A DNA stretch of 40,959 bases from Deltaproteobacteria bacterium (lineage in GTDB: Bacteria > Desulfobacterota > Syntrophia > Syntrophales > UBA2210), in contig JAPLJO010000061.1 of NCBI GenBank assembly GCA_026388515.1, positions 1 to 40,959 of the forward strand. Reading direction: 5' to 3'. Within the stretch, counting starts at the first letter, position 1; every line of letters begins with the position of its first letter. Under the pieces are notes generated by a model. The model was not told the origin of the DNA, made no database searches, and worked only from the letters and a program-made list of their open reading frames with translations. A program made the position numbers and the translations under genes. Below, one piece after another: positions 1-40,959 of this stretch.

Positions 1-1181
1 GGAGGTTCCGGTGGTGCCGTTGCCACTTCAACGGGCGGCTGTTCCGGTGTTGATTCCAGTGGTTCACCACTGGTCATGACGATGGGCGGAAATACCTCGG
101 CCATCGCCTCTTCAAGTTCCACCCTTCGAAACTCCGCGGTAATCGGGGGACACATGAGAAGATTCCTGGGGCCGTATCGTTCCGGTATTCCCTTGATCTT
201 GATTTTGTCGCCCGAGAAGTCGGCGTTGATTCCTTCCCGTGAACGGATCTTGCCCTTTTTGCCCTGGGTCTGTGTCCATCGCAAGCGGCCGTCGTTGATC
301 GTTTCGTCGTTATCCGACCCCGCTTCTATCCTGAGATACCGGTTTGATACAAAGAGCGCGGTCTGGCTGGGGTCAAAGGGGACCCATCCGAGATCGGGAA
401 ACCACACCTCATTCCATGAATGGCGCCCCTGTCCCATCCGCAGTGTCAGCACACCCTTCCGGTTGTTGACGTCATAGGGCTTCTTCAGCGTGATGCCGTT
501 TATGATGCGGACGGGAATGCCGGCGGCCCGCATGAGGGCGGCTGAAAGATGGGAATAGTTCTGGCAGTTACCCATCCCGCTCTCAAGGGAATAGAGTGCG
601 TCGTAGGCCTGGGGAGGCGTTACGTACCGCACATGATCCACGACCCATGAAATGATATGCTGGACGGCGTCGAATTCGGTGGAGGCGTCCTCCGTGAGTT
701 CCCGGGCTATCCTTAATATACGCGGGTCATCGGACTGGATGAGTTTGGTCGGTTTCAGATAGTCGAGCGCATCGGAAGGTATTTTTTCGACAGGGTATAC
801 TGCGTCCGTCGTGATTTTTTTCAGTTCCGTAAGATTGGACGCTTCGAAATTCATGGATACATCGATGCTTTCGGGAGGGTTCTGCCATGTGGCGACAATC
901 ATCCATGCCCCCCGTTTGTCGGTCTTTGTTGTTTTTACAGTCGGTTCCGGTGAAAATGTGAGGTTGAATCCCTTGATATCCTGTTTCACCGTGCTCGATT
1001 TGAATGAACCGGGAATAATATAGCTCAGGGTCACCGATTGGACGCCCGGTTCAACGGCGATGTTTCTGTTGATCTCGCAGAGAATCTTCGAGGACATTTC
1101 CCCCTCGACGGTGAAATTCGTTGCCATGGCGGGAACGGAGAAAAGAAAAAGTGCCAGAATGATTCCTGCCCTGAACTTCAT
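1..1181 (-). CDS. secreted transglutaminase-like domain protein (3' end missing)
   Basis: The frame is open from ATG at 1181 to the left edge, giving about 393 visible residues with no stop. Residues 1-20 are a signal peptide (basic start, hydrophobic core, PAMA cleavage-like end). A transglutaminase-like/cysteine-protease fold follows: the nucleophile is in GNCQNYSHL (Cys206), the histidine in RHSWNEVWF (His254) and the aspartate in WVPFDPS (Asp270), so the catalytic triad is intact. The last visible part is rich in Pro and Glu, like a linker. A strong ribosome site (GGGGG) precedes the start. The protein probably acts in the periplasm on peptides or peptidoglycan; the substrate cannot be read from the sequence. 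It is divergent from the sigma-factor operon, with the palindrome at 1295-1478 between them. Confidence 0.85.
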   Translation of the reverse strand, partial: MKFRAGIILALFLFSVPAMATNFTVEGEMSSKILCEINRNIAVEPGVQSVTLSYIIPGSFKSSTVKQDIKGFNLTFSPEPTVKTTKTDKRGAWMIVATWQNPPESIDVSMNFEASNLTELKKITTDAVYPVEKIPSDALDYLKPTKLIQSDDPRILRIARELTEDASTEFDAVQHIISWVVDHVRYVTPPQAYDALYSLESGMGNCQNYSHLSAALMRAAGIPVRIINGITLKKPYDVNNRKGVLTLRMGQGRHSWNEVWFPDLGWVPFDPSQTALFVSNRYLRIEAGSDNDETINDGRLRWTQTQGKKGKIRSREGINADFSGDKIKIKGIPERYGPRNLLMCPPITAEFRRVELEEAMAEVFPPIVMTSGEPLESTPEQPPVEVATAPPEP

Positions 1182-1294
1182 AATCACAACCCCCTTATAT
1201 ATAACCTGACTTCTTTTGAGTGGGCCGGATTATATGTTACCTCCCGTGAAAAGAAAAGCGGTATTCAGGCAATAACGGCACGATATTGAATCAT

Positions 1295-1478
1295 GTTGAA
1301 GGGATATCTTTTAAGTCGTCAATTACAAGCACTTTTTGAATATAAATCAAGGCGGAGCGGAGAAAGCGTTTTCAACTGTCTGAGTTCCGATGGAGTCGGG
1401 GTGAGTTTTGAAAACGCCCGAAGCGAGCCGTAGATTTATCAAAAAGTTGCTTGGACGACGAAAAGATATCCCTTCAAC
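1295..1478. repeat. 184-bp imperfect palindrome, MITE-like
   Basis: The left end GTTGAAGGGATATCTTTT and the right end AAAAGATATCCCTTCAAC are reverse complements. Complementarity continues inward: GTCGTC with GACGAC, an ACTTTTTGA block with its partner, and GCGTTTTCAA with TTGAAAACGC near the centre, so nearly the whole element can fold into one long hairpin. It has no reading frame of its own. It fills most of the space between the divergent transglutaminase and sigma-factor genes, so it may also affect their promoters. Terminal inverted repeats, small size and absence of genes suit a non-autonomous transposable element or a large REP-like repeat. Whether other copies exist cannot be seen here. 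Confidence 0.75.
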
Positions 1479-1734
1479 AATTTCTTAAGACTCGGCGAAC
1501 TTGTGGCGCCGCATAAATATATCCCATCAACAGGATTCAAAAAATTTCTCCGCGGTAAACTTTCCGGCGCACCCCTTCGTCATAGGGAGTAAAAATCCGG
1601 TGATTCCAGTGCATCGAAGAACAAATGAGGTTTCAGGCATGAATCCGGTCCTCTCAGTTGCAGGCACTACTGGTGAAATAATCAACATCGAGACAAGCCG
1701 CGGGGTATGGACAGCACCTCCGCGACCGGGTAAT

Positions 1735-2373
1735 ATGAATTGCATGAGTTCCGACGAAACAAATCTCACGGGAAGCGCCGCGACGGATATCCTCACGCAG
1801 GTTCCCCATATCGTTGACCAGGCGAGGGCCGGTGACAGGAACGCCTTCACGACGCTGGTGAATCTCTTTCACGGCGATATTTACCGCATGGTGTATTATC
1901 GCACGCGGTCACGCATGGATGCGGAAGACCTCACCCAGGATATTTTCATGAAGGCATTCAAGACGATTACCGGGCTCAGGGACGGCAGCCGGTTCAAAAG
2001 CTGGCTCTTTGCTATCGCCGTGAATGGTGTCCATGATTTTCACCGGAAGAAAAAATTGCGCTCGCTTCTGGGATTCGCGGGCCCGGTGGATAGCTCCACC
2101 GTGGATGATAATGCCGCGTACGAAGGATGCGATGCCTCCGATACCATGATCAAGCGGGATTTCTGGAAAGAGGTGACGTCCTTTGCCGACGGGCTCCCCC
2201 GCATGGAGCGGGAAGTGTTCCTTCTGCGCTTCATGGATGATCTCAGTATCCGGGACATTACCCGTGTATTGAACAAGAACGAAAACACCGTGAAGACACA
2301 TCTCTATCGTGCTGTCGGCAAGTTCAGGGCACACGGTTCATTACGACACTATTATCAGGAGGAAGGAAGGTGA
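1735..2373 (+). CDS. ECF-type RNA polymerase sigma factor
   Basis: About 212 residues. Sigma region 2 is clear (ARAGDRNAFTTLV, then DAEDLTQDIFMKAF, the core-binding and -10 recognition helices). Region 4 lies near the end (LPRMEREVFLLRF, then a helix-turn-helix with ENTVKTHLYRA). There are no regions 1 or 3, as expected for the extracytoplasmic-function class. The frame is open further upstream, and ATG at 1639 has a better ribosome site (GAGG). The codons from 1639 to 1735 lack the GC-rich third positions of the rest and have no sigma homology, so 1735 is preferred; 1744 is also possible. The next gene, an anti-sigma factor, starts inside this stop codon. The pair probably senses an envelope signal. 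Confidence 0.88.
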   Translation: MNCMSSDETNLTGSAATDILTQVPHIVDQARAGDRNAFTTLVNLFHGDIYRMVYYRTRSRMDAEDLTQDIFMKAFKTITGLRDGSRFKSWLFAIAVNGVHDFHRKKKLRSLLGFAGPVDSSTVDDNAAYEGCDASDTMIKRDFWKEVTSFADGLPRMEREVFLLRFMDDLSIRDITRVLNKNENTVKTHLYRAVGKFRAHGSLRHYYQEEGR

Positions 2374-2837
2374 ATGCCGTGAAGAATGGACATCTCACCG
2401 GAGATGAAATCGCGCGCGCCGTGGTGGATGAGGCGGAGCTTCCCGCATCCAGGAGAGAGCACCTTGCCGCCTGTCCGGCGTGCCGCGGGGAGAAAGAAAA
2501 TATCGGGAAAGACCTGACGCGGCTCCGGGAGACGGCGGTAAGGATTACACCACCACCGGAAAGGCGTGTCGTTCTTACGAAGGAGAAAGACACGCGCTCA
2601 GTTCGCTTCGTCTGGGGATGGCGCACGGCATCAGGTATGGCCCTCGCCACGCTTTCCGTCATTGCCTTCATCTGGTGGTATGCCGCCTCCGGAGGCCCGG
2701 GAAACGAAACGACCATGGTGGCCGAAAACGGTTATGACACGGACCCTGAAATGGTTGAAGCATCGCGTATCGTCGAGAATCCCCTTTCCCTCACGTATCT
2801 CGCGATTGCCGGTGAATCAGTGGTGGAAGAGCAGTAA
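2370..2837 (+). CDS. zinc-type anti-sigma factor, single membrane span
   Basis: 155 residues starting at GTG, whose last two bases begin the TGA of the sigma gene (4-bp overlap), with GGAGGAAGG just upstream. The N-terminal half has the zinc anti-sigma signature HxxxCxxC (His31, Cys35, Cys38), with an acidic helix before it. One hydrophobic segment at about 85-105 (ALATLSVIAFIWWYAA) would anchor it in the inner membrane with a short C-terminal tail outside. Known family members hold the cognate ECF sigma factor until a signal releases it. Translational coupling to the sigma gene supports this role. The signal itself is not evident. Confidence 0.85.
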   Translation: MNAVKNGHLTGDEIARAVVDEAELPASRREHLAACPACRGEKENIGKDLTRLRETAVRITPPPERRVVLTKEKDTRSVRFVWGWRTASGMALATLSVIAFIWWYAASGGPGNETTMVAENGYDTDPEMVEASRIVENPLSLTYLAIAGESVVEEQ

Positions 2838-2943
2838 CGCGCCGCTCCGGCGAGAAATTGCTTTGCCTTTGCCTTAAGCCTCCCCGTCGGTGGAGGGGAC
2901 ATGAAAAAGAATGGATATGTATCGCAAGGAGGAAGATAAGAAC

Positions 2944-3435
2944 ATGGTACGAAGAAAAGCACTCATGATCATTGTGGCACTTGCCATACTCGCAGTACCG
3001 CTCGCGGTACTCGCGCAGGACATGCCATACGGCAAATGGTGGCACAGTCCGAAGGTGATAAAAGATCTCTCCCTCAGCAAGGAAGAGGTCGACAAGCTCG
3101 ACAAGGAATACATAGACAACCGTAAAAGCATGGCCGACTTCAAGGCAAAGGTTGAAAAGGAGCGGGTCGAGCTTGAGGAGATGATCGAGGTCGAGAAGCT
3201 TGATGAAGCGGGTCTCACGGCACAGTTGAAGAAACTCGAAGCGGCGCGGAGCGAACTTTCACAGGAGCGTTTCGGGTTCATCGTGGAGGTGAGAAAGATT
3301 CTCGGCATCGAACGGTTTAAGAAGCTCAGGATACAATATGACAACGCCCGCGACGACATGCACCGCATGAGAGAACGCATGAAAGACAGGCCCCCGGGGC
3401 CTCCCGGGCCCCCCGCGCCTCCTGATATTGATTAG
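2944..3435 (+). CDS. periplasmic Spy/CpxP-like protein (LTXXQ / heavy-metal-resistance type)
   Basis: About 163 residues. ATG 2944 is preferred because it begins a good signal peptide (VRRKALMIIVALAILAVPL, cleavage near LAQ) behind GGAGG; an in-frame ATG at 2911 would put a charged tail before it. The mature part is nearly all charged amphipathic helix (KEEVDKLDKEYIDNRKSM, KVEKERVELEEMIEVEKL), the antiparallel helical build of Spy, CpxP and ZraP. The C-terminus is unusual, a short Pro-Gly run (PPGPPGPPAPP). It is the third gene of the sigma/anti-sigma operon and may be the sensor or a protective chaperone for envelope or metal stress. Family placement rests on architecture, not on a perfect motif. 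Confidence 0.7.
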   Translation: MVRRKALMIIVALAILAVPLAVLAQDMPYGKWWHSPKVIKDLSLSKEEVDKLDKEYIDNRKSMADFKAKVEKERVELEEMIEVEKLDEAGLTAQLKKLEAARSELSQERFGFIVEVRKILGIERFKKLRIQYDNARDDMHRMRERMKDRPPGPPGPPAPPDID

Positions 3436-3698
3436 TGATGATCAGCCTGTAACCACTTGCTCATCATGCCTCCGTGTTGCAGGGATGCGAACCAGATACC
3501 CGGTTTCACCTGTTGCATCCCTGCAACACCCTCCTTACACTCCAGCTCAATCTTCCCGAATGCACCATACTTCTTTTCATTGTGTTCTGTCTCGCAAAGA
3601 CGGATAACCGTCCATATTCCCTTCGCGACCACCGGCGCCTCATACCGTGTTTTGTGGTCAGTATTGTATTGACTCAGAAAGTTGCCATTCTTATACTT
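3432..3698 (-). pseudogene. degenerate gene remnant with protein-like composition
   Basis: On the minus strand 88 codons are open from just after a TGA (3699-3701) to TAA at 3432. The peptide looks coding rather than random (NGNFLSQYNTDHKTRYEA, then KGIWTVIRLCETEHN, then YGAFGKIELECKEG), but no ATG lies in frame; GTG 3632 is the only usual alternative start and lacks a good ribosome site. The plus-strand promoter of the next operon sits in its 5' part, and its end overlaps the Spy-like gene. A 15-bp perfect inverted repeat (3474-3488 with 3515-3529) lies inside it. I do not recognise the family. A decayed 3' fragment is the best reading; a short real gene from GTG 3632 is possible. Confidence 0.35.
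3669..3697 (+). promoter_or_regulatory. sigma-70-type promoter for the DUF4037 operon
   Basis: TTGACT (3669-3674), a 17-bp spacer and TATACT (3692-3697) closely match the housekeeping consensus. Transcription would start near 3704, giving a leader of about 38 nt before ATG 3742. Confidence 0.65.
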
Positions 3699-3741
3699 TC
3701 AACCTGTGGAAGTAAGTTCTTAAAAGGAGATTGGCGAGCAG

Positions 3742-4665
3742 ATGAAGGGACTCGAACTTACCGAAAAGTTTTTCACGGCTTATGGGATGCCGCTCCTGGA
3801 AGACCTGTTCCAGTCCTGCCGGGATAGGATAGCCGCGGGACTTGTGGGAGACGGCTCGGATTGCTTCGGGTTCGACGATGAGCTCTCCCAGGACCATGAC
3901 TGGGGTCCGGGATTCTGCCTCTGGCTGACCCGGGAGGATTTTGAAACGTTCGGCCGGGACCTGGCCGCCGCGTATGGGAAACTTCCTGGAAACTTCATGG
4001 GATTTTCCAGAAAAGAGAGCGCCTGGGGCCAGGACAGGGTGGGGGTGTTTGAGATCAGCGCGTTTTACCGGACATTCACCGGGTATGATCACCTGCCCGG
4101 GAACCTCGATGAATGGCTGAGCATACCGGAAAACGCCCTTGCCGCCTGTACGAACGGTGACGTCTTTTACGACCCCCTGGGAGAATTCACCCGGTGGCGG
4201 AAATACCTGCTCGCGTTCTACCCGGAGGATGTGAGGTTGAAGAAGATCGCGTCACGGTGCATGACCATCGCCCAGTCCGGGCAGTATAATCTTGCCCGCT
4301 GCCTGAAACGCAAAGACCTGTTTGCGGCGCAGTATGCAGAAACCAAGTTCTGCGCGGATGTCATCTCCCTGGTCTTTCTCATCAACAGGCGCTACCCTCC
4401 ATTCTACAAGTGGATGCAGCGGGCACTGTCCGACCTTCCTCGCCTTGGCGGGAGTCTTTCGGTCATGATTGCGGAACTCGTCACCACGAACGATCATGCG
4501 TGCAAGATCAATCTGGTGGAGGAGATCAGCGCCTCTCTCATCGCCGCGCTCAGGGAAGAAGGCCTCAGTGATGCTGATAGTGACTTCCTGCTGGATCATG
4601 GTCCCCGTGTCCAGAGCAGGATTCAGGATGACAAGCTGAGGCAGAGGAACGTGTGGATTGGATAG
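3742..4665 (+). CDS. DUF4037 domain protein (nucleotidyltransferase-like)
   Basis: 307 residues. The N-terminal motif GDGSD, then FDDELSQDHDWGPGFCLWL (about residues 36-62), is typical of DUF4037, a family I associate with the nucleotidyltransferase-like fold; the clustered acidic residues would be the metal site. The C-terminal half is helical (about 170-300) with no known motif. AAAGGAG lies 12 bp before ATG 3742. The epimerase gene begins just after this stop, and DUF4125 follows, so the three form one transcript. Substrate and reaction are unknown; the composition suggests a sugar- or nucleotide-modifying enzyme. Confidence 0.78.
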   Translation: MKGLELTEKFFTAYGMPLLEDLFQSCRDRIAAGLVGDGSDCFGFDDELSQDHDWGPGFCLWLTREDFETFGRDLAAAYGKLPGNFMGFSRKESAWGQDRVGVFEISAFYRTFTGYDHLPGNLDEWLSIPENALAACTNGDVFYDPLGEFTRWRKYLLAFYPEDVRLKKIASRCMTIAQSGQYNLARCLKRKDLFAAQYAETKFCADVISLVFLINRRYPPFYKWMQRALSDLPRLGGSLSVMIAELVTTNDHACKINLVEEISASLIAALREEGLSDADSDFLLDHGPRVQSRIQDDKLRQRNVWIG

Positions 4666-4672
4666 CGGTGTC

Positions 4673-5599
4673 ATGAAAAATGTCCTGATCATAGGCGGCA
4701 GTTATTTTGTGGGCAGGGTATTCGTGGAAGAACTCGCCGGGGCCGGCGGATACGCGATATACAGTCTGAACAGGGGAAACGCGCCGCTTGCCATGCCCGG
4801 TGTCCATGAGATCGTATGCGACAGAAGAGATTATGAAGCGCTTGCGGAGTCTGTTCCCTCTTTGATGTGGGATGCCGTGGTTGATTTCTGCGCGTATACC
4901 CCGGGGGATATCGAAATCATGTTCTCTGTGCTCCCCGAAACCTCGGTGAACCACTACATTTTTATCAGTACCGCATCGGTCTACCAACCGGTAAAGGAAT
5001 TCCCCATCACGGAGGACATGCCAAAACTTTCGGGCCCACAGGAACATCTCGGCCTCCACGCGGATTATGCGTACCACAAATGGCTACTGGAGCTTGAGCT
5101 GGAAAGCCGGTGCAGGGAGCGTCATGTTCATTATACTTCATTCCGGCCGGCGTTCATCTACGGCAAGTACAACTACGCCCCCCGGGAGAGCTATTTTTTT
5201 GATCTCATGGGGAGAGATGAACCACTCATCGTCCCCGAGCCTGACCTTGCCCTGTTCAGCTTTGTATCGGTCTGGGATGTGGCCCGTATGATCATCGTCT
5301 CTCTGGGAAACGAAAAGGTGTGGGGAAGAGCGTTCAACCTCGCGGCGGAAGAGCTGATCTCGTACGGCAGGCTCATCGAGGTCTTTGAAATCGTCAGCGA
5401 AAAGAAGCTGCTGACCAGGCGCATACCTCTCCGGCAGATAGACGAAGAGAGGGTTCCCCTTCCCTTTCCCATCGATGAGCATCTCATCTATTCCGGGAAA
5501 GCCGTCCGGGAGACCTTGGGATTCAACTACACACCATTCTTGGAAGGAATGCGCATGACCTACGAGCATTACCGAAGATCTCATGGCCCTGGGCACTGA
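4673..5599 (+). CDS. NAD-dependent epimerase/dehydratase family protein (extended SDR)
   Basis: About 308 residues. A Rossmann glycine motif starts the protein (IIGGSYFVGR, residues 5-14). FISTASVYQ supplies the SDR serine region, and YAYHKWLLE gives the catalytic Tyr-x3-Lys. FRPAFIYGKYNY matches the proline/tyrosine region of extended SDRs that act on nucleotide sugars. ATG 4673 starts directly at the nucleotide-binding strand; a TTG at 4658 would add five residues and overlap the previous gene. It lies between DUF4037 and DUF4125 with almost no spacing. UDP-sugar epimerase, dehydratase or reductase activity cannot be told apart from sequence. Confidence 0.85.
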   Translation: MKNVLIIGGSYFVGRVFVEELAGAGGYAIYSLNRGNAPLAMPGVHEIVCDRRDYEALAESVPSLMWDAVVDFCAYTPGDIEIMFSVLPETSVNHYIFISTASVYQPVKEFPITEDMPKLSGPQEHLGLHADYAYHKWLLELELESRCRERHVHYTSFRPAFIYGKYNYAPRESYFFDLMGRDEPLIVPEPDLALFSFVSVWDVARMIIVSLGNEKVWGRAFNLAAEELISYGRLIEVFEIVSEKKLLTRRIPLRQIDEERVPLPFPIDEHLIYSGKAVRETLGFNYTPFLEGMRMTYEHYRRSHGPGH

Positions 5600-5617
5600 T
5601 TGAAAAGGGAGGCCGTT

Positions 5618-6196
5618 ATGCCGGAGAAAGAAGAGATCATTGCACAGATCCTCGCCATCGAGCTTGAGATGTTTCTCTCGGTGCCGACCGCGGAGCCCGC
5701 ATCCTGTCAGCAGCATCCGGATCAATTCATGCTGCACCGGAAGAGCCAGTTCAGCGCCTGGAGGAGGGATGTGCTTACAAGCTACCTCGGCGACCTGCAG
5801 CGGGCACAGCGCAGGGGTGAGAACCTCATGACCATGAAGTATGCCCGGATGGATAACCTCATCGAATCCCGGGTAAACAGTCTCATCGACGAGATTGCGG
5901 TGATCCAGTATGCATGGCAGAAGGATATGTTCGAGAAATACCCCGGCATCTTGAGCGGCGCCCGTCCGCTTTCGAGTTCCGATGACACCCTGTACAAGAC
6001 CTCGTTTGAAACATACCTCCGGGGCGAGCTCGAAACGTATTCCGACGAGACCATCAGACTTCTCCACGCACAGGTTCTGGAGATGCGGAAGAACAACCGG
6101 AACATGAACGAAGAAGTCTACGCATGCCTGGTGAAACAAATTGGATATTCCTCCCTGGAAGAGGCAGAGAAAACGGCTGTTTCAAAAACAACCTGA
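5618..6196 (+). CDS. DUF4125 family protein
   Basis: 192 residues. ATG 5618 is chosen because GGGAGG lies seven bases upstream; an in-frame TTG right after the previous stop is less likely. The protein is helical and charged, beginning with IAQILAIELEMFLSVP, followed by SQFSAWRRDVLTSYLGDL and YARMDNLIESRVNSLIDEI; I match this pattern to DUF4125 from memory. No signal peptide or membrane span, so cytoplasmic. It ends the DUF4037-SDR-DUF4125 operon. I recall DUF4125 and DUF4037 as neighbours in other anaerobes, which would make them functional partners, but their reaction is not known to me. Confidence 0.7.
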   Translation: MPEKEEIIAQILAIELEMFLSVPTAEPASCQQHPDQFMLHRKSQFSAWRRDVLTSYLGDLQRAQRRGENLMTMKYARMDNLIESRVNSLIDEIAVIQYAWQKDMFEKYPGILSGARPLSSSDDTLYKTSFETYLRGELETYSDETIRLLHAQVLEMRKNNRNMNEEVYACLVKQIGYSSLEEAEKTAVSKTT

Positions 6197-6305
6197 ACTA
6201 ATCATCCCGGGCATACGGTCACGATCTTCGAGGACTCCCCGTGCTGCTCCGTGATTTCGTCACATCTATCTTAATGGCGGCATGCAAGACTTCTGATGGT
6301 ATTGA

Positions 6306-6336
6306 TTGAAATGAAACATCGGAAGAAATTTAATAT
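6306..6336 (+). promoter_or_regulatory. possible promoter for the crotonase cluster
   Basis: TTGAAA (6306-6311) and TAATAT (6331-6336) are 19 bp apart, a long spacer. This is the best match in the 248-bp gap before the crotonase gene. Confidence 0.3.
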
Positions 6337-6444
6337 ATATGCGAGTAAACAGTGTGGTATCACCGGACACGAAGGAGCACGCTGCCGCACGACGGATTAA
6401 GCATCCTGCATGCTCGAAGATACTAATAAAAGGAGGTTAGATAT

Positions 6445-7233
6445 ATGATGAACTACACTCGAATAACCGTTGAAACTCGCGGCCATGTACTTCTCATGGG
6501 GCTCAACCGCCCGGAGAAACGAAACGCCTTTGACCTCACGATGTACGAAGAGCTCGCGAGCGCCTATGGCGAGCTGGACAGAAGCCCGGAACTTCGCTGC
6601 GGCGTCCTCTTTGCTCACGGAGAGCATTTTACCGCGGGTCTGGAACTTGACAAATGGGCGTCGGTATTTTCAGGCGGAACGTGGACAATGCCGGATGGTT
6701 GTATCCATCCTCTCGGCATTGACGTAGACGCACGATGCAGAAAACCTGTCGTCATGGCAATTCGGGGCAGATGCTATACAATAGGTTTTGAGCTGCTGCT
6801 TGCGCAGGACATTCGCGTGGCATCAACCGACGCACGCATCGCTTTACTGGAGGTCAGGCGCGGCGTGTACCCGGTTGGCGGCGGCACCGTGCGGCTCTTC
6901 CGGGAGATCGGCTGGGGTAATGCAATGAGATATCTCCTCACCGGCGATGAAATCACCGGCGCCGAGGCGTACCGTCTCGGCCTGGTTCAGGAACTGACCG
7001 AGCCTGGCAAAGAGCTTGATCGCGCCATAGAGATTGCGACGGACATATCGAAACGTGCGCCGCTCGGTGTTATGGCGGCACTCAAGTCAGCACGGATCGC
7101 TGAAGCTGAAGGACCGCGCGCCGCATTGGCGCGGCTCATTCAGGATCTTATACCAATCATGGGAAGTGAAGACGCGCTGGAGGGTTTAATGTCGTTTATG
7201 GAACGGCGTGAGGCGCATTTTAAAGGGAAATAG
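6445..7233 (+). CDS. enoyl-CoA hydratase/isomerase (crotonase) family protein
   Basis: 262 residues, with AAAGGAGG before two tandem ATG codons (6445, 6448). Crotonase features are in order: NRPEKRNAFD near the start, AGLEL for the CoA-binding/oxyanion loop, then YTIGFELLLAQD (Glu116) and LLEVRRGVYP (Glu136). The two glutamates are 20 residues apart, the same spacing as the catalytic pair of crotonase, so hydratase activity is possible. The usual GGG before the first glutamate is altered to TIG, so the substrate may be unusual. It shares a direction with a nitroreductase and a second crotonase. Confidence 0.88.
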   Translation: MMNYTRITVETRGHVLLMGLNRPEKRNAFDLTMYEELASAYGELDRSPELRCGVLFAHGEHFTAGLELDKWASVFSGGTWTMPDGCIHPLGIDVDARCRKPVVMAIRGRCYTIGFELLLAQDIRVASTDARIALLEVRRGVYPVGGGTVRLFREIGWGNAMRYLLTGDEITGAEAYRLGLVQELTEPGKELDRAIEIATDISKRAPLGVMAALKSARIAEAEGPRAALARLIQDLIPIMGSEDALEGLMSFMERREAHFKGK

Positions 7234-7262
7234 TCACCCATACAGTTCTTGTATCTTAAAAC

Positions 7263-7291
7263 TTGACAAAAGTTCCCGCTCATTTGAATAT
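7263..7291 (+). promoter_or_regulatory. possible internal promoter before the nitroreductase gene
   Basis: A perfect TTGACA (7263-7268) is followed after 17 bp by a poor -10 (GAATAT, 7286-7291). The TTGACA also lies in a small palindrome (AACTT, AAGTT). It could let the nitroreductase and second crotonase be expressed separately. Confidence 0.3.
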
Positions 7292-7319
7292 GCCGGCGAT
7301 AGAGAAGGAGGTATGGCCC

Positions 7320-7883
7320 ATGGAACTTATGCAGGCGATTATGGAACGCCGGAGCGTTCGTAAATTCACCGATTACCATGTGACGGACGATGAACTGAAG
7401 GAACTTTTCGATGCGGCACGGTGGGCGCCCTCGTGGGCGAACACGCAGGCATGGGAATTCGTCGTGGTCAGGGATCGCGATGTCATCGGAAAAGTAACGG
7501 CGACCTATTCTGAATACAACCCCGCCAGGAAGTGCTCGATGTCCACTTCGGCCCTGGCGGTCTTCTGTGCAAAAACCGGCGTCTCGGGATCGAAGGGCGA
7601 CGGGGAGGCGACCAAATTTTCAAACTGGTTCATGTTTGACTGCGGCATGGCGGTCCAGAACTTCTGCCTGAAGGCCCATGAAATGGGGCTGGGCACCGTC
7701 GTGGTGGGGCTTATGGATCACGATGCCTGCAGGAAGGTGCTCGGCCTTCCCGAAGGATATGAGGTGGTGGTATCCGTGCCGGTGGGCAGGCCTGTGGTGG
7801 AGGGAAGAAAGGGGCCGCCGCGGAAAAACCTCGCTGAATGCACCCATCTCGACCGCTTCGGCGATTCTTTTGTGAAAGCGTAG
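7320..7883 (+). CDS. nitroreductase family protein
   Basis: 187 residues from ATG 7320, placed by GGAGG eight bases upstream. The N-terminus is typical (AIMERRSVRKFTDYHV; RRSVR binds the FMN phosphate), followed by ARWAPSWANTQAWEFVVV. The late motif HEMGLGTVVVGLMD and LPEGYEVVVSVPVGRP complete the FMN-dependent family. It is at the short end of the family, so probably a dimeric enzyme that reduces a nitro, quinone or enoate-like compound with NAD(P)H or ferredoxin. A DNSK-type second half is absent. The following crotonase gene starts 9 bp downstream, so the genes are co-transcribed. Confidence 0.9.
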   Translation: MELMQAIMERRSVRKFTDYHVTDDELKELFDAARWAPSWANTQAWEFVVVRDRDVIGKVTATYSEYNPARKCSMSTSALAVFCAKTGVSGSKGDGEATKFSNWFMFDCGMAVQNFCLKAHEMGLGTVVVGLMDHDACRKVLGLPEGYEVVVSVPVGRPVVEGRKGPPRKNLAECTHLDRFGDSFVKA

Positions 7884-7892
7884 GAGTGGACA

Positions 7893-8708
7893 ATGACCGG
7901 CACGGTGCGTCTGGAACGGAAAGGTGCCATCGCGATTGTCACGTTCGACCGCCCGGAGCGGAGAAACGCCTTCAACGAGAGCATGTGGGGTTCTCTCGAA
8001 AAGACGGTGGCGGCGCTTGCACGTGATATACCGCGGGCTGTGGTGGTGACCGGTGCCGGTGAGAAGGCCTTCTGTGCCGGCTTTGATGTCAATCCCGACA
8101 ATCCCCAGGTGTCCAGCCTGATTGACGCCGTGGGAAAACACAACCCCGTCCCCGTGGAGGCGCTGATCCGACGCATCCGCAATGCCGTGGACGGGCTGGT
8201 GACGCTTCCCGTTCCGGTGATCGCCGCCATAAACGGTCTCGCGTACGGGGGCGGCGCCGAGCTTGCCATGCGCTGTGACATGCGCATCGCCGATCCAGGG
8301 GCCATCATCTGTTTCTCGGAGGTGCGGCTGGGGCTTATGCCCGACTGGGGCGGCGGCCCGGCGCTTGCCCGGCTCGCCGGTCCGGCGGCGGCGGCGGACC
8401 TGATACTCACCACGCGGGAGGTCCATGCCCCTGAAGCCCTGTCCCTCGGCATCATAAACAGGATAAGCGCACCCGCAATGGCGAGGGACGAAGCGGTATC
8501 CATCGCAGAGACCATCGCCGGCCACGGTCCCCGTGCCGTCCGCCGCGCCCTTTCGGTCATACGCCGGACCTCCGACCTCGCCTTCGAAGAGGCACTGGAG
8601 ATGGAAACACGGGAGGCCGTCGCACTCATCGCATCGGGCGAGTGCATCCACGGAATCGAAGCCTTTCTCATGAAAAAGAAACCGGAGTTTCCCGATCCAT
8701 CGGAATGA
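7893..8708 (+). CDS. enoyl-CoA hydratase (crotonase) family protein
   Basis: 271 residues. FDRPERRNAFN near the start, AFCAGFDV for the oxyanion loop, GGGAELAMRCD with Glu123 and FSEVRLGLMPDWGGG with Glu143 are all in place, so both catalytic acid/base residues of a hydratase are present at the usual 20-residue spacing. The C-terminal helix is normal. It resembles the 6445 gene only as a family member, so the two are probably not a recent duplication. Placement right after the nitroreductase suggests a beta-oxidation-like step on a CoA ester that also needs an FMN reduction. Confidence 0.92.
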   Translation: MTGTVRLERKGAIAIVTFDRPERRNAFNESMWGSLEKTVAALARDIPRAVVVTGAGEKAFCAGFDVNPDNPQVSSLIDAVGKHNPVPVEALIRRIRNAVDGLVTLPVPVIAAINGLAYGGGAELAMRCDMRIADPGAIICFSEVRLGLMPDWGGGPALARLAGPAAAADLILTTREVHAPEALSLGIINRISAPAMARDEAVSIAETIAGHGPRAVRRALSVIRRTSDLAFEEALEMETREAVALIASGECIHGIEAFLMKKKPEFPDPSE

Positions 8709-8754
8709 CGGGGAACATCCGGGATATCCATACCGACATAAGGAGGAATCAGCT

Positions 8755-9069
8755 ATGCCGTGGTATGTCTATATGGCCTATCTCGCCGCCGGGGGCTTCC
8801 TTGCCAATGGTGTTCCTCATTTCGTCAACGGCATCTCCGGAAGGAAATTTCAGAGTCCCTTCGCGTCTCCGCCCGCCGTGGGGGAATCGTCTCCCGTGGT
8901 GAATGTAATCTGGGGCATGTGTAACTTCGCCGTAGGACTGGTGCTCATCCGCGGCGTCGGGGAATTCCGGTGCGGCCTCTCTGCCGATGTCGCCCTGGTG
9001 GGAGCCGGCATGCTCGTGACGGGGGCGGCCCTTGGCTGGTACTTCGGAAAAGTCCGCGGGACGGGGTAG
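8755..9069 (+). CDS. small integral membrane protein, family not recognised
   Basis: 104 residues, with AAGGAGG eight bases before ATG 8755. Three hydrophobic stretches are visible: about 4-18 (YVYMAYLAAGGFLANG), 50-68 (VVNVIWGMCNFAVGLVL) and 80-98 (ALVGAGMLVTGAALGWYF). Between the first two is a polar loop with PHFVNGISGRKFQSPF, which looks conserved because it holds several small and charged residues in a row. There is no catalytic motif. It follows the crotonase gene by 46 bp and is probably in the same transcript. No function is proposed. Confidence 0.7.
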   Translation: MPWYVYMAYLAAGGFLANGVPHFVNGISGRKFQSPFASPPAVGESSPVVNVIWGMCNFAVGLVLIRGVGEFRCGLSADVALVGAGMLVTGAALGWYFGKVRGTG

Positions 9070-9142
9070 TGATACAACCGGCGACACAATGTCCGGAGTC
9101 TGCATAGAGACGCCGAACCATCACCAATGAAGGGTGCCGTTC

Positions 9143-9916
9143 ATGAAAGGCCGCTTCCTGGGAAGGCCGCTTCCCCTTGTAATTGCCCACCGGGGTTTTT
9201 CGGCCCTCTTTCCTGAAAACACACTCCCCGCTTTCGAGGCCGCCGTGGCCGAAGGCGCCGATATGATCGAGCTTGACGTCACCGCGTCCCGGGACGGTCA
9301 TCCCGTGGTGATTCACGACGACACGCTGGAGCGCACCACCACGGGCATGGGGCGCGTGGGGGATTACACCCTCGCGGAACTGAAACGTCTCGATGCCGGA
9401 GGATGGATGGGGGAGGCGTTCGGCGGCACGTCGATACCCGTACTTCCCGAGGTCTTTGATGCCTTCGGCGGTAGGATCCTTATCAACGTGGAAATCAAGT
9501 CGGACGGCCTGTGTAAGGAAGAGAGCACACAGGAACTCATGCAGACGGTGATTGATCTTATAAGGAGGAAGAACCTTCTTTCTTCAGTGGTCATTTCGAG
9601 CGGCGACTATCAGGTGCTCAGGAAAGTTCGTATTCTTGACGGTGAGGTCATGCTTGCCGTGCTCGGCAACGGCCCGGAGGCAAATAGTGATGTGACGGCC
9701 CTGGTGAAGGCGGTGGGGGGTCTTTCCTATAACCCGGACCAGGCATGTCTCACCGGGGAGCTTGTTGATACGCTGCACCGCGCGGGCATTCTTGTCTTCC
9801 CCTGGTCGACGCTACCGGACAACACCGCCGCCACGATGGAGAGGATGCTGAAACTCGGCGCCGACGGATTCTTTGCGAATGACCCCGCGCTTTTCCGCGC
9901 CCGCGCCCTTCGTTGA
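9143..9916 (+). CDS. glycerophosphodiester phosphodiesterase
   Basis: About 257 residues. The GDPD-family signature is complete: AHRGFSALFPENT (His16, with Glu25-Asn26 after it), MIELDV (Glu43, Asp45 for the metal) and VIHDDTLERTTTG (His58). VEIKSDG carries a further metal-site glutamate, and PWSTLPDN and GADGFFANDP form the late barrel strands. There is no signal peptide, so this is the cytoplasmic type that splits glycerophosphodiesters into glycerol-3-phosphate and an alcohol. ATG 9143 is preferred for AAGGG eight bases upstream; GTG 9134 would add three residues. It ends the plus-strand run and converges with the HMA gene. Confidence 0.92.
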   Translation: MKGRFLGRPLPLVIAHRGFSALFPENTLPAFEAAVAEGADMIELDVTASRDGHPVVIHDDTLERTTTGMGRVGDYTLAELKRLDAGGWMGEAFGGTSIPVLPEVFDAFGGRILINVEIKSDGLCKEESTQELMQTVIDLIRRKNLLSSVVISSGDYQVLRKVRILDGEVMLAVLGNGPEANSDVTALVKAVGGLSYNPDQACLTGELVDTLHRAGILVFPWSTLPDNTAATMERMLKLGADGFFANDPALFRARALR

Positions 9917-9941
9917 GGAGCGCCTGGCACTGCTGCTCCTC
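9915..9941. terminator. hairpin between converging genes, weak terminator candidate
   Basis: GAGGAGC (9915-9921) pairs with GCTCCTC (9935-9941), starting within the stop codon of the phosphodiesterase gene. Neither side has a real T-run, so termination is uncertain. Confidence 0.3.
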
Positions 9942-9952
9942 GTTTCCAGATG

Positions 9953-10285
9953 CTACTGGGCAGGTGCTTGTGCCGGTGCGGGTGTCATTTCTTTACGTTC
10001 AGTGATGGTAAATTTTTCCTTTTCGAATTTCTGAACGATGACATCCAGCGATGTTTTTGCATCGTCGAGGGTGATGGTGACGGTCTTCTCTTTATCGTCG
10101 GTGGTAAAGTTCTTTATGCCTTCAGTGGTTTTCAGGATAAAACTTATCCTGGATTTTCCCGATCAGGTCCAGCACCCGTCGACCTTGAGCTGATAGGTGC
10201 GTTCCGCCGCAAAGGCGGCGCCCGCCGCGACGAACATCATGATACAGATAAGACTAAGTATCAATCGAACACTGTTTTTCTTCAT
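9953..10285 (-). CDS. periplasmic HMA (heavy-metal-associated) protein, predicted selenoprotein with in-frame UGA
   Basis: Read from ATG 10285 (GAGGGAG six bases upstream) to TAG at 9953, this is a 110-residue protein with one in-frame TGA (10163-10165, residue 41). Residues 1-27 are a signal peptide (LILSLICIMMFVAAGAAFA). Reading through gives an HMA fold: TYQLKVDG, then Cys-Trp-Thr-Sec, then ISFILKTTEGIKNF, EKTVTITLDDAKTS and VIVQKFEKEKF. In normal HMA/MerP proteins the same place holds the metal-binding CxxC, so the UGA replaces the second cysteine. Stopping at the TGA would leave only a signal peptide and 13 residues, while the family homology continues in frame past it. An 8-bp hairpin with a GUU loop lies where a bacterial SECIS should. 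It probably binds a soft metal in the periplasm. selA, selB and tRNA-Sec are not in this window. Confidence 0.85.
10133..10151 (-). promoter_or_regulatory. SECIS-like hairpin of the HMA selenoprotein gene
   Basis: On the minus strand CAGGATAA and TTATCCTG form eight perfect pairs around the loop GTT. The loop G is the 20th base after the UGA. As I recall them, bacterial SECIS rules ask for a small apical loop with an early G about 16-37 nt after the UGA; this fits. Confidence 0.75.
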
Positions 10286-10338
10286 TGCTGCTCCCTCGGA
10301 GTGAAATGTGTCCACCAGTGCTGAGGTAAAAAATACTT

Positions 10339-10366
10339 TGGACAACAATTCGTAATTTTATACAAT
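10339..10366 (+). promoter_or_regulatory. promoter for the MATE exporter gene
   Basis: TGGACA (10339-10344), 16-bp spacer, TACAAT (10361-10366). The start would be near 10373. Its -10 box overlaps the -10 box of an oppositely directed promoter. Confidence 0.5.
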
Positions 10367-10392
10367 GTAATGGAAATCGCGTGCGGAGTCAA
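10364..10392 (-). promoter_or_regulatory. promoter for the HMA selenoprotein gene
   Basis: On the minus strand TTGACT (10387-10392), 17-bp spacer, TACATT (10364-10369). The start would be near 10357, leaving a leader of about 70 nt before ATG 10285. Confidence 0.5.
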
Positions 10393-10413
10393 CAGGAGAG
10401 AAATTTGTGAAGG

Positions 10414-11850
10414 ATGGATCGGGGAGGCCCGGCGTGCGTCCCCTCGATCATGCCGGAACCTGAATCGTACATAATTACCGGTGTTCCCATGGGTTATGCC
10501 AGCGACCTTACGGTGCTGCCGATACCGAAACTCATCAGGCGGCTCGCCGTCCCTGCCAGCATCGGCATGTTTTTCAACACCATGTTCAACGTGGTTGACA
10601 CCTATTTTGCCGGTCTCATCTCGACCCAGGCCCTGGCGGCACTTTCCCTGTCGCTTCCGGTATTTTTCATCATCATCGCCACGGGTTCGGGAATCGCCAC
10701 GGGAACCACGTCGCTCATTGCCAATGCCTTCGGTGCCCGGAACCGCGGTGAGGCGAAGCTCATGGCCACCCAGGGAATAACCTTCGGGGTGCTCTCGGCG
10801 GCAGTGGTCTGCGGTGCCGGTATTGCTGCATCCCCCCCGCTCTTCCGGCTGCTTGGCGCCACCGATGTGTATCTTGCCGATTGTCTGATATATATGAACG
10901 TCATATTCGGGGGAACCATCTTTTTTATCCTTGCCTACATGTGCAACGCGATTCTCACCGCCCAGGGTGACACCCGTTCGTTCATGAGTTTTCTTATCAT
11001 CGGATCATTTCTCAACGTGATCCTCGATCCCTGGTTCATCTACGGAGGTTTCGGTGTGCCCGCCATGGGAATCGCCGGTGTCGCCGTTGCCACCGTACTC
11101 ATTCAATTCATGGGCGCCTGTTTCCTCGGGTACCGTGTGTACCGGACGGGGATAATCGCAAGAGAGGATCTGCAGGATATGATCCCCCGGTGGAGGCCCA
11201 TGAGGGAAATCGCGCGTCAGGGGTTTCCCGCCACCATGACCTTTCTCACTGTGGCGCTCGGGTTTTTCATAATCACCTTTTTTGTGAGTACCTTTGGAAA
11301 GGAGGCTGTCGCGGCCTACGGCATTTCCATCCGCATTGAGCAGATTGCCCTTCTTCCCACCATCGGGCTCAATGTGGCCACGCTCACCATTGTGGCGCAA
11401 AATAACGGGGCGCGCCTCTTTCACCGCGTGACAGAGGCACTTTCATGCGCGCTCAGATACGGCATTTTGCTCATGGCCGCGGGAACGATTCTCCTTTTTG
11501 CAGGCGCTCCCACACTCATCGGCTTCTTCACCGCTGATGAAACAGTTATTGCAATCGGCACCATGTACCTCAGGATTGCAGCTTTTGTGCTCTATGCCTA
11601 TGTGATACTCTATGTCAACGTCGCCGCGCTCCAGGGCGTCAAGAAACCGCTCTTCGCCGTCTGGATCGGTCTTGCCCGGCAGATTGCGGCGCCGGCACTG
11701 GTATTTTATTCTTTTATCCATATTCTCAACTGGGGAATCGGCGGCATCTGGTGGGGGATTTTCATGATTAACTGGTGTGCCGCGGCGGTGACGTATGCAT
11801 ATACGCGGCGCACGCTGCGGGCGATTACGCGCGAGGGTGCGGGCGGGTGA
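10414..11850 (+). CDS. MATE family multidrug efflux transporter
   Basis: Up to 478 residues with about 12 hydrophobic helices in two six-helix halves. The N-terminus has the MATE pattern LAVPASIGMFFNTMFNVVDT followed by YFAG, and GTTSLIANAFGARNRGEA is the conserved loop after helix 2; the half-repeat starts near FPATMTFLTVALGFF (about residue 273). Drug or metabolite export driven by Na+ or H+ is the family role. ATG 10414 gives the longest form; ATG 10489 (MGYASDL) would give 453 residues, closer to the family norm, but has no clear ribosome site. The promoter at 10339-10366 lies just upstream. The ABC permease gene starts 2 bp after the stop. Confidence 0.9.
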   Translation: MDRGGPACVPSIMPEPESYIITGVPMGYASDLTVLPIPKLIRRLAVPASIGMFFNTMFNVVDTYFAGLISTQALAALSLSLPVFFIIIATGSGIATGTTSLIANAFGARNRGEAKLMATQGITFGVLSAAVVCGAGIAASPPLFRLLGATDVYLADCLIYMNVIFGGTIFFILAYMCNAILTAQGDTRSFMSFLIIGSFLNVILDPWFIYGGFGVPAMGIAGVAVATVLIQFMGACFLGYRVYRTGIIAREDLQDMIPRWRPMREIARQGFPATMTFLTVALGFFIITFFVSTFGKEAVAAYGISIRIEQIALLPTIGLNVATLTIVAQNNGARLFHRVTEALSCALRYGILLMAAGTILLFAGAPTLIGFFTADETVIAIGTMYLRIAAFVLYAYVILYVNVAALQGVKKPLFAVWIGLARQIAAPALVFYSFIHILNWGIGGIWWGIFMINWCAAAVTYAYTRRTLRAITREGAGG

Positions 11851-11852
11851 CG

Positions 11853-12662
11853 ATGAGAGGAAAGCCGGGCGATTACATGAAACGGGTCGTGTTCCCCGCG
11901 GCGGTCGACATCCTCAAATTCGCCGTCGTCATCGGTGTCTTTATCTGGATGATGGCGGCGGGGACGGAACGTCTCGGGTATCACTGGCAGTGGTACCGGG
12001 TGCCGCGCTATTTCTTCACCGTCGAGGGCGGGCGGTTTATTGCAGGGCCTCTTCTCACGGGGCTTATGGTGACTTTTCAGATTACGGCGGTGAGCATGGT
12101 CGCCGCCTTTGCCGTGGGCCTCCTGACGGCTGTGTTCAGACTTTCCAGTTCCTTCACCGCCGCCGCGGTGGCGCGGGGATACCTGGAGCTTATCAGAAAC
12201 ACGCCCCTTCTCATTCAGATATTCCTGATCTATTTCGTCATTGCACCGGTGGTGGACATGGGGGCCTTTACCTCCGCAGTGATTGCGCTCAGTCTCTTCG
12301 AGGGCGCCTATCTCTCGGAGATATTCCGGTCGGGGATACTTTCCATCCACCGGGGGCAGTGGGAAGCCTCGTTGAGTCTCGGGATGAATACCTTCCAGAC
12401 CTATCGGCGTGTCATTCTCCCCCAGGCGGTCCGGAGGATTCTTCCCCCGCTCGCAGGCCAGGCGGTTTCCCTCATCAAGGATTCGGCGCTTGTGAGCACC
12501 ATCGCCATCTATGATCTCACCATGCAGGGCCAGGCGATTATCGCGGAGACCTTTCTCACCTTTGAAATCTGGTTCACCGTGGCGGTGATATACCTCATCA
12601 TCACCATATCGCTCTCGTTCCTGGTGCATGTGATGGAAGAAAAGTTGAACGTGGAAGCATAG
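11853..12662 (+). CDS. polar amino-acid ABC transporter permease (HisM/GlnP type)
   Basis: 269 residues. Membrane helices begin near residue 15. LLTGLMVTFQITAVSMVAAF is the usual first helix of the binding-protein-dependent permease domain, LELIRNTPLLIQIFLIYF is the conserved family stretch, and the EAA loop that contacts the ATPase is visible (FEGAYLSEIFRSGILSI, then GQWEASLSLGMN). ATG 11853 follows the MATE stop by 2 bp; ATG 11877 is an alternative. It pairs with the similar permease at 13573 and the binding protein between them, making an importer for an amino acid or similar polar solute. Confidence 0.9.
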   Translation: MRGKPGDYMKRVVFPAAVDILKFAVVIGVFIWMMAAGTERLGYHWQWYRVPRYFFTVEGGRFIAGPLLTGLMVTFQITAVSMVAAFAVGLLTAVFRLSSSFTAAAVARGYLELIRNTPLLIQIFLIYFVIAPVVDMGAFTSAVIALSLFEGAYLSEIFRSGILSIHRGQWEASLSLGMNTFQTYRRVILPQAVRRILPPLAGQAVSLIKDSALVSTIAIYDLTMQGQAIIAETFLTFEIWFTVAVIYLIITISLSFLVHVMEEKLNVEA

Positions 12663-12687
12663 TTTATTGATGAAAGGAGGGGTAGCC

Positions 12688-13512
12688 ATGAAAAGAAGAA
12701 TCTTGTGCATCGCCTTCGCCCTCGTGGTTCTTGTCGCGGCGGGGGCATACGCGGCCAGGAATGTGCGCGAAGATATCATCAACGAGAGCACCATTGAGCA
12801 GGTGAGTCAGCGGGGGGTGCTCCGCGTGGGCATGTCCACCTTCGTGCCCTGGGCGATGAACGACAAGTTGGGGAATCTGATCGGTTTCGAGATTGATGTA
12901 GCGAGAAGGCTCGCCCAGGATATGGGCGTCAAGGTGGAGTTTATTCCCACCAAGTGGTCGGGGATCGTCCCGGCGCTTCTCACCGGCAAGTTCGATATCA
13001 TTATCGGCGGCATGGGCATCCGTCCCGACCGGAACCTGAAGGTGAATTTCTCCCTACCCTACGACTACACGGGCATGTCGATTCTGGCGAGCAGGAAACT
13101 CGCCGCAAGTTTCACGACGATCGATGATTTCAATAAGCCCGGGGTATCAATCGCCGCGAGGATAGGCACTACCGCGGCCGCCGCGGCAAAGAAGTTCATG
13201 CCGAAGGCGAATCTCAAGCTCTTTGACGATGAATCCCAGGCGGTCCAGGAGGTGCTGAACGGAAGAGTCCACGCCGTTGTCGCCTCAGCACCGCTGCCTG
13301 CCTTTCAGGCGCTGAAGTATCCCGAGAAACTCTTCATCCCCGTGCCGGGAACCTTCACGAAGGAACCCATCGGCTTTGCCGTCCGAAAGGGCGACGTGGA
13401 TACGCTCAATTATCTCGATAACTGGATTCGCGTTGTCGATGCGGAAGGGTGGCTTGCCGAGAGAAAGCACTATTGGTTTGAGACGAATGAATGGGAGGGC
13501 CAGGTGCAGTAA
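12688..13512 (+). CDS. periplasmic amino-acid-binding protein of the ABC importer (SBP family 3)
   Basis: 274 residues, with AAAGGAGG seven bases before ATG. Residues 1-22 are a signal peptide (RILCIAFALVVLVAAG, AYA cleavage). The mature domain starts VSQRGVLRVGMSTFVPW, followed by IGFEIDVARRLAQDMGVKV and FDIIIGGMGIRPDRNLKV, the PBPb fold for amino acids. The second lobe has IAARIGTTAAAAAKKF and EPIGFAVRKGD. The ligand arginine and aspartate can only be guessed, so substrate type stays open. It lies between two permease genes. Confidence 0.92.
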   Translation: MKRRILCIAFALVVLVAAGAYAARNVREDIINESTIEQVSQRGVLRVGMSTFVPWAMNDKLGNLIGFEIDVARRLAQDMGVKVEFIPTKWSGIVPALLTGKFDIIIGGMGIRPDRNLKVNFSLPYDYTGMSILASRKLAASFTTIDDFNKPGVSIAARIGTTAAAAAKKFMPKANLKLFDDESQAVQEVLNGRVHAVVASAPLPAFQALKYPEKLFIPVPGTFTKEPIGFAVRKGDVDTLNYLDNWIRVVDAEGWLAERKHYWFETNEWEGQVQ

Positions 13513-13572
13513 TAGTGCGCGGGGTGATGCGGCGGGCGGAGAAGGCGCGTGCGGTGATCATCGAGGCAGGGA

Positions 13573-14472
13573 ATGGTGACAAGGAAAAATCGCATTACCC
13601 TTATTGACGTGGTGGCGATATCCCTCATCGCGGGGATTGCGGCGTATCTCGCCTGGCGGACGGCGGTGGTGATTCACTACCGGTGGAACTGGTCGGTGAT
13701 ACCCCAGTATTTGTTCCGTTATGATGAGACCGCCGGAGGGTATGTTCCCGGCTTTCTCATGCAGGGATTCCTCATCACCATCAAGCTCAGCATCTGGTCA
13801 ACGCTTCTTGCCATTCCGCTCGGCACGGTCATGGCACTCTGCAGTCTCAGCGGAAGACTCTTCTGGCGTCTTATCGCCCGCACCTATGTGGAGAGCATCC
13901 GGAACATTCCGCCCCTGGTGCTCGTCTTCATCTTCTACTTCTTCTTCAGCGATCAGATTATGACCGCCCTGGGCATTGAGAATTTTATCAGGTCGCGGCA
14001 GGAATCCACCAGGGATACGCTTTTCTTCCTCTTCGGCCCCCCGGCGCACTGCACCGCCTTCTTCTCGGCGGTCCTCACGATGGTGCTCTACGAGGGGGCG
14101 TACATGACGGAAATCATCCGGGCGGGTATCCAATCCATCGAGAAGGGACAGTGGGAGACATCGGCCTCGTCGGGACTCGGCCGGTGGCAGCAGATGCGAT
14201 TTGTGATTCTCCCCCAGGCGACCCGGCGTGTGCTTCCCCCCATGGCGGGGCAGCTTATATCCACCATCAAGGATTCGGCAATTGTCTCGGTGGTCTCAAT
14301 TCAGGAACTCACCTTCCAGGGCATGGAACTCATGTCGGCCACGTATCTCACCTTCGAGGTATGGATTACCATCACGGCGCTCTATTTCGCGCTCACCTTT
14401 CTCTGCTCGCTGGGTATGCGCAGGCTTGAGGTGGCCATGCACATCGAGGGAACGTCGTATCTTTCCGTGTAA
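13573..14472 (+). CDS. polar amino-acid ABC transporter permease (second subunit)
   Basis: 299 residues from ATG 13573. The build matches the 11853 permease: an N-terminal helix, FLMQGFLITIKLSIWSTLLA, then YVESIRNIPPLVLVFIFYFF, and the EAA loop YEGAYMTEIIRAGIQSI with GQWETSASSGLG. Both genes share an aromatic segment before the core (YRWNWSVIPQYLF here, YHWQWYRVPRYFF there), suggesting they evolved together as heteromeric halves. A longer loop near residues 130-160 sets this one apart. No ATPase gene follows; after a 120-bp gap comes an ADP-ribosylglycohydrolase. Confidence 0.9.
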   Translation: MVTRKNRITLIDVVAISLIAGIAAYLAWRTAVVIHYRWNWSVIPQYLFRYDETAGGYVPGFLMQGFLITIKLSIWSTLLAIPLGTVMALCSLSGRLFWRLIARTYVESIRNIPPLVLVFIFYFFFSDQIMTALGIENFIRSRQESTRDTLFFLFGPPAHCTAFFSAVLTMVLYEGAYMTEIIRAGIQSIEKGQWETSASSGLGRWQQMRFVILPQATRRVLPPMAGQLISTIKDSAIVSVVSIQELTFQGMELMSATYLTFEVWITITALYFALTFLCSLGMRRLEVAMHIEGTSYLSV

Positions 14473-14595
14473 AGGGATTGTGCAATCATGCATGTAAGGT
14501 GCGCGTATAAGGCAATCCCGCGACAGCTCTAACTCATCAGGACCTTCATGAGTTATATATGATTCCAGGACCGCCGTTGAAAAGGAGTATGTAGT

Positions 14596-15516
14596 ATGAG
14601 CAATAATGCGAATGCAATGGTACTTGCATCTTTTACAGGAGATGTGCTCGCCCTTGGCGTCCACTGGATTTACGACCCCGCGCGCATTGCCCGCGAATTC
14701 GGGAGAGTCGATTCCTATCTGAAACCCCGGAGCGATTCCTACCACCCGACAAGGGAGAGCGGCGAATTCACCCACTACGGGGACCAGACAATGGTGCTGC
14801 TGGAGTCCCTCGCGGCGAAGGGTGGATTCGACCTTGACGATTTCGCCGGGCGGTGGCGCACCCTCTTTAAAAATTACTCGGGATACATAGATGGGGCGAC
14901 GAAAGGAACACTGAAGAATTTCGAGGCAGGACGCGGACCTGAGGAATCCGGCTCTTCTTCAAATGACCTTGCCGGTGCCTCCCGCATCGCGCCGCTTGTT
15001 CTGTATCTGCGGAATGATCCAGAGGAACTGGCAAGAGCGGCCCGTGGCCAGACCGCGATGACCCATGCGGACTCTGATACGGTGCACGCGGCGGAATTTT
15101 TCGCCCGCGCGGCACGCCGGGTGCTCGAAGGAACACCCCCGGTTTCCGCGATGACCGATGAGGCACAAGGCCGCTTCGCCGGAACCAGGATTGAACACTG
15201 GGTTGCCGAGGGTGTGAAATCGAAGCCGCAGGAAACAGTTGCCGTTATAGGACAGTTCGGCCGCTCCTGCCACGCGCCGGAGGCGTTCCCCGCCGTCGTC
15301 CATCTCATTGCCCGCTATGAGCATAATCTTGAGGAAGCGCTCATCGAAAACGTCATGTCAGGCGGCGACTCCGCCGCCCGGGGCATGCTCGCCGGGATGA
15401 TACTCGGCGCCCATCTCGGGAGGGAAGGGATTCCTGAGAGATGGGTTTCAGAGATGAAGAAAAGAAGGGAGATAGAAAAAGCTCTCGAGAAATACAGGCA
15501 CGGTGACACCACATGA
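14596..15516 (+). CDS. ADP-ribosylglycohydrolase (DraG/ARH) family protein
   Basis: 306 residues, with AAAGGAG eight bases before ATG. The family pattern shows as FTGDVLALGVHWIYDP near residues 13-28, THYGDQTMVLLESLA (about 55-70), HADSDTVHAAEFFARAA in the middle and SGGDSAARGMLAGMILGAHLG near residue 260; the two aspartate clusters would bind the metal ions. Family members remove ADP-ribose from proteins or related conjugates. The usual DD pair of the first motif is DQ here, which may alter activity. It stands 120 bp after the permease; that gap holds two weak hairpins. Confidence 0.82.
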   Translation: MSNNANAMVLASFTGDVLALGVHWIYDPARIAREFGRVDSYLKPRSDSYHPTRESGEFTHYGDQTMVLLESLAAKGGFDLDDFAGRWRTLFKNYSGYIDGATKGTLKNFEAGRGPEESGSSSNDLAGASRIAPLVLYLRNDPEELARAARGQTAMTHADSDTVHAAEFFARAARRVLEGTPPVSAMTDEAQGRFAGTRIEHWVAEGVKSKPQETVAVIGQFGRSCHAPEAFPAVVHLIARYEHNLEEALIENVMSGGDSAARGMLAGMILGAHLGREGIPERWVSEMKKRREIEKALEKYRHGDTT

Positions 15517-15550
15517 TACGTGTGCTTGCAAGACCCCTGGAATGTGCTTA

Positions 15551-16669
15551 TTAGAATCGCAGCGGGAGTGTCTGTGGAGTGCTCCTGGTTGTGGCGGGCA
15601 CCCGTTCGGGGGATCTTTCCCGGGTGCGCGTTCTCGGCTTTGCAGTGAGGACGGTCTTTTTACCCCACACGGGGTGGCGTTGCGAGGCGAGATTGATGAG
15701 GTGGCTTCCCAACTGGCCGTAAGAGTAGCCGGCCTGCTCGGCGGCGCAGGCGAGGCTCGCATCGGCGCTGATATCGGCATTCGGATTGATATCGAGAACG
15801 TAGAATATGCCGCCTCTGAGACGTACATCGATTCTTCCGTAATCGCGGCATCCCACGGCGATGTACGCCGCCTTGCTCACGAACTCGAGTGCCTGGTACT
15901 CATCGTCGGTGAGGGGCGCGGGAAGCAGCGTCTGGATGCGCTCGTAGGCTTCGGAGCCCGGAATGAACTTCGCGTCCCAGGTGCAGAGCCTGTCCTGGAC
16001 GTCTTTGAAGGAAGAAAAATCCATTTCCACGGGGGGCAGCATTTCGATGTGGCCGTTCCCCCAGATGGATACGTGGAATTCGCGGCCGTCGATGAAATCC
16101 TCGACAAGCGCGGGCTGGCGGTAGGTGTCGAGGATGTAGGTAATCCGCTTCCGGAGTTCTTCTGGGGACATAACGACGGCCTCCCGGGTGATTCCCTCGC
16201 TGCTGTGTTCGTTGACGGCCTTGACGATGGCCGGGAAATGGTTCCACCCGTCATCTTCGAGACTTTCGTAAAGCCGCCATGCGGGCGTGGGGATTCCCAT
16301 CTGGTCGAGGATGTACTTGACGCGGAATTTATCGACGGCGAGAGAAAGTGCCGCGGAGCTTGCACCGGTGAAGGTGAAGTTGAGATGTTCGAGCGTCTGG
16401 GCCACGAGCCATTCGCTGTGCGTGACACCGGGAAAACTCTCGCACCAGTTGAGCACAATAGCTTCGCGGGGATCGTAATCCCTGAGTGTTCCTGCCATGT
16501 CGTCATTCACGATGGGAATCATCGTGGTGGGATGTCCCATCGCAGCCATGGCATCACCGAGCTGGTCGGTGGCAGAGGCGACTTCTTCCCTGTCCTCGTC
16601 GGGCCACCGGGGGTCGAGGTTGTATAAAAGTAAAACGAGTATGTCAGCGGGGTTGATTCTTGCCGGCAC
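15551..16669 (-). CDS. ATP-grasp protein, D-alanine-D-alanine ligase-like
   Basis: 372 residues starting at GTG 16669, with GAGGAGG six bases before it. N-terminal PreATP-like region (ILVLLLYNLDP), then LSLAVDKFRVKYILDQMGIP, where the ATP-grasp lysine-containing lid begins, HFPAIVKAVNEHSSEGIT for the adenine-binding lysine, PALVEDFIDGREFHVSIWG for the glutamates and DYGRIDVRLRGGIFYVLDINPNAD for the metal-binding acidic and asparagine residues. These match the carboxylate-amine ligase fold. It lies apart from murein genes, so it more likely joins a peptide or amino-acid conjugate than makes cell-wall D-Ala-D-Ala. A 260-nt leader with an internal terminator precedes it. Confidence 0.85.
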   Translation of the reverse strand: MPARINPADILVLLLYNLDPRWPDEDREEVASATDQLGDAMAAMGHPTTMIPIVNDDMAGTLRDYDPREAIVLNWCESFPGVTHSEWLVAQTLEHLNFTFTGASSAALSLAVDKFRVKYILDQMGIPTPAWRLYESLEDDGWNHFPAIVKAVNEHSSEGITREAVVMSPEELRKRITYILDTYRQPALVEDFIDGREFHVSIWGNGHIEMLPPVEMDFSSFKDVQDRLCTWDAKFIPGSEAYERIQTLLPAPLTDDEYQALEFVSKAAYIAVGCRDYGRIDVRLRGGIFYVLDINPNADISADASLACAAEQAGYSYGQLGSHLINLASQRHPVWGKKTVLTAKPRTRTRERSPERVPATTRSTPQTLPLRF

Positions 16670-16820
16670 TCTAGGCCTCCTCGCCTTTTATCCAGTGCTG
16701 TTACCCTCTCCCACTCTCCCGATGGTGTTCACCTCCCTGTCTCGTACCGTGTCCGGCTCAGTCCGTTGTCGAACCCCGTACGCGCATACCTGAATCAAAT
16801 TTCCGGAAGGCCGCATGGCG

Positions 16821-16855
16821 AAAAAAAGCCCCATTCTCATCCATGAAAATGGGGT
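16821..16855 (-). terminator. intrinsic terminator in the leader of the ATP-grasp gene
   Basis: On the minus strand ACCCCATT pairs with AATGGGGC's first bases (arms 16848-16855 and 16828-16835) around a 12-nt loop, followed by seven T (16821-16827). It may end the amidohydrolase transcript, but it also lies downstream of the promoter at 16941-16968 and upstream of GTG 16669, so it could act as an attenuator. The gap 16670-17061 has no gene. Confidence 0.75.
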
Positions 16856-16940
16856 CACCCGATAACCGAACCCTTATTTTTCCCGTGTATCTGTCGGACA
16901 CGGGGATGCTCGCCTGTGCGATGTGTTGTCATTTGGCGTG

Positions 16941-16968
16941 ACTATACATTCGCAGATATAATTGTCAA
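16941..16968 (-). promoter_or_regulatory. sigma-70-type promoter for the ATP-grasp gene
   Basis: On the minus strand a perfect TTGACA (16963-16968), a 16-bp spacer and TATAGT (16941-16946). Start near 16934, about 265 nt before the GTG start codon. Confidence 0.65.
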
Positions 16969-17061
16969 GAATTTTGTGCAGCTTTTTATAAATAATTTTC
17001 CGGAGAAATGTTCATGAAACATTGTCGTACGCGGGAATCCTTGTCCAGCAAGGTTTTGCGG

Positions 17062-18579
17062 TCAATACATCTTCAGGAAATAATTCGTCACTGCATTCTG
17101 AAGCGAGGTGAAGGGTGAGCGCATGATGAGTCCGCCGATGCGCGAGAGAAGGGCGGTCTTCGCATCGATCGGGAACACCGCGCGCATCACCGCCTCCCCC
17201 TGGCTGAATCCTTTCCCGGCACCGCCGGCGATTATCTTTTTGCTGGAACGCGCGAGCCTCGCGGACACGGACGGCCAGTCAACACCGATGAGGGTGCCCC
17301 CTCGCTTCACCGGCACACCGGCGATGAACACGCTGTCCACGTCGCCGGCTCCCGCGCTCATGACGACCGCACCGACGGGGTTGACGAGCGGCACCATGCC
17401 GGCACGATCCGCGCGAATCATGATGATGTCGGCCTGCCTGCCGGGAGTGAGGCTGCCCGTGATGCCGTCGAGACCGGCGGCACGGGCGCCGCCGCTGGTG
17501 GCGACTTCCAGGATGTCCCGTGCTTTCATCCGGATTGCCGTCGGCATCAGTCCCTTCCTGTTCATCTCCTCGTTTTCAAGGGCGCGCTGGACCTGGAGGT
17601 TGAGCCGCATCTGCGTGAACATGTCGGCGCTCTGGTTGGAGACGATGTCAATCCCGAGGCCGGCGCGGCCACCGGCGGCGAGCACGCGTGAGGTGACGGG
17701 AAACCCCATGCCCATCTGGAGTTCCGTCTCCGGCGTGCACACGAGACAGGCGCCGGAATCGGCGAGCAGCCGCAATTCATGATCGGTAAGACTCCATCCG
17801 TGAACGAAATGAAAATCCGGCCCGAGGAGCCCCGCACGATGGAGGCGCAGAACGTACCGGGTATGCGCGCTCATGGCGCCGAGACCGCAGTGGGCGCTGA
17901 TGCGTCGTGCACCGATGGCGCGTGCAAGGGCGATTTCACGCCGGGAATACTCCATGGGGAAGAATTCCGCTTCGGTGAGCGCGATGCCGAGCATCACGCG
18001 GCCGTCATCGGATGAAAAGTAGCGCGTCCGGAGGCGCCGCACATCATCGAAGTGCCACGCGGGCGGAAGAAACCGGCCGAGCGACACCTTTTCATGGACA
18101 GCGGGATTTCCGAACATGCCGTAACAGAGGACGCCGCGGATGCCGGAGTCCGTGAATGCGCGGACCACTTCGTCGGCGTGGTCGGGGCTGTTCATGATGT
18201 GGGAGTGGTCGATGATGGTCGTGATGCCCGCGTTGATGGCGTCGAGGAAGCCGGCATAGCATCCGAGGTACGCGTCGTCGGGATCGAAGAACGAGCTGTA
18301 GATGCTCCGTATGCGTGAGGAGTAGTCGTAGAGACTCCAGTCGGCGGTCAGCGCCCGGAGCTGCGTCTGCCACATATGGCGGTGGCAGTCAATGAAACCC
18401 GGCATGACAATCGTGCCCCGTGCATCGATGACCTGTGCGTCGCCGGCGGTGATGTGTGGTGCGACCAGGGCGATGCGGTCTCCCTCGATGAGCACATCGG
18501 CATCCGCCATTTCACCGAGGGCAGGGTCCATGGTAAGCACATATCCACCCTGAAGAAGTTTCCTCCCTTCCGAAGCCAT
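17062..18579 (-). CDS. amidohydrolase family protein (cytosine/adenosine deaminase-type)
   Basis: 505 residues from ATG 18579, fixed by GGAGG seven bases upstream; the frame is open further, but that part has no homology. The start gives the small beta domain (LLQGGYVLTMD, then GTIVMPGFIDCHRHMWQ, whose HRH is the first metal pair). Later barrel motifs are ISAHCGLGAMS with its histidine, FHFVHGWSLTDHELRLL with the second histidine and GIDIVSNQSADMF with the metal aspartate. LTPGRQADIIMI closes the beta domain. This is the group of S-adenosylhomocysteine deaminase, SsnA and triazine hydrolases; substrate unknown. The C-terminal 40 residues are an unusual hydrophobic-basic extension. Confidence 0.88.
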   Translation of the reverse strand: MASEGRKLLQGGYVLTMDPALGEMADADVLIEGDRIALVAPHITAGDAQVIDARGTIVMPGFIDCHRHMWQTQLRALTADWSLYDYSSRIRSIYSSFFDPDDAYLGCYAGFLDAINAGITTIIDHSHIMNSPDHADEVVRAFTDSGIRGVLCYGMFGNPAVHEKVSLGRFLPPAWHFDDVRRLRTRYFSSDDGRVMLGIALTEAEFFPMEYSRREIALARAIGARRISAHCGLGAMSAHTRYVLRLHRAGLLGPDFHFVHGWSLTDHELRLLADSGACLVCTPETELQMGMGFPVTSRVLAAGGRAGLGIDIVSNQSADMFTQMRLNLQVQRALENEEMNRKGLMPTAIRMKARDILEVATSGGARAAGLDGITGSLTPGRQADIIMIRADRAGMVPLVNPVGAVVMSAGAGDVDSVFIAGVPVKRGGTLIGVDWPSVSARLARSSKKIIAGGAGKGFSQGEAVMRAVFPIDAKTALLSRIGGLIMRSPFTSLQNAVTNYFLKMY

Positions 18580-18789
18580 GAGATAACCTCCTGTGTGAAA
18601 TGTCCGGCCGCGCGGATTCCCCCGGCGGGCTGGATTCGCGTCCGCGAGAATACATGGTTCGGGGTGTTTTGAAAAGGAATAAGAAAAACAGGACGAAGAG
18701 AAAACGCGCGCATTACGGGGATGGACGTGCATCACCATACTAAGGCAGTTGCTGATGTCTTCGGAAAGAGTAAGTGATGTGCCGGGTGA

Positions 18790-19437
18790 TTAGATTTTTG
18801 ACGCCGACGGAGTCGTCGCGTCCCGGTAATGCTGGTAATAGGTGTTTACCTGTTCGATGAATCGCTGTGTGGCGCCATAGGGGGGGACTCCCTGATAGGC
18901 GATTACTTTTTCGATGCCCGCGTTGTACGCCGCAAGGGCGAGTTCCACATCGCCATCACAGCGATCGAGGAGCTGCCTGAAGTATTTTACGCCCGCCTCG
19001 ATGTTGTGCTCCGGGTCGAAGATATTTTCCACGCCGAGCGCTTCCGCTGTCCCGGGCATGAGCTGCATCAACCCCTGGGCGCCGTTCGCCGATATGGCCT
19101 GGGGGTCATAGCCCGATTCCGCCTTGATGATTGCCATGACAAGGGCAGGGTCCACCCCGTACTGGCGAGCGGCCTTTTCGATGATCGTCCGGTAGAGAAG
19201 TTTCGTATGCCGGCGGGGAGTTTGAGCGGTTGCCACCCAGGACTCCTTTGCGGGTTTCTTATGCTGCGCGGTATCCGAGATGTCGAGCCGATAAACTTCA
19301 GCCCGTGCAACGACTGCCGGGACATCGCCCTCGCTTTTATAGACAGAATAAGCATTCGGAAGCACTGCCAGCTCCAAACCCATGATAATCCAGAGGGATA
19401 AAGCTACGGCGTGTTTCCAGTCATATTTGGCCTGCAT
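18790..19437 (-). CDS. lytic transglycosylase (SLT domain)
   Basis: 215 residues. Residues 8-30 form a hydrophobic N-terminal anchor or signal sequence (AVALSLWIIMGLELAVL). A linker to about 80 follows, then the soluble lytic transglycosylase domain: IIEKAARQYGVDPALVMAII, KAESGYDPQA with catalytic Glu107, GAQGLMQLMPGTAEALGV and AGVKYFRQLL, ending with LALAAYNAGIEKV. It cuts peptidoglycan glycan chains in the periplasm. No LysM or other binding domain is attached. The ribosome site is poor (AGCGGAA). Confidence 0.9.
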   Translation of the reverse strand: MQAKYDWKHAVALSLWIIMGLELAVLPNAYSVYKSEGDVPAVVARAEVYRLDISDTAQHKKPAKESWVATAQTPRRHTKLLYRTIIEKAARQYGVDPALVMAIIKAESGYDPQAISANGAQGLMQLMPGTAEALGVENIFDPEHNIEAGVKYFRQLLDRCDGDVELALAAYNAGIEKVIAYQGVPPYGATQRFIEQVNTYYQHYRDATTPSASKI

Positions 19438-19524
19438 TTCCGCTCACTATGCTGGGGATTTCTTTGCTGGGTGGGCCTTTTAGGGGAATATTACTCCCCT
19501 GTCAAGCAAAAAATGGCCCTCCTG

Positions 19525-19683
19525 CTACTGTGTGTCGGTGGATTTTCCTGTATTTTCAGAGTCTTTGCCTGCCTCCTGGCAGGCATTTCTCATTCAGGTA
19601 GAAATGCCCATTCTGGGCAGTACGTAGAACTGGAGGATGAACCAGGCGGCAATGATACCGCTCACTGCGAGAAATGTCTTCAT
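19525..19683 (-). CDS. 52-residue membrane-anchored predicted selenoprotein with in-frame UGA
   Basis: ATG 19683 has CAGGAG seven bases upstream. The peptide starts MKTFLAVSGIIAAWFILQFY, an N-terminal membrane anchor, continues VLPRMGIST and meets TGA (19594-19596, codon 30). Reading through gives Sec-MRNAC, then a polar tail to TAG at 19525. Right after the UGA is a perfect 8-bp hairpin with loop AGGA, correctly spaced for a bacterial SECIS. If Sec is inserted, Sec30 and Cys35 could form a selenenylsulfide outside the membrane. If not, the product is a 29-residue membrane peptide. I recall no named family. It is not co-directional with any gene close upstream; the transglycosylase lies downstream on the same strand. 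Confidence 0.7.
19566..19585 (-). promoter_or_regulatory. SECIS-like hairpin of the 52-residue selenoprotein gene
   Basis: TGCCTGCC and GGCAGGCA form eight perfect pairs around the loop AGGA. The stem begins 8 nt after the UGA, so the loop starts 17 nt after it, with G at its second position. Confidence 0.72.
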
Positions 19684-19709
19684 TAATATACTCCTGTCGA
19701 TTCGGGGGT

Positions 19710-19738
19710 ATACTATGATGCCACGGAAATGAAATCAA
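19710..19738 (-). promoter_or_regulatory. possible promoter for the small selenoprotein gene
   Basis: On the minus strand TTGATT (19733-19738), 17-bp spacer, TAGTAT (19710-19715), with a start about 20 nt before ATG 19683. Confidence 0.4.
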
Positions 19739-19896
19739 GCTTAAATACTGCTCGATAAAAGATCTCATTATTGCGGGAATCACTCAATTTTGTGGCCATT
19801 GCTCTTCCACCTTGCAATATCCGGCGGGATGCGTATGATGAAGATTGTTCTCGCCGCTCTTAAAAAACCTTACCGGGTATCGACACATAATACTGC

Positions 19897-19925
19897 TTGA
19901 CAGCATGAGGGTGTCATTATAGTAA
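19897..19925 (+). promoter_or_regulatory. promoter of the aldehyde oxidoreductase block
   Basis: Perfect TTGACA (19897-19902), 17-bp spacer, TAGTAA (19920-19925); TATAGT two bases earlier is an alternative -10. A cluster of TTAAG and CTTAA half-sites follows directly (about 19928-19950) and could be an operator. The rest of the 19684-20088 gap shows no gene. Confidence 0.5.
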
Positions 19926-20088
19926 AGCCTTAAGTTAAGCTTTAAGCTTCTATGGCTTCGTGAACAATCAGTTTTTCGGCCCGTATGGAATCAGGCAGGT
20001 GAGGGAATGGAAGGTTGCGGAGTGGAGGGAGTCAGCGCACACAGGGAACGGTCACCGAAAATCTGAAAAGGACGAAAGGAGCGTGTAT

Positions 20089-20277
20089 ATGTCGGAAATT
20101 CAACCAAAGGGCGAACATATCCGTCAGGCGATAAAATGGCTGTCGGCGAGACTGGAGGACAATGACGGAACCCCGATGGGCAAACTCATCGAACAGGCGG
20201 GCCGGGAGTTTGATCTTTCTCCTCTGGACCAGGAATTTCTCATTTCATTTTACAAAAAGGCAAGAGAAAAGAAATAA
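20089..20277 (+). CDS. small conserved-looking hypothetical protein
   Basis: 62 residues. ATG 20089 has AAAGGAG seven bases upstream. The protein is soluble, charged and predicted helical (HIRQAIKWLSARLEDNDG, then MGKLIEQAGREFDLSPLD), with no cysteine or metal motif. It comes first after the promoter at 19897 and 166 bp before the aldehyde oxidoreductase gene, so it could be an accessory or regulator of that block. I do not recognise the family. Confidence 0.7.
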   Translation: MSEIQPKGEHIRQAIKWLSARLEDNDGTPMGKLIEQAGREFDLSPLDQEFLISFYKKAREKK

Positions 20278-20443
20278 TATGGCAGGTTATGGCCTTTGGC
20301 GGCCGTGAAGCGAAGGAGTCTCGTCCGGGGAGAGAGGAGGCGGGGCCTGTTCATGGTTCGGGCCGCGGCATTTCATCGTTCCGGAGGCATCCTTTTCCGT
20401 TCTTTCCGAAACCGGTTGCATCGTTTCTTTCGAAGGGGGTGCT

Positions 20444-22306
20444 ATGGGCGGTAATCACAATCGTTTTCTTGAAATTGATCTCAGTGCACGGTCAACGGCT
20501 GTCACGAGTATTGACCCAGCCTTATTCTCTGCTTTCATAGGCGGGAGTACCCTCGCCGCACGGCTCTTCCTTGACACGCTGGATGTCAAGAGGGACCCGC
20601 TCTCACCGGACAGTTCCCTTTTCATCATGACGGGTCCTCTCACGGGCACCAGTTTCCCCGGAAGCTCACGGTTCGTCATGTGCGCCCGGTCGCCGCTCAC
20701 CGGAATCTGGGGCGAATCGGCATCGGGCGGAACATTCGGCGCCGAACTGAAGCGGGCAGGATTTGACGGCGTCATCATCAGGGGGAAATCAACGCATCCC
20801 TGCGTGATCACCGTTGAGGATCAGAATGCAGCCATCGTCGATGCCGGTGACCTCTGGGGGAAGGATACGTACGAAACCATAGATATCCTGAGAAAGCGGG
20901 GCGGTGAAGAACGGCCGGCACGGGTGCTCGCCATCGGTCCCGCCGGGGAGCACCTGGTCAAGTTCGCCAACGTCTGCAACGACAAGGCCCATTATATCGG
21001 ACGCACCGGCATGGGAGCGGTGCTGGGCAGCAAACGTATCAAGGCCATCACCTGCAGGGGAACGGGGACAGTCCCGGTTGCTTCGGAAGAAAATTTCCGC
21101 AATGTCCGGAAGGCCGCTCTCGAGGAGATAAAGAATTCGCTCATGTCCCGGACCTTCCATGAGCTCGGTACGGCGGCCGCCATGGAGCTTGGCATGACCA
21201 CCGGCGACGTGCCCATCAAGAACTGGTCCGTCGGCGTGGATTATGCCATGGGTCTTGCCCTGGGCGGTACAGCGGTGGCCGAGAAAATGCTCAAAAAGAG
21301 GGTCGCCTGCTATGCCTGCCCGATTGCCTGCAAGCCCGTCGTGGTGGTTGACGATCCGAAGTACGGCATTGCCGAAGGCCCGGGGCCGGAGTATGAAACG
21401 CTGGGCAGTTTCGGCACCATGATCATGAACGACAACATCTACGCCGTTGCGCGGGTGAACGACCTGTGCAACCGCCTCGGTGTTGAGACGATTACGGGAG
21501 GCGCCACCATCGCCTTTATCATGGAAATGTACGAAAAGGGGCTCCTCACCAGGGATGATCTCGACGGACTCGATATGACCTGGGGCAACATCGATGCCGC
21601 CATCGTGCTGGTGAAAAAAATCGCCTACCGCGAGGGGTTCGGGGACCGCGCCGCCGAGGGAAGCAGGGCGCTTGCCCGGAGCATCGGCGGGGAGGCGCTC
21701 GACTGCGTGGTGGAGGTCAAAGGGCTGGAGCCCCCCATGCATGATCCCCGCGGATTTCACGGTATGGGGCTCGCCTATATGAATTCCAACCGCGGGGCCT
21801 GCCATCTCCAGCACTCCGACCAGGCCATTGAAATGGGCATGGTTTCATGGAATGAAGTGGGGCTGAAGGATGACTACCCGGGACCGGTGAGTGAAGGGAA
21901 GGCCGAGATGGTGTATATCGGCGAGAATATCGGGCAGATGGCGAATTCCGTCTGCGTCTGCCATTTCGTCCACTGGTGCATGGGGCTCACCAATCTTCTT
22001 GACGGCCTGAACGCCGTCACCGGCTACGGCTTCTCCCTCGACGATTTCATGGAGGCCGGTAAGCGCTCCTGGGTTCTCAAGAGGGCCATCAACAACCTTT
22101 TCGGCGTCACCGCGAAGGACGACCGCCTGCCCAAACGGATTCTCACCCCGCTCGCCGAGGGGGCTGCCGAGGGCATCATCCCTGATATGAAACTGATGAA
22201 GCGCGAGTATTACAGGATTCGAGGCCTCAATGACGAGGGATTCCCAAAACCGGAACTTCTCGACTCTCTGGGGCTTGGATTTATCAAGGAACGACTCTAC
22301 GGATAA
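20444..22306 (+). CDS. tungsten-containing aldehyde:ferredoxin oxidoreductase
   Basis: 620 residues. The N-terminal domain has the family pattern FIGGSTLAARLFLDTLD, then MTGPLTGTSFPGSSRFVM, and SPLTGIWGESASGGTFGAEL, which bind the bis-tungstopterin. The 4Fe-4S cluster ligands are ACYACPIACK (Cys289, Cys292, Cys296), completed by a cysteine near 504-512 (SVCVCHFVHWCMG). Length is normal. The enzyme oxidises aldehydes to carboxylic acids with ferredoxin, or the reverse, in the cytoplasm of anaerobes. ATG 20444 is preceded by AAGGGGG. It heads a tight run with SCP2, alcohol dehydrogenase and CoA-ligase genes, so it probably handles the aldehyde intermediate. Confidence 0.93.
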   Translation: MGGNHNRFLEIDLSARSTAVTSIDPALFSAFIGGSTLAARLFLDTLDVKRDPLSPDSSLFIMTGPLTGTSFPGSSRFVMCARSPLTGIWGESASGGTFGAELKRAGFDGVIIRGKSTHPCVITVEDQNAAIVDAGDLWGKDTYETIDILRKRGGEERPARVLAIGPAGEHLVKFANVCNDKAHYIGRTGMGAVLGSKRIKAITCRGTGTVPVASEENFRNVRKAALEEIKNSLMSRTFHELGTAAAMELGMTTGDVPIKNWSVGVDYAMGLALGGTAVAEKMLKKRVACYACPIACKPVVVVDDPKYGIAEGPGPEYETLGSFGTMIMNDNIYAVARVNDLCNRLGVETITGGATIAFIMEMYEKGLLTRDDLDGLDMTWGNIDAAIVLVKKIAYREGFGDRAAEGSRALARSIGGEALDCVVEVKGLEPPMHDPRGFHGMGLAYMNSNRGACHLQHSDQAIEMGMVSWNEVGLKDDYPGPVSEGKAEMVYIGENIGQMANSVCVCHFVHWCMGLTNLLDGLNAVTGYGFSLDDFMEAGKRSWVLKRAINNLFGVTAKDDRLPKRILTPLAEGAAEGIIPDMKLMKREYYRIRGLNDEGFPKPELLDSLGLGFIKERLYG

Positions 22307-22318
22307 GGAGGGTGATTC

Positions 22319-22741
22319 ATGGCGAAGCTGAAGGTGTTTTCGGACGAGTGGTGCAACGCATGGGCGGACAAAATCAGGGAAAGCAAGGAATTTCCAATTC
22401 ACAACAAGGGATGGGAGGGAGACATCGGTTGCTGTATCTCCAAGGACCCCAAGGCCAATCTTCCCGAGGACAAGTACCTCTATGTCAATTTTTTTGACGG
22501 GAAAGTGCTCGACGTGAGAATGGCCGACAAGGAAACGGCGGAAAATACCAAGTTCGTCATTTCCGGCGAATACATCCGGTGGAAACAGGTGGCCAGGGGT
22601 GAACTGGACGCGGTGAAGGCGATGATGCAGGGGAAACTGAAGCTGAAGGGGAACCTTCCCTACGTGGTGAAATACGTGAAAGGTGTTCAGGAAACCATCA
22701 AATGCCTCGTCGCACTCGACAGTGAATTCCCCGATGATTAG
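22319..22741 (+). CDS. SCP2 sterol-transfer-like domain protein
   Basis: 140 residues, with AAGGAGG before ATG and only 12 bp after the oxidoreductase stop. The fold pattern is that of SCP2: an N-terminal helix (SDEWCNAWADKIRESKEF), beta strands (DKYLYVNFFDGKVLDVRM), FVISGEYIRWKQVARGELDA, then MMQGKLKLKGNLPYVVKYVK near the end. SCP2 domains bind hydrophobic acyl compounds. Placed between aldehyde and alcohol oxidising enzymes, it could carry or present a hydrophobic or CoA-bound intermediate; this is inference. Confidence 0.85.
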   Translation: MAKLKVFSDEWCNAWADKIRESKEFPIHNKGWEGDIGCCISKDPKANLPEDKYLYVNFFDGKVLDVRMADKETAENTKFVISGEYIRWKQVARGELDAVKAMMQGKLKLKGNLPYVVKYVKGVQETIKCLVALDSEFPDD

Positions 22742-22752
22742 GAGGTGCGGCG

Positions 22753-23724
22753 GTGAGCTACAGCCCTGATTTGAGTTTCATATACTTTGCCCCCACCAAG
22801 GTCGTCTATGGTGTGGGATCCGTGAGTGAGCTCCCCATGGAGGTGTCGAACCTGGGGAAAAGAGTGGTCCTTGTCACCGACCGCGGCATCTGCGACGCAG
22901 GACTGGTGGATGAGGTGAGGGATATCCTCGGGGATTCGCTGGCGGGTATATTTGCCGATGTCCCTCAGGATACCGGTATGGAGGTATGCGACCGGGGGGC
23001 GGAATACGCCGGCTCGGTGGGGGCAGATGTGCTGGTAAGTCTTGGAGGCGGGAGCGTGATTGATACGGCGAAAGGCATGTCGATCATCATGACCGAAGGC
23101 GGCTCGCTCTCGGACTTCCAGGGTATGCAGATGCTCACCCGGCCCCAGACGCCCCACATCGTCATTCCCACCACGGCGGGGACGGGCTCCGAGGTCACCT
23201 CGGCGGCGGTGGTGCTCAACCGGGAGCAGGGGCAGAAAATCATTATCTACGAATACCACATCACGCCCCGGGTGGCGATCCTCGATCGCGGTCAGATGCA
23301 GGTCGCGGCGCTGCTCGCAGGCTGGGCGTTTTCCAACGCGCTCCTAGGCCTGGTACATGCCATGGCGCATTCGATCGGCGCCGTGAGAGGCATTCCCCAC
23401 GGTCTCGCGAACGGGCTCTTTCTCCCCCATGTCATGCGGTTCAACCTCGAGGAGGTTCCCGGGCTCACGGCGGATATCGCCGAGGCCTTGGGTGTGAACA
23501 TCCACGGCATGGCGCCCCTGGAGGCGGGGAAGGCGGGTATCGCGGCGATAGAGGCACTGCAGGATCGCATCAGGCTTCCCCGGAGGCTGAGGGACATTGG
23601 GGTACAGGAAGAGGACCTCAAAAAAGCGGCGGAGCTTGCCATGAGCGACGGATCCGTCGTCTACAATCCGCGCATGGTGCTTTCATCGGATGAAGTCCTT
23701 GAAGTCTACAGAAAGGCGTACTGA
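22753..23724 (+). CDS. iron-containing alcohol dehydrogenase with an internal deletion of the metal-binding segment
   Basis: 323 residues, about 60 fewer than usual. The NAD-binding half is complete: VVYGVGSVSELP, LGGGSVIDTAKGMSI, IPTTAGTGSEVTSAAV. After VAILD (residue 178) normal relatives continue with about 60 residues holding the GMDALTHAxE motif, whose Asp and His are two of four iron ligands. Here the frame jumps to RGQMQVAALLAGWAFSNALL, typical of the segment after that stretch. The other two ligands remain (His202, His216, in GLVHAMAHSIGA and IPHGLANG). No stop or frameshift occurs. The product is probably inactive as a normal dehydrogenase or works without iron; an assembly error is possible. 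It overlaps nothing and follows the SCP2 gene by 11 bp. Confidence 0.88.
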   Translation: MSYSPDLSFIYFAPTKVVYGVGSVSELPMEVSNLGKRVVLVTDRGICDAGLVDEVRDILGDSLAGIFADVPQDTGMEVCDRGAEYAGSVGADVLVSLGGGSVIDTAKGMSIIMTEGGSLSDFQGMQMLTRPQTPHIVIPTTAGTGSEVTSAAVVLNREQGQKIIIYEYHITPRVAILDRGQMQVAALLAGWAFSNALLGLVHAMAHSIGAVRGIPHGLANGLFLPHVMRFNLEEVPGLTADIAEALGVNIHGMAPLEAGKAGIAAIEALQDRIRLPRRLRDIGVQEEDLKKAAELAMSDGSVVYNPRMVLSSDEVLEVYRKAY

Positions 23725-23727
23725 GCG

Positions 23728-24156
23728 ATGGGAAACGCGGTGGATATAAGGATAGCCGCGGGTGCCGAGGAAATCGGGCTCGCGATGATGCTGAAGGACC
23801 TGCTCGCCCAGAACATGGAGCAGCGGCCCGAGAAGATTCCCGATTTTCAGAAGCTTTCCATTGATGTGGGGCTTATTATTTCCGATGCGGAGGTTGAAAT
23901 CACGCTTTCCTTTTCCGGCGGCAGACTGATAATCTATCCCGGATTGAAAAAAGGCGCCGGCCTTGTCATCACCGCCGGCTCCGATACCATCATGGCGCTC
24001 TCCAACCTGAAGATAAAGGGAGGAATGCCCTACTATTTTGACAAAACCGGCCGCGAGGTCGCACTCGCCATGGTGACGGGGAGGCTCAAGGTGAAGGGGA
24101 TGCTGTTTCACTTTCCCAGCCTCATCCGAATCTCCCGCGTCATGTCGGTTCAATAA
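23728..24156 (+). CDS. second SCP2-like lipid-transfer domain protein
   Basis: 142 residues, starting 3 bp after the alcohol dehydrogenase stop. Fold pattern: two helical segments (AEEIGLAMMLKDLLAQNM), beta strands (AEVEITLSFSGGRLIIYP), KGAGLVITAGSDTIMALSNL and VTGRLKVKGMLFHFPSLIRI, which is the SCP2 hydrophobic end. It differs from the 22319 protein and is probably not a fresh duplicate. Two SCP2 proteins in one operon suggest one hydrophobic substrate handled at two steps, or a heterodimer. No signal peptide is present, so it is cytoplasmic. Confidence 0.75.
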   Translation: MGNAVDIRIAAGAEEIGLAMMLKDLLAQNMEQRPEKIPDFQKLSIDVGLIISDAEVEITLSFSGGRLIIYPGLKKGAGLVITAGSDTIMALSNLKIKGGMPYYFDKTGREVALAMVTGRLKVKGMLFHFPSLIRISRVMSVQ

Positions 24157-24162
24157 ATCCCC

Positions 24163-24239
24163 GGAAAGGCGCGGCCGCCGGCGAATGGTTCTGCGCTCTC
24201 TATGCGCGGTTCCGTGACGCGGCGGCCTTTCCGTCACGG
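24163..24239. repeat. GC-rich nested inverted repeats in an intergenic region
   Basis: GGAAAGGC near 24163 is mirrored by GGCGGCCTTTCC (24221-24232), and CCGTGACG (24212-24219) pairs with CGTCACGG (24232-24239). Only one nest can form at a time. There is no T-run. It may stabilise the 3' end of the SCP2 transcript or be a REP-like repeat. Confidence 0.4.
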
Positions 24240-24381
24240 CAATCCGCCGGATCTCCCGGCACCACATATACCATAATTTAAAAAACGGTCAGTATCGTGA
24301 CGGTACAGATGCAATTCTGCTTCGTGCATCATCTCATGGAAGGTGGTCCCCCGCGGTAGGTTGTGGCAGGTGCGATTTTTC

Positions 24382-24410
24382 TTGACCGCAAAGGGGATAC
24401 GGTCAAATAT
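24382..24410 (+). promoter_or_regulatory. possible promoter/operator of the universal stress gene
   Basis: TTGACC (24382-24387) and AAATAT (24405-24410) are 17 bp apart. TTGACC is also mirrored by GGTCAA (24401-24406), giving a 6-bp inverted repeat in the spacer, as for an operator. Confidence 0.35.
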
Positions 24411-24449
24411 GGCAATAAGAAAATCGTGAGCATGAAGAGGAGGACCGCC

Positions 24450-24884
24450 ATGTTCAAGAAGATTCTCTACCCCACCGATTTCTCCGATGTGGCAAAGAAG
24501 GCCTTTGAATCCATCAAGGCGCTCAGGTCATCAGGCGTCAGGGAGGTCGTCATCCTCCACGTCATCGACAGCAGGTTTTTCGAGGCCGTTTCCTGGCACC
24601 CCACAAAGGATTTTGCACAGATGGAACGGGAAATCATCGAAGAGATTTCCGGCGAAGTGGAATCGATGAGAAAGGAACTGGAGGATCTTGGCATCAAGGT
24701 CAAGGTCCGGATCGAAACGGGCATCCCCTTTCTCAAGATCCTGAACGTGGAAGAAGAGGAAAAGATATCGGCTATTGTCATCGGCTCCCACGGAGTGAGC
24801 AATATAGAAGAAATGCTCATGGGTTCCGTCTCGGAAAAGGTGATCCGCAAAGCGAAGAAGCCGGTGCTGGTCGTCAAGAGATAA
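24450..24884 (+). CDS. universal stress protein (UspA family)
   Basis: 144 residues. ATG 24450 is fixed by GAGGAGG six bases upstream. The start [20 protein letters not shown] is typical, and the late motif [15 protein letters not shown] followed by [16 protein letters not shown] is the G-x2-G-x9-G-S ATP-binding pattern, so it belongs to the nucleotide-binding group. It lies in front of the phenylacetate-CoA ligase gene with 28 bp between, and has its own possible promoter. USP genes are common next to catabolic genes in anaerobes; a role in stress or adenylate sensing is a family-level guess. Confidence 0.92.
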
Positions 24885-24912
24885 AAGTTATCCGCCGCAA
24901 GGAGATGACGTT

Positions 24913-26214
24913 ATGATTTACAATGAAGAATTTGAGACATTGCCCTCCGAGGCGCTCGAGGCGCTGCAGCTCAAGCGGTTGAAGCAGGTCGTGGAGCGCG
25001 TGTACCACACCGTGGGATTTTACCGCCGGACCTACGAGAATGCCGGGGTCGTGCCCGAGGATATCAATTCCCTCGACGATTTAAGAACTCTTCCCTTTAC
25101 CACGAAGGATGACCTGAAGGACAACTATCCCTTCGGGCTGTTTGCCGTTCCCATGAGCAACATCGTCCGCCTTCACGCCTCCTCGGGAACCACCGGCAAG
25201 CCCACGGTGGTCGGGTATACGAAGCGTGATATCGATACCTGGTCGGTCCTCATGGCGCGTTCCTTTGCGGCGGCGGGGCTCACGAAAAACGACATTGTGC
25301 ACAATGCCTACGGCTATGGTCTTTTCACCGGAGGTCTCGGGGCACACTATGGCGCCGAGCGTCTCGGCGCGAGCGTCATCCCCATGTCGGGGGGAAGCAC
25401 GAAGAAACAGCTCATGATTCTCCAGGACTTCGGCCCGACGGCAATCTGCTGCACGCCGTCGTACCTCCTGCACCTCGCCGAGCAGGGAAGAGTCATGGGC
25501 ATTGACGTCAAATCGCTGAATCTGCGCGTGGGCATCCTCGGTGCCGAGCCCTGGAGCGAGCGCATGCGGGACGAAATTGAAAAACGCTGGGATATCAAGG
25601 CGCTCAATATCTACGGTCTTTCAGAAATCATCGGGCCCGGGGTCGCCATGGAATGCCTGGAGGGGAGATCCGGCATGCATGTCTTCGAAGACCACTTCAT
25701 CGTGGAGACCATCGATCCCGTCACGGGCGCTCCCGTTCCCCCCGGCGAGGAAGGCGAACTGGTGTTCACCACGCTCACCAAGGAGGCCTGCCCCCTCGTC
25801 CGCTACCGTACGAGGGATATGTCACGTCTCATAAAGGAACCCTGCCGTTGCGGAAGGACGCTTACCCGCATCGCGCGCCTCACCGGGCGGAGCGACGATA
25901 TGATTATTGTACGAGGCGTGAACGTCTTTCCCTCCCAGATTGAAAGCGTGCTCCTCGGCATCGAGGGACTCCGGCCTCACTACCAGCTCATCGTGGACCG
26001 TCGCAAGGAACTGGACACCCTGGAGATACAGGTCGAGGTGGGCGAGGAGATATTCTCCGACGAGGTCAAGGTGCTCCAGGGTCTTGAGCGGCGCATCGCC
26101 AGGGATGTGAAGGATTACCTGGGGGTCACGGCGGCGGTGAAGCTCGTGGGACCGGGGAGTCTTGAGCGCTTCGAAGGCAAAGCGAAGCGCGTCATCGATA
26201 AACGCCGCATATGA
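24913..26214 (+). CDS. paaK: phenylacetate-CoA ligase (AMP-forming)
   Basis: 433 residues, a normal length. The AMP-binding loop is [14 protein letters not shown] (about residues 80-93). [16 protein letters not shown] and [18 protein letters not shown] follow, typical of PaaK-type enzymes, as is [12 protein letters not shown], with a cysteine-rich spot ([11 protein letters not shown]) common in anaerobe homologues. [20 protein letters not shown] leads into the small C-terminal domain. It activates an aryl acetate or benzoate-like acid to its CoA ester with ATP. It follows the oxidoreductase block and is directly followed by an ACT protein, a common pairing. True substrate may differ from phenylacetate. 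Confidence 0.93.
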
Positions 26215-26236
26215 GCGTGCATAAGGAGGGGATGCT

Positions 26237-26668
26237 ATGAAGGTTGATCAGATATCCATATTCCTGGAAAACAAGCCCGGCAAGATCGAGCACGTAACAC
26301 GGGTGCTCAGGGATGCGGGAATCAATATCAGGGCGCTCTCGCTCGCCGATACGTCCGATTTCGGCATACTGAGACTCATCGTGAACGATACGGTCCGCGC
26401 GGAGAAGGCCCTCCATGAGGCAGGATTTACCGTGCGGCGCACCGCCGTGGTCGCCGTGGAAGTTCCCGACCGACCGGGAGGGCTTCACAGCATCCTCGAG
26501 GCCCTCCTGGAGAGAGAAATCAATGTGGAGTACACCTACGCCTTTGTGGAGCGGAGCGGTGAAAACGCCATCATCATATTCCGTTTTGACCAGACCGACG
26601 AGGCGATTGAGGTGCTCCTGAAGAAGGGATTCAACGTGCTGCCCGGGGACAAGCTGTATCGCCTGTAG
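26237..26668 (+). CDS. tandem ACT-domain protein
   Basis: 143 residues, with GGAGG before ATG 26237. Two ACT repeats are visible: residues 1-65 (VDQISIFLENKPGKIEHVTR, then DAGINIRALSLAD) and 70-140 (VVAVEVPDRPGGLHSILEAL, then INVEYTYAFVE). Each has the glycine-rich turn that binds small ligands in this fold. No catalytic domain is attached. Such proteins often follow phenylacetate-CoA ligase genes in anaerobes and archaea and may regulate the ligase by sensing an aromatic or amino acid. Confidence 0.9.
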   Translation: MKVDQISIFLENKPGKIEHVTRVLRDAGINIRALSLADTSDFGILRLIVNDTVRAEKALHEAGFTVRRTAVVAVEVPDRPGGLHSILEALLEREINVEYTYAFVERSGENAIIIFRFDQTDEAIEVLLKKGFNVLPGDKLYRL

Positions 26669-26795
26669 GAGTGCCGCCCGGAGGCATTACGTTCATAACG
26701 GAGACGCCCCGCCTGATGAGAAGGATCTTGCCCCCCTGAATCACGATTGCTCCGACTCCCACGCGGGGGTGATCGGGATACACATGTCCTGCCAT
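26631..26795 (-). pseudogene. truncated NUDIX hydrolase, N-terminal part only
   Basis: Minus-strand ATG 26795 has AAAGGAA eight bases upstream. The peptide begins AGHVYPDHPRVGVGAIVIQ, then GGKILLIRRG, the first strands of ADP-ribose/8-oxo-dGTP-type NUDIX enzymes. Homology ends at about codon 30 (near 26706); the rest is unrelated, and the NUDIX box never appears. The frame stays open only to 26631, inside the oppositely oriented ACT gene. It lies 35 bp after the NRDE gene on the same strand and was probably its operon partner. The loss of the 3' part coincides with the end of the catabolic block. Confidence 0.65.
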
Positions 26796-26830
26796 GATCT
26801 TGTTCCTTTCGGGATTATTATTGACGCGTT

Positions 26831-27613
26831 TCAGGAATGGCCGGCAGGTTCCATGGTAAATCCGAAGGCGCGCGTGGTGAAGCATGAGGGAGTTCCGTTA
26901 TATGCGCGCTCGATGAAACGTGCCGAGCCTTTCGTGTCGATCAATATACACGTGGAGGACCTGGTGCCGTAATGCGGGCTCACGACGAAAAGGGGAGAAA
27001 GAATACGCTCCCACTCGATTCCCACGCCCGTATCCGGCAGCAGCGAATCATCAGGCCGCGATGTGTCGGCGAGCACCTCGAAGATGTCATCCGGCGAAGG
27101 ATCGTCGCTTTCTTTCATAAGTGTCCCCAAGCGCGTGCGGACACGCAGAACCTTCGGCCACGGTGTATTCAGAAGGTGATTGCTGATACCGTGGAAGCCC
27201 TCGGGAAGCCTGACCGCCTCGTCCCCCACGTTTGAGTAATACCAGAGTCCCTCGTAATCGCCGAGCACGATATTGAATCCATTGAAACGCTCTGCCTCCC
27301 GGCGGAGGTGTTCGATGAATCGCGGTGCGCTTTCATCCCCGCACAGGAACTCACTCACCAGTCTGCCCCGCGAGGGGGCCTCTTCTTTTAACGTGCGGGG
27401 GTTACGGAAGTTGGTGACCGCCGCGATCCTGCCCTTTTTTGTGATGCCGAGCCACGTTCCCCCCTCCTTCAGGTCGCGGCCCGCGAGCATTTCCGGCCGC
27501 TCGTCCCAGAATCCCGCGGGCGACGTGGGGCGCTCGTAGAATTCATCGCGGTTCGCCGCGATGATGAGAGGGTAGCGGTCGTGGGAATGGAGCGCAATGA
27601 AAAGTATGCACAT
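26831..27613 (-). CDS. NRDE family protein (TANGO2-like)
   Basis: 260 residues. It begins with a cysteine at residue 2 (MCILFIALHSHDRYPLIIAA) and NRDEFYERPTSPAGFW, the motif that names the family, then GGTWLGITKKGRIAAVTNF and GRLVSEFL. The end has STCILIDTKGSARFIER. The early cysteine and fold suggest an N-terminal nucleophile hydrolase-like protein; a biochemical role is not settled. The start ATG at 27613 is followed by normal codons, with a moderate ribosome site. It is in tandem with the sirtuin gene (41 bp upstream) and the NUDIX remnant. Confidence 0.92.
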   Translation of the reverse strand: MCILFIALHSHDRYPLIIAANRDEFYERPTSPAGFWDERPEMLAGRDLKEGGTWLGITKKGRIAAVTNFRNPRTLKEEAPSRGRLVSEFLCGDESAPRFIEHLRREAERFNGFNIVLGDYEGLWYYSNVGDEAVRLPEGFHGISNHLLNTPWPKVLRVRTRLGTLMKESDDPSPDDIFEVLADTSRPDDSLLPDTGVGIEWERILSPLFVVSPHYGTRSSTCILIDTKGSARFIERAYNGTPSCFTTRAFGFTMEPAGHS

Positions 27614-27653
27614 GCGTCTGTGACGGGGCCGATGCCCCTCTCTCCTCCGTGGT

Positions 27654-28445
27654 TCAGGGCCGGCGCCGGGGAAGGGCTGTCGTTACCTTCGTGACGATGG
27701 CATGCATGGTTTCCCCGGCACTCTCATGCATGCGTATGTCGGCGCGGCGGTCGTAGGGGGTGTCCCCTTTATTGATGATGACGAGGGATGCACCGGCCTC
27801 CTGTGCATAGGCGGGAATGAATGCCGCCGGCTGCACCACCAGGGAAGAGCCCACCACGATCATGAGCTCGCACGCCCGGGCACGCCGCACCGCCTCGTCG
27901 ATGGTGTCGGCGGGCAGCGCCTCGCCGAAAAATACCACGTCCGGCTTCAGCATGCCGCGGCACTCACGGCAGGCGGGTTCTTCGGTGCCTCCGTGGAGTA
28001 ATGCCTTGATTTCCTCCATGGGATACTGCCCGCCGCAGTTGAGACAGCGCACCCAGCGCATGTTCCCGTGAAGTTCGAATACATTGTGCCGCGTATTTCC
28101 CGCCCGCTGGTGGAGGTCGTCGATGTTCTGCGTGATAACACAGTCGAGCATGCCGAGGCGCTCCATTTCGGCAATCGCCCTGTGCGCGTCGTTGGGTATG
28201 ACGTCCTGAAACAGTCCTTCCTCGACGAGAATCCTCCATTGCTTTTTTCTGGTGTCGCGGCTGGCGATGAACTTGTGGATGGTGAAGTCGTCGGGATCGA
28301 ACCGGGACCAGATGCCCCCGGGGCTTCTGAAATCAGGGATGCCCGATTCAGTGCTTACCCCCGCCCCGGTAAAGACAACGGTCTTGCTCGATTGCACGAT
28401 AAGATCGGCAACGGCATTCACTTTTGATTCGAGATCATGCGGCAT
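27654..28445 (-). CDS. NAD-dependent protein deacylase (sirtuin)
   Basis: 263 residues. Sirtuin motifs are in order: VVFTGAGVSTESGIPDFRSP for NAD binding, VITQNIDDLHQRAG, FELHGNMRW with the catalytic histidine, a zinc site with CLNCGG and CRECRG, KPDVVFFGEALP, and VVGSSLVVQPAAFIP near the end. It has no insertions and is close to bacterial CobB/archaeal Sir2 length. It removes acyl groups from lysines of cytoplasmic proteins such as acyl-CoA ligases, which may be relevant because a CoA ligase is encoded nearby. Divergent from the spermidine-synthase-like gene. Confidence 0.94.
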   Translation of the reverse strand: MPHDLESKVNAVADLIVQSSKTVVFTGAGVSTESGIPDFRSPGGIWSRFDPDDFTIHKFIASRDTRKKQWRILVEEGLFQDVIPNDAHRAIAEMERLGMLDCVITQNIDDLHQRAGNTRHNVFELHGNMRWVRCLNCGGQYPMEEIKALLHGGTEEPACRECRGMLKPDVVFFGEALPADTIDEAVRRARACELMIVVGSSLVVQPAAFIPAYAQEAGASLVIINKGDTPYDRRADIRMHESAGETMHAIVTKVTTALPRRRP

Positions 28446-28615
28446 GGGTGTTTCCCCGCGAGAGAGTGGTTTCTTATATCACAATCGCCTCCGGCGGGCA
28501 TGCACTTTTCCCCGGATGAGGTGTCCCGGCGGTTCCCTATTCACATTCATGAGGCGTTCTTGCAAAACCCCCTGAATGCAGTTAGAGTGATCCGCATCTT
28601 CATGGGGGTGTCACC

Positions 28616-30745
28616 GTGGAGGGATTCAATAAAGGGCGTCTTGTTCTCGTGGTGGTGGTGCTCGGCGTGTCGCATGTGCTCACGCAGATTACCGTGATGC
28701 GGGAATTCGTCAACGTCTATGCAGGGAATGAAATCGTCTTCGGGGTCTTTCTGGCGCTCTGGCTCCTCATTACCGGGCTTGGTGCGCGGCTCGGTACGTT
28801 CGTTGCACGACCGGAGAGCCGGCGGGTCGTGCTTCGCGCCGGTCTCATCGCCGCCGCCGTGCTGCCGCTTCTCCATATCATGGTCATCCGGTGGTCCAGG
28901 GATATACTCTTCATACGGGGTGAGCTTCCCGGTGTGACGTCCCTTGTGGTATGGGGTGCGGCGGTCCTTCTTCCCTACTGCACGATTACCGGAATGCTCC
29001 TGACGGTTGCCTGTGCCATGAACCCCTCGCGGGAGGAAGCACGGGATTCCGTCGGCCGCGTGTACCTCTTCGATACCCTGGGAGATGTTCTGGGGGGTCT
29101 TCTCTTTACGTGTGTGCTGGTTTCGTCATTCAGCAATTACGATCTGCTGTATCTGCCGGCGTTTCTCTGCCTGGGACTCTTCTTTCTTGCGGGGAGCGGG
29201 AAAAGGAGCCGTGCGGCGACTGCAGTCGGTGTGCTTGTGTCGGTGGCGGTCGCGGCCTTTATGGCATTCGTTCCCCTCGATACGATATCGCTCAGATGGC
29301 TCTATCCCTTTCAGACAATCATCGACTATGCCGAAACACCCTACGGCCGGCTCGTGGTGACGCGTGACCGTGATGAGGTGACGTTTTTTGAAAACGGCGA
29401 GCTTCTCTTTTCCACGCCCGATGTATTGGCCGGCGAGGAACTGGTGCACTTTGCCCTTCCCCAGCGTGACGTGGTCCGGTCGGTCCTTCTCGTGTCGGGA
29501 GGTGTCGCCGGCACCATGGGAGAAATACTGAAGTACGGGGTGACACGCCTGGATTACGTGGAGCTCGATCCGGCGATCATCGAGCTTGCCCGGCGGCATC
29601 TCGAGGTGAGCTTTCCTCCCGCCGTCCGCATCTTTCTCGATGACGGGCGCGCCTTTATCCGGCGGGCGCATTCATCCTATGACGCGGTCATTCTGGATCT
29701 GCCCGATCCTGTGTCGCTCCAGCTCAACAGGTTCTATACCGTGGAACTCTTCAGGGAAATAAAAGCGATTCTCAATCCCGGCGGGGTCGTGTGCTTCGGC
29801 ATCGGCGGCGCCGAGAACTATATCAGCCTTGATGAGGCATACCTTTTTTCCACACTTGAAAAGACGCTGCGGGATGTCTTTCCCTCGGTGCTCATGATAC
29901 CCGGTGAGCATGTGATATTTGTCGCCTCGGAGGGGACGCTCACCCCTGATGTGGCGCCGCTCATCGCGGCGAAGGGAATCGAGACCGTGTATGTGAATCC
30001 GCACTACCTTCGCGGCCGGGTCACCGGCGAACGGGTCGCCCATCTGCGGGGGAGTCTCATGGATGACGTGCCGCTGAACAGTGATTTTCATCCAGTCGCG
30101 TACCGGTATGCGATGAAGGTATGGCTCGGCATGTTCCGGGAGCGGTACATGATACCCGTGCTCATTGCCCTGGCGTTCACCTGCATCTACTTTCTGCGGC
30201 TGGGGATGGTGGAAAAAACAATTTTCACCACGGGGATTGTCGCCTCCTCCATGGAATTAATCATGCTTCTTTCCTACCAGATCCTGCACGGAAGCGTGTA
30301 TACGGGTATCGGTTTTATTCTGGCATCGTTCATGGCAGGGCTTGCCGCGGGAAGCGCGGCGGTGATGAGGCTCCGGGATGTTCATCTTTCTACCCTCATG
30401 AAGGTGGAAGGCGCGATCATCATCTTCATCCTTGCCTCTGCGGGCGCACTGTTCTCCTCGCGCGAGTTTCTCTCGCCTTCCGTGATCGCCCTCATGACGG
30501 GACTCATCGCGGCCCTTACCGGGGCCGAATTCCCCCTCGCGGCGACACTCGCCCGCGGGGAGGCGGCACGGACTGCGGGCTCCCTCTATGCAGCAGACTT
30601 CATCGGCGGAGGTGTCGGGGCATTCGTCACCGGCCTTGTGCTCATCCCCGCCATCGGCGTTGCCTTTACCTGCTTTATGCTGGCCGCCCTCAAGGTGTTG
30701 ATTCTCGGAGGGCTCGCTGTTACAATAAGAATGCACGTCACATGA
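28616..30745 (+). CDS. membrane-embedded spermidine-synthase-like (aminopropyltransferase-fold) protein
   Basis: 709 residues starting at GTG 28616 behind GGGGG. Several membrane helices fill residues 1-210 (LVLVVVVLGVSHVLTQITV and others). A soluble methyltransferase-like domain spans about 220-480: RSVLLVSGGVAGTMGEIL, LDYVELDPAIIELARRHL, DDGRAFIRRAHSSYDAVILD and NRFYTVELFREIKAI. Membrane helices fill 500-709 again (VIALMTGLIAALTGAEFPLA). In true spermidine synthases the glycine motif is GGGDGG; here it is SGGVAG, so the decarboxylated-SAM aspartate is missing. It is more likely a SAM- or small-amine-related membrane enzyme of unknown role. The radical SAM gene follows 20 bp later. Confidence 0.85.
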   Translation: MEGFNKGRLVLVVVVLGVSHVLTQITVMREFVNVYAGNEIVFGVFLALWLLITGLGARLGTFVARPESRRVVLRAGLIAAAVLPLLHIMVIRWSRDILFIRGELPGVTSLVVWGAAVLLPYCTITGMLLTVACAMNPSREEARDSVGRVYLFDTLGDVLGGLLFTCVLVSSFSNYDLLYLPAFLCLGLFFLAGSGKRSRAATAVGVLVSVAVAAFMAFVPLDTISLRWLYPFQTIIDYAETPYGRLVVTRDRDEVTFFENGELLFSTPDVLAGEELVHFALPQRDVVRSVLLVSGGVAGTMGEILKYGVTRLDYVELDPAIIELARRHLEVSFPPAVRIFLDDGRAFIRRAHSSYDAVILDLPDPVSLQLNRFYTVELFREIKAILNPGGVVCFGIGGAENYISLDEAYLFSTLEKTLRDVFPSVLMIPGEHVIFVASEGTLTPDVAPLIAAKGIETVYVNPHYLRGRVTGERVAHLRGSLMDDVPLNSDFHPVAYRYAMKVWLGMFRERYMIPVLIALAFTCIYFLRLGMVEKTIFTTGIVASSMELIMLLSYQILHGSVYTGIGFILASFMAGLAAGSAAVMRLRDVHLSTLMKVEGAIIIFILASAGALFSSREFLSPSVIALMTGLIAALTGAEFPLAATLARGEAARTAGSLYAADFIGGGVGAFVTGLVLIPAIGVAFTCFMLAALKVLILGGLAVTIRMHVT

Positions 30746-30765
30746 TGATGACAGAGTGAGAGCCG

Positions 30766-31941
30766 ATGTACCGATTGCCGTCATACATGACGAGGCGGGA
30801 ATTCGTAGCCGGCGGGGTCGCCTGCGGGCTTGCACTCACGCCGGGGTGCGCGTTTGCGAAGAGAATCTTTTCAGGCCTGAAAAACGAGAAAACTATCACC
30901 CTCGATGATGCGCCGGACACACTCTGGAAGTGGTCGAAGGAAGTGTATTTCCGGCAGGAACTTCCGAACGGCCGTGTCCGCTGCATGACATGCCCCAATA
31001 TGTGTCTTCTGCCGCCGGGTGCGCGGAGCCGATGCAGGTCCCATGTCAATATGGGGGGAAAACTCTACACCCTTGTCTACGGCAATCCCTGCGCGGTACA
31101 TGTGGATCCCATCGAGAAAAAGCCGCTGTATCATTTTCTCCCCTCGTCGCAATCTTTCTCCATCGCCGCCACGGGGTGCAGCTTCAACTGCCTGAACTGC
31201 CAGAACTGGGAGATATCCCAGGCGCGGCCGGAGGAGGTGAAATTCGACGAGATGTTTCCGCCGGCGGTGGTGGATAATGCCGTGCGGGCGGGATGCGCCT
31301 CCATTGCCTATACCTATTCGGAACCCACCACGTTTTTTGAATACATGATCGATACATCGCGAATCGCCCGGGAACGGAAAGTGCGGAATGTGTGGGTGAC
31401 CAACGGCTACATAACCGAAGCCGCGCTTATCGAGTACTGCAAAACCCTGGATGCCGCCAATGTCGACGTGAAGGGATTTTCCGAGGAGTCCTACGCCGCA
31501 CTCAATGCGGGCAGGCTTGCGCCGGTGCTTGCGGCTCTCAGGATTCTCTCGGAACGGAATGTCTGGTTTGAAATGACGGCGCTCATCGTCCCCACCTACT
31601 CCGACGACATGGATGCGGTGAAACGCATGTGCGGCTGGATCGTGAAGAATATCGGAAGTGACCGCCCCCTTCATTTTTCCCGGTTCTCGCCTAAATACCG
31701 GCTCACCCATCTGCCGATGACTTCCATTTCCTTTCTGGAAGAAGCCCGGAAGGCGGCGATGGCGGAAGGGCTCAACTACGTCTATGTGGGCAACGTGCCC
31801 CCCTCCGACTCAAGCCATACCTACTGTCCGTCGTGCAGGAAGCGGGTTGTCTCACGGATGGGATACGGGACTGAAGACATCCATATGAAAGGAAGCGCCT
31901 GCGCCTTCTGCGGGCATGCGATTGCTGGCGTGTGGGGGTAG
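30766..31941 (+). CDS. amrS: radical SAM enzyme of the AmmeMemoRadiSam (AmrS/PflA-like) type with an export-like N-terminus
   Basis: 391 residues. The radical SAM cluster motif is ATGCSFNCLNCQNWE (Cys138, Cys142, Cys145), preceded by the typical zinc/cysteine region RCMTCPNMCLLPPGARSRCR and followed by YTYSEPTTFFEYM, NVDVKGFSEESY and a C-terminal zinc ribbon (CPSCRKRV, CAFCG). This is the AmrS group related to pyruvate formate-lyase activases. Unusually, the protein begins TRREFVAGGVACGLALTPGCAF, close to a twin-arginine motif (cf. RRxFL) and a lipobox. The usual partners Memo and AMMECR1 are not seen here. It likely works with the membrane protein encoded upstream. Confidence 0.88.
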   Translation: MYRLPSYMTRREFVAGGVACGLALTPGCAFAKRIFSGLKNEKTITLDDAPDTLWKWSKEVYFRQELPNGRVRCMTCPNMCLLPPGARSRCRSHVNMGGKLYTLVYGNPCAVHVDPIEKKPLYHFLPSSQSFSIAATGCSFNCLNCQNWEISQARPEEVKFDEMFPPAVVDNAVRAGCASIAYTYSEPTTFFEYMIDTSRIARERKVRNVWVTNGYITEAALIEYCKTLDAANVDVKGFSEESYAALNAGRLAPVLAALRILSERNVWFEMTALIVPTYSDDMDAVKRMCGWIVKNIGSDRPLHFSRFSPKYRLTHLPMTSISFLEEARKAAMAEGLNYVYVGNVPPSDSSHTYCPSCRKRVVSRMGYGTEDIHMKGSACAFCGHAIAGVWG

Positions 31942-31944
31942 GCA

Positions 31945-33306
31945 CTATTTGAACTTGTACTTCTTCAGCTTATAGCGCAGCGTGCGTTCCGTAATGCCAA
32001 GAATCTCGGCGGCCCTTGTCTGATTATGCCCCGCCTCATCCAGCGCCCGCTGGATCATGCGCCGCTCCAGCCCTTCGATGGACCCCTTCATGCCCGCCAC
32101 TTCGTGCGTTCCCTCCCGTACCCGTGAGGCGGGCACTTCCTTGAAGGGAAGGTCCTTCATGGTGATGATGGTGTCGCGCGCGATGACCGCAGCTCGTTCG
32201 ATGATGTTTTCAAGCTCCCGCACATTGCCGGGGTAATCGTACTTGAGGAGGAGATCCATGGCCTCAGAGCTGATCCCCTTGATCTCTTTCTCATTTTCCG
32301 AGGAGAAGCGCTCGATGAAGTGGTTGATGAGAAGGGTAATATCCTCTTTCCGTTCCCTGAGGGGCGGGACGTTCATTACCACCACGTTCAGCCGGTAGAA
32401 GAGGTCGTCCCTGAAGGAGCCTTCTTTTACCCGTTCTTCAAGGTTACGGTTGGTGGCGCTTATGATTCGTACATCGGCGCGTATGGTCTGGTTGCCTCCA
32501 AGGCGCTGAAATTCCCGCTCCTGGAGAAACCGCAGGAGCTTCACCTGAACGGGCGGTGACAGCTCTCCGATTTCATCGAGGAAGAGGGTTCCCCCGTCGG
32601 CTTCCTCGAAGCGCCCGATCCGCCGCGACGAGGCGCCGGTGAAGGCCCCCCGTTCGTGACCGAAGAGCTCGCTTTCCAGAAGGGTTTCCGGCAGGGCGCC
32701 GCAGTTGACGACGATCATGGGCCTGCCGGCGCGGGGACTCATGGTATGTATAAGGCGTGCAAAAAGTTCCTTGCCGGTGCCGCTCTCCCCCTGAATCAGG
32801 ATGGTGGCACGGCTCGCCGCGACGCGTCCCGCCATGTTGACCAGTTCCTGCATGAGGGGATTCTGATAGATGATTCTGTCCGTCGAAATTCCCTTCTTCC
32901 ACAGCTTCTGACGGAGGAGTTCGTTTTCCTTCACCAGGATCCTTTTTTCCGAAATCCTGTTGATGAGGAGCAGGAGTTCATCGAGGTCAACGGGTTTCGT
33001 GATATAGTCCACGGCCCCGATTTTCATCGCCTCGACGGCGGTCTCGATGGTGCCGTGGGCTGTCATCATGACGACATCGATCTCAGGGTTGATGTTCTTT
33101 GCCTGCCGGAGGAGTTCAATGCCGTCCATGCCGGGCATTTTGTAGTCCACAAGGAGCAGGTCAAAATATCCTTCGAGCACCTGCCGGATGGCGCTGTCGC
33201 CGTTTTCCGCTTCACTGATTATATGCCCCTCCTGGACGAGAAAATCCCGCAGCATTTCCCGTTGCGACTGGCCGTCCTCGACGATGAGAATGTTCATTTT
33301 GTTCAC
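31945..33306 (-). CDS. sigma-54-dependent response regulator (NtrC family)
   Basis: 453 residues starting at GTG 33306, with GGAGGGGG nine bases upstream. Receiver domain 1-120: acidic pocket VEDG, phosphoacceptor Asp54 in LLLVDYKMPG, MMTAHGTIETA and the lysine in YITKPV. AAA+ domain about 145-380: Walker A GESGTGKE, the GAFTGA loop that contacts sigma-54 (GHERGAFTGASSRRIG), LFLDEIGEL and YDYPGNVREL. The C-terminus is a Fis-type helix-turn-helix (NQTRAAEILGITERTLRYKL). All parts needed to open a sigma-54 promoter are intact. Co-transcribed with the kinase gene upstream; the best target in the window is the promoter at 35483. Confidence 0.96.
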   Translation of the reverse strand: MNKMNILIVEDGQSQREMLRDFLVQEGHIISEAENGDSAIRQVLEGYFDLLLVDYKMPGMDGIELLRQAKNINPEIDVVMMTAHGTIETAVEAMKIGAVDYITKPVDLDELLLLINRISEKRILVKENELLRQKLWKKGISTDRIIYQNPLMQELVNMAGRVAASRATILIQGESGTGKELFARLIHTMSPRAGRPMIVVNCGALPETLLESELFGHERGAFTGASSRRIGRFEEADGGTLFLDEIGELSPPVQVKLLRFLQEREFQRLGGNQTIRADVRIISATNRNLEERVKEGSFRDDLFYRLNVVVMNVPPLRERKEDITLLINHFIERFSSENEKEIKGISSEAMDLLLKYDYPGNVRELENIIERAAVIARDTIITMKDLPFKEVPASRVREGTHEVAGMKGSIEGLERRMIQRALDEAGHNQTRAAEILGITERTLRYKLKKYKFK

Positions 33307-33325
33307 GGTGCGATGCCCCCTCCGG

Positions 33326-35098
33326 TCACCCTTTCTCCACGGGAAGCAGGATTTCCACGGTCGTTCCCCTGTTCACTCTGCTGGTCACGCGGATCTCTCC
33401 CCGGTGGCCCTTGATGATTTCATGCGCGAGCGGGAGCCCCAGTCCGAGTCCTTTTTCCTTGGTGGTGAACTCCGGATTGAAAATGCGATCCAGTTCGTCT
33501 TTGGTGAGACCCGAACCTGTGTCGGTGATTTTGATGCTCACGCGGTCCCTGCCGTTGGGTTCGACGATGACCGAGATGACTCCCTGTCCGTCGATGGATT
33601 CCATGGCGTTCTTGAAAATGTTGAAGAGCGCCTGCTGCATCTTGTCGAGATCCATTGAGACCATGGTATTGTCATCGTTCCACGTGGTTCTGATTTCTAT
33701 TCCCTTCGACCGCGTTTCATCTTCCATGAGATTGATCACCTTCTGCATGACGAAGGCGACGGAATGCTCGCTCAGTTCGAGACGCCTGCTTTTGAAAAAG
33801 GTGAGAAACTCTTCGATGATTCCGTTCAGGCGGCGGATCTCGTCGCGGATGATGCCCGTGATGTGGTAGAACTTCCTGCGCCGGTCCTCATCGTCGGGCA
33901 TGTATTCGCGCTGGATGCGCTGGCTTGCCATGCTGATGGCGTTGAGGGGATTGCGGATTTCATGGGCCACGCCGGCAGCGAACTGTCCCAGGGCGGAAAG
34001 CCTCTCCGCCTGCTGAAGCCGCCGTTCCATCGTTTCGATACGCTCGATATTTTTTTTCTGGTTGCGGTACAGCGCCCACATGGAGAGGATCCCGATCACC
34101 ATGATGAATATCATCGAGACAATCATGCGGTTTCTGTTTTCTTTGAGGATGATATCGCTTTTTTCCCGGTCGAGACCGAGGCGTGCGAATCCCACCACAT
34201 CTTCGTCGAGGCGGACCGGCACGATGATTTCAAGAATCCTCCGGCCTTTGAGGATCACGGTGCGGCTTGTCTTGGGCAGCTTTTTCGTGAGCACCTCCCC
34301 GGCCAGATCATCTACCGCCTTGAACTCACCGGGTACGTCGCCGGTTTTACCGAATATTTTGCCGTCATTGTCCATGACCAGGAGGTAGGTAAGCCCCTGT
34401 CCCCATCCCACTTCTTCAAGCGCCTTTTCCACTGCAATTCTAATGTTCCAGTAGCGCCGTCCTTTCTCGTCGAGGGCGATGACGATTGTACCGCTCCCGT
34501 CTATGCGCCGGAGTGCGATGTGTCCCACCTTGTTCAGTTCGAAGAACCGGTTGACGAAATCGACGGTAATGTCTTCCGGTCTTGCGATTCCGGCCCGGGC
34601 TTCAGGCGGCATTTCACTGAGGAAATCAGTATTCTGGAATGTCAGCGCTCCTTCCTTATTGAAGAACGCAACGAGCCAGAGGTTTTCACGGGCGGCTATT
34701 GCCTTCAGGTCTTCCTGGCTCAAATGGTCCGCTTTCCATTTTTTATCGATTTCACGACCCAGGTCAACGAGGCTTTTTATGAGGGTTTCCTGCGGCAGAA
34801 ACGCTTTTTTTCTTACCGGTTCAAAAATGGCGTCCCTTGAGCCTCCGGGGTTGGAAGTCCGGCGAAGGTAGGTCAGGTTCTCCTGAGCCACATTTTCTAT
34901 GGTGGTAATGATGTCGAGTCCCCGGTTTTCCATGAAATTGACAAGCGTCCTGTCAAGGCGGGCAAGGTCCATGATACCCATGATGAGAATCAGCGAAACG
35001 AATATCACCATGACCAGCGCCACTGTGAGGGGCTGGAGAAAAGTCTTCATGAGTTTCGGGTGCGCGTCGCCGGTTACATTCATATGTTCGCGGCTCAT
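33326..35098 (-). CDS. membrane sensor histidine kinase
   Basis: 590 residues. Two membrane helices: about 22-44 (ALVMVIFVSLILIMGIMD) and about 322-345 (MIVSMIFIMVIGILSMWALY), enclosing a large periplasmic sensor region of about 275 residues with a Cache-like look (YWNIRIAVEKALEEVGWGQG). The cytoplasmic part has the H-box FAAGVAHEIRNPLNAI (His379), N-box-containing FNIFKNAMESI, the G1 region DTGSGLTKDELD and LGLGLPLAHEIIKGHRG, so kinase activity is complete. ATG 35098 has only a weak ribosome site; ATG 35083 is possible. It is 19 bp from the regulator gene, its obvious partner. The signal is unknown. Confidence 0.95.
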   Translation of the reverse strand: MSREHMNVTGDAHPKLMKTFLQPLTVALVMVIFVSLILIMGIMDLARLDRTLVNFMENRGLDIITTIENVAQENLTYLRRTSNPGGSRDAIFEPVRKKAFLPQETLIKSLVDLGREIDKKWKADHLSQEDLKAIAARENLWLVAFFNKEGALTFQNTDFLSEMPPEARAGIARPEDITVDFVNRFFELNKVGHIALRRIDGSGTIVIALDEKGRRYWNIRIAVEKALEEVGWGQGLTYLLVMDNDGKIFGKTGDVPGEFKAVDDLAGEVLTKKLPKTSRTVILKGRRILEIIVPVRLDEDVVGFARLGLDREKSDIILKENRNRMIVSMIFIMVIGILSMWALYRNQKKNIERIETMERRLQQAERLSALGQFAAGVAHEIRNPLNAISMASQRIQREYMPDDEDRRRKFYHITGIIRDEIRRLNGIIEEFLTFFKSRRLELSEHSVAFVMQKVINLMEDETRSKGIEIRTTWNDDNTMVSMDLDKMQQALFNIFKNAMESIDGQGVISVIVEPNGRDRVSIKITDTGSGLTKDELDRIFNPEFTTKEKGLGLGLPLAHEIIKGHRGEIRVTSRVNRGTTVEILLPVEKG

Positions 35099-35187
35099 GG
35101 TATTAACCGTTATTCCTTTATATATACCCGCCGGTACGCCATATCTTCGCGCGGATTCGTCAAAGGCGGTGTTTTTGACCGGCTATC

Positions 35188-35215
35188 CTTATATATAGTG
35201 TACGCTGGCTGTCAT
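35188..35215 (-). promoter_or_regulatory. possible promoter of the kinase-regulator operon
   Basis: On the minus strand ATGACA (35210-35215), 16-bp spacer, TATAAG (35188-35193), giving a leader of roughly 80 nt before ATG 35098. Confidence 0.4.
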
Positions 35216-35299
35216 TCATGAGTATAATACCATACCACAATGGTGCATAATTACAATAGATTGAAAAATCAGCGAAAATTCCTGAAAGAGAAGGATTAC

Positions 35300-35315
35300 T
35301 CGACAATTTTGTCGA
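35300..35315. promoter_or_regulatory. palindromic operator TCGACAATTTTGTCGA, likely enhancer-binding site
   Basis: Seven-base arms TCGACAA and TTGTCGA flank two T. The site is about 170-185 bp upstream of the sigma-54 promoter at 35483, a usual distance for NtrC-type activators, and also close to the kinase promoter. Confidence 0.45.
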
Positions 35316-35389
35316 ATTGCCGGCAAAGGAGGAATATCCTGAACTTCATATAATTTCAATATATTACATATGAAGGGGCTCTGAAATGG

Positions 35390-35399
35390 CGACAATTTT
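35390..35399. promoter_or_regulatory. second CGACAATTTT element (half-site)
   Basis: Repeats the ten bases found at 35301-35310 exactly, 89 bp further on and about 85-95 bp before the sigma-54 promoter. The mirror half is degenerate. Confidence 0.4.
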
Positions 35400-35482
35400 T
35401 TCCTTGTGCTTTTGTTGTGTAATGAAGTTGTTATGTGGAATAAATCCTTCAATATTGGTCATTTGCAACTGATCCGGCATTC

Positions 35483-35498
35483 TGGCATGTAAAGTGCT
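35483..35498 (+). promoter_or_regulatory. sigma-54 (-24/-12) promoter
   Basis: TGGCATGTAAAGTGCT matches the TGGCACG-N4-TTGCW pattern at nearly all key positions: GG at -24, GC at -12, and the correct 10-bp distance between them. Transcription would start near 35509. It is the only good match noticed and lies upstream of foldable non-coding sequence, in a gap beside a sigma-54 regulator gene. Confidence 0.6.
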
Positions 35499-35508
35499 TA
35501 ATTATCGG

Positions 35509-35700
35509 CATAGCCAGAATCTTCCTCCTAATTTTCTGGCTTAAACCCGATAACCGACCGGTTACTTAAAGACCACGGGGTTGAAAAACCCCGCGGTCGC
35601 CATAAGAGATATAAAACGCTCTTGGGAGCCCTCGAAAGAAAATAATTGGTCGGTAAAACCTCCGACGGGGGGGTCGCAAGACCTCCCCGCCCTCATTTTA
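35509..35700 (+). ncRNA. candidate structured small RNA under sigma-54 control
   Basis: About 190 nt with several strong stems and no convincing reading frame. Hairpin 1: AGCCAGAA (35512-35519) with TTCTGGCT (35534-35541), loop TCTTCCTCCTAATT, which is complementary to ribosome-binding sites. A closing stem ACCGACC (35553-35559) with GGTCGGT (35648-35654) encloses hairpin 2 (35571-35598, 12 bp with one mismatch, GAAA tetraloop) and hairpin 3 (AAGAG 35604-35608, CTCTT 35619-35623), a three-way-junction layout. A last GC-rich hairpin at 35667-35688 has a GCAA loop. GNRA loops and nested stems speak for a functional RNA; a riboswitch or leader of the 35912 gene is the alternative, but that gene has its own promoter. 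No known RNA family was recognised. Confidence 0.5.
35667..35699 (+). terminator. terminator-like hairpin at the end of the candidate RNA
   Basis: GGGGGGGTC (35667-35675) pairs with GACCTCCCC (35680-35688, one G-U) around GCAA, followed by GCCCTCATTTTA. The T-run is short and delayed, so termination strength is uncertain. Confidence 0.45.
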
Positions 35701-35794
35701 TGGTCCCGCTTCAGTAAAATTCACACACAGGCAAGGAATCCGCAACATTCAGGGAACGCTGTACTCCGACCCACCTTAAAGCCTCACTTTAAGC

Positions 35795-35823
35795 TTGACA
35801 TATTTTTGCCGTGCATATAAGTA
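35795..35823 (+). promoter_or_regulatory. sigma-70-type promoter of the nitronate monooxygenase gene
   Basis: Perfect TTGACA (35795-35800), 17-bp spacer, TAAGTA (35818-35823), with TATAAG overlapping it two bases earlier. AAGCTTGACA follows a TTTAAG/CTTTAA cluster similar to that near 19930. Confidence 0.55.
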
Positions 35824-35911
35824 ATCCCTGTTTTTCCCCGGAACTCAAAAAGAGGAGCAGTCGTTACGTCAACGGTTTTTTCATACACCATTTCATTTCA
35901 AAGGAGCTGCC

Positions 35912-36964
35912 ATGAAAACAAAAATGACTGAACTTTTTGATATCAGATATCCCATCATGCTGTCCGGCATGAGCTGGATCAGTATCCCTGAAATGGTCGC
36001 CGCTGTTGCAAATGCAGGCGGGCTGGGGTTGCTCGCAACGGGACCGTTGAATCCGGATGAGACAAGAAAAGCCATAAAAAAAATCCGGTCACTCACTGAT
36101 AAACCCTTTGGCGCGAATGCAACGCTTCTCTTTCCCGGCGCGAAAGAAAACGCGAAGGTGCTTCTCGAGGAAAAGGTTCCCGTAATCAATTTCTCTCTCG
36201 GCAAGGGTGACTGGCTTGCGCAAGGGGCTCACAAGTACGGCGGAAAGGTTATCGCCACCGTCGTGAATGACCGCCATGCCCTGGCTGCCGAGAAGCAGGG
36301 GGCCGACGCACTTGTGGTGACCGGTCATGAAGCCGCCGCACATGGTGGTGATGCCACCTCGCTCGTTCTCATTCCCAGTATCGTCGATGCGGTGAAGATT
36401 CCCATAGTCGCTGCCGGCGGATTTGCCGATGGCAGGGGCCTGGCCGCAGCGATTGCCCTCGGGGCGTCCGGTGTGGCCATGGGAACCCGGCTGATGACGA
36501 CCAAGGAAAGCCCGCTTCACCAGAATTACAAGAATCTCTCCCTCGAAAAGGGTGTGGATGATACGATATATGGAGTCTACTTCGACGGCCTCGGATGCCG
36601 CTCGCTGAAGACGCCCACGGCGGTGAAGGCGTACCGGAGAGGATTCATGGGGATGCCGAACTTCCTCAGTGCCATGGTGAGTTCCCAGGATATCGCGAAA
36701 ATGCTGAATCTTCCCTACTTTAAACTCTTCTTCGGCGTGATGTTCTCGGGATACAAAACATCCGTCCAGATGGCCTATCTTGCGAACGCCTTCAAGGCCA
36801 TCAGTCTTGCCACGCAGGAAGGTGATCTCAATAAGGGCGTCCTCACCGTCGGGCAGTGCACGGGGCTGCTTCACGATATCCCCACCGTGGCGGAGCTTTT
36901 CGCGCGGGTCGAAAAGGAAGCCCTGGAAGCTCAGAAGCGAGTCACCGCCGCGGTCGCGCAATAA
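35912..36964 (+). CDS. nitronate monooxygenase / FabK-like FMN enzyme
   Basis: 350 residues, with AAAGGAG before ATG. The TIM-barrel FMN pattern is present: IRYPIMLSGMSWISIPEMVA, NAGGLGLLATG, KPFGANATL, GADALVVTGHEAAAHGGD (the motif with the candidate catalytic His), IPIVAAGGFADGRGLAAAIALG and VAMGTRLMTTKES. This group includes 2-nitropropane dioxygenases and the enoyl-ACP reductase FabK; in an anaerobe a reductase or other oxygen-free role is more likely. It stands alone, with its own promoter and a strong terminator, so it is a single-gene unit. Confidence 0.9.
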   Translation: MKTKMTELFDIRYPIMLSGMSWISIPEMVAAVANAGGLGLLATGPLNPDETRKAIKKIRSLTDKPFGANATLLFPGAKENAKVLLEEKVPVINFSLGKGDWLAQGAHKYGGKVIATVVNDRHALAAEKQGADALVVTGHEAAAHGGDATSLVLIPSIVDAVKIPIVAAGGFADGRGLAAAIALGASGVAMGTRLMTTKESPLHQNYKNLSLEKGVDDTIYGVYFDGLGCRSLKTPTAVKAYRRGFMGMPNFLSAMVSSQDIAKMLNLPYFKLFFGVMFSGYKTSVQMAYLANAFKAISLATQEGDLNKGVLTVGQCTGLLHDIPTVAELFARVEKEALEAQKRVTAAVAQ

Positions 36965-36988
36965 GAAGACACAAAGGTCATCAACGAC

Positions 36989-37016
36989 AAAGGGGGCCCC
37001 GGCGCCCCCTTTTTTT
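36989..37016. terminator. bidirectional intrinsic terminator
   Basis: A GGGGGC / GCCCCC stem with a short GC loop is flanked by AAA on the left and seven T on the right. It serves the nitronate monooxygenase gene on the plus strand and lies at the very end of the converging AsmA-like gene, whose stop codon is built from the T-run. Confidence 0.88.
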
Positions 37017-40000
37017 ATTGTGCCTTCTTTTCCTTATCCTTCTGAATCATTTTCTGTATGTTGTTGATGATGTCCACGGGTAAATTAAGAGTTCTGAAAA
37101 TGATGTCTCCCGCCGGTTTGATCGATTCAATCGGTACGGGAACGACCTTTGGATCGTCAAAATTGCCGCTCATCTTCAGGCTCACCACGACGAGCTTGCC
37201 GTCTTTGCCGGTGATAATCCAGCCCACAAGGGGGATGGCGCTGATTGTCCTGTCGAGCACCTCCAGCGGCTGAACGCCCAGCATGGCGTCGATGGTATTA
37301 TCCTTGAGCGAATACGTGCCCGCGGCGGAGAGCTGAAGTGAATTGCTGTCCAGGTGAAAATCGTCAAACCTGATAATTCCCTCACGCACGGTGAAGTGTG
37401 ATGACATGCGGTTATAGGGAAATCCGCTCTTGAGGTCAAGTTCTCCCGTCTTGATGATCTTATAGATATTGAGAACCGAAAAAATCCTGGAGATGGTTGT
37501 ATATTTCATGATGCGGCCGTCGGTGGATGAAAACGAGAGGTCTCCGTTGATGGAGTCTGCCGTTCCCCAGAGATGTCCCTCGAACGTGAACAGCCCCTTG
37601 AGAGACGATGTCCCGGGTGACAGAAATGCCATGTACGTGCGCGTCCGGCCGTTCTTGATCGCAATCGACACGTCAAATGTTGCTGCCTTGCCCTCTTCCA
37701 CGAGGGCGGAACCAGTCACCGTTCCCGCCGGGACCACCAGGGCGATATCTTCCAGGCGAAGGGTGCGGTTCTCCAGCACCGCCGTGGCGTCGGCGGTCGT
37801 CACATCGATCCCGTAGAGCTTGAGATTAGTGAAGGTGAGACCGGCCCGTGCATGCAGCGTATCGGGAAGGTCGATTGCGTCCGACGTTCCCCGTTCCAGG
37901 CTGAGCCCGTCCACGGTGACGTGTCCCTCGAAGAGGGGAAGTTCCCCGGTGGTGAGTCTTCCCGACAGTACCAGAGGGGTGGTGCCGTAGCGGATGTCCA
38001 GTTTGTCCGTGGTGATTGTCTTTTCACTCACGCCGATTGTCCCGTTCACTGTCATGCCGGTGTTGTCGTGGAACAGCAGGGCGTCTTTGCACACGACGGT
38101 TCCAGAGAGAGAGGCGGCACCATCCCATGTGACCGTCACATCGCCGCTTATCGTGCCGTCCAGATTCCGGAACCCTTCTTTTGTGTATGCCTGAAACCGC
38201 TTGAGATTCAGTACGCCGCTTATATGCGACCGGCCCTTTTTGTCGGTGATGGTTGACACCACCTTCACATCGCCGGGAGGCACACTGATGTCCAGTTCCG
38301 GAACCGAAAGATCGATTCCCGGCCATATGGAGCCTTTCACCCTGCTCCTGCCCGTGATGGGTCCTTTTTCCGGACGGTAGGGAGTTCCGAAGATTTCGAA
38401 TCCCGGGGTGGTAAGCTTCACTTCGCCTTCAACTGAGGTGCCTTTCCCCTCGCCGTTGATGGTGAGCGAGGCGCCTTCGGTGAGGCGGAATGATTCCCCG
38501 ACGGGAAGGTCGTTCGTTTCGGCTTCAAAAGAATAGGTCGCATCCCCAAAGAGATCATCAAAGGTGAGGGCGAGCCTTTTTACCTTCATGGTGTCCAGTG
38601 CGCCACTCAACTCAACGAGGAGCGGTGACGAAAAACTTTTTTTCACGAGCGTACCCGACAACTGCTCCACCGATTTATCACCAAGGGCGAAATTGCAGTT
38701 GTCGAGGGTAAGGTCGCCCTGCACGTCCGTCGGTTCGTCGGAAGGATCAACGGTATATGATTTGAAGTATCCACGGATTCGGCCGCTCCGGACAGAGGAG
38801 ATTATATTAAAGGCATGAGCCACTTCTTCATCGACCATCACCGCCTTCCAGGTCTCCAGAAAATCAGCCAGCGCCATGTCGAACCCGGCGTCGATGGAAA
38901 AGTAAATTCCCGGCGCCTCGATGTGTTCAAAAAGGAGTGTGACCGACTTGAGCTCGGAAGCACCCGTGAAGCCGTGGAGGTTTTTGAACTCCAGGGTACC
39001 GTTCGAGTAGGTGCCTGTCCCGCTGACATTGCGCACCCGTTCCCTGCTGAATCCTGAGCCGAAGCTCATATCCTTCAGTTCGAGCGCTGCCGAGATATTC
39101 ATGTAGTAAGTGTTGCCGGCGGCGAAATCCCGCATGCGGCCGTGGTAGCCGAGCGATGTAAAGCGGCTCTGTCCCCCGCGTATCTGATGTGTCAAAAGAA
39201 GGGAGAGCCAGTCCGGCATGGCATCCGTCGGGAGTGCCCGGATCAGTTCTTCGTAGTCGAATTCACGTGATTTACAATCAAGAGCAATTGCGGCATTGCC
39301 GATTTCATCGAGCGTATCGAGGCCGGAGATGAGGCCCGTTCCCGTGAGTTCGATGACGGGCGAACTGAGCGCGAGGGAATCGATAGAGAAGGTATCACCG
39401 GACCCGCTTGCCTTCACGGCGAAACGCACTTGTGCCATTTCCTTTTTATACCAGGGAAGGAGTATGTTGTTCCCCTCGGCCTGTATCGTGAGATAATTCT
39501 CTCGGCCCCCCGCGCTGAAGGAAACATCAACCTCCGTACTCCCCGACATATCGGGATTGATATCCCTGAGGTCCAGATGTGAGAGCAAAACCTTTCCTTC
39601 CCATGCGCTGCCCGCCAGTGTCGCCGTCATGCACGCGTCACCGCCCAGAGCGTGCATCGCGACGTTGAGTTCATTTTCCCTGAAATATCCCTGGATGTTT
39701 TCGAAATTGAGCCTCGATTTTTTGCCGATGAGCCTCAGCGTGGTCCGCTCGACGTCGAAGTGCGGGATGGTGAACTTCCGGAAGGGACCTTTACCGGAGA
39801 GAATATCAAGGGGGATATGCGCATCCGATCCTGCGGCACTGATGGAGGATACCTTCAGGGTACCGATAAGCATATACCAGGGTGAAAATCTGAGAACGAG
39901 ATGCTCCGTTTTCACATAGAGATTATCGGGTTTCCCCGCGTTCACGTTCCTGAGGGTGAGCTCGATCTCTCCTCCCACCAGGGCAATGGATGCACGCTCC

Positions 40001-40161
40001 ACTGTCACGTCGGTCTTCAGAAAGGTCCGCACCCGCCCTTCTATGAATGATGTAAGATTTTCCGGCCGATTGAGCCAGGCAATCGAGAATGCCGCTGCCG
40101 CGCCCGCAAGCAAAGCGGCAACTACTATGACGGCAATGACCTTCCGTGAATTCGCCTTCAT
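37015..40161 (-). CDS. AsmA-like/DUF3971 envelope protein
   Basis: 1048 residues. Residues 8-28 form a signal anchor (VIAVIVVAALLAGAAAAF). RVRTFLKTDVTVERASIAL follows, the start of the AsmA type, and the remainder is long repeated beta structure with many DVxVxxxxG-like strands; the C-terminal part (ILNIYKIIKTGELDLKSGFP, then FHLDSNSLQLSAAGTYSL) is the conserved AsmA-like C-terminal region also seen in YhdP, and the end reaches PLVGWIITG. Such proteins bridge inner and outer membranes and are thought to move phospholipids. The stop lies in the shared terminator. The start ATG has GGGGA upstream. Length is typical of the family. Confidence 0.88.
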   Translation of the reverse strand: MKANSRKVIAVIVVAALLAGAAAAFSIAWLNRPENLTSFIEGRVRTFLKTDVTVERASIALVGGEIELTLRNVNAGKPDNLYVKTEHLVLRFSPWYMLIGTLKVSSISAAGSDAHIPLDILSGKGPFRKFTIPHFDVERTTLRLIGKKSRLNFENIQGYFRENELNVAMHALGGDACMTATLAGSAWEGKVLLSHLDLRDINPDMSGSTEVDVSFSAGGRENYLTIQAEGNNILLPWYKKEMAQVRFAVKASGSGDTFSIDSLALSSPVIELTGTGLISGLDTLDEIGNAAIALDCKSREFDYEELIRALPTDAMPDWLSLLLTHQIRGGQSRFTSLGYHGRMRDFAAGNTYYMNISAALELKDMSFGSGFSRERVRNVSGTGTYSNGTLEFKNLHGFTGASELKSVTLLFEHIEAPGIYFSIDAGFDMALADFLETWKAVMVDEEVAHAFNIISSVRSGRIRGYFKSYTVDPSDEPTDVQGDLTLDNCNFALGDKSVEQLSGTLVKKSFSSPLLVELSGALDTMKVKRLALTFDDLFGDATYSFEAETNDLPVGESFRLTEGASLTINGEGKGTSVEGEVKLTTPGFEIFGTPYRPEKGPITGRSRVKGSIWPGIDLSVPELDISVPPGDVKVVSTITDKKGRSHISGVLNLKRFQAYTKEGFRNLDGTISGDVTVTWDGAASLSGTVVCKDALLFHDNTGMTVNGTIGVSEKTITTDKLDIRYGTTPLVLSGRLTTGELPLFEGHVTVDGLSLERGTSDAIDLPDTLHARAGLTFTNLKLYGIDVTTADATAVLENRTLRLEDIALVVPAGTVTGSALVEEGKAATFDVSIAIKNGRTRTYMAFLSPGTSSLKGLFTFEGHLWGTADSINGDLSFSSTDGRIMKYTTISRIFSVLNIYKIIKTGELDLKSGFPYNRMSSHFTVREGIIRFDDFHLDSNSLQLSAAGTYSLKDNTIDAMLGVQPLEVLDRTISAIPLVGWIITGKDGKLVVVSLKMSGNFDDPKVVPVPIESIKPAGDIIFRTLNLPVDIINNIQKMIQKDKEKKAQ

Positions 40162-40286
40162 GGCGTCCCCTCATGTATGACTACCTATAACATGTTTTCA
40201 TGGAAAATAAATCCTGTAATGGGAAGTGGATGGATATGAGAACGGTTGGGATGGGCAGGTAGGACTGAGAATGAAATTGATTTTAT

Positions 40287-40362
<76 letters not shown>

Positions 40363-40384
40363 ACGCGGCCTTTATAACGGGGAG

Positions 40385-40414
40385 TGCTTACCTTATGTCC
40401 GGTCACTGTGTCAA
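40385..40414 (-). promoter_or_regulatory. promoter of the tRNA-Ala gene
   Basis: On the minus strand a perfect TTGACA (40409-40414), an 18-bp spacer and TAAGCA (40385-40390), with start about 15 nt before the mature tRNA. Confidence 0.45.
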
Positions 40415-40643
40415 GGAATTGTTACACTCCCTGAGGCAGGCCATACGCCCCGCAATGTCACGCCCTGAAAGGACGAGAGATACACCGGCGGCACACCCGG
40501 ATAGCCGCTATCCTCCGGTATAAAAAAATACACTTGTGGTTAAAGGAGGAGTCTGTTAGAAAATTCGACTTATTTAGGCTCCCATGGTGCGATGAGGGGA
40601 AACATCCGGAGGTGGGAACGAATACAGAAAAAGGAGACATCCC

Positions 40644-40959
40644 ATGAAAGCATTTTTGAGAATGTGTGAGGAGTGCAATCCGGGCGAGCTTGAGTTTTTG
40701 CAGGCCGTGACGGAAGTTGCCGAGTCCGTGAAACCCTTACTGGATCGTCATCCCGAATACCGGAAGATGAAGATACTTGAGCGGATGGTGGAACCGGAGC
40801 GGCTGATCGTTTTCCGCGTTCCCTGGGTGGACGACCGTGGCGAGGTGCAGATCAACCGTGGCTACCGGATCCAGATGAGCAGCGCCATCGGCCCCTTCAA
40901 GGGCGGTTTCCGCTTCCATCCCTCGGTCAACTTAAGCATATTGAAGTTTCTTGCCTTTG
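40644..40959 (+). CDS. gdhA: glutamate dehydrogenase, N-terminal part (runs off the window)
   Basis: 105 codons visible from ATG 40644 (AAGGAG upstream). The start is FLRMCEECNPGELEFLQAV, then VEPERLIVFRVPWVDDRGEVQ, and INRGYRIQMSSAIGPFKGG, where the glutamate-binding lysine of GDH begins, then FRFHPSVNLSILKFLAF. This is the hexameric NADP-type GdhA pattern. It makes glutamate from 2-oxoglutarate and ammonia. The catalytic lysine and the Rossmann domain lie beyond the edge. The 281-bp gap between the tRNA and this gene shows only an 11-bp-arm hairpin-like stretch near 40498-40522 and no gene. Confidence 0.93.
   Translation, partial: MKAFLRMCEECNPGELEFLQAVTEVAESVKPLLDRHPEYRKMKILERMVEPERLIVFRVPWVDDRGEVQINRGYRIQMSSAIGPFKGGFRFHPSVNLSILKFLAF

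Follow-up and report, generated by a model that had tools for sequence, protein, structure and literature searches.

Small reading frames interrupted by UGA raise the question of whether the codon ends a short peptide or is read as selenocysteine (Sec), and, if the latter, what so small a selenoprotein might do. One such frame lies in the window considered here, that is, the whole stretch of 40,959 nucleotides forming contig JAPLJO010000061.1 of a deltaproteobacterial genome assembly (GCA_026388515.1; Syntrophales). It was approached through the gene itself, the RNA hairpin downstream of its UGA, the distribution and coding of its homologues, and the genes that surround them.

The gene and its predicted product

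The coding sequence, delimited by translation with TGA as U and by homologues in the phylum, occupies positions 19525..19683 of the minus strand and specifies 52 amino acids followed by a TAG stop, with Sec at residue 30 (MKTFLAVSGIIAAWFILQFYVLPRMGISTUMRNACQEAGKDSENTGKSTDTQ*). On the same strand, a Shine-Dalgarno sequence, AGGAG (19691..19695), is located 7 nt 5' of the ATG. A single transmembrane helix containing the conserved residues W14 and Q18 is predicted at residues 2-24 (19612..19680, minus strand) from the AlphaFold2 model, whose pLDDT is ~88 across residues 1-20, and from the homologue alignment. The UGA assigned to U30 (19594..19596, minus strand) is followed by the codon of Cys35 (19579..19581, minus strand), the partner in a UxxxxC motif, and by a polar tail (19528..19578, minus strand) with a pLDDT of ~50 or lower that is predicted to be disordered. 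Toward the far end of the tail, counts by codon position become almost flat (86/78/99), indicating that the end of the tail is weakly constrained. The first-pass annotation, which gave no strand, had described a ribosome-binding site and ATG, one membrane helix, the order PRMGIST-UGA-MRNAC, and a polar tail, and all of these are found on the minus strand.

A SECIS hairpin inside the coding region

The perfect 8-bp hairpin with an AGGA loop that had been noted 8 nt past the UGA is present at 19566..19585 of the minus strand, entirely within the coding region, with arms at 19585-19578 and 19573-19566 and the loop at 19574-19577; its 5' arm includes the Cys35 codon. The predicted minimum free energy is -17.9 kcal/mol (z -3.6 to -4.5), the distance from UGA to loop is 16 nt, and the G is at loop position 2. 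The published bSECIS model specifies a stem of 4-16 bp, a loop of 3-9 nt with a G in the first two positions, a distance of 16-37 nt from the UGA, and a minimum free energy of -7.5 or lower (PMC13188914 Fig. 2). With 8 bp, AGGA, 16 nt, and -17.9 kcal/mol, the hairpin agrees with this model, as the bacterial SECIS spacing proposed earlier had implied. A scan of both strands for a UGA followed at 16-37 nt by an 8-bp Watson-Crick hairpin with a G-containing loop, in an open frame, returned only this site and the UGA at 10165 (minus strand), bearing out the statement that the window holds two such arrangements; eight random windows scanned in the same way contained 0-1 sites each. A search of Rfam gave no match.

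Across the family, stem, loop, and spacing conform to the SECIS model in 158 of 167 members, and the mean hairpin score is 15.4 in members versus 5.9 in synonymous recodings. The third base of the Cys35 codon faces the first base of an Ala or Thr codon three codons on, and the two pair as C-G in 41 members and T-A in 33, with a single mismatch (74/75 paired): Ala (GCN) accompanies TGC, and Thr (ACN) accompanies TGT. Since the Cys35 base is silent, its pairing in the stem with the Ala/Thr base means that the RNA structure tracks a change in the protein. Stem pairs outside this sorting into classes also show compensatory changes, with pairing kept in 64/67, 25/26, 23/23, and 23/23 cases, beyond all of 5000 shuffles that leave the relatedness of the members in place. 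On the tree, the silent Cys35 base changed at least 11 times; a strict independent-pairs test yielded one well-supported pair among many weak branches, because 50 residues resolve few branches.

Coding and distribution of the family

The window gene is almost certainly a true selenoprotein gene in which UGA is decoded as Sec, a conclusion drawn from comparative sequence evidence. Among the matches listed, the codon at the Sec position is TGA in 170 and TGC in 1 of 171 distinct members, and in every strong homologue from the order and the phylum the UGA is at one fixed position. The frame stays open over the 16 codons past the UGA in 166 of 167 members, compared with 77 and 73 for the other two frames, and Cys is found at U+5 in 157/171. 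The proposal that relatives lacking conservation after the UGA would speak against a selenoprotein was thus put to the test, and the relatives do conserve this region. SelA, SelB, and tRNA-Sec are all present in the genome of the window. Six family-positive drafts without a SelA match still have matches to tRNA-Sec and SelB (in pieces in one of them, G320), so that SelA by itself does not reliably mark Sec use in draft genomes, and the family is absent from 19 genomes that have neither SelA nor tRNA-Sec. With the Cys35 codon forming part of it, the hairpin would allow SelB and tRNA-Sec to decode this UGA.

Homologues with the UGA at the same position were found in 28 of the 60 relatives first searched. 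In the homologue alignment, M1, W14, L22, P23, G26, and Sec30 are invariant, and Q18, T29, and Cys35 are conserved in at least 90% of sequences. About half of the genomes in the order (81/155) match the family profile at E <= 0.01, with weak scores for a few, and a sample of the phylum gave matches at E <= 0.001 in 166 of 395 genomes (~40%) and 110 of 246 genera, with TGA in all matches listed.

A scan of GTDB contigs with the single protein found no homologue, probably because back-translation puts a Cys codon where the gene has its Sec codon and because the remaining stretches are variable. A DNA pattern scan of GTDB that accepted TGA, TGC, or TGT (TGH), and hence did not favour UGA, recovered at least 116 loci; W, Q, LP, G, and T are required by the pattern, and their conservation in that set is by design, unlike the codon ratio. 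The loci include Desulfobacterota such as Geobacter sp. OR-1, Geomobilimonas luticola, Citrifermentans bremense, Desulfatitalea alkaliphila, and Smithella, together with records titled or ranked as Acidobacteriota, Planctomycetota, Myxococcota, Spirochaetota, Armatimonadota, Verrucomicrobiota, Eiseniibacteriota, Sumerlaeota, and LCP-89; many sources are binned genomes, and single phylum placements may be wrong. Judged by these sequence matches, the small Sec protein is a large family across about ten bacterial phyla. It was not found in plasmid records.

Cys-containing versions and the DUF302 link

A Cys version, whose absence from relatives had been named as an argument against the gene, does exist, though it is very rare: four were found, all in one phylum (L184/L202, L207, L213, and L218). 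The first, L184/L202, carries TGC in a genome without tRNA-Sec above the cut-off, and its next gene encodes DsbD_TM plus thioredoxin. A profile search of the same phylum gave the three others (TGC, TGC, and TGT), whose genomes have tRNA-Sec, as do 12 of the 12 Sec-form genomes tested in that phylum.

Two of the Cys versions are fused C-terminally to DUF302 (L207:1069-1602 and L213:1069-1590), and in Myxococcota relatives a separate DUF302 gene directly follows the Sec-form gene. Fusion to the Cys versions and adjacency to the Sec versions point to a functional link between the small protein and DUF302 (PF03625), a domain for which a role in sulfur oxidation has been speculated (PMC5037610). 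The fusions and the rare Cys versions offer direct handles on the function of the family and a clue to the role of DUF302 itself.

Genomic context and proposed function

Neighbours upstream were counted on the same strand within 150 nt. The families recorded among the 72 scanned are thioredoxin (11), C_GCAxxG_C_C (8), 3D domain (7), rhodanese (5), 4Fe-4S (5), HD (5), and MobB (4), and those among 62 downstream neighbours are ECF sigma (14), YgaP-like transmembrane (7), YgbA_NO (3), and thioredoxin (3); the clades are unevenly sampled, and these counts are not independent. Among 66 control genes taken from loci of this kind at a distance of at least 3 genes, no family exceeded 3, and thioredoxin, C_GCAxxG_C_C, rhodanese, and YgaP-like proteins were not listed. 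Neighbours differ among clades, with no universal operon partner, and the window gene itself adjoins a transglycosylase gene, with no redox gene directly beside it.

The architecture comprises a membrane helix at the N-terminus (W-xxx-Q), then the short linker LP[RK]xGxxT and Sec30, usually with Cys35 in the flexible tail that follows. UxxxxC is present in 157/171 members and a tail Cys in 167, leaving four without any tail Cys, and this pattern suggests a Sec-Cys pair. Sec30 and Cys35 would be linked reversibly as a selenenylsulfide at the surface of the membrane, where the protein may serve as a tethered carrier of selenol/thiol or sulfane-sulfur groups that is reduced or loaded by thioredoxin/rhodanese-type partners and hands on electrons or sulfur to partners in the membrane or of the DUF302 type. 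Taken together, thioredoxin neighbours and UxxxxC are suggestive, and only suggestive, of a redox carrier. The tail is more likely cytosolic, because Lys/Arg residues directly follow the helix (net +1.06 versus -0.33 before it) and the thioredoxin and DUF302 partners have no evident signal peptides. Against this orientation, TlpA-like and rhodanese neighbours in some phyla, namely Acidobacteriota and Eiseniibacteriota, have N-termini that suggest an extracytoplasmic location. As a whole, a membrane-tethered selenoprotein with a redox-carrier role in the network of sulfur and thiol redox reactions is the description we favour, with reservations.

The same neighbourhoods contain ArsR regulators, an ArsP_1 permease with an HMA domain, and RND/HlyD genes, as might be expected if the Sec-containing protein handled metal or selenium, as a chaperone or efflux helper, and were not a redox carrier. 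However, redox families are the commonest upstream neighbours, and, apart from U and a single Cys, the protein lacks any cluster of metal-binding residues, which makes such a role unlikely. A place in membrane oxidoreductases (e.g., of the formate dehydrogenase type), as a structural or assembly subunit whose Sec senses redox state, is less likely still: genes for cytochrome-b-like membrane proteins and MobB are found upstream in several Desulfobacterales, and 4Fe-4S proteins in the window's own family, but these partners are clade-specific and missing near many members. The strong conservation ahead of the UGA (W, Q, LP, G, and T) and the existence of Cys versions point to a function of the protein and, with downstream genes that vary by clade, render it quite improbable that the gene is a selenium-sensing leader in which Sec incorporation acts as a translational switch for the gene that follows, even though in many loci the next gene starts inside or just past the end of the small gene and ECF sigma factors are found downstream in 14/62. 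Finally, termination at the UGA, which is formally a stop and has the helix wholly 5' of it, would leave a membrane peptide of 29 residues and, after it, a hairpin that is regulatory or due to chance, and is very improbable given the open frame (166/167) and Cys at U+5 (157/171) past the codon, Cys versions that read straight through it (two of them into DUF302), the occurrence of the family with tRNA-Sec and its absence without, and a hairpin that fits the SECIS model.

Beyond the redox-carrier reading of the individual protein, a bolder and more tentative proposal may be considered, in which the near-obligate Sec family of some ten phyla would form a membrane-tethered selenol relay linking thioredoxin/rhodanese-type with DUF302/YgaP-type sulfur handling, and would exemplify a class of short selenoproteins invisible to discovery through Cys homologues.

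Relation to known selenoproteins

Neither Pfam nor NCBIfam (June 2026) holds a model matching the window protein at E <= 1, and 28 aligned members gave only five stray weak matches, one each, in line with the first-pass expectation that annotation would miss the gene. The 119 families catalogued in 2026 (PMC13188914 Table 1) include no 50-residue single-helix protein with LP[RK]xGxxTU(x4)C, and an earlier description outside the indexed literature is possible. The family is thus a new one of a known kind, the selenoproteins, with an unusual build and almost exclusively in the Sec form. Like catalogued prokaryotic selenoproteins, it has a UGA decoded as Sec with the help of a bacterial SECIS element and a likely redox function; unlike them, since they are said to have Cys homologues (PMC12013277), its own Cys homologues are very scarce. 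The family was overlooked because discovery methods require Cys homologues or longer ORFs. In deep-Sep, selenoproteins may be discarded for want of Cys homologues, which all known ones seem to have (PMC12013277), and an earlier survey considered only ORFs of at least 90 residues, or 80 for SelW (PMC1242214). Selenoprotein counts for anaerobes are therefore probably too low, and tiny membrane selenoproteins constitute a testable class.

Among eukaryotic proteins, SELENOK and SELENOS are likewise small single-helix membrane proteins with Sec in the tail, a likeness in build only, and for SELENOS a Sec-Cys bond is proposed (PMC3628699). SELENOS differs in having 189 amino acids with Sec next to last, and the SECIS elements of both are eukaryotic. 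The YgaP-like transmembrane family (PF11127) and rhodanese/thioredoxin modules, frequent operon-like neighbours, resemble the new family as small membrane sulfur-handling proteins, but the window protein has no Pfam match to PF11127. DUF302 (PF03625) differs in being a separate domain, absent from the window gene.

Additional observations at related loci and in the window

In many Desulfobacterales (L066, L067, L090, L093, L108, L113, and others), an ECF sigma gene is directly 3' of the small gene and apparently overlaps its end. One clade has a conserved gene of ~143 amino acids (MTHxDTGNYAAKH...) directly downstream (L061:1031-1462 and seven similar loci), the one copy tested having no Pfam or NCBIfam match. 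A UGA-containing copy (L222:3909-3961) is on a contig filed in a viral collection (IMGVR_UViG_3300037657_000155) and is viral by label.

Within the window, an iron-type alcohol dehydrogenase-like ORF (22753-23724, plus strand) appears on visual inspection to be missing an internal segment. The second selenoprotein candidate (9953-10285, minus strand; UGA at 10165) specifies an exported, HMA/MerP-like protein of 110 amino acids with a CxxU motif (GCWTU) and an 8-bp hairpin. Its matches to PF00403 (E 7.5e-5) and TIGR02052 (E 3.3e-6) do not reach the curated cut-offs. Mercury-transport-type selenoproteins are already catalogued.
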